Shown here: positions 1 to 44,858 of the stretch, in pieces
Layout of the letters: each line of letters opens with the position of its first letter
Numbering within the stretch: position 1 is the stretch's first letter
Origin: Anaerolinea sp.
GTDB lineage: Bacteria; Chloroflexota; Anaerolineae; Anaerolineales; Anaerolineaceae
Reading direction: 5' to 3'
Length of the DNA stretch: 44,858 nucleotides
NCBI GenBank assembly: GCA_029975965.1
Contig: JARKOV010000155.1
Location: forward strand, 1-44,858
Translations under genes and position numbers: made by a program
The notes under the pieces: generated by a model
The model's database searches: none
Told to the model about the DNA's origin: nothing
Seen by the model: the letters and a program-made list of their open reading frames with translations, nothing else

Positions 1-297
1 CGCGGCCCGGTGACTGACGGGTTGGTACTGCTTGACCGCTTCAGCCAGGTCCTGGCGAGCCGACTGATAATCGCCTTTTTCATATTCGTACTTCGCGATG
101 GTGACCAGCACCTCCAATCCCTCCAAACGATCCTGAGATGAATGGCTGGTTGCCCGAAGCTCGCGGATCAGAGCGTCCTTGTGTTTATCCGGAACACGCG
201 TGTCCTGCAATTGGTAAAGCGACAGCATATTGCTGCTGCTCAGATGGCTGCGATCGTCGATGTTCAACCAACCATACGCCTCGTTGATGGTGATCAT
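1..297 (-). CDS. TPR-like protein, 3' end outside the window
   Basis: This open frame starts at an ATG at 297-295 and runs off the left edge, leaving 99 codons. The start overlaps the stop of the upstream gene as ATGA, so it is the last visible gene of the operon that begins at 4965. The N-terminus (MITINEAYGWLNIDD) has no signal peptide. Residues from about 40 on are helical, with the stretch EYEKGDYQSARQDLAEAVK, which resembles one TPR helix pair. I infer a cytoplasmic TPR-like adaptor that works with the two SPFH-like membrane proteins upstream. The visible part is too short to name a family. The gene is easily missed because it lacks a stop inside the window. Confidence 0.7.
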   Translation of the reverse strand, partial: MITINEAYGWLNIDDRSHLSSSNMLSLYQLQDTRVPDKHKDALIRELRATSHSSQDRLEGLEVLVTIAKYEYEKGDYQSARQDLAEAVKQYQPVSHRAA

Positions 298-1568
298 TTT
301 TGATCCTTCCCCGGAGTTAGCTCATTTTTGCCCGATTCTGCCATCACCTCAAGAAGCTGTGCGGTCCGCGCGAGAAGCATCTTGCGCACATTTTCCGCCG
401 CATCCGAACCCAACTCAACGCTCTCCAGCGAATTGGCAATGCTGATGATCAACTCCGCCTGCGCTTCTGCCCGGCCTAATTCCTCGTAGACGCTGCGTTT
501 CGCCTCGCCGAACGCCTTCACCACCTTGGCGTCGCCCAGCCATTCCGCTGCCAGCGTATCCGTGCGCTGCATGTCGACCAATTCCTCGTCGATTGCAAAA
601 TGCCCGATATCAACATAAATCAACTCGGCCCCCAGGCTGCGCAGCGAGTTACGCGTGGAGCCGTGGAACAAGCTGTTGCGCAGCTCGCGGCGCGGGTCCT
701 GGCTGGCCTCGCGGGGAGCTGTGAGCTCATCGATGTCGTGCGCGTTGACATAATCGGTGATCCCACCGACAATCGCCCGGCTGACGGCGGTCTTCCAGGC
801 TTCCAGTCCATTTTCGTCGACCGATAGATTGTAGGCCATGTTCCATAGAGCCTGCGCATCGAATGGATACGGATCTTGCAGCGTTCGGCGCCGTGGCCGG
901 CCATGCTCCAGTTCGGGGAAAAGCCTGAAGCGATAATGGATATCCTGGACCGTCACCATGATGCCGTCTCGGGTGAGCGCCTTGACGCCATCGCGGCTGC
1001 CCTGCTGCTCATCCAGGCTGGCAATCTGCCCGATGGTCTCGAAGGGAGTGAGGTAATACGTCTCGCGCAACGTGATATTGGAAGGCTGGCGCAATTTCCG
1101 GAACAGCACCGCATTGCCGGGATGGATGAAGACATACCCGGGCCCACCGATGGCATCCACCAGGTTCACTTTGCCCTTGGGGATTTTTTTCACCCCACCA
1201 TCGATCACCAGCGAAGGGATATTGCGGGCGAAGACAGAGGAAATCACATACTTCAACCCCAGGCGCAACTGCGGAAGCGCATACACATCCTTGACATATG
1301 TTCCAGCCCACAGGAAAACACCGATCACGGCAGCCAGGGGGGCTATATAGTAGCGCATGCTCACCGGGCTCAACAGAACCGCTAATATCGTGCGGATTGG
1401 ATCCTCGATCAGGCTTTGAGAAGCCAGCGATAGGTCCCAGCTCTCGAAGCGGAAGGTGCCCCAGAACGCCACCGCCAACCCCAGCAGCACGGAGCCCAAG
1501 AAACGCAGAAAACCGTAAATCTGCTGCCTTGAAGCGAGGTCAGTTTGGGTCGCGCGCAGGTTGCTCAT
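294..1568 (-). CDS. SPFH/band-7-like membrane protein (second of a pair)
   Basis: A 424-residue protein with two hydrophobic segments near the N-terminus (about residues 22-42 and 71-92), followed by a cytoplasmic-type region. It contains GGPGYVFIHPGNAVLF and a stretch of alternating beta segments (TRDGIMVTVQDIHYRFRLF), as in SPFH (stomatin/prohibitin/flotillin) domains, and then a charged, Ala-rich helical C-terminus (EAKRSVYEELGRAEAQAELI) typical of SPFH oligomerisation helices. Its start overlaps the stop of the paralogue upstream (1565) as ATGA, and its own stop overlaps the next gene. I infer that the two SPFH-like proteins form a membrane hetero-oligomer. The family is assigned by pattern only; the exact substrate or role is unknown. 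Confidence 0.65.
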   Translation of the reverse strand: MSNLRATQTDLASRQQIYGFLRFLGSVLLGLAVAFWGTFRFESWDLSLASQSLIEDPIRTILAVLLSPVSMRYYIAPLAAVIGVFLWAGTYVKDVYALPQLRLGLKYVISSVFARNIPSLVIDGGVKKIPKGKVNLVDAIGGPGYVFIHPGNAVLFRKLRQPSNITLRETYYLTPFETIGQIASLDEQQGSRDGVKALTRDGIMVTVQDIHYRFRLFPELEHGRPRRRTLQDPYPFDAQALWNMAYNLSVDENGLEAWKTAVSRAIVGGITDYVNAHDIDELTAPREASQDPRRELRNSLFHGSTRNSLRSLGAELIYVDIGHFAIDEELVDMQRTDTLAAEWLGDAKVVKAFGEAKRSVYEELGRAEAQAELIISIANSLESVELGSDAAENVRKMLLARTAQLLEVMAESGKNELTPGKDQK

Positions 1569-3319
1569 GGCTGCTCCCCTGGTGGAAGGGTGACCTGCTG
1601 AGGTTGGCCGGCAGGCGGTTGGTTACCATCGCCTGGCGTTAACAGTTGCTGGGCAAATCGCATCATTTCCAGCACATTTGGGGGCAACAACTGCCGTGTT
1701 TTTGGATCCGCCGCGACCTTTTCTAAAGATTGCAGCAGGCGGACGGCCAGCACTTCTCGATTCAACGTGGTCAAGAAAATTTGGTTCAGGTGCGTTGCCA
1801 GGTCTTGTTGCGCCAACGCGCGCGCGCGGGAGTGAATCCGGGTGACTTCCAGGTCGCGAGCTGCATCGACGATCGCCTTGTCGCGCTCCCAGGGCGCACG
1901 CCAGCTCTCCAGGCGATGCTTGTACACCGCATCTGAAACCGGCAAAATGTCACCGAAGCCGCTGGCGATCACCTTGATCCCCCGGTCGCGCAAAATCTTA
2001 GAGTTCGCCAACGGTTGGACTTTGGAAGTCACCAGGTCTGCTTGACGGTAGACGCGCCGGACCGCCAGCCGCTCGCCAGAAGCCAGGAAGACCAGGCGAA
2101 ACGAGAGCAATCCGTTGTTGCGCATCGTCTGGCGCAGCCTGGCCCGGTATCGCACCAGGGGAAAGGGCATCGGCATGCCCACCTTGTAGAAATCGTCATA
2201 CGAAACCTGCGAGATAATCTCGCGGAAAATGCTCGCGGCCAGCCGGGTGGGCAACTCCGTCCAGGGCTGGACGTTATCATCGTCGCCGCGCGCCTCAGAA
2301 TAGACCGCCGAGAAAACGCGCTCACGGTTGAACACCGGCAATGCCGGCGGCGGCTCCAGTTTTTTGTAAGGGATAAATTCCTGGGTGTGCTCGAGCACGC
2401 GGAAGAAGTGGTGAATCTCCTGCCGGTCGAGGTGGTCGAGTTCATCGCTCAACCCGATCACCCGCAGATGCGGGTCATTTTGGTGGTCGTTGATCTCCTC
2501 GAAGTGAACCACCCGAAGGTTTTCAGGCCGGCGTTCACCATCATAGGTGACCTGCACTTCATCGGGTTTTTGCCCTATCGTGAAAATGGACCAGACATTC
2601 GCTTTTACCTCGATGCCGTTGCGCGTGTAGCCGGTCACATTCTTTAACATGCGGAACTGCCGGCGCAGGTCGACCGAGCTGCGAATTCGCTCGCGAGGGC
2701 GGGTGTAAACAATCCCTGGACCCATCACGCGCGGAGATTCCGCCCGGTCAGCCAGGCCTAACGACCACATCAAGCGGTGCATCCCGCTGCTGAAACCGGA
2801 GCTGATACTGGGTGGCGGCAGGCGCTCTTCGAGGACAATCGCGGAGTTGAAATCCACCACCGCCACACCCGGCCCGTCGCGCACGTCCTCTTTGGTCGAC
2901 AGGATCTTTCCATCCTTAACGAACACGGCTGGCCCGTGCTGACCCAGGACAAACAGGATGAATTGGTAAGCCGTGCGCAGACGCTCCTGCAAGGTTGTCA
3001 CCGGGAGCAGCGCCTGCTGCGAGATGAGCAGCACCCAAACCGTAAAAAAGCCCAGGAACGTCAGGGCGTTATAGCCCAGATTGGCGAGTGAATCCAGGCG
3101 CGACTGGCTGAACCCGTATGGGAATTCGGCAATCATGGCAATCACATCGCCGAACTCGCGCCGGAAAAAGGTCAAAAAGAGCAGAACCAGCACTACCACG
3201 GTTCCGCGGATGATCATGCGCCTGCGCTTGATGGAAGGTTCGCCGATGTACATGCCAGAATCAGGAAAAATGTTCGATAAACTTGAATCAGTATATACTT
3301 TTTGCTCGCGTACTGTCAA
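1565..3319 (-). CDS. SPFH/band-7-like membrane protein (first of a pair)
   Basis: A 584-residue protein. The N-terminal 35 residues are polar. Two transmembrane segments follow (about residues 36-50 and 85-108), then a region with GPGVAVVDFNSAIVLE, which matches the pattern in its neighbour (GPGYVFIHPGNAVLF). Further on are GIEVKANVWSIFTIG and a long helical, Arg/Ala-rich C-terminus (about 470-560) ending in a Pro/Gln-rich tail. The layout is that of an SPFH-type membrane scaffold, longer than its partner because of a charged insertion around residues 255-330. It overlaps the ABC1 kinase gene by ATGA upstream and its paralogue by ATGA downstream, so synthesis of the three is probably coupled. 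No peptidase is visible nearby, unlike the NfeD-linked stomatin operons. Confidence 0.65.
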   Translation of the reverse strand: MTVREQKVYTDSSLSNIFPDSGMYIGEPSIKRRRMIIRGTVVVLVLLFLTFFRREFGDVIAMIAEFPYGFSQSRLDSLANLGYNALTFLGFFTVWVLLISQQALLPVTTLQERLRTAYQFILFVLGQHGPAVFVKDGKILSTKEDVRDGPGVAVVDFNSAIVLEERLPPPSISSGFSSGMHRLMWSLGLADRAESPRVMGPGIVYTRPRERIRSSVDLRRQFRMLKNVTGYTRNGIEVKANVWSIFTIGQKPDEVQVTYDGERRPENLRVVHFEEINDHQNDPHLRVIGLSDELDHLDRQEIHHFFRVLEHTQEFIPYKKLEPPPALPVFNRERVFSAVYSEARGDDDNVQPWTELPTRLAASIFREIISQVSYDDFYKVGMPMPFPLVRYRARLRQTMRNNGLLSFRLVFLASGERLAVRRVYRQADLVTSKVQPLANSKILRDRGIKVIASGFGDILPVSDAVYKHRLESWRAPWERDKAIVDAARDLEVTRIHSRARALAQQDLATHLNQIFLTTLNREVLAVRLLQSLEKVAADPKTRQLLPPNVLEMMRFAQQLLTPGDGNQPPAGQPQQVTLPPGEQP

Positions 3320-4965
3320 TACCGCGCGACCAGCAAGACGAAGAGTGCGACCAACGCGACTCCCCCAACGATGGCGGCTGGCGTGACCAAACCGGCCAGG
3401 AAAAGTTGCACCGCGCCCAGGAAAAGCGCCGAAAACAGCACGGCAATGATGAGACGGCGTACCGCAGCTTCGAGCCTGCCCAGCCCGTGCTTCAACTCCG
3501 GGGTTTGCACAGCCAGCCGGCCCGATTCGATCCGCGTGAGCAATTGGTCGCCGCGCCTGGGCAACCCTGAAGCCACCCTCAACGTATCAGCCAGCTCGCG
3601 CACGAAGAATTCGAGCGGGCCTCCGCGCTCGGTTTCGACCAGCTTCTGCGCATAAGGAGCGATCTGTGACCAAATGTTGAACTCCGTGTCCAACCCGCTG
3701 CATATTCCGGAGAGGATGCTCACGCAACGTCCCAGCAAAATGAAATTTTCCGGCACCTGGAAAGGCATTTCGTAGAGCACATCGCTGAACTCGCGCGCAA
3801 ACTCGACAATTTCTTCCCGCGCCAGCCCCGCCAGCTCCGGCGCAGTTCGGCCCCAAAACCGCGAAAAGGCAACCGCGCTGGCCTTCTCGATGGCCTCCGC
3901 GTCCGCGCCGGGGAGCAAGATGTGCAATTGCTGGTACGCCCGCACCAGACGTGTGGCATCTTGTGTGCCAATTGCGATAAGCACCTCGCGCAGGCCGGCC
4001 AGGGTGGTGTCGGGCAATTTCCCCACCATCCCAAAGTCGACAAAGACGAGTTTCCATCCGCTCGATCCACCTTCCGCTGCCGGTTGAACAAACAGGTTGC
4101 CCGGATGCGGGTCAGCATGGAAAAAGCGATCCTCAAAGATCTGCTTCAGGTAGGTGTCGAACAGCCGGGCGGCAACCTCCTTGCGGTCCAGGCCGGCGGA
4201 CTCGATGGCGGCGTAATCCGTGATCTTGATTGCGCGGACATCCTCCAGCGTGAGCACGCGCCGCGATGTGTGAGTCCAGATCACGCGCGGCACGCACACC
4301 CCTTCCTGCCCGGCAAAATTCGCTGCAAACGTCTCGGCATGCCGACCTTCGAGCAGGTAATCGATCTCCTCGTAGAGCGATTGGCTGAACTCCTCCATCA
4401 GCCCCGGCACATTCACGCGGCGTCTCACCGGTTCATATTGGTGCACCCACCGGCTGACAACCCGTAAGGCAGATAAATCGGTCTCGACGATAGCATCGAT
4501 CCCTGGGCGTTGCACCTTGACCACAACGCCCGGGCAATCGGCGCAATCGGCGGCGCGGATGCGGGCGGTGTGCACTTGCCCAATCGAAGCTGCCGCCAGC
4601 GGGGTTGGATCGAAAAACTCGAACAGGCTCTCCAGGGAGCGCCCAAATTCTGCCTCGACAACTCGCCGGATATCTTCTGTTGCCTCCGCGCGCACCTCGT
4701 CCTGCAGGCCCGACAACTCCTCGGTGATCTCGCGGGGACGCACATCCAGCCGGGCAGATAGAAACTGGCCCACCTTGATCATCACCCCGCCCATCTGAAT
4801 TGCCATCGCCCTGAACGCAACCGCAATCCTCCGCAAACGCTCTGGGCGATTGCGCCGCGAAAGCCTCCCCAACCCCAGCTTGGGGAGGGTAATGTCCCAC
4901 CACAGCATTCCGATCAAAACACGGGCGAAGAACCAGAGAATCCGGCGATAACGGGTGCGATGCAT
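3316..4965 (-). CDS. ABC1/UbiB-family atypical kinase
   Basis: A 549-residue member of the ABC1/AarF/UbiB atypical kinase family. Visible family motifs are KxGQ (K64-Q67 in IKVGQFLSAR), the Ala-rich loop (PLAAASIGQVHTA, 122-134), the nucleotide-contacting Lys (VVVKVQRPG, K150), the catalytic loop HADPHPGN (D285, N290) and FVDFG (D310). The C-terminus (about 505-548) has two hydrophobic helices, so the kinase is membrane-anchored. An insert just before K150 carries a CxxC pair (C141, C144), which I do not recognise as standard. Family members support ubiquinone synthesis or lipid homeostasis; no quinone-synthesis gene lies nearby. Here it heads an operon with two SPFH-like proteins. The -10 box ends only 6 bases before the ATG, so the mRNA may be leaderless. 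Confidence 0.88.
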   Translation of the reverse strand: MHRTRYRRILWFFARVLIGMLWWDITLPKLGLGRLSRRNRPERLRRIAVAFRAMAIQMGGVMIKVGQFLSARLDVRPREITEELSGLQDEVRAEATEDIRRVVEAEFGRSLESLFEFFDPTPLAAASIGQVHTARIRAADCADCPGVVVKVQRPGIDAIVETDLSALRVVSRWVHQYEPVRRRVNVPGLMEEFSQSLYEEIDYLLEGRHAETFAANFAGQEGVCVPRVIWTHTSRRVLTLEDVRAIKITDYAAIESAGLDRKEVAARLFDTYLKQIFEDRFFHADPHPGNLFVQPAAEGGSSGWKLVFVDFGMVGKLPDTTLAGLREVLIAIGTQDATRLVRAYQQLHILLPGADAEAIEKASAVAFSRFWGRTAPELAGLAREEIVEFAREFSDVLYEMPFQVPENFILLGRCVSILSGICSGLDTEFNIWSQIAPYAQKLVETERGGPLEFFVRELADTLRVASGLPRRGDQLLTRIESGRLAVQTPELKHGLGRLEAAVRRLIIAVLFSALFLGAVQLFLAGLVTPAAIVGGVALVALFVLLVARY

Positions 4966-4971
4966 AGCGTA

Positions 4972-5002
4972 ATTATAGTCCCTGGACGATCCCGGCTATA
5001 AT
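4972..5002. promoter_or_regulatory. Overlapping divergent promoters, 4965 and 5009 genes
   Basis: The 43-bp gap between the two divergent genes holds a 7-bp perfect inverted repeat: ATTATAG at 4972-4978 and CTATAAT at 4996-5002. Each arm is a consensus -10 box (TATAAT) pointing outwards, 6 bases from the ATG at 4965 on the minus strand and 6 bases from the GTG at 5009 on the plus strand. Each -10 sits where the other promoter would have its -35. Neither gene has room for a Shine-Dalgarno site, so both are predicted to be leaderless and to compete for RNA polymerase. Confidence 0.65.
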
Positions 5003-5008
5003 CACTGA

Positions 5009-6262
5009 GTGCCAGACTCATCGATATTTGACCTGGTCATCGTTGGCGGAGGGGCAGCCGGGTTCTTCGCAGGGATTGCGTGCGCCGAAGCGAACCCCGC
5101 CTGTCGAATTTTAATCCTGGAGAAATCGCCCGCCGTGCTGGCAAAGGTGCGGATTTCTGGCGGCGGGCGTTGCAACGTCACTCACGCTTGCTTCGACCCG
5201 GAGGCGCTGGTTCGATATTATCCACGTGGCGCCAAAGAATTACGGGGCGCTTTTAGCCGTTTCCAACCGCAAGACACCCTGCGCTGGTTCGAAACGCGGG
5301 GAGTGTTGCTGAAGACAGAAACCGACGGGCGGGTTTTCCCGGTCAGCGATTCCTCTTCGACCATCACTGCCTGCCTCAGCGGCCTGGCTGCTCGATATGG
5401 CATTCAGGTTCGCACACGGGCTAACGTGACGGGTCTGCGGGCCACGCCGGATCGAGCCTTTCACATCCAGTTGCAAGGCGGCGACGAATATCACAGCCGG
5501 CGCGTGCTGCTCGCCTGTGGTGGAGCGCGGGGTGGTTTCGCGCTGGCATCTGGCCTGGGTCACACCATCCAACCCCCCGTACCCTCGCTTTTCACATTTG
5601 CCATCCCCGATCCGCGGCTCGCCGGCATGCAAGGTGTCGCCGTGCCGAACGCCCATCTCACCTTACCCGCTGCCAGGCTCGTGGCTGAAGGAGCCTTGCT
5701 CGTCACACACTGGGGGTTGTCGGGGCCGGCGGTGTTGCGGCTCTCAGCCTGGGGCGCGCGTGAACTGCACGCGTGCAATTACCAGGCTTTGCTGGTCGTC
5801 GATTGGATCGCCCCATTGAACGCGGAAGGCGCCGCCACGGTTCTGGATAGAGAAAGGACCGGCGGTGGGCGCAAAAATATCCATGCCCACTCGCCATTTC
5901 CAGGCTTACCCCAGCGACTCTGGTCGCGTTTCGCCGAGGTCGCCGGCATCCCAGACCGCCTCACCTGGGCCAATCTCACCCGCGAGCAGCAAGCCCACCT
6001 CATCCGCCAGTTGACGCAGGCCGAGTTCCACATGACCGGCAAAGGCGAATTCAAGGAGGAGTTTGTAACCTGCGGGGGCGTAACATTAAAGGAAGTCGAT
6101 TTTAAGCGCATGGAAAGCCGGGTTGTGCCCGGGCTGCACTTCGCCGGTGAGATTTTAGATATCGATGGACTAACCGGCGGTTTCAATTTCCAGAATGCCT
6201 GGACCACCGGGTGGATTGCCGGAAAAGCCCTGGCAGAAAGCCTGTCAGCCGGGGAATCGTAG
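5009..6262 (+). CDS. HI0933/BaiN-type FAD-dependent oxidoreductase
   Basis: A 417-residue flavoprotein of the HI0933-like family. The N-terminal dinucleotide-binding motif is LVIVGGGAAGFFAG (about 10-23). The family signature RISGGGRCNVTHA follows at about residue 48, and the C-terminal FAD-contacting segment GGFNFQNAWTTGWIAGKAL closes the protein. Relatives are NAD(P)/FAD-dependent enzymes, some acting in bile-acid reduction (BaiN); most have no known substrate. The start is a GTG placed 6 bases after a TATAAT box, which fits a leaderless message. I see no Shine-Dalgarno site and no better start. It is not co-directional with the gene upstream and is followed by a long gap, so it looks monocistronic. 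Confidence 0.88.
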   Translation: MPDSSIFDLVIVGGGAAGFFAGIACAEANPACRILILEKSPAVLAKVRISGGGRCNVTHACFDPEALVRYYPRGAKELRGAFSRFQPQDTLRWFETRGVLLKTETDGRVFPVSDSSSTITACLSGLAARYGIQVRTRANVTGLRATPDRAFHIQLQGGDEYHSRRVLLACGGARGGFALASGLGHTIQPPVPSLFTFAIPDPRLAGMQGVAVPNAHLTLPAARLVAEGALLVTHWGLSGPAVLRLSAWGARELHACNYQALLVVDWIAPLNAEGAATVLDRERTGGGRKNIHAHSPFPGLPQRLWSRFAEVAGIPDRLTWANLTREQQAHLIRQLTQAEFHMTGKGEFKEEFVTCGGVTLKEVDFKRMESRVVPGLHFAGEILDIDGLTGGFNFQNAWTTGWIAGKALAESLSAGES

Positions 6263-6350
6263 GGATAGCGTTGGATGGGCGTCAAGTATCGCCCGCGTTC
6301 CTTTGTTATGATAGCTTCACAGGGCGACTTCGAATCTTCTTCTCCTCCGA

Positions 6351-6383
6351 TGCAAAGACCGGTCCGGCGTACCGGTCTTTGCA
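6351..6383. terminator. 13-bp perfect hairpin after the flavoprotein gene
   Basis: TGCAAAGACCGGT (6351-6363) pairs perfectly with ACCGGTCTTTGCA (6371-6383) around a 7-base loop. No U-tract follows on either strand, so it may be a terminator of non-classical type or a transcript-end stabiliser. It lies 88 bp after the flavoprotein stop. The rest of 6263-6421 shows nothing else I can name. Confidence 0.5.
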
Positions 6384-6421
6384 GTTTAAACCCCTTGTTG
6401 CATTCCAATTTAAATTTTCCC

Positions 6422-6449
6422 TTGAATTTGCTCGACCCAGGGATATACT
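6422..6449 (+). promoter_or_regulatory. Promoter for the ankyrin gene
   Basis: TTGAAT (6422-6427), a 16-base spacer and TATACT (6444-6449). The predicted start near 6456 would leave a leader of about 65 bases before the ankyrin ATG. A perfect AGGAGGT lies at 6453-6459, at the very 5' end of this transcript, and serves a short frame that begins at 6469 rather than the ankyrin gene. Confidence 0.55.
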
Positions 6450-6468
6450 GGTAGGAGGTGGTGCTTCT

Positions 6469-6570
6469 ATGGAGGAGCTTTCTCTGCTCGTGTTTCGCTT
6501 TTCAGAGGAAACGAGGGATCAATGGATGCACGCGATTCGCTTTACCAGGCCGTCATGCAAGGCGACCTGA
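6469..6570 (+). CDS. Possible 33-residue leader ORF
   Basis: An ATG at 6469 sits 9 bases after a perfect AGGAGGT (6453-6459) and opens a 33-codon frame (begins MEELSLLVFRF) that ends at 6570, inside and out of frame with the ankyrin gene starting at 6522. This is the best ribosome-binding site in the neighbourhood, better than the GAGGG in front of the ankyrin ATG. It could be a leader peptide that couples or limits ankyrin translation. The peptide has no recognisable domain, so it may equally be chance. Confidence 0.3.
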   Translation: MEELSLLVFRFSEETRDQWMHAIRFTRPSCKAT

Positions 6571-7190
6571 ACCGTGTCATAGAGATTCTTAATCAATCCC
6601 CCCACTTGTGCAACGCGCGTACCCCGTCTGGCGTGCCGCTCGTCCTGTTTGCGTTGTATTACAACCAGCCGGGTATTTCCCAGGCATTCCTTGAGCGCGC
6701 CGCCGAGGTGGATGTGTTTACTGCCGCTGCCGCCGGTCTGACCCATCGCCTTCGCGAGTTGATCAAAGAACAGCCCGGGCAGGTCAACGCGGTGGCAAAC
6801 GATGGTTTTTCACCGCTCGGGTTGGCCAGTTTTTTCGGCCAGGTCGAAGCGGTCGAGGTGTTACTCGAAAACGGGGCCGAGGTCAATTCGCCTTCCAAAA
6901 ATTCGCAAACGGTCACCCCGCTGCATTCCGCCGCGGCTGGGCAGCATTTGGCCATCGCCAGGCGGTTGATCGAGCGGGGCGCCGACGTTAATGCGCGTCA
7001 GGCCGGAGATTTCACCCCGCTGCATGCCGCGGCCCAAAACGGCCAGGTCGAACTGGTGGAATTGCTGCTGATGAACGGCGCAGAAGTGGAACCTCGCACG
7101 GTTGAAGGGCGCACGCCGCTGGATTATGCGCGCGAAAGCGGAGACGAGCGGGTTTTGGCGCTATTGGTTGCCCACGGAGCCGCAGGATAA
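6522..7190 (+). CDS. Ankyrin-repeat protein
   Basis: A 222-residue protein made almost entirely of ankyrin repeats. Clear repeats are NDGFSPLGLASFFGQVEAVEVLLENGAEVN, then TPLHSAAAGQHLAIARRLIERGADVN, then TPLHAAAQNGQVELVELLLMNGAEVE and a capping TPLDYARESGDERVLALLVAHGA; the first 75 residues hold more degenerate ones. There is no signal peptide or membrane segment, so it is a cytoplasmic protein-binding scaffold with unknown partner. The start has GAGGG (6513-6517) close upstream. Its last 30 bp overlap the 3' end of the MoaD-like gene on the other strand. Confidence 0.88.
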   Translation: MDARDSLYQAVMQGDLNRVIEILNQSPHLCNARTPSGVPLVLFALYYNQPGISQAFLERAAEVDVFTAAAAGLTHRLRELIKEQPGQVNAVANDGFSPLGLASFFGQVEAVEVLLENGAEVNSPSKNSQTVTPLHSAAAGQHLAIARRLIERGADVNARQAGDFTPLHAAAQNGQVELVELLLMNGAEVEPRTVEGRTPLDYARESGDERVLALLVAHGAAG

Positions 7191-7469
7191 GGAACCTCCC
7201 CCCACGGGAGGGAAGATATCGACCTTATCGGCATCATCCAGGCGGGTTTGCATTCCATCCGGCAGCGTCAGCAGGTCACGCCCGTTCACAAAGACATGCA
7301 CGTGGGGCAGCAGCGATCCCCGCTCATCAAATAAATGGGCGTGTAACGCGGGAAAGCGCTCGGTGAGCTGAGCCAGCACTTGTGCGATATTCCCCCCGGG
7401 CGGCAAGTCCACCTCAACGGATTTGCCACCCACCAACGTGCGGAAGTTTGCGTAAAAATGGATTTTCAT
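7161..7469 (-). CDS. MoaD/ThiS-family ubiquitin-like protein with C-terminal tail
   Basis: A 102-residue beta-grasp protein, beginning MKIHFYANFRTLVGGKSVEV and reaching the family's end pattern VDIFPPVGGG. MoaD and ThiS proteins normally stop at Gly-Gly, whose terminal carboxylate is adenylated and carries sulfur for molybdopterin or thiazole synthesis. Here the frame continues for 10 residues (SLSCGSVGNQ) before a TAG. Those codons lie inside the 30-bp overlap with the convergent ankyrin gene. The tail would have to be removed by a protease for carrier activity, as JAMM proteases do for some tailed carriers (QbsE), or the protein is not a sulfur carrier. I chose the ATG at 7469 because the fold starts there and a good promoter lies upstream. 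No moaE, moeB or thi gene is nearby. Confidence 0.85.
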   Translation of the reverse strand: MKIHFYANFRTLVGGKSVEVDLPPGGNIAQVLAQLTERFPALHAHLFDERGSLLPHVHVFVNGRDLLTLPDGMQTRLDDADKVDIFPPVGGGSLSCGSVGNQ

Positions 7470-7491
7470 CGTATCATCTTGCCTGTCCTTG

Positions 7492-7520
7492 ATTTTATCC
7501 AGCCACATCGGCAGCGTCAA
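7492..7520 (-). promoter_or_regulatory. Promoter for the MoaD-like gene
   Basis: On the minus strand TTGACG (7520-7515), a 17-base spacer and TAAAAT (7497-7492) form a near-consensus promoter. The -10 is 22 bases from the ATG at 7469, giving a leader of about 15-17 bases. No strong Shine-Dalgarno site is seen. Confidence 0.6.
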
Positions 7521-7550
7521 TCCAGAAACCATCGAAAACCATCTCCACCC

Positions 7551-7581
7551 TTGACTCTCCGGTAAGGGGAGGCTGTATAGT
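7551..7581 (+). promoter_or_regulatory. Promoter for the transglutaminase-like gene
   Basis: TTGACT (7551-7556) and TATAGT (7576-7581) with a spacer of 19 bases, slightly long. An AGAGGA site precedes the ATG at 7603 by about 8 bases. It is back to back with the MoaD-like promoter, with 30 bp between the two -35 boxes. Confidence 0.45.
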
Positions 7582-7602
7582 GGTTTCAAAGAGGAACCGA
7601 CC

Positions 7603-8457
7603 ATGACAAACGCAGACACAAATGAGATCATCTCCTATTTCAAGGCGCAAGGACCCATGACCGACCCGCGCACGCATGCTCACCTTTACGCGGATCTGCC
7701 GGAGGACGTCGCCGGGTTGGTGAAAGTGGTGCAAGGGCTGCAGGTGCACATCTTCTGGAGCAAAGCCTACCAACTGGAGCTGAGCCAGGAACGGGAAGCC
7801 GAGGTGACCATCCGCCCGGTGTGGCGAAAACTGCCGCGCATCCTCGAGCTGGACCCCGCTCCGCTGAGCCAGTCTCGATCGTTCGAGCGCAAGCTGGTGG
7901 GCAACTGCCGCGACTTCACCGTGCTCGCCGTCTCCATGCTGCGCTCCAGGGGAATCGCCGCCCGCTCTCGCTGCGGCTTCGGCACCTATTTTACGCCGGG
8001 CAAGTTCGAAGACCATTGGGTATTCGAGTATTGGGATGTTAACCAGCAACGCTGGACGATGACGGACGCTCAGATCGATGCGGTGCAGCGGGAGATGCTC
8101 AACCTCCCCTTCGATCCGTTGGATTTGCCTCCCGGCGCCTTCGTCACCGGCGGAGAAGCCTGGTTGATGGCACGGCGGGGTGAGGCCGACCCAGATCGCT
8201 TCGGGATTTTCGAGTGGAAAGGGATGGACTTCATCAAGGGCAACCTGCTGCGCGACCTGCTGGCACTGAACAAGTTCGAAGTGCTGCCCTGGGATTTCTG
8301 GGGGATCGTGGAAAGGCCGGCTGCTGAGATGAGCGAGGAAGAACTGGCGCAGCTCGACCGGCTGGCTGAGATTTGCGCCCGGGCGGATATAAGCGTTGCG
8401 CACGAGACCCTGGCGTCCACCCCCGCCTACCAGGCGCCGCCGGAATGGGCTGATTAG
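7603..8457 (+). CDS. Transglutaminase-like cysteine protein
   Basis: A 284-residue protein with a transglutaminase-like fold. The expected triad is visible: C102 in VGNCRDFTVLAVSMLRSRGI, H138 in EDHWVFEYWD and D155 in RWTMTDAQ. The helix after the Cys (AVSMLRSRGIAARSRCGFG) is typical. Family members cleave or crosslink peptides through a Cys-His-Asp triad. This one lacks a signal peptide and membrane segments, so it is probably cytoplasmic. The N-terminal 80 residues and the C-terminal 110 residues are extra and unrecognised. It has its own promoter and a Shine-Dalgarno site, ends in a strong shared terminator and looks monocistronic. Confidence 0.82.
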   Translation: MTNADTNEIISYFKAQGPMTDPRTHAHLYADLPEDVAGLVKVVQGLQVHIFWSKAYQLELSQEREAEVTIRPVWRKLPRILELDPAPLSQSRSFERKLVGNCRDFTVLAVSMLRSRGIAARSRCGFGTYFTPGKFEDHWVFEYWDVNQQRWTMTDAQIDAVQREMLNLPFDPLDLPPGAFVTGGEAWLMARRGEADPDRFGIFEWKGMDFIKGNLLRDLLALNKFEVLPWDFWGIVERPAAEMSEEELAQLDRLAEICARADISVAHETLASTPAYQAPPEWAD

Positions 8458-8499
8458 CTCAAAGGCGTGCGAGTGATCAACACACGCACGCCTTTGAGC
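8457..8499. terminator. Bidirectional terminator hairpin
   Basis: GCTCAAAGGCGTGCG (8457-8471) pairs perfectly with CGCACGCCTTTGAGC (8485-8499), a 15-bp stem with a 13-base loop. It lies between the convergent stops of the transglutaminase-like gene (8457) and the alpha/beta hydrolase gene (8518) and can serve both. There is no long U-tract. Confidence 0.7.
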
Positions 8500-8517
8500 G
8501 AAGAGGGATGCGCAGGG

Positions 8518-9519
8518 TTATTTGATCCCCTTCCAAAAGCCGTCCACCACTTCCGCGATATCCGTCATGCGATCGAAGTGTGGCATTCCCAGGCTGGGAA
8601 CCAGGCGAACCGCCTGCCAGAGTGGATTTTTGAGCAACAATTCCGGCAGCGCCTTGAAATTGGAGTACGGATCCCGGTCGTAAATTGCCAGCGTCGGAGT
8701 GCGCAGCCGCTCGTAAATCGCGGCGCGGACGTGCGGGGTGAACAGTTTCCCGCTCAAGAAATACAGCGGGGCGTGTTCTGCTCCCGGCTGGTGAGCGGTC
8801 GCGTACGCATACTCCACCATCCCCGGCGGGATCGGCCCGAAAAAGCTCTTCCCCAGGAAAAATTCAATGCTCGAATGCGTAGCGATGAGATCGAAAAGGG
8901 GTCTCGCCCACAGAGGAAAGGTGAAAACCAGGTGAATGAGATTGCTTAATCCGCTAACCCGGTTGATCGATGCGCTTGTGCTTGCCTGTCGGCGATTCAG
9001 CCCGGTTGGGGAAATGAAAACTAAGGAATTGACCAGGTCTGGACGGGCCAATGCGACTCGCGCGGCAAATTCGCAGCCCAGCGAAAGAGCGATCACATCC
9101 GCCGGCTGGTCGAGGCATTCTTCGAGAAATTCCTGCAAGGCTTTGGTGTACAGGTCAGGCGAATACACCCGCTCAGCGCGATCTGAAAACCCGAATCCGG
9201 GCAGATCGAGAGCGTAAACCGGACGAGTAGTGCGATAATGGGCGAAGATCGGGCTCATTTCGTAAGCGCTGGCTGCCGCATTGACGCTGTGCACCAGAAC
9301 CAACGGCCTCCCACCGGCCTGCCGGTCAACATAATAATTGATTCTGCCCGCCGACTTGCTATAGAGCGTTTCTCGATCCGCAGGGATCGCATCTGAAATG
9401 GGCATGCGGTGATTGATGCCGTATTGGCTGTAAAGGATCCAGCCGCCAAACGCACCCAGCAAGAAACCGCCCAGCGACAAACCTCGACGCGTGTATCTCC
9501 GTTGCACAACCTGACCCAT
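8518..9519 (-). CDS. Alpha/beta hydrolase, membrane-anchored
   Basis: A 333-residue alpha/beta-hydrolase-fold protein. The nucleophile elbow is IALSLGCEF (S146), the acid is D281 or D283 (IYDRDPYS) and the catalytic His is H314 (GMPHFD). The oxyanion region LVLVHSVNAAASAYE and LDLPGFGFSD are also typical. An N-terminal Arg-rich segment followed by LGGFLLGAFGGWILY (residues 16-30) suggests a signal anchor. The substrate cannot be told from sequence. AGGAGGAAG lies just before the ATG, and a TATAAT box lies on the minus strand at 9557-9552. The gene ends at a terminator shared with its convergent neighbour. Confidence 0.87.
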   Translation of the reverse strand: MGQVVQRRYTRRGLSLGGFLLGAFGGWILYSQYGINHRMPISDAIPADRETLYSKSAGRINYYVDRQAGGRPLVLVHSVNAAASAYEMSPIFAHYRTTRPVYALDLPGFGFSDRAERVYSPDLYTKALQEFLEECLDQPADVIALSLGCEFAARVALARPDLVNSLVFISPTGLNRRQASTSASINRVSGLSNLIHLVFTFPLWARPLFDLIATHSSIEFFLGKSFFGPIPPGMVEYAYATAHQPGAEHAPLYFLSGKLFTPHVRAAIYERLRTPTLAIYDRDPYSNFKALPELLLKNPLWQAVRLVPSLGMPHFDRMTDIAEVVDGFWKGIK

Positions 9520-9642
9520 ATCTTCCTCCTGCGCCCCTGACTGTACCCCCGATTATAAAGGTTTTCTCTGGACTCTGGGTGATCAACTTCCTGTTCGCGC
9601 TCGAACTGACACCGCCATGCGAAAGGCTGCCTGAAGACGGGA

Positions 9643-10896
9643 TCAGCGCATGGCGCGCAAGACAGGCGCACGGAACCAGGTGAGGATCGAAGAAGCCAAC
9701 ACAACGGCGCCGAAAATCGAGGCCGCCAGCGGGGGGCCGATTTGGGAGGCCAGCGCGCCGATGAACAGCGATCCCAATGGCTGCCCGCCAAACAAGATCA
9801 ACACGAAAATGCCCATCACCCTCCCGCGCAATTCATCGGGCGCCTCGGTCTGCAGCAGGGCGTTGGAGATATTCCCCCACACCAGCATTCCCCACCCCAT
9901 CACGGCAAACAGCGCCATCGAAGCGGGTATCCAACGCAATTGGGCGAAGATCAATGTCGAAATTGGCAGGATCAGCGTGGCGAGCGATAACATCCGACCG
10001 CGCGCACCGCGCCGGCCTAACGAGGCGACCATCAGCGCGCCCACCAGCGAACCGATGCCGCGCGCCGAGAGCAAACCGCCGTTCAGGCGCACGTCCCCAC
10101 CCAGCACATCCACCGCCCATGCCGGCACGAGGGTCATCAAGCTGAAACCAAACACAGCATACACCACCAGGTTAAGCAGCAAAGTGCGCGTCGCCGTGTT
10201 ATTCCAGGAATATTGGATGCCTTCGCGCAACTCCGCCAGCGCCGAGCCGACCCGCGCTCGCGGTACGTGGGCGGGGATGTTCATCCGCGATAACGCGAAC
10301 AGCATGGCCGTGAACGACAGCGCGTTGGCGGCAAAGCACCAACCAGGTCCTAGCAGCGCGTACGCCACGCCGCCCACCGCTGGGCCGAGCACCGTCGCCA
10401 GGTGAAAGATGGTTGCATTCAGGGCAATTGCGTTGGTCAGGTCATCCCGACCAACCAGCTCCATGATAAAGCCATTCCGCGAAGGACCATCGAAGGCGTT
10501 CGCCGTGCCGGAGATGAACGCCATCAGCAAGATATGCCAGGCTTGAATGACATTCGTAAAGACCAGCACCGAGATCACCAGGGAGAGGGTCATCATCACG
10601 GCGTTGGTGATCATCAGCATGGTGCGGCGCGACACCCGATCGGCGATGACTCCGCCGTACAGGGTGAACAGCCAGATTGGAATCCCCCAGGTGAAGCTCA
10701 CGTAACCCAGGTAGGCGGTCGACTGGGTCAGTTCATAGATCAAGTACCCCTGGGCGGTGCTTTGCATCCAGCCGCCGATCGAGGAGACGAATTGACCACC
10801 CGCCCATAAGCGATAATTGGGATGCTGCATGGCAGCAAACGTATCGCGGGCGCGCATTCGTAACCCGGCGCGCAAACTGCCCAGGAAGCTCACCAC
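9643..10896 (-). CDS. MFS transporter (EntS/MFS_3-like)
   Basis: A 417-residue major facilitator protein with about 12 transmembrane segments. It starts at a GTG and has the usual opening for this subgroup (FAAMQHPNYRLWAGGQFVSSIGGWMQ). The loop 2-3 motif is GGVIADRVSRR, and GLLSARGIGSLVGALMVA marks the second half. The subgroup resembles enterobactin-exporter-type MFS_3 permeases, proton-driven exporters of small molecules. The substrate is unknown. The HD-domain gene lies 27 bp upstream in the same direction, so the two are probably co-transcribed. Confidence 0.88.
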   Translation of the reverse strand: MVSFLGSLRAGLRMRARDTFAAMQHPNYRLWAGGQFVSSIGGWMQSTAQGYLIYELTQSTAYLGYVSFTWGIPIWLFTLYGGVIADRVSRRTMLMITNAVMMTLSLVISVLVFTNVIQAWHILLMAFISGTANAFDGPSRNGFIMELVGRDDLTNAIALNATIFHLATVLGPAVGGVAYALLGPGWCFAANALSFTAMLFALSRMNIPAHVPRARVGSALAELREGIQYSWNNTATRTLLLNLVVYAVFGFSLMTLVPAWAVDVLGGDVRLNGGLLSARGIGSLVGALMVASLGRRGARGRMLSLATLILPISTLIFAQLRWIPASMALFAVMGWGMLVWGNISNALLQTEAPDELRGRVMGIFVLILFGGQPLGSLFIGALASQIGPPLAASIFGAVVLASSILTWFRAPVLRAMR

Positions 10897-10923
10897 AATG
10901 TATCCCTAAAGAAGATGATTGGG

Positions 10924-11454
10924 TCAGCGCGCATAACGCTGCCAGTCAACGCCCCACCGGTCCAACACGCCTGTCGCAACCCAGCCACCGCGTGCTCGCT
11001 GGTTAGCCCAGCGAATCGTCTCTGCTTCCCGCGCTTTCGGCGTGCACAATCGACGCGGATCTGGATTGATTCCCGCGCGGGCCAGCTCGAGCCGGTCTGA
11101 ATCCCAACACACCTGCACGGTGACGTCCGAATCGCAACCACCGGCGGTGTGGTGGCGGATCGCATGGACGAGCATCCGGAACCCCTCGTCATCCAACTTG
11201 ATCCAGGGGTCGCGGATTCGCTCCGCGAAATCGGCCCCGCGCGGCCCGTGTTGGTGGTCGCCGCCTTCCGAATAACGCTGCGAGTCGTGCAGCAAGGCGA
11301 AATACTCCACCACATCCATCCGGGCACCGGTCGATTCCGCCAGCAGCATCCCATTTTCCATCACCCGCGCCCAATGGAATATCCCGTGGATGCCATGAAT
11401 ATGGATCCGGAGCTGTTCGAGCAGGTAAGTGACGAATTTTGGTTCGATTAACAT
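10924..11454 (-). CDS. HD-domain metal-dependent phosphohydrolase
   Basis: A 176-residue protein with an HD-type histidine/aspartate pattern: HIHGIFHWARV region (H20, H23, H27), the HD pair at H56-D57 (FALLHDSQR) and H66/H68 in GGDHQHGPRG. HD proteins bind divalent metals and hydrolyse phosphoester or nucleotide bonds. The short length without other domains points to a nucleotidase or similar. Its C-terminal 40 residues are Arg-rich and not conserved in any way I recognise. The -10 box lies 13 bases before the ATG, so the leader is very short. It is first in an operon with the MFS transporter. Confidence 0.75.
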   Translation of the reverse strand: MLIEPKFVTYLLEQLRIHIHGIHGIFHWARVMENGMLLAESTGARMDVVEYFALLHDSQRYSEGGDHQHGPRGADFAERIRDPWIKLDDEGFRMLVHAIRHHTAGGCDSDVTVQVCWDSDRLELARAGINPDPRRLCTPKAREAETIRWANQRARGGWVATGVLDRWGVDWQRYAR

Positions 11455-11475
11455 GGAATACCTGTGTATTATAAT
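11448..11475. promoter_or_regulatory. Divergent promoters sharing one palindromic -10 box
   Basis: ATTATAAT (11468-11475) is a perfect palindrome and reads as a consensus -10 on both strands: TATAAT at 11470-11475 (plus) and 11473-11468 (minus). The plus promoter has TTAACA at 11448-11453 with a 16-base spacer. That -35 box overlaps the start codon of the HD gene (11454-11452). Transcription in the two directions should be mutually exclusive. Confidence 0.6.
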
Positions 11476-11495
11476 GGTGATTCTTTTCAGCTTCT

Positions 11496-12071
11496 ATGCA
11501 AAAACAGGCTGCCGGATTTATCTTCCTTTCCTTGCTCGCCGCGATCGTTCTCCTTTTATGCGCGCCGGGGCTGCGCGATTCCACCGGCTCGAGCGCCGAC
11601 GTGCTGGCCCAGGACGCGACTGACGATCCATATCTCTTTTTGACTCAGCAACCCACCTCGAATGGGGGATATCCCCAACCCACCGATGCGGGGTATGCTC
11701 AGCCAACCGGCCCTGCCAACCCGACCACCCCACCTCCCATCCTCACCCCGCTGACCACCACCCCCGGTTCGGTTACCCCCACCTGGGATGTGTTGACCCC
11801 TTTTCCGACGGCAGGTCGCAACCTTTTTGGCACCGAAGATGCCGAGATTAGCAGCGCCAGAGTGACCCCCCCCGCAACAACCACAGCCACACCAAGTCCA
11901 ACCCCCACAGGATCACCCGTGGCCAGTGCGACGCCAACCTTCTTTCAGAGCCTGGAATTCAACCGCCAATTCTTTGTGATCGGGTTTCTGATCCCACTCG
12001 GCCTATTGGTGCTAGGCTGGCTCGGTTACCGCCTTCTCCGCAGTGGAGAATTTTCGGGAAAAGGCGAATAA
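11496..12071 (+). CDS. Thr/Pro-rich secreted or anchored protein
   Basis: A 191-residue protein with a signal peptide-like N-terminus (FIFLSLLAAIVLLLCAP, about 8-24), a long Thr/Pro/Gly-rich middle (about 45-150) without predicted fold, and a transmembrane helix near the C-terminus (FFVIGFLIPLGLLVLGWLGY, about 159-178) followed by a short basic tail. The layout fits a type I membrane protein whose extracytoplasmic part is a disordered, possibly glycosylated stalk. I recognise no family and no function. It has its own promoter within the divergent region. GC-rich codon use matches the neighbours. Confidence 0.75.
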   Translation: MQKQAAGFIFLSLLAAIVLLLCAPGLRDSTGSSADVLAQDATDDPYLFLTQQPTSNGGYPQPTDAGYAQPTGPANPTTPPPILTPLTTTPGSVTPTWDVLTPFPTAGRNLFGTEDAEISSARVTPPATTTATPSPTPTGSPVASATPTFFQSLEFNRQFFVIGFLIPLGLLVLGWLGYRLLRSGEFSGKGE

Positions 12072-12099
12072 ATTGCTACCAATGTTCTCCAATTTGGTT

Positions 12100-12105
12100 T
12101 ATAAT
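12100..12105 (+). promoter_or_regulatory. -10 box for the small Cys/Gly-rich gene
   Basis: TATAAT at 12100-12105, about 47 bases before the ATG at 12153. No convincing -35 is seen at normal spacing. A strong AAGGAGAG (12138-12145) precedes the ATG by 7 bases. Confidence 0.45.
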
Positions 12106-12152
12106 AAGTCAGGTTTTCTTATCGATATTCATTTGCGAAGGAGAGAGCAGCT

Positions 12153-12335
12153 ATGTCCGATGGCAATTGTGCGTGTGGTGGGACTTGCGGGTGCGGTGGA
12201 AACCATGCCCATTCCGAGCAGGTGTACCTGACCAAGGATGAATACATCGTGCGCCTGGAACAGTACTTAAACGACTTGAAAGCTGAGATTAAGGCGGTTG
12301 AAGAAGAGCTGATGCAGCTCCGCCAACCCGCGTAA
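12153..12335 (+). CDS. 60-residue Cys/Gly-rich coiled-coil protein
   Basis: A short protein in two parts. The N-terminus (residues 1-20) reads MSDGNCACGGTCGCGGNHAH, with four Cys in two CxC pairs and two His, a likely metal-binding knuckle. The rest is one amphipathic helix (about 26-57, LEQYLNDLKAEIKAVEEELM), which could form a coiled coil. The Shine-Dalgarno site AAGGAGAG is the clearest in this region, so the protein is probably well expressed. A terminator hairpin follows 21 bp after the stop. I do not recognise a named family. Metal storage or a small regulatory zinc protein are possible; neither is shown. Confidence 0.8.
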   Translation: MSDGNCACGGTCGCGGNHAHSEQVYLTKDEYIVRLEQYLNDLKAEIKAVEEELMQLRQPA

Positions 12336-12356
12336 CCCTCTACCAGATTAACCGAT

Positions 12357-12387
12357 GAACCACGCCCCAGTCTGGCTGGCGTGGTTC
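12357..12387 (+). terminator. Terminator of the small Cys/Gly-rich gene
   Basis: GAACCACGCC (12357-12366) pairs with GGCGTGGTTC (12378-12387) around an 11-base loop and is followed by an AT-rich run (AATATTTATT). It is the first of three hairpins in the 319-bp gene-free stretch 12336-12654. Confidence 0.65.
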
Positions 12388-12423
12388 AATATTTATTAGA
12401 AGATCTCTCAAAAACTGGCACTC

Positions 12424-12498
12424 TGTCAAATGTGAATTGAAGGGTTCTATTGGGGGACTCGCCCCCATTAGAACCCTTCAGATTCAGTCTGACTGACA
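12424..12498. repeat. Long perfect hairpin with extended outer arms
   Basis: TGAAGGGTTCTA (12438-12449) and TGGGGG (12451-12456) pair with CCCCCA (12462-12467) and TAGAACCCTTCA (12469-12480); the only mismatch is the T/T between the two blocks, and the loop is ACTCG. Outside this 18-bp stem, partial pairing continues through TGTGAAT/GATTCA-like segments to TGTCA (12424-12428) and TGACA (12494-12498). No gene ends or begins within 80 bp on either side, so it is more than an ordinary terminator needs. Confidence 0.6.
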
Positions 12499-12510
12499 AT
12501 TAGATGTAGG

Positions 12511-12545
12511 GGTGTTTTACAACGGCTGTGCCGCTGCAAAACACC
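12511..12545. repeat. Third hairpin of the gene-free stretch
   Basis: GGTGTTTT (12511-12518) pairs with AAAACACC (12538-12545), and CGGC (12523-12526) with GCCG (12530-12533), with two internal mismatches and a TGT loop. A further short palindrome, CCAAATTTGG, lies near 12609-12618. The remaining bases up to 12654 show nothing I can name. Confidence 0.5.
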
Positions 12546-12654
12546 TCAAATTCAAGTCGCTTGTGCCTCTGGCTGAGTAGGTTCGTTTAATAAGGATTCT
12601 TGCTAAAACCCATCCCAAATTTGGTGGATGAATATATCGTGACCAGGGAAGCGC

Positions 12655-12879
12655 TTAGATTGGGATCACGACTTTCTCAAATACAATCAGGCAGAAAGCG
12701 CCCAATACGCAGACCATCATGAACAAGAGCAGGGTGATCACAAAGCGTTGCGCCGGGGTCATTCCTAAAAAATGTGACCTAGGGCGAAGGCGCCTGGTTG
12801 GATATTCGGTCTCCTCGCTCACCGGTTCAGGGGTCTCTTCGAATGAAGATGTCGCTTCATTGCGCAAATCGTCTAGCAT
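12655..12879 (-). CDS. 74-residue single-pass membrane protein
   Basis: The frame from the ATG at 12879 gives 74 residues: an acidic N-terminal half (MLDDLRNEATSSFEETPEPV), a basic patch (TRRLRPRSHFLG) and one transmembrane helix (FVITLLLFMMVCVLGAFCLIVF, about 47-68). The longer frame upstream lies inside birA and lacks support. AGAGGTGG precedes this ATG at good distance, which decides the start. It follows birA by 13 bp in the same direction and is probably co-transcribed. I recognise no family. Topology by the positive-inside rule would place the N-terminus in the cytoplasm. Confidence 0.72.
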   Translation of the reverse strand: MLDDLRNEATSSFEETPEPVSEETEYPTRRLRPRSHFLGMTPAQRFVITLLLFMMVCVLGAFCLIVFEKVVIPI

Positions 12880-12892
12880 GATTCCACCTCTT

Positions 12893-13675
12893 TCAATTTT
12901 GCACTGGCCGCAGGTGCACATCGCCTGCAGCGAGAAGAATGTTCTTTCCACTGGCGAGGCGCAAACTGAGATTGCCATCCCGGTCTACACCGGCGAGCTC
13001 ACCCACCACTGCATCCGCACCTGGCGGCTGCACCACGACCTGTTCCCCGCGAAAAGCCAGGCGTTTTTCCCAGGCTGCCACGAAGCGCTGGCTGCCGATG
13101 TCCTTCCGCCAGGCCTGGAAAGCGATCAGAATAGCCTGGAGCAGCCCCAAACGGTCCACCGGGCTGCCCAACTCGCTTTCCACACAGGTCGCAGGGAACA
13201 GCAACGACTCAGCCGGCGGTACTGATCGGGGTGCAACATTCACGCCAACCCCCACCACCAGCGCCTGCAAGCGCTCACCGCTCCAGACCGACTCTGCCAG
13301 GATGCCACAAACTTTCTGACGCCCCAGCAGCACGTCGTTCGGCCACTTGATCGATGGACTCAGCCCGTAGCTCTCCAGCACAAGCGCCACGCTCAAGCCG
13401 GCCAACGGCGAAAATAAGGGGATATGCTCGCCTTCGCCGCCAGCAGGCCGGATGACCAGGCTGAATGCCAGCGCCGCGCCCGGAACGGTGACCCACTGAC
13501 GGCCCATCCGCCCGCGACCGCTGGTTTGCTGGTCGGCCAGGACCAACGCCATGTCCGGGGCGCCTGACTCCGCCCAGGCCAGGGCTTCATCATTGGTCGA
13601 GCCGATCGAATCGTAAAATCGCACATCGGGAATGGAAAGGTTCAACAACGCCTGGCGCAATGGACGCAAATCCAT
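12893..13675 (-). CDS. birA: Biotin-[acetyl-CoA-carboxylase] ligase, group I
   Basis: A 260-residue biotin protein ligase. It forms biotinyl-AMP and transfers biotin to a Lys of carboxylase carrier domains. The biotin/ATP-binding loop is SGRGRMGRQW (52-61), KWPND is at 110-114 and the following Lys at 121 (KVCGILAE). The C-terminal SH3-like domain (about 215-260, GELAGVDRDGNLSLRLASG) is present. There is no N-terminal DNA-binding domain, so it is the group I, non-repressor type. The -10 box TACAAT ends 7 bases before the ATG, which suggests a leaderless mRNA. A small membrane protein gene follows. Confidence 0.93.
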   Translation of the reverse strand: MDLRPLRQALLNLSIPDVRFYDSIGSTNDEALAWAESGAPDMALVLADQQTSGRGRMGRQWVTVPGAALAFSLVIRPAGGEGEHIPLFSPLAGLSVALVLESYGLSPSIKWPNDVLLGRQKVCGILAESVWSGERLQALVVGVGVNVAPRSVPPAESLLFPATCVESELGSPVDRLGLLQAILIAFQAWRKDIGSQRFVAAWEKRLAFRGEQVVVQPPGADAVVGELAGVDRDGNLSLRLASGKNILLAAGDVHLRPVQN

Positions 13676-13682
13676 AAATTAG

Positions 13683-13713
13683 ATTGTACACGAAAAACCG
13701 AACGTGTTAAAAT
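13683..13713. promoter_or_regulatory. Superimposed divergent promoters, birA and SPFH gene
   Basis: Minus strand: TTAACA (13710-13705), 16-base spacer, TACAAT (13688-13683), 7 bases before the birA ATG. Plus strand: TTGTAC (13684-13689), 18-base spacer, TAAAAT (13708-13713). The -35 of each occupies the -10 of the other, so the two promoters cover the same 30 bp and should exclude each other. The plus start would fall near 13720. Confidence 0.5.
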
Positions 13714-13733
13714 TACAGGATGCCAACAAAATT

Positions 13734-13762
13734 CACCCGGAATCGGTTAACCGGGTGTTTTT
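13734..13762 (+). terminator. Intrinsic terminator in the leader of the SPFH gene
   Basis: CACCCGG (13734-13740), a 10-base loop, CCGGGTG (13751-13757) and TTTTT (13758-13762). It points along the plus strand although no plus-strand gene ends upstream: birA is divergent and starts at 13675. It therefore sits between the predicted plus promoter and the 13828 gene, as an attenuator would. A second start, with TATACT at 13799-13804, could by-pass it. Confidence 0.6.
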
Positions 13763-13827
13763 GATGCATTTTTGACGGCACAATCGGCTTTCCAACTTTA
13801 TACTTGAGGTGACATCCGGAGGAGTCT

Positions 13828-14883
13828 ATGAATATTCAATCTTTGACACAGGTTTTAGTCGGCGTGGCCTGGTTCGCCGTCGTCGTCGCCGTGATTCTCG
13901 TCGTCATGCGCGCATCGCGCAACCAGGATACCAAAGGCGGGGGGCGGATTATCCTCGGCCTGGTCCTGCTGGCCCTTTTGTTGACCACAATGAGCTCCGG
14001 TTTGGTCTTCATCAACCCGGAAGAGCGCGGCGTGGTCATCTCGGCAGTTGCGCCGAAGGGGTATCGAGAGCAAGCCCTCGAGCCGGGTCTGAAGTTCATC
14101 ATCCCTTTTGCCGAATCGGTCGTCCGTTATCCCATCTCGCGGCAGACGTACACCATGTCGATGGTTTCATCGCCAGGGGTGACGCCTAACGACGACTCGA
14201 TCGCCGCTCGCACGGCGGACGGCCAGGAAATTCTGGTGGATGCCTCGGTCATCTACCAGATCGACCCGCTCAAAGCCGTCCAGGTGCACATCCAGTGGCA
14301 AAATCGCTACATCAATGATCTCGTTCGCCCGCAGGCGCGTGGCATCATCCGCGACGTCATATCGCAATTCGGGGTAGAAGAGGTCGTCTCCTCGCAACGC
14401 GAGACGATGGTCGCAGAATTGAACGAGCGAATGGCCACCAAATTGGCCGATAACGGCTTCTTGTTGGTCGATTTCGTCTTGCGCAACATCACCTTCTCGC
14501 CCGAGTACGCGGCCTCGGTAGAACAAAAGCAGATTGCCGAACAGCAGGCCCAGCAGGCTCGTTTTGTGGTCGAATCTAAGCGCCAGGAAGCCGAGCAAGC
14601 CCGCCAGGTCGCCCAAGGCTCCGCGGATGCCGTGGTGATCAAAGCCAAGGCGGACGCTGAGGCGCGCCTGATCCAGGCGGATGCCGAGGCGCGCTCGCTG
14701 GAGCTGATTGCCAGAGCGCTCAAAGAAAACCCCTCTTTGCTAAATTACCAGTACATCAGCAAACTTTCGCCCAACCTGCAGGTCATGCTGCTGCCCAGCG
14801 ACAGCCCATTCTTGCTTCCCTTCCCCGGAGATTTGCAGACGGTGACCGTCCAGCCAACCGCAGAGCCTCAAACCAACCCATAG
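13828..14883 (+). CDS. Prohibitin-like SPFH membrane protein
   Basis: A 351-residue prohibitin/SPFH protein. Two N-terminal hydrophobic segments (about 7-27 and 40-62) are followed by the SPFH domain (EERGVVISAVAPKGYREQALEPGLKFIIPF, about 66-95, to about 240), including VDASVIYQIDP and the NDLVRPQARGIIRDVISQF segment. The C-terminal region (EQKQIAEQQAQQARFVVESKR, about 231-300) is a long Ala/Glu/Gln coiled coil, and the tail is Thr/Pro-rich. Prohibitins form ring-shaped membrane scaffolds that regulate proteases and lipid domains. GGAGGAG lies just before the ATG. This is a third SPFH protein in the window, more canonical than the pair at 294-3319. Confidence 0.92.
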   Translation: MNIQSLTQVLVGVAWFAVVVAVILVVMRASRNQDTKGGGRIILGLVLLALLLTTMSSGLVFINPEERGVVISAVAPKGYREQALEPGLKFIIPFAESVVRYPISRQTYTMSMVSSPGVTPNDDSIAARTADGQEILVDASVIYQIDPLKAVQVHIQWQNRYINDLVRPQARGIIRDVISQFGVEEVVSSQRETMVAELNERMATKLADNGFLLVDFVLRNITFSPEYAASVEQKQIAEQQAQQARFVVESKRQEAEQARQVAQGSADAVVIKAKADAEARLIQADAEARSLELIARALKENPSLLNYQYISKLSPNLQVMLLPSDSPFLLPFPGDLQTVTVQPTAEPQTNP

Positions 14884-14978
14884 ATATCGACATCGGTGCT
14901 GCTTTGCTGTTGAAGGGAAAATCTCGAATAACGAACCTATCTTCATCAGCTTAAGCAGGTACCCGAGATTATGGAATA

Positions 14979-15008
14979 ACATAGGAGCGGCGATCGTCGC
15001 TCCTATGT
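14979..15008. terminator. 30-base palindrome after the SPFH gene
   Basis: ACATAGGAGCG (14979-14989) pairs with CGCTCCTATGT (14998-15008), and the centre CGATCG is itself palindromic; the whole is a 30-base palindrome with a single G/T mismatch. It lies 96 bp after the SPFH stop and just before the selD promoter. A second weaker repeat, AATCTCG (14920-14926) with CGAGATT (14964-14970), lies upstream. Confidence 0.6.
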
Positions 15009-15027
15009 CATTTGATGAACCCATGAG

Positions 15028-15033
15028 TATAAT
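15028..15033 (+). promoter_or_regulatory. -10 box for the selD operon
   Basis: TATAAT at 15028-15033, 53 bases before the selD ATG. I find no good -35 at normal spacing. The ribosome-binding site GAGGAGT (15076-15082) lies 4-5 bases before the ATG at 15087 and supports that start against the downstream GTG at 15195. Confidence 0.45.
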
Positions 15034-15086
15034 GGTACCAGTTTGCCGCACTGGCAGCTTGCAACCCCCGTGATCGAGGAGTCTCG

Positions 15087-16160
15087 ATGAGCGATATCCA
15101 GCCGCCGGCGCCGAGTGGAAAGCAAATTCGCCTGACCAGCCTGTCAAGCTGCGCTGGTTGAGCGTCAAAGCTTAACGCGGAAACGCTGGCGCACGTGCTG
15201 CGCCCAATCAAATCCATATTCGACCCCGGCAGTTACCCGGATTTGTTGGTCGGGCTGTCCGAGCCGGACGATGCCGCCGTCTGGCGCATCGCCGACGACC
15301 GCGCCATCGTGCTCACCACCGATTTCTTCACCCCGGTGGTCGACGACGCCTACGACTACGGGGCGATTGCGGCCGCCAACAGCCTGTCGGATGTGTACGC
15401 GATGGGCGCCGAGCCATTCCTGGCGCTCAACATCGCCGCGCTGCCGCCTGCCTTGCCGGTCGAATTGCTGAGCGAGATCGTCCGCGGAGGGGCTGAGAAG
15501 GCGCGCGAGGCGGGGGTGGTGATCGCCGGCGGGCACACGGTGCAAGATCAGGAACCCAAATTTGGCCTGGTGGTGCTGGGTATGGTCGATCCGCGCAAGA
15601 TGCTGACCAAAGCGGGCGCCCGCGCCGGCGACCGCCTGGTGCTGACCAAGCCGCTGGGGTTTGGCACCACCACCACCGCGCTCAAACGCGAGATCGCCGA
15701 TCCCGAAGATGTCGCCGAGGTGGTCGGCTGGATGAAACAGCTCAACCGTGAAGCTGCCCGGTTAGCCGGACGCTTTGGGCTGCGCAGCGGAACGGACATC
15801 ACCGGGTTCAGCCTGCTGGGTCACGGGCTCGAGCTGGCGCAGGCTTCCGGCGTGGGGCTGGCGCTCGAATTCCAGCGTATCCCGTTCGTCTCCTGCGCCC
15901 GGAAATATGCTGAGCGCTGGGCATTCCCTGGCGGGGCGAGCGATAACCGTTTGTTCTACGGACCTTCGGTAACTTTTGACCCGTCGATCGACGAGGCGAG
16001 CCAGATGCTCCTCTTCGATCCGCAGACCAGCGGGGGGTTGCTCCTGGCGGTGCCACAGGGGCAGGTCCGCTCCTTCCTGGATGCCGCCGGCGCAGCCGGC
16101 CAGCCGGCCTGGGACATCGGCGCTGTGACCGACGGACAAGGGATCGAGGTGCTGCCTTAG
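15087..16160 (+). CDS. selD: Selenide, water dikinase containing selenocysteine
   Basis: SelD makes selenophosphate from selenide and ATP for selenocysteine and selenouridine synthesis. The true frame is 357 residues and contains an in-frame TGA at codon 25 (15159-15161). Its N-terminus, IRLTSLSSCAGUASKLN, aligns with the E. coli active site IRLTQYSHGAGCGCKIS so that the TGA falls on catalytic Cys17 and the Lys is kept; the second Cys is Ser here. Downstream motifs are intact (VLTTDFFTPVVDD, GGHTVQD, TDITGFSLLGHG, FDPQTSGGLL). A stop-to-stop reading gives a false start at the GTG at 15195, which removes the catalytic loop. A hairpin right after the TGA fits a bacterial SECIS. A methyltransferase gene follows at 16 bp. 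Confidence 0.95.
15159..15204 (+). other. UGA selenocysteine codon and putative SECIS hairpin
   Basis: The TGA (15159-15161) is followed by GGCGCA (15188-15193), loop CGTGC and TGCGCC (15199-15204), a perfect 6-bp stem whose loop lies 33-37 bases after the TGA. Bacterial SECIS elements lie inside the coding region, with the SelB-binding loop within about 16-37 bases of the UGA. A second possible stem, GCGT/ACGC, lies between (15162-15178). The exact SelB contact bases cannot be set by eye. Confidence 0.7.
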
Positions 16161-16176
16161 CCCGCAGGAGGAAACC

Positions 16177-16947
16177 ATGCAAGCTTACGGAGATGCTTTC
16201 GCCCGCATCTACAACCGCAAGTGGGGTGATTGGGCGCGCAGGAACGCGCCGAAACTGCGAGAGTTTTTCGACGCCACGCCGCTTTCCACCCGCGGACCGC
16301 GCAGCCTGCTGGACCTGTGCTGTGGCACCGGCCAACTTTCGCTGCACTTCCTGGAGTTCAACTACCGCGTCACCGGTATTGACCTCTCACCGGGTATGCT
16401 CGAACACGCCCGCGCCAACTGCGCGGCGTATATCGTTGCAGGGGCGGCTCATTTTCTACAGGGAGATGCCGCGCAATTTACGCTCGACGAACCGGTGCAG
16501 TTTGCCGTGTCAACCTTCGACGCGCTGAACCACCTGCCCGACCTGGCCGCATTGCGCTCCTGCCTGGAGTGCGTCCACCGCTGCCTCTTGCCGGGCGGCG
16601 TGTTCATCTTCGATCTTAATACACCGCTGGGATTGAATGGCTGGGCCACGCTCAACGTGGAAGAAAACCCCGACCTGACCCTCATCACCAGCGGGCTATA
16701 CGACGAGCGGGGCGGCAAAGCCTGGACACGCATCTGTGGATATGTGCGCGCAGAGGACGGGCGGTACGATCGTTTCGAGGAGACGGTCTACAACACCGCT
16801 TTCGCGTTATCCGAGATCACCGCGCTGCTGAACAGTACCGGCTGGGGTCACTGGCATTACGCGCGCATCGACCAGTTGGCGCTGGCCCTCGACAAGCCCG
16901 AATACGAGAAACGCATCTTTATCGTGGCTGAAAAAGGTGAAGGATGA
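16177..16947 (+). CDS. Class I SAM-dependent methyltransferase
   Basis: A 256-residue methyltransferase. Motif I is LLDLCCGTGQLSLHFLE (about 44-60), followed by VTGIDLSPGMLEHAR with the acidic residue that holds the ribose of SAM, FLQGDAAQF, and a post-II region VSTFDALNHLP. The C-terminal part (about 150-256) would be the substrate lid. The methyl acceptor is not evident. AGGAGGAAACC precedes the ATG. It lies 16 bp after selD and overlaps the next gene as ATGA, so the three form an operon. A selenium or thiol acceptor would fit the context, but this is speculation. Confidence 0.85.
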   Translation: MQAYGDAFARIYNRKWGDWARRNAPKLREFFDATPLSTRGPRSLLDLCCGTGQLSLHFLEFNYRVTGIDLSPGMLEHARANCAAYIVAGAAHFLQGDAAQFTLDEPVQFAVSTFDALNHLPDLAALRSCLECVHRCLLPGGVFIFDLNTPLGLNGWATLNVEENPDLTLITSGLYDERGGKAWTRICGYVRAEDGRYDRFEETVYNTAFALSEITALLNSTGWGHWHYARIDQLALALDKPEYEKRIFIVAEKGEG

Positions 16948-18581
16948 ACCACAACCATTTCGAAAATAACTCGCGCCGGGCGCCGGTGATCAGCCGGTAT
17001 GGCATGGTCGGAGCGTCTCAACCGCTGGCCGTGGCAGCCGGCTTGAAGGTGCTTTCACTGGGTGGCAACGCCGCCGACGCCGCCGTGGCGACAGCCGCCG
17101 CGCTCAATGTCACCGAGCCATGCAGCACCGGCCTGGGCGGCGATGCGTTTTGCCTGTTCTACGAGCGCGATACCCGCAGGGTTTACGCGCTCAACGGTTC
17201 TGGACGGGCGCCTGCCGCGTTGACCCTGGAGCGGATCCAGCGGGAGGGACTGGGCAAAAGCCTCCCCCGCTACCACCCTTACACCGTCACCGTGCCGGGA
17301 GCCTGCGCCGCCTGGTGCGACACGGTCGAGCGCTTCGGCAAGCTCTCCATGGTGCAGGTGCTCGGTCCCGCCATCGAGCTGGCCCACGAAGGATTCCCCG
17401 TCGCGCCGCACACCTCGCTGAGCTGGCAGGCAGCCGCCTCGCACGGTCAGTTGGCCAGCGCGGTCAACGGCCGCGAGTTGACCCTTGACGGTCGAGGCCC
17501 ACTGCCGGGAGAGATCTTCCGCAACCCTGGCCTGGCGCAAGCCATGACCCTGATCGCCTTCGAAGGCAAAGACGCCTTTTACAAGGGTTCAATCGCCCAG
17601 AGTATCGTCAATACATTGCGCGAAGCCGGCGGGTGCATGGAGCTGGACGACCTGGCCGCTCACACCAGCACGTGGGATGAGCCAATTTCAACCACATACC
17701 GCGGGCTGCGCTTTTGGGAGTGCCCTCCCAATGGGCAGGGTATCGCAGCGTTGATGGCCCTCAACATTCTCGAAGGCTTTGACCTGTCTGGCCAGGAAGC
17801 CCTTTCCACCGCTCGCTTGCACCTGCTGATCGAGGCCATGCGCCTGGCGTTTGCCGATGCGCGCCGCTTCGTGGCAGACCCGCGGGTGACCGCCGTTCCA
17901 ATCCCGGACCTGCTCAGCAAAGCCTACGCGGAAGAGCGGCGCAAAATGATCGACCCGGCGCGCGCCAACCCCGCGATCCGACATGGAACCCCGACCGGTT
18001 CGAGTGACACCGTGTACCTGAGCGTCGTCGACGGGCAGGGCAACGCCTGTTCGTTCATCAACAGCAATTACATGGGCTTTGGCAGCGGGATCGTCCCGCG
18101 CGGCTGGGGTTTCAGCCTGCAAAACCGCGGGCACAACTTCAGCCTCGAACCCGGTCACCCCAACCAGGTCGCCCCGCGCAAGCGTCCATATCACACCATC
18201 ATCCCAGCGCTGGCAACCCGCGAAGAAGACGGCAGCTTGTTTGCCTGCTATGGCGTGATGGGCGGTTTTATGCAACCGCAAGGGCATTTGCAGGTGGCAA
18301 TCGCCCTTTGCGATGACCAGGCTGACCCCCAATGCGCGCTCGACCGGCCGCGCTTCTGCATCGAGCCGGACGAGTCGCGCAGCACGGTGGCTCTCGAGGA
18401 GGGCATTCCGGTCAAGGTGATGGCTGCCCTGGCCGATATGGGTCACCAGGTGCGCCCGGTCAGCGGGGGCGGCAGGTTGCTCTTCGGGCGCGGTCAGGTG
18501 ATCTACCGCGACGACCAGAGTGGCGTGCTGTGGGGTGGCAGCGACCCCCGCGCGGATGGCTGCGTGATGACCACCGCATAG
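16944..18581 (+). CDS. Gamma-glutamyltransferase-family Ntn hydrolase
   Basis: A 545-residue Ntn hydrolase of the gamma-glutamyltransferase family. Such proteins self-cleave before a Thr that becomes the N-terminal nucleophile of the small subunit. The candidate is T356 in GSSDTVYLSVVDGQGN, giving subunits of about 355 and 190 residues. The N-terminal signature GMVGASQPLAVAAGLKVLSLGGNAADAAVA and STGLGGDAFCLFY is present, and near the C-terminus RKRPYHTIIPAL. There is no signal peptide, so unlike periplasmic GGT it should be cytoplasmic. The usual TTH after the cut is TVY here, so the substrate may not be glutathione; related acylases are an alternative. Its start overlaps the methyltransferase stop. 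Confidence 0.85.
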   Translation: MNHNHFENNSRRAPVISRYGMVGASQPLAVAAGLKVLSLGGNAADAAVATAAALNVTEPCSTGLGGDAFCLFYERDTRRVYALNGSGRAPAALTLERIQREGLGKSLPRYHPYTVTVPGACAAWCDTVERFGKLSMVQVLGPAIELAHEGFPVAPHTSLSWQAAASHGQLASAVNGRELTLDGRGPLPGEIFRNPGLAQAMTLIAFEGKDAFYKGSIAQSIVNTLREAGGCMELDDLAAHTSTWDEPISTTYRGLRFWECPPNGQGIAALMALNILEGFDLSGQEALSTARLHLLIEAMRLAFADARRFVADPRVTAVPIPDLLSKAYAEERRKMIDPARANPAIRHGTPTGSSDTVYLSVVDGQGNACSFINSNYMGFGSGIVPRGWGFSLQNRGHNFSLEPGHPNQVAPRKRPYHTIIPALATREEDGSLFACYGVMGGFMQPQGHLQVAIALCDDQADPQCALDRPRFCIEPDESRSTVALEEGIPVKVMAALADMGHQVRPVSGGGRLLFGRGQVIYRDDQSGVLWGGSDPRADGCVMTTA

Positions 18582-18583
18582 CG

Positions 18584-18612
18584 TTGACAGCCTCCCGTTC
18601 TCATTGTATAGT
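18584..18612 (+). promoter_or_regulatory. Promoter for uvrC
   Basis: TTGACA (18584-18589), 17-base spacer, TATAGT (18607-18612): the best consensus promoter in the window. It starts 3 bases after the stop of the gamma-glutamyltransferase-like gene. The leader of about 64 bases shows no clear Shine-Dalgarno site before the uvrC ATG. Confidence 0.75.
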
Positions 18613-18682
18613 GATGCCAACCTGGACCTGAAATAACGGGCCAGCGGACCGGTCTTAATGTGTACAGCAGCCGTTTAGCAGC

Positions 18683-20545
18683 ATGAAGCAAATCTCCGAG
18701 CACATCCAGCAAATCCTCGATACCTTGCCCACCCGGCCGGGCTGTTACATCTACCAGAACGAAGGCGGTGAGATCATCTACGTGGGCAAAGCGATCAACC
18801 TGCGCAACCGGGTGCGCTCGTATTTCCACGATAGCCCCCAGGATTTCAAGACCCGCCAGTTGGTGAAGAACATCGCTCACATCGATTGGATCGTGGTCGA
18901 ATCCGAGCTCGAGGCGTTGATCCTCGAGATGAACCTGATCAAAAAGCACCGCCCGCGCTATAACATCAAGCTCAAGGACGACAAGCGCTACCCGTATATC
19001 AAAGTCCATTGGAAAGACCCCTTCCCCAAGGTGACGGTGACCCGCCAGATGACCCGCGACGGCTCGCGTTACTTTGGACCGTATACCAGCGTGTGGGCTG
19101 TTCACCAGACCCTGGACGTGCTGCGCCGCATCTTCCCTTATCTCACCTGCGACCGCGAGATCACCGGAAAGGACGCCCGCCCGTGCCTGTTTTACGACAT
19201 CAAGCTGTGCACCGGGCCCTGCATCGGAGCGATGAACCAGGAGGATTACCGGCGCATGATCGACGACCTGTGCAATTTCCTCCAGGGACGCACCGAAACG
19301 ATCGTCACGCGCCTGCAAGCGGAGATGGCCCGCGCCGCCGAAGACTTGAATTTTGAGCGCGCCGCCGCCATCCGCGACCAGATCAACGCCATCGACCGCG
19401 TGGTCGAGCGCCAGCGGGTGATCTCTAACGAAAAACTGGACTCGGACGTGATCGCCATGGCGCGCGCCAACGGCGAGGCCTGCGTGCAAATCTTCTTCAT
19501 CCGCGGAGGCAAGCTGATCGGTCGTGAGTATTTCATCCTCGAAGGCACCCACGACGAAGCCGACTCGCAGATCGTAGGCGAATTCATCAAGCAGTTCTAT
19601 TCCGAGGCCGCCAACGTCCCCCCGGAAGTGCTGCTGCCCAACGAGATCGACGAAGTCAGGATCATCGAGCAGTGGTTGAACACGCGAACCGGCGGTCAAA
19701 AAGTGGAGCTGGTCGTACCGCGCCAGGGCAGCGAGCAGGAGCTGGTGGAAATGGCCACCGAAAACGCCCTGGAAACGCTGGCGGCGCTGAAAGCGCAGTG
19801 GGAAGCCGATACCAACAAGCAGCAGGAAGCGCTTGGTGAGCTCCAGAAAGCTTTTGAGCTGGCCGCTCCCCCGAACAAAATCGAGTGCTTCGACATCTCG
19901 AACACGCAGGGCACCGCGATGGTCGCCAGCATGGTCGTCTTCGAGCAGGGCACGCCGAGTAAAAAGCATTACCGCCATTTCAACATCCGCTCGGTGATCG
20001 GGCCGGACGATTTCGCCAGCATGGAAGAAGTGCTGACCCGCCGCTTCAACCGCTGGGAGGCTTCTCAGGAGGGCAAGTTCGAGCCGGGGAAAAAGCTCGA
20101 CCCAGCCTTCGCCATCTTGCCTGACCTGCTGATCGTGGACGGGGGCAAAGGTCAACTTGGACGGGCGGTTCAGGTGCTGGAGAAATTCAACTTGATCGAA
20201 AAAGTGCCGGTGGTCGGGTTGGCGAAACAGCAGGAAGAGGTTTTCTTGCCCGGACGCAGCCAGTCGATTCTCTTGCCCCGCCACTCCCAAGGGCTCTACC
20301 TGCTGCAGCGCATCCGAGACGAGGCGCACCGCTTTGCCATCACCGCCCACCGCAAGCAGCGAACCAAAATGGGCATGGCATCCGTGCTGGATAAAATTCC
20401 AGGCATCGGGCCGACGCGCCGGCGCTGGCTGCTCAACCACTTCGGCTCGCTCGAAGCCATCCGCGAGGCCAGCCTCGAAGAGCTCACCGCCGCGCCGGGG
20501 ATCAACGCGGAACTGGCCCAATCGATCAAAGAGCACCTGGAATAA
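18683..20545 (+). CDS. uvrC: Excinuclease ABC subunit C
   Basis: A 620-residue UvrC, the nuclease that makes both incisions in nucleotide excision repair after UvrA/UvrB load on damaged DNA. The N-terminal GIY-YIG domain for the 3' cut is clear (RPGCYIYQNEGGEIIYVGKA, about 13-32). The UVR helix that binds UvrB follows (LNFERAAAIRDQINAID, about 222-240), then the RNase H-like domain for the 5' cut (KIECFDISNTQGTAMVASMV, LLIVDGGKGQL) and the C-terminal helix-hairpin-helix pair (LDKIPGIGPTRRRWLLNHFG, AAPGINAELAQSI). The length is normal. A long open frame on the opposite strand is only a coding shadow. Confidence 0.97.
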   Translation: MKQISEHIQQILDTLPTRPGCYIYQNEGGEIIYVGKAINLRNRVRSYFHDSPQDFKTRQLVKNIAHIDWIVVESELEALILEMNLIKKHRPRYNIKLKDDKRYPYIKVHWKDPFPKVTVTRQMTRDGSRYFGPYTSVWAVHQTLDVLRRIFPYLTCDREITGKDARPCLFYDIKLCTGPCIGAMNQEDYRRMIDDLCNFLQGRTETIVTRLQAEMARAAEDLNFERAAAIRDQINAIDRVVERQRVISNEKLDSDVIAMARANGEACVQIFFIRGGKLIGREYFILEGTHDEADSQIVGEFIKQFYSEAANVPPEVLLPNEIDEVRIIEQWLNTRTGGQKVELVVPRQGSEQELVEMATENALETLAALKAQWEADTNKQQEALGELQKAFELAAPPNKIECFDISNTQGTAMVASMVVFEQGTPSKKHYRHFNIRSVIGPDDFASMEEVLTRRFNRWEASQEGKFEPGKKLDPAFAILPDLLIVDGGKGQLGRAVQVLEKFNLIEKVPVVGLAKQQEEVFLPGRSQSILLPRHSQGLYLLQRIRDEAHRFAITAHRKQRTKMGMASVLDKIPGIGPTRRRWLLNHFGSLEAIREASLEELTAAPGINAELAQSIKEHLE

Positions 20546-20683
20546 CCCACCTGGCGCGCACTCGTGTGCGTGAATCTCCCCCTCCAGCCGCGTACAATCT
20601 GGTTATGCCGGGCGGTTAACGCGCCGATCCAATCTCTCCGCGCGATCGAACGCCAGGCAATTCCCCACAACTGGAGATTCATC

Positions 20684-22300
20684 ATGCAGGCAGAAGCCAC
20701 CGAGCACCTGGAAAGCAAGCCCTCCTCACCGACATCCTTCCCATCCTATTTCTGGCTGACCGGGTTTGTCCTGGCCTGGGCCGTCGACCTGCTCTTCTGG
20801 GGTCACCCCGCCGGCCTTGCCTTTCCCATCTGGATTGGCCTGGGCATTGCCGGCCTGTTTGCCGCCGCGTTTTGGGAGCGCCGCAAGGTGGCCTGGGCCA
20901 GTTACCCGCTGGCAGCCGCCGCTCTGGCGCTCTCGCTGACCACATTCCTGCGTTCCGAGCCCTTCAGCATGACGATCACCGGCCTGCTGGCGGTTGCCTC
21001 GCTGGGATTGCTGGCCGTCACCCTCACCAACGGATACTGGCTGCTCTACCGCCTGGGCGACCTGCTGCTGGCCGCGCTGCGCCTGTTTGCCGCCGGATTG
21101 GTGCGCGCCGGGCAGGCGCTCGCCCGCAAACCCGCCGTCGAGGCGGAAGGCCAGACCCCCTCTACCTGGCACAGGCTGCGCAAAACAGGCTTCCCGATCC
21201 TGCGCGGGCTGCTGCTGGCTATCCCCGTCCTGGCGGTGCTGGGTGGGCTGCTCGCCTCCGCCGACCCGGTCTTTGGCCGCCTGTTGGAGAACCTCCTGCG
21301 CATCTTCGACCTCGACCGTCTGCCGGAATACATCATCCGTTTTTCGTATGTGATGATCCTGACGTATGCCTTCAGCGGCGTGTTAATTTTCGCCGTCTTC
21401 CCCGAGCCCGCCGAACGGCCCAATCCTCTCCAGCCCTGGAAGATGCGCTTCTTAGGCTCGACCGAGGCGGTCATCATCCTGGGGAGCGTGGTGCTGCTGT
21501 TTGCCGTTTTCGTCGCGCTGCAACTGCGCTACCTGTTTGGCGGGCAGGCTAACATCACCGAAACTGGCTTCACCTACTCCGATTACGCCCGGCGCGGCTT
21601 TTTCGAGCTGGTCTGGGTGGCGGTGCTCAGCCTGGGTCTGTATATCGGTCTGGGAGCGGTCACCCGCCGCGAAACCGCCGCCAGAGAGCGCTCCTTCACC
21701 ATCCTGTCCATCGCCTTGATGGGCCTGGTGCTGGTCATCCTCGTCTCGGCGTTGCAGCGCCTGCTGCTGTATGAATCGGCTTACGGCTTTACCCGCTTGC
21801 GCACCTACACGCATATCTTCATTCCCTGGCTGGCCGTGTTGCTGATCGTCGCCATCCTGCTCCAGGCGGTGGGACGCCAGGGGCACTTCGGGCTGGCGTT
21901 GCTCCTGGTTTGCCTGGGTTTTGGCCTGACCTTCACCACGCTCAACGTCGATGCGCTGATCACCCGCCTCAACCTGCAGCGCGCGCGCTCCGGCCTCGAG
22001 CTGGACGCCTCCCACCTGTTGGCGCTCTCCAGCGACGCGGTTCCCGAGCTAACCACGGCTTACCAGGACCCATCCTTACCGGCTGCCGACCGGGAAAAGA
22101 TCGGGGCGGTATTGGCCTGCAAGCAAATTGCCCCAAGCTATTCGACCGACTGGCGCGCTCTGCGCCTGAGCGAGAGCCGGGCGAAGGGTTTGCTCGACGG
22201 GCTGGATCTCAGCGCCTATAAAATCGAACCGGACGACCGCTCTCCATATATCGTCTTGGATGGGCAGGAGTTCTATTGCTACGCCGGTTACATGGACTGA
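20684..22300 (+). CDS. Polytopic membrane protein, DUF4173-like
   Basis: A protein of 538 residues from the ATG at 20684, with about 12 transmembrane helices, a hydrophilic loop (about 145-165) and a C-terminal soluble tail (about 445-538). The middle has LRGLLLAIPVLAVLGGLLASADPVFG and YARRGFFELVWVAVLSL, which resemble the DUF4173/DUF4153 membrane proteins of unknown function. An open frame continues 40 codons upstream but its residues are Arg/Gln-rich and not membrane-like. GGAGA about 9 bases before the 20684 ATG favours the shorter form. It follows uvrC in the same direction. A TACAAT box at 20593-20598 could drive it alone. Confidence 0.72.
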   Translation: MQAEATEHLESKPSSPTSFPSYFWLTGFVLAWAVDLLFWGHPAGLAFPIWIGLGIAGLFAAAFWERRKVAWASYPLAAAALALSLTTFLRSEPFSMTITGLLAVASLGLLAVTLTNGYWLLYRLGDLLLAALRLFAAGLVRAGQALARKPAVEAEGQTPSTWHRLRKTGFPILRGLLLAIPVLAVLGGLLASADPVFGRLLENLLRIFDLDRLPEYIIRFSYVMILTYAFSGVLIFAVFPEPAERPNPLQPWKMRFLGSTEAVIILGSVVLLFAVFVALQLRYLFGGQANITETGFTYSDYARRGFFELVWVAVLSLGLYIGLGAVTRRETAARERSFTILSIALMGLVLVILVSALQRLLLYESAYGFTRLRTYTHIFIPWLAVLLIVAILLQAVGRQGHFGLALLLVCLGFGLTFTTLNVDALITRLNLQRARSGLELDASHLLALSSDAVPELTTAYQDPSLPAADREKIGAVLACKQIAPSYSTDWRALRLSESRAKGLLDGLDLSAYKIEPDDRSPYIVLDGQEFYCYAGYMD

Positions 22301-22318
22301 TTTTGGAGGTGAAGCCCA

Positions 22319-23440
22319 TCAGGCAGGCAGTGTGATCACATCCTCAGGAGGAAGCAGGCGGTTGATCAAGTCGCCCACCAGGGTCATAATCCCGCTGCGA
22401 AGCATATCCGGCGACATCAGGCTGGCCTCCAGGGTTTCATTATCCTGGAAACGGTCGGCCTGCTTTTTTGCTCCCGACTGGATGTGCTCGATCACTTCGT
22501 GCATTTCATCCCGGTAACAGTCCAGCACGGGCCGGTCCTGTTGCTCGGCCAACAAAATCGACTTGACCGCCAGCCGGCCACTCAAAGCGGCGTTGTCCAT
22601 GCCCAACACGCGGAAAGGGTCGAGCAGACCAGCCGCATCGCCGGCCAGCAACAGGTTTCCCATCCCCAGGTAAGGGCCGCCCACCAGCTTCGACGCGAAG
22701 CCTTCTCTGCGACTGATCTTGCCCATCAACCAGTACTTCTGCTTGATGTAACGGTAAAAGCGATCGATATATTCCTTAGGGGCATGGTCTGCGCCGGTGG
22801 CGATCAACCATTCATCGTCCTTCAGGTAAACCGTGGCGAAGGTTTGGGTCGCGAAATCCACATTGTAGAACATGTACACGGTGCGCGGATCGAGCATCGC
22901 GCTGCCTTTGAAGTAATAGCACCAGATGCCGCCTTCGGCCTTGGCCGTATAATCCTGGGGACGCAAGATGCGCCGGACGCGCGACATGGCCCCATCCGCC
23001 CCAATCAGGTAGCGGGTATGCACCTTGCGCGTTTTGCCGTTGGCCTCCAAAGTCACCGCAAGCGAGGGCGCTTCCTCTTTGAAGCTCTTCAGCACGGTGT
23101 CGTCCTGGAAGATGGCCCCTTCTGCTGCCGCCAGCTCGTTCAACCAATGGTCGAACGTGGGTCGCCAAAAATTGAGCAGTTTCATGGAAACCGGGATAAA
23201 CCGTCCGCTGGGCATGACGATCTGCAACGCATCCAGCTCGTTGCGGCAAACTTTATCCGCTGGAATCTGTGCCCCGATCAATTTCTCGAAATAAGCAAAT
23301 TGCAGACCCGTGCACACCTTATTGCGTGGCACCTTAGCGCGCTCGACCAACAATGTTTACATCCCGGTCGCAGCCGCAAATCGCGCCGCCACCGACCCGG
23401 CAATCCCGCCGCCCACCACAACCACGTCGTATCGTTCCAT
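22319..23440 (-). pseudogene. Geranylgeranyl-reductase-like flavoprotein broken by a stop
   Basis: From the ATG at 23440 the frame encodes the complete N-terminus of a FAD-dependent reductase: MERYDVVVVGGGIAGSVAAR with the GxGxxG dinucleotide motif. A TAA at 23359-23357 then stops it after residue 27, and the same frame resumes with TLLVERAKVPRNKVCTGL to the normal end (LLAGDAAGLLDPFRVLGMDNAALSG). The total of 374 codons fits the geranylgeranyl-reductase-like family, which reduces isoprenoid chains of lipids or quinones. One base change (for example AAA to TAA) explains the break. Restart at the TTG at 23353 would lack the FAD motif. It may be a true nonsense mutation or a sequencing error; the rest of the frame is well kept, so the break is recent or artificial. 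Confidence 0.8.
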
Positions 23441-23664
23441 AACTCGCGCCCTGCTTTACCTGAAGATTTGGAGTAATTGCTCAGCCAGAGGTGCAAGAGG
23501 TGGTTTTCTCCTCCACCCGCTGAGAAGTTACGGTTTGGATATTAAAGTATACCGGAATGCTCAGAAAGCAGCGCACTGTAAATCATACGTCGCGATCGTT
23601 CCAATATTTGGTTGTTTGCCGACAACGCTCTTATCGCCCCAAACCCAGTGAAAATCGACCGTGT

Positions 23665-23670
23665 TATAAT
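23665..23670 (+). promoter_or_regulatory. -10 box of the MBL/kinase operon
   Basis: TATAAT at 23665-23670, 18 bases before the ATG at 23689, with CAGGGA as a weak ribosome-binding site between. No good -35 is seen at 15-19 bases upstream. The remainder of the 248-bp gap 23441-23688 shows nothing I can name. Confidence 0.5.
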
Positions 23671-23688
23671 TTTGCCCAGGGATTAGCC

Positions 23689-24441
23689 ATGAAAATTACG
23701 CTTTTGGGCACCAACGGTTGGTTCGACACGCCTACGGGCAGCACGCCTTGTGTCTTGCTTCAAACGGAGCAGTTCGACATCATTTTTGACGCCGGTTACG
23801 GTTTTTCCAAAGTCGACCAGCGGGTGGATGGCTCGAAGCCCGTTTATCTCTTCATCAGCCACTTTCACCTGGATCACCTGATCGGCCTTCACACCTTGCC
23901 AAAGAGCAATTTCAAGCGCGGTCTGTTCATTTTTAGCCTGCCAGGCGCCACTCAAGCGCTGGATGAGCTCCTGGCGCCGCCTTATTCGATCCCGCTGAGT
24001 AACCATCGTTTTCCGGTCAGCGTGCACGAATTGAGCAACGGCAGCCGCCCCGACCTGCCCTTCCGGCTCACTGCCCTGCCATTGGTGCACAGTGGACCAT
24101 GCCTCGGCTACCGTTTAAGAATCGAAGGCAAAGTGATCACCTACTGCACCGATACCGGCTATTGCAAAAACGCCATCACCCTGGCGCGCAACGCCGACCT
24201 GTTCATGACCGAGTGCTCGCTGGCCCCCGGCGAAGAAGCTCACCCCGGCTGGCCGCACCTCGGACCGGCCGATGCGGCCCAAATAGCGCTGGACGCCCAG
24301 GCCAGGCGCTTGGTCCTGATCCATTTCGACCCAACCCAGTACCCCACCCTGTCTGCCCGTGATGGCGCAGAGCGGGAGGCCCGGCGCATCTTTGCCGAGA
24401 GCTACGCCGGAAAGGATGGGATGGAGTTCGATCTGGGATGA
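23689..24441 (+). CDS. Metallo-beta-lactamase-fold hydrolase (RNase Z-like)
   Basis: A 250-residue metallo-beta-lactamase-fold protein. The metal motif HxHxDH is H58, H60, D62, H63 (ISHFHLDHLIGLHTL). Other ligands are likely H131 or nearby (LPLVHSGPCLGYRL), D152 in TYCTDTGY and the His in LVLIHFDPTQYP. The layout is closest to RNase Z/phosphodiesterase-type members that act on phosphodiester bonds. I start it at the ATG at 23689, where the fold begins; the frame upstream is not protein-like. Its stop overlaps the start of the tandem-kinase gene as ATGA, so the two are made together. A role in turning over a signal nucleotide tied to the kinase is conceivable only. Confidence 0.87.
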   Translation: MKITLLGTNGWFDTPTGSTPCVLLQTEQFDIIFDAGYGFSKVDQRVDGSKPVYLFISHFHLDHLIGLHTLPKSNFKRGLFIFSLPGATQALDELLAPPYSIPLSNHRFPVSVHELSNGSRPDLPFRLTALPLVHSGPCLGYRLRIEGKVITYCTDTGYCKNAITLARNADLFMTECSLAPGEEAHPGWPHLGPADAAQIALDAQARRLVLIHFDPTQYPTLSARDGAEREARRIFAESYAGKDGMEFDLG

Positions 24442-27400
24442 CATCCTTTACGACCGACACCGGTGTCGTTTCCGGGCAAAAATCGGGCTGGAGCCTGGTG
24501 AAAAAGCTTGGAGAAGGCGATGCCGGTGAAGTTTACCTGGTCGAATCGCTGCTGGAGAACCGGACCGCGATTCTGAAACGGCCGGCGCGCTCTGTGTTTA
24601 CCGGTGAAGTGCGCCGCCAGGCCGAACAAATCCGCACCGAAGGGCGCATCTTACAGGCTTTGGGCGAGATCCTGCCGCGCCTGCCCGGTGGGAAGGTCAG
24701 CGCGCCGGCTTTACTCGACCAGAGCAAAGCCGGAAGTGAGTTTGGCGACCGCTATTTCATCGTCATCGATCGGGCCAGAGGGTTCGACCTGGCGTACCTG
24801 GCGCGCACGAGCCGCATGGGCCTGGAAGACGCCAACGGCATCCAATTAACCCCGGTCGAGCGAGCTTACCTGGCTGAAATTGCCCACCAGAAACAGCTAC
24901 CCGAACGCATCCTGTTCGCCGCGCTCAGCGCAGTGCTGGCAACCTTCGACGCGATTCACCAGGCGGCGGTCGATACCGGCAGCGGCAATGCAGCCGGCAT
25001 TTTGTGGAACGACGTCAAGCCAGACCACCTCTTTTGGGACCCCCACACAGCCAGCATCACCATCATCGACTGGGGCAACGGGCGGTTCTTAGACGAGGGC
25101 GGCGTTTCGCGCGACATGCGCCACACGGCTGCCGGCGACCAGCGCCAGTTCCTGGATGAGATGGGGCGGTTTCTGGCGCAGACCGCGCCAGATTTACTGA
25201 ATAAATTAGAATGGCCAGAAGTTGGGCATATTTACGAGGACGTTAACCCGCTGGTCAAGCAGTTGCGCGAGCGTGTCGATTCGGCGCTGGCGCAGGCCAA
25301 TCGATTGCTGCAGGAAACTCGCGCAAAAGAAGCCGAATTGCTCTCGCCAGAACTCGAAAGAGGGCTCGATCTGACTGGCCTGGAGCACATTCACCAGGAA
25401 ATTGTCTCCCTGGGTGAAATCCCCGATTATGCCGGGGCATTGCGCCTGGTCTCGCAATCTGCGGCAAACCTTGCCGCTGCTGGAGATATGGGCTCTGTGC
25501 GCGCCTTGACGGCCTGGGCCGCCGGCTTACCCGGCGCGCCCGCTCAATCCCTGCAACTCCTGGAGCAACTGGCGCACATCACCGCACAGGCTCAAGACGA
25601 ATCCTATCATGCCCTGATCCTGGCGGTTCAATCGGCTGCGGCGAATGATTGGCTCGAAACGCTCTGGCACATGCTCCAGTCGCTCGAGCGCGCCCCAGAA
25701 CCGGAATGGTGGAACGATCTCTTGCCCCTGGTTCGCAAGCAGGCCGCGAGCGAAAAAATCGCCAATATCCGTCCCTTGCTGAACCTTCGCCGGCTCCACC
25801 TGACCCTGCAAGCCAGTTTACAGAAAATCGATGATCAGCTTGCCCGCTCGCCCAACGGCGACGACCAGGCGCACTACAAGCAGCTCGAAAACCTGGCCGG
25901 GAAAATCCGCCAGGTGATCCACGCCTGGGTCCAACTGGAACCGTTGCCGCCTTACTCAACGCTGGCTTACACCGACCTCGAACAGATGATTAACGAGATC
26001 GAGCAGTGTCTGCCCAGAGCGGGGGACGAGTTATTGAGCGCATTAGAACCAGCCCGCTCACAGGTGCGCAAGCTTTTGGAAAGCTGGGGTCGCAAGGAAT
26101 TTATCACCGCCCGGCGTGACCTGCGCCAGACCCTGCTCTTTGACCCCGACCGCCGCCGCTTGCTGCGCGCCGATCAAGCGCTCCAGCTCGCTCCGGATTG
26201 GCTGCAGCGATTGCAGAGCGGCCCGCGTCCCGGCGAGAAATTGACCGACTACGTCACCACGCTGGAATACGAAGGGCGCGAACTGCGCAACCAGGTCGGC
26301 CCTGCCGGCTGGCTGGATGGCGCGTTGGAAGCGTTGAAAGCCATCCGGCGCGGAACATGGCCTGGCGATTTGCTTGCCGATCAACTCGTCCTGGCTGGCG
26401 AGATGCCCTGGTTGCGCCGCTTCGAGCGAGCCGAGACCATCCGGCGCCTCTTTCAGCCCAACCAGCCCAACCTGAACCCACTGCCTTCGATTCAAGGCGT
26501 CCGTGAGGCTCGCTTCGGCCCTGAGAGTGAGATCAGCTTTACCGAACCGCTGGATGCCTGGATTCCCGAAGCGCGGGGCTCTTCGGCGCGAGTTTATCTC
26601 GGAAATTACCGTTCCGGCAACGGCGAGCAGCGCGAAGCCGCGATCAAAATCATGCGCATGGATAAAGCCGATTATGCCTTGCCCCTCTTCCGTGAAGAAG
26701 TGCAGGTGCTCTCCATCATGCGTGACGTTCCCGGCGTGACCCGCATGCTGGAATGCGGCTTTTTGTGGATGGGCGACCCACCGGAGCTTCCCCCCGACCA
26801 CAACCTGGGCGCGATCCAGGCGATGAAAGGCGAAGCGCTGCGCATCGGCCCCGACGCTGCCGATCAGTATCTCGACTTGCTCGACGCCCGCGTGCGCGAA
26901 GGCTGGACACCTTATCTGTTGGTTGAGCGCCGCCAGCGCGAAGACAACCTGCTGCTGTTGTGCGATGCCAGCCTGAACAGGGGCACCTTTTTACCGGTAC
27001 AGGACCTTTTGTTCATGTCGATCCAGATTTGCGACCTGCTCGAAGCCGCCCACCAGCGCAACGTGGTTTACCGCGATCATAAAATTTTGCATTACTACTG
27101 GCTCGCCGAGCAAAACGGCATCTACCTGATCGACTGGAATGTGGCGCGATACCACCCGGAAGGTCTTACGCCCATGGACATTCACATGGATCTCGTCCAG
27201 CTCGGCGCGCGCGGACTGCACCACGTCCTCACCGGGCGAACTGCGCCGGGAGCGCTGCCGCTTGGCCCGACCCGCCCCGAGGATATTGAGCATGCCGACG
27301 AAAGTTACCACGCCCAGTGGACCTACGACGACCAACGCCTGTCGCCCCAGGTACGGATCATCCTCGAACAGCTCCTGGCCGGCAGCTACATATCCGCCTC

Positions 27401-27446
27401 TGATCTGAAGGACGATCTCAAGCGGGCCTATATGGAGACCGGCTGA
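24438..27446 (+). CDS. Tandem protein-kinase-like protein, two catalytic domains
   Basis: A 1002-residue protein with two divergent kinase domains around an all-helical middle (about 255-660). Domain 1: Gly-rich loop LGEGDAGEVYLVE, K47 (AILKRP), catalytic loop WNDVKPDHLFW (D192, K194, H197) and IIDWG (D211). Domain 2: loop RGSSARVYLG, K737 (AAIKIM), a Glu in the following helix, YRDHKILHYYW (D880, K882, H885) and LIDWN (D899). In both, the usual metal-binding Asn of HRDxKxxN is His, DFG is DW(G/N), and the spacings D-K-H-D are identical (2, 3 and 14 residues). This points to an internal duplication within one unusual kinase subfamily. No signal peptide or membrane segment is seen. It overlaps the metallo-hydrolase gene and precedes a TPR membrane protein that may be partner or substrate. 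Confidence 0.85.
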   Translation: MTSFTTDTGVVSGQKSGWSLVKKLGEGDAGEVYLVESLLENRTAILKRPARSVFTGEVRRQAEQIRTEGRILQALGEILPRLPGGKVSAPALLDQSKAGSEFGDRYFIVIDRARGFDLAYLARTSRMGLEDANGIQLTPVERAYLAEIAHQKQLPERILFAALSAVLATFDAIHQAAVDTGSGNAAGILWNDVKPDHLFWDPHTASITIIDWGNGRFLDEGGVSRDMRHTAAGDQRQFLDEMGRFLAQTAPDLLNKLEWPEVGHIYEDVNPLVKQLRERVDSALAQANRLLQETRAKEAELLSPELERGLDLTGLEHIHQEIVSLGEIPDYAGALRLVSQSAANLAAAGDMGSVRALTAWAAGLPGAPAQSLQLLEQLAHITAQAQDESYHALILAVQSAAANDWLETLWHMLQSLERAPEPEWWNDLLPLVRKQAASEKIANIRPLLNLRRLHLTLQASLQKIDDQLARSPNGDDQAHYKQLENLAGKIRQVIHAWVQLEPLPPYSTLAYTDLEQMINEIEQCLPRAGDELLSALEPARSQVRKLLESWGRKEFITARRDLRQTLLFDPDRRRLLRADQALQLAPDWLQRLQSGPRPGEKLTDYVTTLEYEGRELRNQVGPAGWLDGALEALKAIRRGTWPGDLLADQLVLAGEMPWLRRFERAETIRRLFQPNQPNLNPLPSIQGVREARFGPESEISFTEPLDAWIPEARGSSARVYLGNYRSGNGEQREAAIKIMRMDKADYALPLFREEVQVLSIMRDVPGVTRMLECGFLWMGDPPELPPDHNLGAIQAMKGEALRIGPDAADQYLDLLDARVREGWTPYLLVERRQREDNLLLLCDASLNRGTFLPVQDLLFMSIQICDLLEAAHQRNVVYRDHKILHYYWLAEQNGIYLIDWNVARYHPEGLTPMDIHMDLVQLGARGLHHVLTGRTAPGALPLGPTRPEDIEHADESYHAQWTYDDQRLSPQVRIILEQLLAGSYISASDLKDDLKRAYMETG

Positions 27447-27521
27447 GCACCTGCGCCAGGATCGCTCAAGTGAACATGACTCTGCGCTCTTGTGGTTTAA
27501 TTACGCAAAGGATTTTCATGG

Positions 27522-29252
27522 ATGGATAACCACGACGACCTTCTCAGCCGGGCTGACCGGCTGCTTGAGCAGGAGCAACCGCCCACCGGCGAGTTGCGCC
27601 GGCTATCGGTGGACCTGGACGACCTGATCAACTCGCCCAACTTCCAGCAACTGGATGCCGACGCGCGCAGCCAGGTGCAAAAACGCTTCCAGGAGGTGCG
27701 CGCGCGTCTGCGCGGCGGGGAGCAACAGACTGTGCCCTTGCCCGACGCGATGCCACCTCTACCCGAGACCAACCACACCGCGAGCGTGCGCACGCGGGTG
27801 GAAGAGCGCCAGCATAACCCTTATGCCCAGGAGTCGATGGAAGAAGCCGAAAAGCTCTTCTATGGCGGGCGCTACGCCGACGCGATTCGCCTGTACGACC
27901 AGGTGCTGACCGTCGAGCCAGACTGGGATCGCGCTCGCCAGCACCGCGGTGAAGCCGAAGGCTACCTGCGCACCGGCTACATTCCTGCCGTGGCCTTGCC
28001 CGCCGAGGCGGCCAGCGCATTCGGCAAAGCCCAATCCGCCGCCCGCCTCGGGCGCTACCAGGACGCCATGGCGCTGTTGATGCGCGCCCAGAACATCCTC
28101 CAGCAGTACGGCATCCAGCGCTGGCAAGAAGGCACCGAGTTCGAGCAAAAACTGCAACAGAACATCGACGCCGAGAACGTCTACAACGAAGGGATGCAGC
28201 TTTTCGCCCAAGGCCAGCTCGACGAAGGCATCGATCGGGTGGAAACCGCCGCCCAGGCCACCGGCCTTCCCCGTTACACCGAACGGATGCAGACCATGCT
28301 CAAAGAGCGTGATCAAATTCGCCAGAGCATCGAAGCGCTCAACGCCACCGTTCTCGACCCAAAAGAGGTTGCCCAGGCAAAATCATCGCTCGACAGCCTG
28401 GTGTTGAAATACGGGCAGAACCCCGTGCTGCAGCAATTGCGCGGGCAGCTGGAAGCAGCCGCCCCACGCATCGCCGCGCCTCTCAAAGACCAGGTGCAAT
28501 CGCTCAAAACCCAGGCGATGCGAGCGCAGACCATCGAAGCGGCGCGCAACCGTGCCCGCCAGGCGCGCCAGACGATCGACCAGATCCGCGGGCTGGGATA
28601 CTCCGGCGAGGATCTGGACTCCCTGCAGAATGACGTGGAAAAGAGCCTCACCGAGATCGCCCGCTACGAAGACCAGCTCGACCAGGCGCGCGCCGTGCTG
28701 GACGCCAACCGCTCCTGGCCGGCAGCCGCTGCGCGGCTGAGCGCGGATCTTCGCGCCCGCTACCCCAACGACCCCGGCGTGATCGAGCTCAACCGCTCGC
28801 TCAGCCCATACAACAACACCATCCTCGGTCTGAAAATTGGCGCCGGCGTGCTGGCGGCTGCGGTCGTGTTCCTGCTCTTATGGTTGGGTGTCAACCAGGT
28901 TCGCGCCTACATCATCTCGCTGACCCCCACCGCCACGCCCACTCCCACCGCTACGGCGACCGCCACGCGCACACCCGCGCCCAGCCCAACCGCCACCTAT
29001 ACGCCCCAGCCCACCGAAACCCCCACGATCACCCCCACCCCGTTGACGGCCGTCGTTTCACGGCGGGTTTGGGCGCGCAACGGCTGCTATGAAGAGTTCA
29101 CCGCCATCGCGCAGATCCCTGAAGGCGGGGTGGTGCGGCTGTTACCGGTTGAGCGCCGTTTCGACACCCTCTCGCGCGAGTGCCTCTTCGTCGAATACGT
29201 CGGTGAAACGCGCACCATCAACGGTTGGATCTTGATCGCGGACCTGCAGTGA
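27522..29252 (+). CDS. TPR membrane protein with extracytoplasmic SH3-like domain
   Basis: A 576-residue single-pass protein. Residues 1-435 are cytoplasmic and helical, with TPR-like units (AEKLFYGGRYADAIRLYDQVL, about 107-127, and AARLGRYQDAMALLMRAQNI) and coiled-coil stretches. One transmembrane helix follows (LKIGAGVLAAAVVFLLLWLG, about 441-460), then a Thr/Pro-rich stalk (about 469-508) and a C-terminal beta domain (about 510-576) with two Cys (RNGCYEEF, SRECLFVEY), resembling a bacterial SH3 domain. It lies 76 bp after the tandem kinase. The layout is that of a receptor whose cytoplasmic TPR part could bind the kinase; this is inference. The stop overlaps the next start as TGATG. Confidence 0.8.
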   Translation: MDNHDDLLSRADRLLEQEQPPTGELRRLSVDLDDLINSPNFQQLDADARSQVQKRFQEVRARLRGGEQQTVPLPDAMPPLPETNHTASVRTRVEERQHNPYAQESMEEAEKLFYGGRYADAIRLYDQVLTVEPDWDRARQHRGEAEGYLRTGYIPAVALPAEAASAFGKAQSAARLGRYQDAMALLMRAQNILQQYGIQRWQEGTEFEQKLQQNIDAENVYNEGMQLFAQGQLDEGIDRVETAAQATGLPRYTERMQTMLKERDQIRQSIEALNATVLDPKEVAQAKSSLDSLVLKYGQNPVLQQLRGQLEAAAPRIAAPLKDQVQSLKTQAMRAQTIEAARNRARQARQTIDQIRGLGYSGEDLDSLQNDVEKSLTEIARYEDQLDQARAVLDANRSWPAAAARLSADLRARYPNDPGVIELNRSLSPYNNTILGLKIGAGVLAAAVVFLLLWLGVNQVRAYIISLTPTATPTPTATATATRTPAPSPTATYTPQPTETPTITPTPLTAVVSRRVWARNGCYEEFTAIAQIPEGGVVRLLPVERRFDTLSRECLFVEYVGETRTINGWILIADLQ

Positions 29253-30310
29253 TGGCGAAAATCAAGCCGGTGATACCGGCCAATTCGCCCAATTTTCTGC
29301 GACGCGAAGGTCTGGGTGAGTCGCCAGCCGCCTGGGAAGACGGTCTGCGCATCGAGACCGGCCCTGGCAATTTCGAGTGGTGGTACTTCGACGCCCACTT
29401 CTCCGATGGCTCGACCGCCGTGGTCGTCTTCAGCACCAAGCCGTTCACCGACCGCAACCGACCATTGACTCCGCTGGTCCAAATGACCGTCACCCGGCCA
29501 GATGGCAGCCGGCTGGTCGAAGCCCCGTTCTATCCTCCCGACCAGTTCCACGCCAGCCGCGATGGCTGCGCCGTGCAGATTGGCCCCAACCGCGTCGAAG
29601 GCGACCTGCGACGCTACACGTTGCATGTCGAGACGCCCAACCTGGCGGCCGAGCTGGTTTTCACCGGGCTGGTGCCGGCCTGGCGACCCGGGGCTGGAAA
29701 GAATTATTACGACGAGCAGGGCAGGCAATACTTCGGCTGGCTGCCTGCCATCCCGTTCGGCAGCGTCGAAGGCAACCTTGTCTACGACGGCAAAACCCAC
29801 GCCGTCCACGGCAATGGGTATCACGACCACAACTGGGGGAACATAGGCCTGGAAAGGGTGATGGATCACTGGTATTGGGGGCGCCTCCACGTTGGCGAGT
29901 TCAGCGCCATTTTCGTGGAGATGACCTCCAGCCGCGCATTCGGCTACCAGAAATTACCCGTTTTCATGCTAGCCCATCGCGACCGCATCCTGACCGGCGA
30001 TGGCAAGCCGCTTTCTCTGATCCTGTCCGACTTTGTGACCCACTCCGGCGGGAGGTCTTACCCGCGCCAGGTGGATTTTCGCTGGCTGTCCGGCGGCGAG
30101 CACGCGCACATCGCCCTTCGCCAACCGCAGATTATCGAGGCGGCCAGCCTGTTGGGATTTTTCCCCGCCTGGAAGCGCCGCCTCTTCCGCTTGTTCGGCA
30201 ATCCCTACTATTTTCGGTTTCAGGCTGAGCTCGCGCTTTCCGTCGACCTGCAGGGCGTAAAAGCACAAGAACAGGGGCAAGCCATCTACGAATTGATGCT
30301 GCTCAAGTGA
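29252..30310 (+). CDS. CrtC/AttH-like lipocalin-fold protein
   Basis: A 352-residue protein of the carotenoid 1,2-hydratase (CrtC)/AttH-like family with two lipocalin-type halves. Family markers are FEWWYFDAHFSDGSTAVVVF (about 41-60) and GNGYHDHNWGNIGLERVMDHW (about 188-208), the conserved His/Asp/Trp cluster. CrtC adds water to carotenoid ends; many relatives have unknown hydrophobic substrates. No carotenoid gene is nearby, so a lipid role is as likely. I use the ATG at 29252, which overlaps the previous stop by one base, rather than an in-frame ATG nine codons earlier within the preceding gene. No signal peptide. Confidence 0.83.
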   Translation: MAKIKPVIPANSPNFLRREGLGESPAAWEDGLRIETGPGNFEWWYFDAHFSDGSTAVVVFSTKPFTDRNRPLTPLVQMTVTRPDGSRLVEAPFYPPDQFHASRDGCAVQIGPNRVEGDLRRYTLHVETPNLAAELVFTGLVPAWRPGAGKNYYDEQGRQYFGWLPAIPFGSVEGNLVYDGKTHAVHGNGYHDHNWGNIGLERVMDHWYWGRLHVGEFSAIFVEMTSSRAFGYQKLPVFMLAHRDRILTGDGKPLSLILSDFVTHSGGRSYPRQVDFRWLSGGEHAHIALRQPQIIEAASLLGFFPAWKRRLFRLFGNPYYFRFQAELALSVDLQGVKAQEQGQAIYELMLLK

Positions 30311-30341
30311 TCCACCTGGAGCCGTACCGGAGGGCATAACC

Positions 30342-31055
30342 ATGAAAACAATCGGCCTGATCGGCGGGTTGAGCGCAGAATCGACCGCCGAGTACTACAA
30401 AATTCTCAACCAGATCGTTCGGCAGCGCCTCGGTCCGCTTCACAATGCGCGCTGCTTGATCGTCTCGGTTGATTTCGCCGACTTCGATGCGATGATGCGC
30501 GAGGGTCGCTGGGATGACGCAGCGCATGAGCTGGTGGAAGCTGCGCGCAGCCTCGAGCGCGGCGGGGCGGATTTCTTCCTCTTGTGCACCAACACTTTCC
30601 ATAAACTGGCCGTCCAGATCGCATCCAGCGTGCGCATCCCCTTTCTGCACATCGCAGACGCCGCCGCACAGGCGATCTGCGCCGCCGGTCTGCGGCGGGT
30701 TGGCCTGCTCGGCACGCGCTTCACCATGCAAGAAACCTTCTACCGCGCCCGGTTGGCGGAGAAATTCGGCCTGGACGTGCTCATCCCAGACCCCGAACAA
30801 TGCCATGCGGTGGATCGGATCATCTTCGATGAGCTGGTCAAAGGCGTGATACGCGATGAATCGCGGGAGGTGTACTCGCGCATCTTGCATGACCTGGCGC
30901 GGCGTGACGCGCAAGGTGTCCTGTTGGGCTGCACTGAGATCGGCCTGCTGGTCAGCCCGGCGGATAGCCCCGTGCCCCTCTTCGACACCACCCGCTTGCA
31001 CGCCGAGGCGGCGGTGGATTCCGCGCTGCAGCCCTCTTCGTCCAATATCCCATGA
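30342..31055 (+). CDS. Aspartate/glutamate racemase-family protein
   Basis: A 237-residue cofactor-independent Asp/Glu racemase of the YgeA type. The two catalytic Cys are visible: C82 in FFLLCTNTFHK and C197 in VLLGCTEIGLLV. The opening KTIGLIGGLSAESTAEYYK is typical. These enzymes invert amino-acid stereochemistry by a two-base mechanism; several YgeA-like members act on homoserine or other amino acids. The gene lies 31 bp after the CrtC-like gene with CGGAGGG in front and overlaps the MurJ-type gene by ATGA. The pairing with a lipid II flippase suggests supply of a D-amino acid to the cell wall, which is inference. Confidence 0.9.
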   Translation: MKTIGLIGGLSAESTAEYYKILNQIVRQRLGPLHNARCLIVSVDFADFDAMMREGRWDDAAHELVEAARSLERGGADFFLLCTNTFHKLAVQIASSVRIPFLHIADAAAQAICAAGLRRVGLLGTRFTMQETFYRARLAEKFGLDVLIPDPEQCHAVDRIIFDELVKGVIRDESREVYSRILHDLARRDAQGVLLGCTEIGLLVSPADSPVPLFDTTRLHAEAAVDSALQPSSSNIP

Positions 31056-32593
31056 AGCGATTAACTCACCTCACCCGCATTTCACTGTTGTTGGGTTTTT
31101 TCTTCGCCCTGGATAAAGGCGTGGCCTTTGTTCGCCAGGTGATCATCGCGCGCCAGTTCGGCCTGTCGCGCGAGCTGGACGCGTTCAATGTCGCCAACAA
31201 CGTGCCCGACCTGCTCTACGCGTTGATCTCCGGCGGGGCGCTGGCCATGGCGCTCATTCCCGTCCTTTCCGCCACCGTGACCACCCAGAACCGCCGGGCG
31301 GCCTGGGACCTGTTTTCCAGCATCCTCAACCTGGTGTTCCTGGTCACAGGCGCCATGTCGTTGGTGGTGGCGATCCTCGCAGGACCCCTCGTCCGCTCGG
31401 AAATCGGGGTCGCGCCAGGCTTCGGCCCGGAGCAGCAGCACGTGGTCATCAATTTGATGCGTTTGAACCTGATCGCCACGATGATCTTCTCGGTCTCCGG
31501 CCTGGTCATGTCGGGCTTGCAGGCCAACCAGCATTTCTTATTGCCCGCCATGGCGCCCATTTTGTACAACGTCGGGCAAATTTTCGGCGCGCTGGTGCTA
31601 TCGCCCTCCCAACCGACCACCCTCGCCGGGATCACCTTCCCCGCTTTGGGACTGGGCGTCAACGGCCTGGTCTATGGCGTGATCATCGGCGCTGTGCTGC
31701 ACCTCGGCATCCAGATCCCGGCTCTCTTTCGCTACCAGTTTCACTGGACGCCCAGGCTTGGCTTGAACACCGCACCTGTTCGCCAGGTGCTGCGCCTGCT
31801 CGGTCCGCGCATTATCACCGTCTTCTTCATCCAGCTCATCTTTCTGATCCGCGATAACCTGGCATCGCGCCTGGCTGAAGGTTCGGTCACCTCGTTAACC
31901 TATGGCTGGATGCTGCAACAGGTGCCGGAGACGCTGATAGGCACGGCGATTGGCACGGCGATGCTGCCCACGTTGGCCAGCCTGGCTGCCCGCCAGGAGC
32001 AGGAAGCCTTTCACGGCACCATCGAGCGCGCCATCCGCGTGTTGGCCGGGTTGACCCTGCCGGTCGCGGCCGTGCTCGGCGCGGGTTTGGGCCCACTGCT
32101 GGCCGTCGTGTTCGATTTCGGCGTGGAGGGAACCAATGTCTTACTTTGGACGACCCGTGGTTTCCTGGCCGGGCTGGTCGGCCATTCGTTGATGGAAATA
32201 GCCTCACGCTCCTTCTACGCCCGCCAGGACGCCTTAACGCCCATGTTGGCCGGGGCCGCTAACCTGGCTGCGTACATCGCGCTGGGATTGCTCTTGTACC
32301 GCCCATTAGGCCCTGCAGGGATCAGCCTGACCGACGCGATCTGTTTCACCCTCCAGGCGCTCGTGTTGCTGGCGATCCTGGCTCGCCGGTTACAACAGCC
32401 CTTTCGCCCGGGCAGCTCGGTTCTCCGCGCGCTGCTCGCGGCGGCGGTGGGGGGCGGGGCCGCTTTTCTCATCCAGGGGTTGCCATTCACGCAAAGCAAC
32501 CCCCTGATCGGCGGTTTGGCGGCCATCGGCGCTGGCGGATTGCTGGCGTTGCCCTTCATCTGGAACGAGCTGCGCCTTTTATTGCGCCTGTAA
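31052..32593 (+). CDS. murJ: MurJ-type lipid II flippase
   Basis: A 513-residue polytopic protein of the MviN/MurJ family (MOP superfamily) with about 14 transmembrane helices. Typical are FALDKGVAFVRQVIIARQFGLSRELDAFNVANNVPDLLYAL near the N-terminus (about 19-58) and SLTYGWMLQQVPETLIGTAIGTAMLPTLA (about 282-310). MurJ moves lipid II across the membrane for peptidoglycan synthesis. Chloroflexota often have several MviN-like proteins, so a role with another lipid-linked oligosaccharide cannot be excluded. The start overlaps the racemase stop. It closes the long plus-strand run that begins at 23689. Confidence 0.88.
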   Translation: MKRLTHLTRISLLLGFFFALDKGVAFVRQVIIARQFGLSRELDAFNVANNVPDLLYALISGGALAMALIPVLSATVTTQNRRAAWDLFSSILNLVFLVTGAMSLVVAILAGPLVRSEIGVAPGFGPEQQHVVINLMRLNLIATMIFSVSGLVMSGLQANQHFLLPAMAPILYNVGQIFGALVLSPSQPTTLAGITFPALGLGVNGLVYGVIIGAVLHLGIQIPALFRYQFHWTPRLGLNTAPVRQVLRLLGPRIITVFFIQLIFLIRDNLASRLAEGSVTSLTYGWMLQQVPETLIGTAIGTAMLPTLASLAARQEQEAFHGTIERAIRVLAGLTLPVAAVLGAGLGPLLAVVFDFGVEGTNVLLWTTRGFLAGLVGHSLMEIASRSFYARQDALTPMLAGAANLAAYIALGLLLYRPLGPAGISLTDAICFTLQALVLLAILARRLQQPFRPGSSVLRALLAAAVGGGAAFLIQGLPFTQSNPLIGGLAAIGAGGLLALPFIWNELRLLLRL

Positions 32594-32768
32594 TCAGGTA
32601 TCGCTATCACTTGCTTGAGTCGAGAGGACGATTAACCCTATATCAGCCGCGCCGGCGAACATTTCCCTGTATCACCAGGACTTACTGCAACGAAAATCGA
32701 TCCACCAACGTCATTACTTAAGAACTTTATAAGATTTTCATCTCGACAAGAACGCTGCTCAAGTGAGG

Positions 32769-32774
32769 TATAAT
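32769..32774 (+). promoter_or_regulatory. -10 box directly before the 32782 start codon
   Basis: TATAAT at 32769-32774, only 7 bases from the ATG at 32782, so the transcript should start at or near the A of the start codon. TCGACA at 32743-32748 is a poor -35 with a 20-base spacer. The rest of the gap 32594-32768 is AT-richer than the genes and shows no hairpin of note. Confidence 0.5.
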
Positions 32775-32781
32775 TGCCCGC

Positions 32782-34044
32782 ATGCTCGATCCGAACATTG
32801 AGAATACACAACCATCAAAACCTGCCGTCGATCCGGAAAAGACCCAAGTCACCCGAGTCAAGTCAACCAATCCGGAAGCAGAAAACACCCAGCCGGTTTT
32901 GACACAATCGAATAACCACCCTCCCGCCCAGCCGGAGATGCCCACGGTAACGGCGCTGGCGGAGATGGATCTGGCCGCAGCGGTCGAAGCGGATAACCCC
33001 CCGCCGGCGAAAACCGCTCGCATTCGCCGCTGGCCCTGGATCATCGGCGGTATCGTCGTGATCCTTCTGCTGGGCGCTTTGGGCGGCTTCCTTGGTTACC
33101 GTGCCGCCGTCCAATTGCGCTCGCAGGTCAGCGCGGAGCAGATCGCCGCGGTCGCCACCGAGCAGTTCATGCTGGGGCTGCAGGAACAGGCCGAAGGGAA
33201 ATATGACCTGGCGCTGCAGCGCTTCGAATACGTCATCCAGTTAGACCCCGGCTTCCCGGGCGCGCAGGAAAAAATGGCCGAGGTGATGATGGCAATTGCC
33301 CTGGCTCAAACGCCGACCGCCACCATCCCGGTCTCGACCCCCACCCTGACACCCACGCCGGATATGCGCGCCGAGGAAGAAATTTTCAATAACGCCCGCC
33401 AGTTGTTAGCCAACAAAGAGTGGTTCGCCGCCATCCAGGTGTTGGACACGCTGCGCAACAAGAACCTCACCTACCGAACGGTAGAGGTAGATGGAATGTA
33501 TTACGTCGCTTTGCGATTCCGTGGGCTGGCGAAGATCAACGCCGGCGCGCTCGAAGAAGGGTTGTACGACCTGGCCCTGGTCGAGCGTTTCGCGGCGCCA
33601 CTGGATGTCGACGCGGAAGGCCTGCGCACCTGGGCGCGGCTGTATCTGACCGGCGCAGCCTATTGGGGGGCGCGTTGGGATCGGGTGATTTTCTACTTCG
33701 CCCAGATTTACCCCTATTACCCCTCCATGAGAGACGCATCGGGTTTGACTGCCCTGGAGCGCTACCGGGTCGCCCTGATGAAATACGGCGACCAGCTCGC
33801 TGGTGAAGGGAAATACTGCGAGGCGTCCGAGCAATACCGCCTGTCTTATGAGATCGGCGCCGACCCCGTGCTCGACCCGACGGCGACCGCCATTTACCTG
33901 ATTTGCAACCCGCCTCAGCCCACCGGGACCACCACGCCCACCTCCACCATCACCCCCACCCTCGACAGCTCAACGCCGTCGCCAACCACGCCGGTGGACA
34001 CGCCGACTGAAACGCCCTCGCCGACCGAAACGCCCACCCCCTGA
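32782..34044 (+). CDS. Single-pass TPR-like membrane protein with TQ-rich N-terminus
   Basis: A 420-residue protein. The cytoplasmic N-terminus (1-90) is disordered and carries a repeated ENTQP (7-11 and 34-38) plus KTQVT (20-24). A transmembrane helix follows (WIIGGIVVILLLGALGGFLGY, about 91-111), then TPR-like helices (AEGKYDLALQRFEYVIQLDPGF, about 138-159), a short Thr/Pro linker and a larger helical repeat domain (about 195-370) with ANKEWFAAIQVLDTLR. The C-terminus is a Thr/Pro-rich tail. The extracytoplasmic part would be a TPR binding domain. TQ motifs are common FHA/kinase targets, so phosphorylation is plausible but unproven. The message is probably leaderless. Confidence 0.78.
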   Translation: MLDPNIENTQPSKPAVDPEKTQVTRVKSTNPEAENTQPVLTQSNNHPPAQPEMPTVTALAEMDLAAAVEADNPPPAKTARIRRWPWIIGGIVVILLLGALGGFLGYRAAVQLRSQVSAEQIAAVATEQFMLGLQEQAEGKYDLALQRFEYVIQLDPGFPGAQEKMAEVMMAIALAQTPTATIPVSTPTLTPTPDMRAEEEIFNNARQLLANKEWFAAIQVLDTLRNKNLTYRTVEVDGMYYVALRFRGLAKINAGALEEGLYDLALVERFAAPLDVDAEGLRTWARLYLTGAAYWGARWDRVIFYFAQIYPYYPSMRDASGLTALERYRVALMKYGDQLAGEGKYCEASEQYRLSYEIGADPVLDPTATAIYLICNPPQPTGTTTPTSTITPTLDSSTPSPTTPVDTPTETPSPTETPTP

Positions 34045-34053
34045 CGACGCGCC

Positions 34054-34569
34054 GTGCAAACGACACCCGGCATTTTCCTCACCCTGGCTTACTGGCTGCA
34101 CATGCTGGCAACGGTAGCCTGGTTGGGTGGGATGGCCGCCCTGGCGCTTTTCGTGCTGCCTGCCGCGAGAAAAAGCCTGGACGCACCAGCCTACAGCGAC
34201 CTACTTGGGCACATCCAACCGCGCTTGCAACAGGTCGGTTGGATGAGCCTGTTCCTCCTCGGCGCAACCGGCATGTTCCAGATGAGCGCCAGCCCCAATT
34301 ATCACGGCTTTCTCGCCATCGACAACACGTGGGCAGCCGCCATGCTATCCAAACACGCCGCGGTGCTGGTGATGGTTGGGCTGAGCGCTTACAACACCTG
34401 GGGGCTTCTGCCCGCCTTGCGCCGGCTATCGCTGCTGAGGCTGGCGGGTAGACCGCTTCCGGAGAAAGATGCGCAACAGGTTGCCCGTCGTGAAACCTGG
34501 CTTTTGCACCTCAACCTTGCCTTGTCGATCATCGTCCTGGCGTTGACCGCCTGGGCGCGGTCAAGCTGA
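34054..34569 (+). CDS. CopD-like/DUF4149-type membrane protein
   Basis: A 171-residue protein with four transmembrane helices. The first holds AYWLHMLATVAWLGGMAALALF, the His/Trp/Gly/Gly pattern of CopD-like and related membrane proteins. Further His residues sit near the second and third helices (YHGF, SKHAAVL). Such proteins are linked to copper handling or haem, but no cop gene is near. The start is a GTG 9 bases after the preceding stop, so it is probably translated with the TPR gene. It ends 6 bp from the convergent glycosyltransferase stop, without an obvious terminator between them. Confidence 0.72.
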   Translation: MQTTPGIFLTLAYWLHMLATVAWLGGMAALALFVLPAARKSLDAPAYSDLLGHIQPRLQQVGWMSLFLLGATGMFQMSASPNYHGFLAIDNTWAAAMLSKHAAVLVMVGLSAYNTWGLLPALRRLSLLRLAGRPLPEKDAQQVARRETWLLHLNLALSIIVLALTAWARSS

Positions 34570-34575
34570 GCCGGA

Positions 34576-36126
34576 TTATTCCTGGTCTTCCTCCAAAGAG
34601 AGTGGGACATCCAGCGCAGGGTGATATTCCCACACCTGGCGTTCCGGGAACGCATTAATCACCTGCTGGTTCATTGCGGTTCCACGGTCGATGGTGAAGA
34701 TAAACTGCGAGGTGTGCAGGGGACTGCTCAAATCCAGCAGCCTGCCGTACTCGACCCAGTAATTGGTGATGTAGACGATCACTAACGTGGGTGGCATGCT
34801 TTTCGCCTCGGCGCTGCGAAAGGGCGCCAGGTCAGCCGCGCGCACATCATACAGCCCATACATCATGCCAATTCGCTGCGGAAGGTAAAACAGGAGGTTG
34901 CCCGCTACCAGCAATCCCGCCAGCGTCCAGACAACCCAACGTCTCCAGCGCGACCACCTGCCCCCAAACGTTCCCCCAAGCCATGCCAGCCCAGCCGCAG
35001 ACAGCAGCGCAGCCGCCGGTAATCCCTCAAAATAGTAGCGCGGACCGTAAATCCAGGCCGGGGTCCAGTACAGCAGGTAAATTCCAACCAGCCCGAGCGC
35101 AGTGCCGGCAGCCAGCCAAACGCCGAGTCTCCTTCGCCCGGCCCACAGGCCGAACGGCAGCATAATATAAGAGAGGTAAGGCCAGCCGAAGAGGTCGTGG
35201 CTGCCCACCCACAGGCTGAAGCGGGTATGGAACCAGGCTTTTGCCAGGGTGTGCCCGGCCGGGTTGATCCCCACGCCAGGGCCAAAACCGACTTTGTCGT
35301 AAGGCCACCACAACAGGTAAGGGTTGAGGAAGGCATCCCCGGTCACCGCGTATTGCCAGAGCAAGTACAGCGAAGCGATCAAGCCGGCTAGCAGCACAAA
35401 CCCCACCAGGCGCAGGCGCACCATGCGAGGACCGCGCGCCAGCAGAACTGCGCCGTGCAACCCGAAAGGCAACGCAACCCCCAAAGCGGTCAACGGCCGG
35501 GTGAGCGCCAGCATTCCCATGCACATAGCAGCCGTGAGCAGGCTGACGCCGCGCGGTATGCGCGTCTCGGCGCCGAAGAGGTCCAGCCAGGCCAGGGTAA
35601 ATCCAAGGGTGAGAAACAGTGACCATCCATGGGAGAGCAGCGAGCCGGCATTCATCAGGAAGAACGGCGAGGTGCAGGTGAGAAAAGCAGCCAACAACCC
35701 GACCGGGCGGTTGAACAACCGGCGTCCCAGAAGATACACCAGCCAGACGCTGAAGCCTGCCAACAACGGGTTCACCAGCTCGCGCGTGCCGAGTTTCTCC
35801 CCAATCGCCAGGGCTGCCGGCCAACCCAAGGGATATTTGCCAAAGCGCTGGCCCTGGTAATCCACCACAAAAGGCACCAGGAAACACTTTGGGCACACCG
35901 GCGTCGGCGTGGTGATTTTACCCGATTCCGCGATCACCCGCGCCTGCCAGGTGAAAGCCATCTCATCTTCGATGTGAGGAATCCGCTCGAAGTAACGCGT
36001 CGCCACCCACAGGCTGAGCGCGAAGCCGAGCAATGCCAGGAGCAGGGCAGCGAAGTCAGGCCAGGGCCACCTGGGTGGGTGTGGTCTGGCAGGTTTTTGC
36101 GCGTCTCCCTGCTCGCCGGCGATCAT
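34576..36126 (-). CDS. GT39-like membrane glycosyltransferase
   Basis: A 516-residue polytopic protein with about 11 transmembrane helices. The first extracytoplasmic loop carries the acidic pair typical of GT-C fold enzymes (RIPHIEDEMAFTWQARVIAESG, about 50-71). Several aromatic-rich loops follow (LYLLWQYAVTGDAFLNPYLLWW), and a short soluble C-terminus. Dolichyl-phosphate-mannose-type (GT39/ArnT/PMT_2) enzymes transfer a sugar from a polyprenyl phosphate to a lipid or protein outside the membrane. The acceptor is unknown; the many Thr/Pro-rich stalks encoded in this window are conceivable targets. It overlaps rimO as ATGA and is last in the RodZ-rimO operon. Confidence 0.8.
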   Translation of the reverse strand: MIAGEQGDAQKPARPHPPRWPWPDFAALLLALLGFALSLWVATRYFERIPHIEDEMAFTWQARVIAESGKITTPTPVCPKCFLVPFVVDYQGQRFGKYPLGWPAALAIGEKLGTRELVNPLLAGFSVWLVYLLGRRLFNRPVGLLAAFLTCTSPFFLMNAGSLLSHGWSLFLTLGFTLAWLDLFGAETRIPRGVSLLTAAMCMGMLALTRPLTALGVALPFGLHGAVLLARGPRMVRLRLVGFVLLAGLIASLYLLWQYAVTGDAFLNPYLLWWPYDKVGFGPGVGINPAGHTLAKAWFHTRFSLWVGSHDLFGWPYLSYIMLPFGLWAGRRRLGVWLAAGTALGLVGIYLLYWTPAWIYGPRYYFEGLPAAALLSAAGLAWLGGTFGGRWSRWRRWVVWTLAGLLVAGNLLFYLPQRIGMMYGLYDVRAADLAPFRSAEAKSMPPTLVIVYITNYWVEYGRLLDLSSPLHTSQFIFTIDRGTAMNQQVINAFPERQVWEYHPALDVPLSLEEDQE

Positions 36127-37454
36127 TCCATCAGCACCCCGGTCAGATCGTGGGTCATCGCTCCGGTGATGCGCACCGGCACGATCTGGCCTGCCGGAAC
36201 CTCGGATTCGATGAAGACCATGCCATCGATCTCCGGCGCGTCGTGAGGCGCCCTTCCGACCGAAATACCCTGGTTCGTCCCTTCGACCAGGACGGGTTGA
36301 ATCTTCCCAACATAAGCCTGGTTTCGCTCCAACGAGATTTTCTCCTGCATCGCAGCCATGCGCTGAAGCCGCTCTTGCTTGACTTCCTCGGGCACCGGGT
36401 CGCCCAACGGTTCGCTGGCGGTGCCTTTCTCGAAGGAAAAGGTGAAAATGCCGACGTGGTTGAACCGGATCTCGTTGACGAAGTCGAGCAGCGTCTCAAA
36501 CTCCTCGTCTGTCTCGCCGGGGTAACCGACGATGAACGTGGTGCGGATCGCCAGGTCTGGAATCGCCGCGCGCATTTTTCCAAGCGTTTGATGCACCCAT
36601 TCCATATTGGCAGGGCGGCGCATGCGTTTGAGCGTCTGTGGGTGAGCATGCTGGAGGGGTATGTCCAGGTAGGGAACCACCTGGGGCAGCCTCGCCATCA
36701 CATCGATCAGCCGGTCGGTCACGTATCCGGGATAAGCATAGAGCACGCGCAACCACGGAATTTGCGGCGCTTCGCGCGCGATGCCTTCGAGCAGGTGGGC
36801 CAAACCCTCCTTGATCCCCAGGTCGTGCCCATAGTCGGTGGTGTCCTGAGCGATGAGGATCAGCTCCTGCACGCCCATCGCCTGCAACGCGCGCGCCTCG
36901 GCAAAGACCACTTCCGGCGGCCGGCTGACAGCCGTCCCTTTGATCAACGGGATGGCGCAGAACGCGCAGGGGCGCCGGCAACCATCTGCCACCTTGAGAT
37001 AGGCGCTGGCACCCTGGACGGCAGCTCGCAGGACGCCCCTTTCGTCGGTACCGACGGTTGGCGCTTCGGGCAGGTGGTAGAGCGGCTCCGGGTAACGCTG
37101 GCCGGGGCGCAGTTGCGTGACCAATTCTACGATATCCATCCAGCGCCGCGTGCCCAAGATCCCGTCGATCCCGGGCACTTCGGCAGCCACTTCCTGGCGA
37201 TAACGCTCCGTGAGACAGCCCGCCGCCACCAGCAACTGCCCGCGCTTTTTTCGCCGGGCCAGGTCTTTCAGGGTATCGATCGATTCCTGCCGGGCCGGAC
37301 CGATGAATCCACAAGTGTTGACGATCAACAGGTCGGCTTCCGAGCGTTTCCCGGTGGAACGGAAGCCGGATTGGTTCAGCAGCGCGCCCATCGATTGTGA
37401 ATCGACTTCATTTTTCGCGCAGCCGAGAGAAACAAGGTAATACTTTTTCGCCAT
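36123..37454 (-). CDS. rimO: Ribosomal protein S12 methylthiotransferase
   Basis: A 443-residue radical-SAM methylthiotransferase that modifies an Asp of ribosomal protein S12. The N-terminal UPF0004 cluster uses C12 (SLGCAKNEVDS), C48 (VNTCGFI) and C80 (AAGCLTERY). The radical-SAM cluster is C159, C163 and C166 (DGCRRPCAFCAIPL). The C-terminal TRAM domain (about 375-443) is present. The opening LGCAKNEVDSQ favours RimO over the tRNA enzymes MiaB and MtaB. It lies 13 bp after the RodZ-like gene and overlaps the glycosyltransferase gene. The length is normal and the motifs are complete. Confidence 0.95.
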   Translation of the reverse strand: MAKKYYLVSLGCAKNEVDSQSMGALLNQSGFRSTGKRSEADLLIVNTCGFIGPARQESIDTLKDLARRKKRGQLLVAAGCLTERYRQEVAAEVPGIDGILGTRRWMDIVELVTQLRPGQRYPEPLYHLPEAPTVGTDERGVLRAAVQGASAYLKVADGCRRPCAFCAIPLIKGTAVSRPPEVVFAEARALQAMGVQELILIAQDTTDYGHDLGIKEGLAHLLEGIAREAPQIPWLRVLYAYPGYVTDRLIDVMARLPQVVPYLDIPLQHAHPQTLKRMRRPANMEWVHQTLGKMRAAIPDLAIRTTFIVGYPGETDEEFETLLDFVNEIRFNHVGIFTFSFEKGTASEPLGDPVPEEVKQERLQRMAAMQEKISLERNQAYVGKIQPVLVEGTNQGISVGRAPHDAPEIDGMVFIESEVPAGQIVPVRITGAMTHDLTGVLME

Positions 37455-37467
37455 TTCGCACCAATAA

Positions 37468-38868
37468 TTACGGAATCAACGGGGTAACTGTCGGCGTCAC
37501 CACCGTCGGGGAAGGACCGGGCGTCACCGTGATCTCCGGAGTGGCCGAAGCGGTCGGAGTAGGCAGCGGTGTAGGAGTCACCACACCCGTTTGTGTAAAC
37601 GTCATGCGCAGCACCTGCCCAGAAGTGCCCAAGCGTCCCAGGTCGCTTTGGTTGAAGAAAATCTGCAAAGCCGCTGCGTTTCCGGTGGTGAGCTCGATGA
37701 TCTCCGTCCCAGAGAAGGCGTACGCGTTCCCCGGCACGACGCGACCGTTGAATTTGATCTGCCCATCCGCATCCACCCTTAAAAAAGCCCTCTGGCGGGC
37801 GACCACATACACCTGGAGGGGATCGGTGTTAATGGGAGCCAGGGTGGCGGTTGCCTCCAGATTGGGAGAGGACGCCAGAACCTCAGAGGTCGGCGCACCT
37901 TCTGGAGTATTCTCGCCGGCAGGTTGGCTGGCAGCGGTCTGGTCGATGGTTGGGGAAGGTGTCACCAGCAGCGCCTCGCCCACCGACGGCAGGGTAGGCT
38001 GAGCTTCTCCGCTGCGGATCGAGCTGATCCGCGCCGCAGTCCAGATGACGAAGATCAAGAGCACCAGAATTAACCCGCCGCCAAACAAGAGGTCAGGGGT
38101 CAGCAGCCTTCGGGCCGTTGAGGCCTGTCGAGCGCCCTTCGTGGAACGCGCGCCGCCAAGAGGGCTCGTTTTCTGGTCCGCCATTCGCTCCAGGCGGCGC
38201 ATTTGCAGCCCTTCAGCGTACCGCAACAAGAGATTCTCACTGTCCAGGTTAAGAAAGGCGGCATAATTGCTCAACATCCCGCGTCCTTGCACCATGGATG
38301 GCAGCTCATCCAGACGACCGCTCTCCATCGCGCGCAGGTAATGCTGGCGGAGGCGCGTATAACGCTCCATATCGGCCAGCGAAAGGCTGAGCGCTTCACG
38401 TTGGCGGCGCAATGCATCGCCAATTTCCTTGAAGATCGCCTGCGACCCGATCGGTGAGGGCATTGGCGGTAAAGCGGGTTCATCCCTCTCTTCGTCCACT
38501 CCGCTGGTGATTTCGCTGGACTGCAAGGGCGCTTCAGCCAATGTTTCTGCAGGCACAGGCTCGGTCGCATGCGTCGGTTGATCATCGGAAACCATCACAA
38601 CAGGCTCTGCCGGCTGGTCGGGAGGAGTCACTTCGTACGGGCGCCCTTCCCACTGGGCGACGAGTGCTTCGACCGGCAGATCCAGGAAACTGGCGTAGAG
38701 CCGCAGAAAGCCCCGCCCCTGGACCGCCGAGGGCAACGAATCGCGGTCATCCCGTTCCAGGGCTTCCAGGTAATGGCGGCGAATCCGCGTCACCTGTGCC
38801 GCTTGATCGAGGGACTGTCCGCGCTCAGTGCGCGCCTGCTTGAGCTTTTCACCGACAGAAAGCGCCAT
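37468..38868 (-). CDS. RodZ-like protein with two N-terminal HTH domains
   Basis: A 466-residue protein built like the cell-shape protein RodZ: cytoplasmic Xre-like helix-turn-helix, one transmembrane helix (about 260-279), Thr/Pro linker and an extracytoplasmic DUF4115-like beta domain (about 346-425), then a Thr/Pro-rich tail. RodZ has one HTH; this protein has two, at about 4-75 (VGEKLKQARTERGQSLDQAA, ending SAVQGRGFLRLYASFLDL) and 147-222 (IGDALRRQREALSLSLADME, ending SMVQGRGMLSNYAAFLNL). The two share the GRGxLxxYAxFLxL pattern, so they arose by duplication. RodZ links MreB to the wall machinery; no mreB is in the window. It is first in an operon with rimO. Confidence 0.85.
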   Translation of the reverse strand: MALSVGEKLKQARTERGQSLDQAAQVTRIRRHYLEALERDDRDSLPSAVQGRGFLRLYASFLDLPVEALVAQWEGRPYEVTPPDQPAEPVVMVSDDQPTHATEPVPAETLAEAPLQSSEITSGVDEERDEPALPPMPSPIGSQAIFKEIGDALRRQREALSLSLADMERYTRLRQHYLRAMESGRLDELPSMVQGRGMLSNYAAFLNLDSENLLLRYAEGLQMRRLERMADQKTSPLGGARSTKGARQASTARRLLTPDLLFGGGLILVLLIFVIWTAARISSIRSGEAQPTLPSVGEALLVTPSPTIDQTAASQPAGENTPEGAPTSEVLASSPNLEATATLAPINTDPLQVYVVARQRAFLRVDADGQIKFNGRVVPGNAYAFSGTEIIELTTGNAAALQIFFNQSDLGRLGTSGQVLRMTFTQTGVVTPTPLPTPTASATPEITVTPGPSPTVVTPTVTPLIP

Positions 38869-38895
38869 TTGGATTTAAGGGGAGATGCTGACCCT

Positions 38896-38976
38896 AAAAA
38901 ATAGACCAGCCGGCTGTCTCCCGTTCCCCCAGACTCGCGGCGGAGGATGTACCGGGACCGGGCGCCGGCCGGTCTA
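38896..38976 (-). terminator. Intrinsic terminator of rplI
   Basis: On the minus strand TAGACC-c-GCCGGC (from 38976) pairs with GCCGGC-t-GGTCTA (to 38902), a 12-bp stem with one mismatch enclosing about 49 bases that fold further, and is followed by six U (38901-38896). It ends the rplI transcript and lies 23 bp downstream of its stop. Confidence 0.7.
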
Positions 38977-38999
38977 CCACACGCATTGTTCTGTAACGC

Positions 39000-39521
39000 T
39001 CAGTCTTGCGCAGCCTCTTCAACGGCGGATTCCACTGCTTCTTCCACAGTCTCATCCACCGGGAGCTCGGGCGCTTCGCCTTCGCGGTGCACGATCACTT
39101 TAATTTCGGGAAGCAAGTCGACCGTCAGGCGTACCAACACGGTGAACTCCCCCAGGTTGCGGATCGGCTCGGTCTCGATCTGGTGCCGGTCAATGGATAC
39201 CCCAACCTTCCTGGTCAATTCCTCGGCGATCATCGCATGGGTGATCGAGCCATACAACTTGCCTGTTTCACCCGCCTTCGTCGGGAAGGTGAGATACACG
39301 CCCTGCAGCTTTTCGACCAGGCTGCTCATCTCTTTGTTGAGCTCGCTGCGCTGAACAGCCGCCTTTTGGCGGATCGACTCGACCCGTTTGAGCGCGCCCG
39401 GCGTCGCCAGGACGGCCAGGCCCTGCGGAAGCAGGTAATTCCGCCCGTAACCATCCGCCACACGCTTTACATCGCCAGCGCGGCCCAGCTTATACACATC
39501 TTTGGTCAGGAGAACTTTCAT
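39000..39521 (-). CDS. rplI: 50S ribosomal protein L9
   Basis: A 173-residue L9, a two-domain 23S rRNA-binding protein of the large subunit. The N-terminal domain begins MKVLLTKDVYKLGRAGDVKRV and includes the L9 signature DGYGRNYLLPQGLA (43-56 approximately). The long connecting helix and the C-terminal domain (ITHAMIAEELTRKVGVSIDRHQIETEPIRNLGEF) follow. An acidic tail of about 25 residues (VDETVEEAVESAVEEAAQD) extends beyond the usual end. The usual partners rpsF, ssb and rpsR are not next to it. It has its own consensus promoter and terminator, so it is a single-gene unit. Confidence 0.97.
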   Translation of the reverse strand: MKVLLTKDVYKLGRAGDVKRVADGYGRNYLLPQGLAVLATPGALKRVESIRQKAAVQRSELNKEMSSLVEKLQGVYLTFPTKAGETGKLYGSITHAMIAEELTRKVGVSIDRHQIETEPIRNLGEFTVLVRLTVDLLPEIKVIVHREGEAPELPVDETVEEAVESAVEEAAQD

Positions 39522-39587
39522 GAATCAAGCCCTTTCTTGCTTGGAGTGAATTGGTGGGGCGAAGGGTACAACGCCCCAGGCGCGCTG

Positions 39588-39616
39588 AGTATACCAGCGA
39601 TTCTGGCAACCGTCAA
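39588..39616 (-). promoter_or_regulatory. Promoter of rplI
   Basis: On the minus strand TTGACG (39616-39611), 17-base spacer and TATACT (39593-39588). The -35 overlaps the stop of the DUF1786-type gene. Just after the predicted start the leader can fold GGGGCG/CGCCCC (39577-39572 with 39561-39556, 10-base loop), ahead of a weak AAAGGG site before the ATG. Confidence 0.7.
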
Positions 39617-40758
39617 TCGACCTCCCACGGCGGGGTCCCTCGCCCCGATCTCCCTTCCAGCGCCGCGGTGATCGGTTCGCGCAGCTCCGGCAGGCAGTCC
39701 GCGGTCGCCGCCAGCAAGCCAAAACAGCCCACAATCATCATGTCACCGAAAGGTGTCGCAAAATACGGGCGCAGGTCAGAGCCAGCCATCAGGCTGCGCC
39801 GCGGCCCGGTCACGACCAGGCTCGGATCGGAAGCAATCAAGTCGATCGGAGACCGACCATATACGAGGGCGCCGTGTCCCATTTCGCTAAAAACAGCATC
39901 GTGGGTCAGGGTTCCATCTGCCAGCGCGCGGAGCAGGCTTTCCAACCGCGCCCGGTCGATTAAGCCTGTGTGGTGTTCAAAAACGCCTTCAATCCCTTCA
40001 GGTCCGAGCCGGAATGCCAGCGTGTGGAAGTTGCCCACATTAGCGATCATCACCCGCTCTAATCCCTGCACATACTCGTCCAGCGTGGCCCCCAGAACAG
40101 CGGCTGGGGCTGTGTCCATCACCACCAGCGGAGCATCCACACCCTGCGCGCTGGCTGCCACCGCCTGCAGGCGTGTCAGCATCTGCGGGATCTGCCCGGC
40201 CGGGTAGGCAAAGGCGCTCAGGCGGTTCTCAGAACGGATGCGCTGGTCGAGGTAATCGAAGCGGAACTGGCGGTCAGAGACGGCTGGAGGGGCAGCTCCG
40301 TGGTCGAAAACCGCCACCGCGATCGCCGACAGGTCATCCAATCCAACCTCAAACGCGGCCAGGCTCCGCTGGATCGCCTCGAAATTGAAATCAGCCATCT
40401 CCACCCGCGCATAGTGCGGCAAGAGCGCATTCACTTCATCCATGCTGACCAGGGTTACCCCCATGTCAGCCACCACATCCAGATCGTCGTTCAGGGTGCG
40501 CGCCGCTTCGGGTGTGGCAAGCACGGGCAGGTTCGACCGGAGGTGATCTTCCACCGCCCAGGCGCACGGACCGCCTCCCATCATCACCCCATACAGGGCC
40601 AATGGTCGCCTGGCGCGGGTGGCCTGGCGGATGCGCTCGCGAACGATCATAGTTGGCGAGGGCAGCACCAACTTGAAGGAGTTTTCGACGTCCAGGCGCG
40701 GGTTAAAGAGGAGGATATCCTGCGTGCCTGTGCCGATGTCGACCGTTAAAATTTTCAC
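39613..40758 (-). CDS. DUF1786-type protein with ASKHA-like motifs
   Basis: A protein of about 381 residues, beginning at a GTG (VKILTVDIGTGTQDILLF). The opening VDIGTGTQD resembles the phosphate-1 loop of ASKHA-fold proteins (actin/hexokinase/Hsp70), and a second loop (MIANVGNFHTLAFRL, about 217-231) looks like phosphate-2. The pattern matches DUF1786, a family seen in archaea and some bacteria and sometimes labelled, without proof, as pyruvate formate-lyase activator-like; no radical-SAM Cys triad is present, so that label is wrong here. An ATG 36 bases upstream would overlap the PII-like gene; I prefer the GTG at 40758. It is third in an operon after the antiporter and PII-like genes. Confidence 0.68.
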   Translation of the reverse strand: MKILTVDIGTGTQDILLFNPRLDVENSFKLVLPSPTMIVRERIRQATRARRPLALYGVMMGGGPCAWAVEDHLRSNLPVLATPEAARTLNDDLDVVADMGVTLVSMDEVNALLPHYARVEMADFNFEAIQRSLAAFEVGLDDLSAIAVAVFDHGAAPPAVSDRQFRFDYLDQRIRSENRLSAFAYPAGQIPQMLTRLQAVAASAQGVDAPLVVMDTAPAAVLGATLDEYVQGLERVMIANVGNFHTLAFRLGPEGIEGVFEHHTGLIDRARLESLLRALADGTLTHDAVFSEMGHGALVYGRSPIDLIASDPSLVVTGPRRSLMAGSDLRPYFATPFGDMMIVGCFGLLAATADCLPELREPITAALEGRSGRGTPPWEVD

Positions 40759-40768
40759 TTGGGCGCCA

Positions 40769-41128
40769 TCACCGCTTGTGCCGCTTGAGACCATACGCCT
40801 GCACGACCGGCATCACCACCAGAATGCCGGTGTTGGGGTCGTCCAGGCGTCCGACCAGTTTCTCGGTCACAGCCAGGACTTTATCGACGATGTCCTGGTT
40901 CTCGACAATTGTGAACAAGGTGCGGTTCAACAACTCATCGTGCTCTTCGAGCAGGGATTTCAGGCTGGGGATCAAGGGCACATCCTCGCGCAAAGCGGCA
41001 TGCTGGCTGATTCGCCCCATTCCCGTTGACGCCAGGATCGTCACACCGCCCACACCTACCGCATCCCAGGCTTCCAAGAGCTGAGTTAATTTCGTTTCAT
41101 CGTGCAAGACATATAGGATGAAGAACAT
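40769..41128 (-). CDS. PII-like regulatory protein
   Basis: A 119-residue protein whose pattern fits the PII/CutA-like ferredoxin fold: a first strand and helix (FILYVLHDETKLTQLLEAWDAVGVGGVTILAS), a variable loop in the T-loop position (TGMGRISQHAALREDVPLIPSL), and a second unit (NRTLFTIVENQDIVDKVLAVTEKLVGRLDDPNTGILVVMPVVQAYGL). PII proteins bind nucleotides and control transporters and enzymes. Its ATG overlaps the antiporter stop as TGATG, so the two are made together, and the antiporter lacks its own regulatory domain. I infer that it gates the antiporter. It lacks the standard PII uridylylation Tyr context. Confidence 0.75.
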   Translation of the reverse strand: MFFILYVLHDETKLTQLLEAWDAVGVGGVTILASTGMGRISQHAALREDVPLIPSLKSLLEEHDELLNRTLFTIVENQDIVDKVLAVTEKLVGRLDDPNTGILVVMPVVQAYGLKRHKR

Positions 41129-42336
41129 CAGGCTGTCTCCTTAAGCGATTCACCGGGTTGTGAGCGAAAAGACCAGCGTAACAGCGGCGGCGTGATCAGG
41201 GTGGTGACCAGCACCATGGCGACGATCGTGGTGAAAATTTCATTTTGCAGCAAACCCACCTGCAACCCCACGGATGCGACAATCAGACCCACCTCACCCC
41301 TGGAAATCATGCCGATTCCGAGCTGCAACGATTCGCGGGAACTGAATCCGCCAAGTCGCGCGCCAATCCCTGCGCCGAACAACTTCCCAATCACTGCCAC
41401 GACACTGACGATGATCATGATCCACACTGCATTCAGTTCCAGCTCGCGAACATTGACTTGTAGACCAATCCCGACGAAGAATATCGGGACAAAAAAACCG
41501 TAAGCCAGCACAATAAAGCCATGTTCGATGCTGCGCTTCTCCGGCGTGCGCCCGTACATCAGGCCGGCGATGAACGATCCGGTGATCGCCGCCATGCCAC
41601 CGACAATCTCCGCGGCGAGGGCGTAGAACAACATCACCACCACCGCCATCGCCACACTCCCCTGGCTGATCCCAAGATGCGAGACGCGATGGGAGATCCA
41701 GGGCAACCCATACAGACCGATGGCCAACGATAAGAGCAGGAAGGCTACCATCTTAAAAATGGTCAGGCCGATCGCCGCCAGACCGCCGCTCCCATCCACC
41801 AGCGCAATGAAGGTCGATAAGAGCAAAATGACCAGGATGTCGTCGAACACCGCCGCGCCAAGCAGGCCCAGGCCCACCCGGCTGCGCAGCACGTTCAACT
41901 CCATCAACACCTGCGCCGAGATGCTGACACTGGTGGCCCCCAACGTCAGGCCGAGAAAAATAGCATGGTTGTTGGGCATATCCAGCAGAACACCCACCCC
42001 CCAGCCCATTCCAACCGGGACCAACACCCCCAACAAACCCGCGAAGGCCGAGACCTTGGTGTTGCGCGCCAGATCGTCCAGCTCCAATTCAAGACCTGCC
42101 AGGAACATGAGGAAGAGGACACCAATTTCACCCAATTTATAGATCACCTCGCCCAGATGCGAGTCGGTGATCAAGCCCAGGTGAGTGATATCGACCAGCG
42201 AGGGCCCCAAGATCAAACCGGCAATCAATTCTCCGAAAACAGAGGGCTGCCCAATGCGCGTGCTCAGGTAACCGGCGGTTTTCGCAACCAGGATGATTAT
42301 GCCCAGCATCAAAATCAACTGCAGGAAAGGCGTCAT
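41128..42336 (-). CDS. CPA2-family cation/proton antiporter, membrane domain only
   Basis: A 402-residue polytopic protein of the CPA2 (KefB/NapA/MjNhaP-like) antiporter group with about 12-13 transmembrane helices. Typical are AGYLSTRIGQPSVFGELIAGLILGPS near the N-terminus and LRSRVGLGLLGAAVFDDILVILLLS (about 150-174), which holds the conserved DD-type ion site (D165-D166 region). KefB-type proteins carry a C-terminal RCK/TrkA-N domain of about 200 residues; it is absent here. The immediate next gene encodes a PII-like protein, a probable replacement regulator. AAAGGAT lies just before the ATG. The gene is divergent from the mutase gene. Confidence 0.88.
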   Translation of the reverse strand: MTPFLQLILMLGIIILVAKTAGYLSTRIGQPSVFGELIAGLILGPSLVDITHLGLITDSHLGEVIYKLGEIGVLFLMFLAGLELELDDLARNTKVSAFAGLLGVLVPVGMGWGVGVLLDMPNNHAIFLGLTLGATSVSISAQVLMELNVLRSRVGLGLLGAAVFDDILVILLLSTFIALVDGSGGLAAIGLTIFKMVAFLLLSLAIGLYGLPWISHRVSHLGISQGSVAMAVVVMLFYALAAEIVGGMAAITGSFIAGLMYGRTPEKRSIEHGFIVLAYGFFVPIFFVGIGLQVNVRELELNAVWIMIIVSVVAVIGKLFGAGIGARLGGFSSRESLQLGIGMISRGEVGLIVASVGLQVGLLQNEIFTTIVAMVLVTTLITPPLLRWSFRSQPGESLKETA

Positions 42337-42357
42337 GTATCCTTTGGCAACGCTCAG

Positions 42358-42440
42358 GGTTAACAGGAAAGATGTCCGAAGTTTATCATAAATTTATCCA
42401 CTCCCCTGTAACCACCCGATTCAGGTATACTGGTTACAGG
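42358..42440. promoter_or_regulatory. Putative operator and -10 box, mutase promoter region
   Basis: CCTGTAACCA (42405-42414) and TGGTTACAGG (42431-42440) form a perfect 10-bp inverted repeat with a 16-base gap. The second arm abuts the -10 box TATACT (42426-42431). A third related half-site, GGTTAACAGG (42358-42367), lies toward the antiporter start. No good -35 box is present, so the promoter may need an activator or be covered by a repressor. The bound regulator is unknown and no regulator gene is adjacent. Confidence 0.5.
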
Positions 42441-42466
42441 ACACATCTCTTTGGAGAAACCACTGC

Positions 42467-44116
42467 ATGAGCATTCGCGACGAGCAACAACATTGGGAAG
42501 AAAAAATTCTCAAACCGCTGCTCAGTAAGTATCCCGAACGAAAACCCGAATTTAACACCTCCTCTGGCATCCCCCTCCCCCGGCTCTTGACCGGGTACGA
42601 GGCGAATTATTGCGAGGAGCTCGGTTTTCCTGGGTTGTATCCTTTTACGCGGGGAGTGCAACCCACGATGTATCGCGGGCGATTCTGGACGATGCGCCAG
42701 TACGCCGGGTTCGCCTCAGCCGCCGAATCGAATCGCCGCTATCGCTACCTGCTCAATCACGGGCAAACCGGCCTGTCGGTGGCTTTCGATCTGCCCACGC
42801 AGATTGGCTATGATGCAGACGATGCCATGGCGACCGGCGAAGTTGGCAAGGTGGGTGTCTCGATCTCCTCTCTGGAAGACATGGAGCTCCTCTTCAAAGA
42901 TATCCCCCTCGATCGAGTCTCCACGTCGATGACCATTAACGCCCCGGCTGCCATCTTGCTGGCAATGTACATTGCCGTTGCCAGAAAGCAAGGCATCGAA
43001 TCATCCAAATTGCGCGGCACGATCCAGAACGACATTTTGAAGGAATACGTGGCGCGCGGCACCTACATCTACCCACCGGCGCCCTCGATGCGCCTGATCA
43101 CCGACACGTTTGCCTATTGCGCGCAGCACGTTCCATATTGGAATACCATCAGCATTTCGGGTTACCACATCCGCGAAGCAGGGGCTACCGCCGTGCAAGA
43201 GGTCGCCTTCACCCTGGCAAACGCCATTGCCTATGTGCAAGCCGCCCTGGACGCCGGCTTGAAAGTTGACGATTTCGCCGCCCAGTTGTCCTTCTTTTTC
43301 AATGCCCACAACGATTTTCTCGAGGAGATCGCCAAATTTCGCGCGGCGCGGCGCCTGTGGGCTGAGATCATGCGCGAACGGTTCCAGGCCCAAGATATGC
43401 GCTCCTGGATGCTGCGCTTTCATACCCAGACAGCCGGATCGACCCTTACCGCTCAGCAGCCTGAAAATAACGTGGTGCGGGTCACCTTGCAAGCCCTGGC
43501 AGCGGTGCTGGGTGGGACCCAGTCGCTGCACACCAACAGTATGGATGAAGCCCTCTGGTTGCCAACCGAAAAATCGGTGCGGGTGGCACTGCGCACCCAG
43601 CAGATCATTGCCTACGAGTCGGGGGTCGCCGACACCATCGACCCGTTAGCCGGCTCCTACATCATCGAATACCTGACCAGCGAAATCGTCAACCGCGCTC
43701 GCGCTTACATCCAGCGCATCGATGAGATCGGTGGAGCGCGAGAAGCCATCGAGCGCGGCTACATGCAGAACGAAATCCAGCAATCTGCTTACCAGTACCA
43801 GCGCGCGGTCGAGAAGCGCGATCAGGTGGTGGTCGGGGTCAACGCATTTCAAGTGGACGAAAACCTGACCCTCGAACGCTTGAAGGTCGACCCGGCTATC
43901 GAACAAGGCCAGCGCACGCGCCTCAAGAAATTGCGCGCGAGGCGCGACAGCCAGCGGGTGAGCGAGCTGCTCGCGCGCCTGGATACTGCCGCGCGTGGCA
44001 AGGAAAGCCTGATGCCTTTGTTCATCGAATGCGTTTCCGAATACATCACTTTGGGCGAGATCTGCGGCGTGCTCCGCCAGGTATGGGGTGAATACCAACC
44101 GGCTTCCTGGATTTGA
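42467..44116 (+). CDS. mcmA: Methylmalonyl-CoA mutase large subunit (substrate domain only)
   Basis: A 549-residue acyl-CoA mutase large subunit. With cobalamin it interconverts succinyl-CoA and methylmalonyl-CoA. The TIM-barrel region is complete ([57 protein letters not shown]). Y79 (MRQYAGF) and R197 ([10 protein letters not shown]) correspond, with the same separation of 118 residues, to Tyr89 and Arg207 that mark methylmalonyl-CoA mutase; isobutyryl-CoA mutases have Phe and Gln. The C-terminal B12-binding domain is absent, so a separate small subunit must be encoded elsewhere. GGAG lies before the ATG. The epimerase gene follows at 29 bp. Confidence 0.94.
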
Positions 44117-44145
44117 TGGATTACCACACCACACAGGAGTGAAAC

Positions 44146-44550
44146 ATGGCAAAGGTCAAGAAAATCAATCACGTGGCGATCGTGGTCGGCGACATCGACC
44201 AGGCGCTCTCTTTCTGGCGTGATGGACTCGGCCTGGAATTGCAGCACGTGGAAGATGTGCCCAGCCAGAAAGCGACCGTTGCGTTCTTCCCGGTGGGCGA
44301 TAGTGAGGTCGAGCTGGTGAAACCCACCAGCGACGACTCCGGGGTGGCCAAATTCCTGGCAGAGCGCGGCGGAGGAATGCACCACCTCTGTTTTGAGGTG
44401 GATGACATCCAGGGCAAGCTGGCAGAGCTCAAAGAGAAAGGCGTGCGCTTGATCAATGAGACGCCGCTTGAACTGCCGGGGCGAAAGATGGCTTTCATCC
44501 ACCCCAAGAGCACCGGCGGCGTGCTGGTGGAGCTTTACGAGATCATTTAA
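44146..44550 (+). CDS. mce: Methylmalonyl-CoA epimerase
   Basis: A 134-residue vicinal-oxygen-chelate protein that converts between the R and S forms of methylmalonyl-CoA. The metal ligands of the family are visible: His in INHVAIVVGDIDQAL, Gln/His in ELQHVED, His in GGMHHLCFEVDDI and Glu in VLVELYEII. The length is normal. ACAGGAGTG precedes the ATG. It lies 29 bp after the mutase gene, which fits the propionate/succinate pathway. The rest of the pathway (carboxylase, B12 subunit, MeaB) is not in the window. Confidence 0.95.
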   Translation: MAKVKKINHVAIVVGDIDQALSFWRDGLGLELQHVEDVPSQKATVAFFPVGDSEVELVKPTSDDSGVAKFLAERGGGMHHLCFEVDDIQGKLAELKEKGVRLINETPLELPGRKMAFIHPKSTGGVLVELYEII

Positions 44551-44579
44551 AGGATAAGAAGTCCGCTTGTGATTCTATT

Positions 44580-44617
44580 TTCTGTAAAATGTGGGGCAAA
44601 GCCCACATTTTACAGAA
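44580..44617. terminator. 16-bp perfect hairpin after the epimerase gene
   Basis: TTCTGTAAAATGTGGG (44580-44595) pairs with CCCACATTTTACAGAA (44602-44617) around GCAAAG. It lies 29 bp after the epimerase stop and is its probable terminator, though no U-tract follows. Its first 13 bases match 12 of 13 at 12422-12434, just outside the long hairpin of the other gene-free stretch. Confidence 0.6.
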
Positions 44618-44635
44618 GACATAGTCCCCATTCAA

Positions 44636-44858
44636 ACATGACTCGCCCCGAATTTAATCTTTCATTAGTGCGTTCTGTCGAATAATCCCCCGCCTCCAAT
44701 GCAGGAGAAACCTGTCGAAAAACAGGCATTTGGGCGCGAACGCGCCCAAATGCCTGTTTTTCGACATCTTCTCCCCTTCACCGTTTCGGGGAAGGGGACG
44801 GAGGATGGGGTTCTTCGACATGTATCACTCCGAACATTAAATTCGGGATGATACATGT
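44636..44858. repeat. Large nested imperfect inverted repeat at the window edge
   Basis: The left arm (44636-44697) and the right arm (44800-44858) are imperfect reverse complements over about 60 bases. Matching blocks are ACATG/CATGT, CCCGAATTTAAT (44647-44658) with ATTAAATTCGGG (44836-44847), TGTCGAA (44676-44682) with TTCGACA (44814-44820), CCCC/GGGG and CCTCC/GGAGG. The right arm also folds on itself (ACATGTATCA 44818-44827 with TGATACATGT 44849-44858). Between the arms lies the 26-bp perfect hairpin at 44713-44766. No coding frame is convincing here. The layout resembles a MITE-like or structured-RNA element; the window ends inside or at its edge. Confidence 0.6.
44713..44766. repeat. 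26-bp perfect hairpin, core of the edge element
   Basis: The 26 bases 44713-44738 (from TGTCGAAAAACAGG to GGGCGCG) are the exact reverse complement of 44741-44766, with only AA between. After a short mismatch the pairing continues with GGAGAA (44704-44709) and TTCTCC (44769-44774). A smaller stem, CCCCTTC/GAAGGGG (44773-44779, 44791-44797), follows. Such a long perfect stem exceeds what a terminator needs. Confidence 0.75.

Follow-up and report, generated by a model that had tools for sequence, protein, structure and literature searches.

An in-frame UGA predicted to encode the catalytic selenocysteine of selenophosphate synthetase (SelD) in an Anaerolinea sp. and its relatives

The selD gene of Anaerolinea sp. 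carries a single in-frame TGA (15159–15161). Sequence conservation makes it almost certain that selenocysteine (Sec) is incorporated there, in the catalytic position, giving a full enzyme of 357 residues. The gene lies in a 44,858-nucleotide stretch of DNA (contig JARKOV010000155.1, hereafter the window), and its product is predicted to synthesize selenophosphate in an ATP- and selenide-dependent manner. In the source organism, Sec would be inserted at this codon and Sec25 would act in catalysis. The features of the locus are the following:

15076..15082, + strand: GAGGAGT, Shine-Dalgarno-like, preceding ATG 15087 (direct reading)
15087..16160, + strand: selD, selenophosphate synthetase (selenide, water dikinase), read through one UGA, 357 residues (TIGR00476, PDB alignment)
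15150..15152, + strand: TGC, Cys22, three residues before the Sec codon (−3, CxxU); all 81 aligned rows have Cys
15159..15161, + strand: TGA, codon 25, predicted Sec codon, aligned with E. coli Cys17 (alignment of relatives, PDB)
15165..15170, + strand: Ser27 (+2) and Lys28 (+3, the conserved Lys) (alignment)
15188..15204, + strand: predicted bacterial SECIS, stem 15188–15193 / 15199–15204, apical loop 15194–15198
15195..15197, + strand: GTG within the SECIS loop, the gene start in automatic annotation (starts of database homologues)

By direct reading, the frame starts with ATG at 15087–15089 and, after the TGA at codon 25, stays open until TAG 16158–16160. The read-through protein scored 356.3 bits against the NCBIfam profile TIGR00476 (selD; curated cut-off 125 bits), covering profile positions 1–309 of 311. 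The piece from GTG 15195 alone reached 330.4 bits. The residues upstream thus add 26 bits, showing that the sequence before the TGA is homologous to SelD. In a PDB search the TGA residue aligned with the Cys of E. coli SelD (3u0o, HGAGCGCK) and of Aquifex aeolicus SelD (2yye, SSGCAAK), and the Lys at +3 of the catalytic loop was retained. These results bear out the initial annotation, which from the sequence alone had read the ATG 15087 frame through one TGA into SelD and had placed this TGA at E. coli Cys17, with the Lys kept. Directly upstream of selD lies an SPFH/band-7 gene (13828–14883, + strand); such a neighbor was found at most 1 kb upstream of selD in 67 of the 75 relatives with sufficient upstream sequence.

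Public genome contigs were scanned with the part of selD downstream of the TGA, and the best 80 loci were kept. Their titles were nearly all Anaerolineae or Chloroflexi, with identities of 63–77%. The aligned codon was TGA in all 80, in the context CAG-TGA-A-S-K, the single exception being one locus (L023) with L replacing S. Protein conservation continued straight across the TGA in the profile, the alignment of relatives and the PDB alignment; the family alignment that the initial annotation had proposed as a check thus placed the TGA on the Cys position. A wider set of 298 Anaerolineae genomes had selD above the cut-off in 251. By hand count over the 150 selD rows listed from this set, exactly one TGA was present in 143 and no stop in seven; stops other than TGA did not occur in these rows. 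The seven rows without a stop (the fusion-size L097–L099; L107 of genome G288; L127 of G127; L128 of G241; L129 of G260) all carried Cys at the Sec position. The UGA is therefore kept in frame among the orthologs, and Cys takes its place in the full-length homologs (10 of 10 among the 120 database homologs listed), the pattern by which bacterial selenoproteins are recognized. Two DNA patterns were tried for counting loops and set aside. The one for the TGA loop (199 of 298 genomes) picks up chance matches and overlooks loops in which position −3 is Ala. The one for the Cys loop (72 of 298 genomes) was discarded as mostly chance, since only one (L130) of the 11 places fetched was SelD. A screen of 34 window ORFs for a TGA immediately preceding the start gave no convincing candidate for a second UGA-interrupted gene.

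Downstream of the TGA we recognized a stem of 6 bp (15188–15193 with 15199–15204) with its loop (15194–15198) at bases 33–37 after the TGA. In the window sequence alone this hairpin is not significant, as 244 of 2000 synonymous resamplings folded equally well or better; its significance comes from conservation in relatives. Across 81 genes and 308 scored codon columns, codons +5, +8, +9, +10 and +11 after the TGA had five of the six lowest z-scores for synonymous variation (−17.5 to −23.7). The mean z was −10.5 for codons +7 to +16 and −2.1 (sd 3.2) beyond +25. The true structure had 91.4% of its cells paired, versus 25–57.5% in versions slid along the alignment (51 sequences given, 40 distinct). 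All 105 parsed TGA genes folded the stem, with free energies from −6.8 to −13.9 kcal/mol, as did three further TGA genes outside this set (−12.1 to −13.6 kcal/mol), making 108 of 108. In eight Cys-type genes the stem reached only 0 to −5.6 kcal/mol; these are few independent controls, because three are of fusion size and three share one loop.

One base pair, between the first base of codon +10 and the third base of codon +14, varied in the 105 parsed genes: G-C in 61, A-T in 30, G-T in nine and mismatched in five. Whenever codon +10 started with A, codon +14 ended in T (30 of 30 genes). Carriers of the A-T pair include the distant L126, and also the Leptolinea locus L066; L076, likewise from Leptolinea, has G-C. 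The covariation events are few, with four changes on the tree and independent comparisons giving mostly three in the same direction, none opposite and one undecided (median p 0.25). On two of the covariation measures, sliding by −1 gave higher values than the true structure did. Further pair types were also no more numerous than in shuffles, of which 433 of 500 reached the observed number. Since covariation was equivocal in these slide and shuffle tests, the weight rests on the codon conservation and the paired fraction. Rfam had no match within the window. From the conservation in relatives we conclude that the stem-loop at 15188–15204 is real, a predicted SECIS of the bacterial type, in line with the initial annotation, which had seen the stem and the distance of its loop.

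The machinery for Sec decoding was found in the relatives. SelB, SelA and tRNA-Sec each exceeded their curated cut-offs in all 20 relatives' genomes searched, as befits a Sec-decoding lineage; the initial annotation had inferred Sec decoding for the organism itself. The gathering score for tRNA-Sec was by itself also passed by five of 14 control genomes. The 20 best tRNA-Sec matches in the relatives had E ≤ 1.3e-12, and at E 1e-10 the matching controls were just two of the 14, E. coli and M. jannaschii. The anticodon was TCA in all eight tRNA-Sec loci checked. ARAGORN found no tRNA in the window; from its relatives, the source organism itself would be expected to have selA, selB and tRNA-Sec.

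In the class set, SelB was above the cut-off in 239 of 298 genomes. Among the 140 that have a TGA-type selD row in the list, the hand count was 126. We examined 16 TGA genomes without a SelB match, namely the remaining 14 together with two that fitted the TGA loop pattern, G209 and G286. SelA was present in 15 of these 16 and tRNA-Sec in nine. Pieces of SelB at contig edges, or interrupted, were seen in 10, G146 was ambiguous, and SelB was not found in five (G077, G173, G206, G269 and G286). Among the latter, G269 is a single contig of 5.35 Mb with a TGA-type selD (L139), SelA and tRNA-Sec, in which two profiles did not find SelB; assembly frameshifts, a diverged SelB, a search miss or real absence may explain this. 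Eight of the nine tRNA-Sec matches in the TGA genomes without a full SelB match were 95–96 bases long, and the 20 best in the relatives were 93.

SelA, SelB and SelD have established roles. Ribosomes arriving at UGA 15159 would meet SelB with Sec-tRNA-Sec, the latter made by SelA with selenophosphate. Bound to the mRNA hairpin at 15188–15204, SelB would insert Sec, and the full 357-residue SelD would result. This enzyme would make selenophosphate from selenide and ATP; because SelD produces selenophosphate, its synthesis would depend on its own product.

Decoding of the UGA as an ordinary amino acid, through a reassigned code or programmed read-through, is very improbable. Read-through hairpins do exist in other systems, e.g., in insect SPS genes (in the portion of PMC4561486 at hand), and nothing else in this analysis spoke for such decoding. 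Against it, TGA serves as an ordinary stop elsewhere in the window, ending 21 of the 34 ORFs taken as genes, and the relatives have SelA, SelB and a tRNA-Sec with anticodon TCA. The members examined that lack the stop carry Cys, the usual counterpart of Sec, and four Cys-type genomes without SelB were also without SelA (0 of 4).

An even smaller probability attaches to a true start at GTG 15195, which would give a 321-residue protein lacking the catalytic loop, with the upstream part not translated into it. From this GTG runs the longest standard-code ORF at the locus, and databases use it widely. We compared 120 listed homologs out of 7999 scored. The start was at the codon of GTG 15195 in 87 of them and elsewhere downstream of the TGA codon in 23; the remaining 10 were full length, all with Cys. 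The catalytic residue is thus missing from 110 of the 120. The window's own protein (P0001) starts at GTG 15195 in the database, as the initial annotation had foreseen for automatic gene calling, with loss of the active site. The homolog P0008 of Anaerolinea thermolimosa, a close relative that is in culture, also has 321 residues in the database, and its locus (L002) has the TGA. Three observations contradict this start: conservation at the protein level extends, in all 80 relatives, to the segment preceding the TGA (around IRLTSLSSCAG), this segment accounts for the gain in family score given above, and the GTG itself sits within the loop of the conserved RNA hairpin. In addition, a product without the selenide-binding residue should be inactive; the E. 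coli enzyme is described as having its selenide site at Cys17 and as being inactive in the C17S form (in the part of PMC3956282 available).

A lone in-frame stop in an otherwise intact gene can also come from a sequencing error (really TGC or TGT) or from decay into a pseudogene. This is just as improbable here as the GTG start: all 80 relatives, which come from other assemblies, have the identical TGA, and so do 143 of the 150 class rows listed, where no other stop occurs. The window itself holds a lone stop in an unrelated gene at 22319–23440 (− strand), by its motif presumably FAD-dependent reductase-like, where TAA 23357–23359 stands in frame between the dinucleotide-binding motif and the remaining protein; it is not a Sec codon.

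With the UGA read as Sec, the loop of the window SelD is Cys-Ala-Gly-Sec-Ala-Ser-Lys. The residue at +2 is Cys in E. coli, Ala in A. aeolicus and Ser in the window, which has an extra Cys at −3. The initial annotation had described a Sec working without its usual nearby thiol. That description is misleading. Ser does stand at +2, but a thiol there is not general, since A. aeolicus SelD has Ala, and the loop does carry a Cys, at −3 (CxxU). The window and each of the 80 relatives had this Cys(−3). At other TGA loci in the class, position −3 was Ala (nine loci) or Gly (one locus, L103), and the ten full-length Cys-type homologs also carry Cys(−3). The idea that Sec requires Cys(−3) is therefore rejected, and from the alignments we regard Cys(−3) as a lineage feature. 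The Gly locus, in genome G210, has another type of loop, HGAG-Sec-ACK, with Cys at +2. Cys22-Ala-Gly-Sec25 might form a working redox pair. A reversible selenenylsulfide between Cys(−3) and Sec would then shield the enzyme or act as a switch responding to selenium or the redox state, and SelD would be a self-dependent gate of selenium use in this lineage; we consider this unlikely.

Sec-containing SelD enzymes, together with their bacterial SECIS, have long been known (PMC1794560 and PMC4561486, each in the sections available); the initial annotation, too, stated that SelD enzymes with Sec exist. In those sections, FdhA and SelD figure as the selenoproteins with the widest distribution in bacteria (PMC1794560), and Sec is reported for 19% of SelD genes in a prokaryote reference set (PMC4561486). 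For Chloroflexi, Table 2 of PMC1794560 has three selenoproteins of three families, of which one may be SelD. The Sec trait in Chloroflexi is reported in the accessible portions of PMC1794560, PMC5322559, PMC8318568, PMC9727886 and PMC8674449. We found no naming of a Sec-containing SelD in Chloroflexi or Anaerolineae in the partial texts of the open-licence PMC literature searched, and no open-licence PMC paper combining selenophosphate synthetase, selenoprotein and Anaerolinea. Given that Sec-SelD and Sec decoding in Chloroflexi are already known, the window gene is a well-supported further Sec-SelD.

The window gene resembles the known Sec-SelD/SPS2 enzymes (TIGR00476) in family, UGA position and a bacterial SECIS just downstream. 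It differs from them in its loop, and in the class rows listed the Sec form predominates (143 of 150) instead of being the minority. The E. coli (3u0o) and A. aeolicus (2yye/2zod) enzymes belong to the same family by sequence and share Lys(+3), but the chains compared have the catalytic Cys where the window has TGA. Fusions of NADH dehydrogenase with SelD have been described (in the consulted part of PMC4561486); unlike these, the window selD is not fused. In three class genomes (L097, L098 and L099) the SelD regions lie in open frames of 743–770 residues with the loop HGLGCACK. These frames, of which only the SelD region was read, carry Cys (GLGCACK), lack a strong stem and are probably such known fusions.

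The Cys-type loci L127 (G127), L128 (G241) and L129 (G260) form one group. G260 had SelA and SelB, the two components looked for there, G241 had tRNA-Sec only, and G127 had none of the three. Among the four Cys-type genomes without SelB, SelA was present in none and tRNA-Sec in one.

The window gene is a clear example of a Sec-dependent SelD, with a predicted SECIS backed by codon conservation and one covarying pair. For the family, it means that databases hold most of the close SelD homologs (among those listed) without their catalytic residue. Within the class, G260, G241 and G127 may form a series linking the Cys form of SelD to loss of the Sec machinery, and they could serve to order the two losses.
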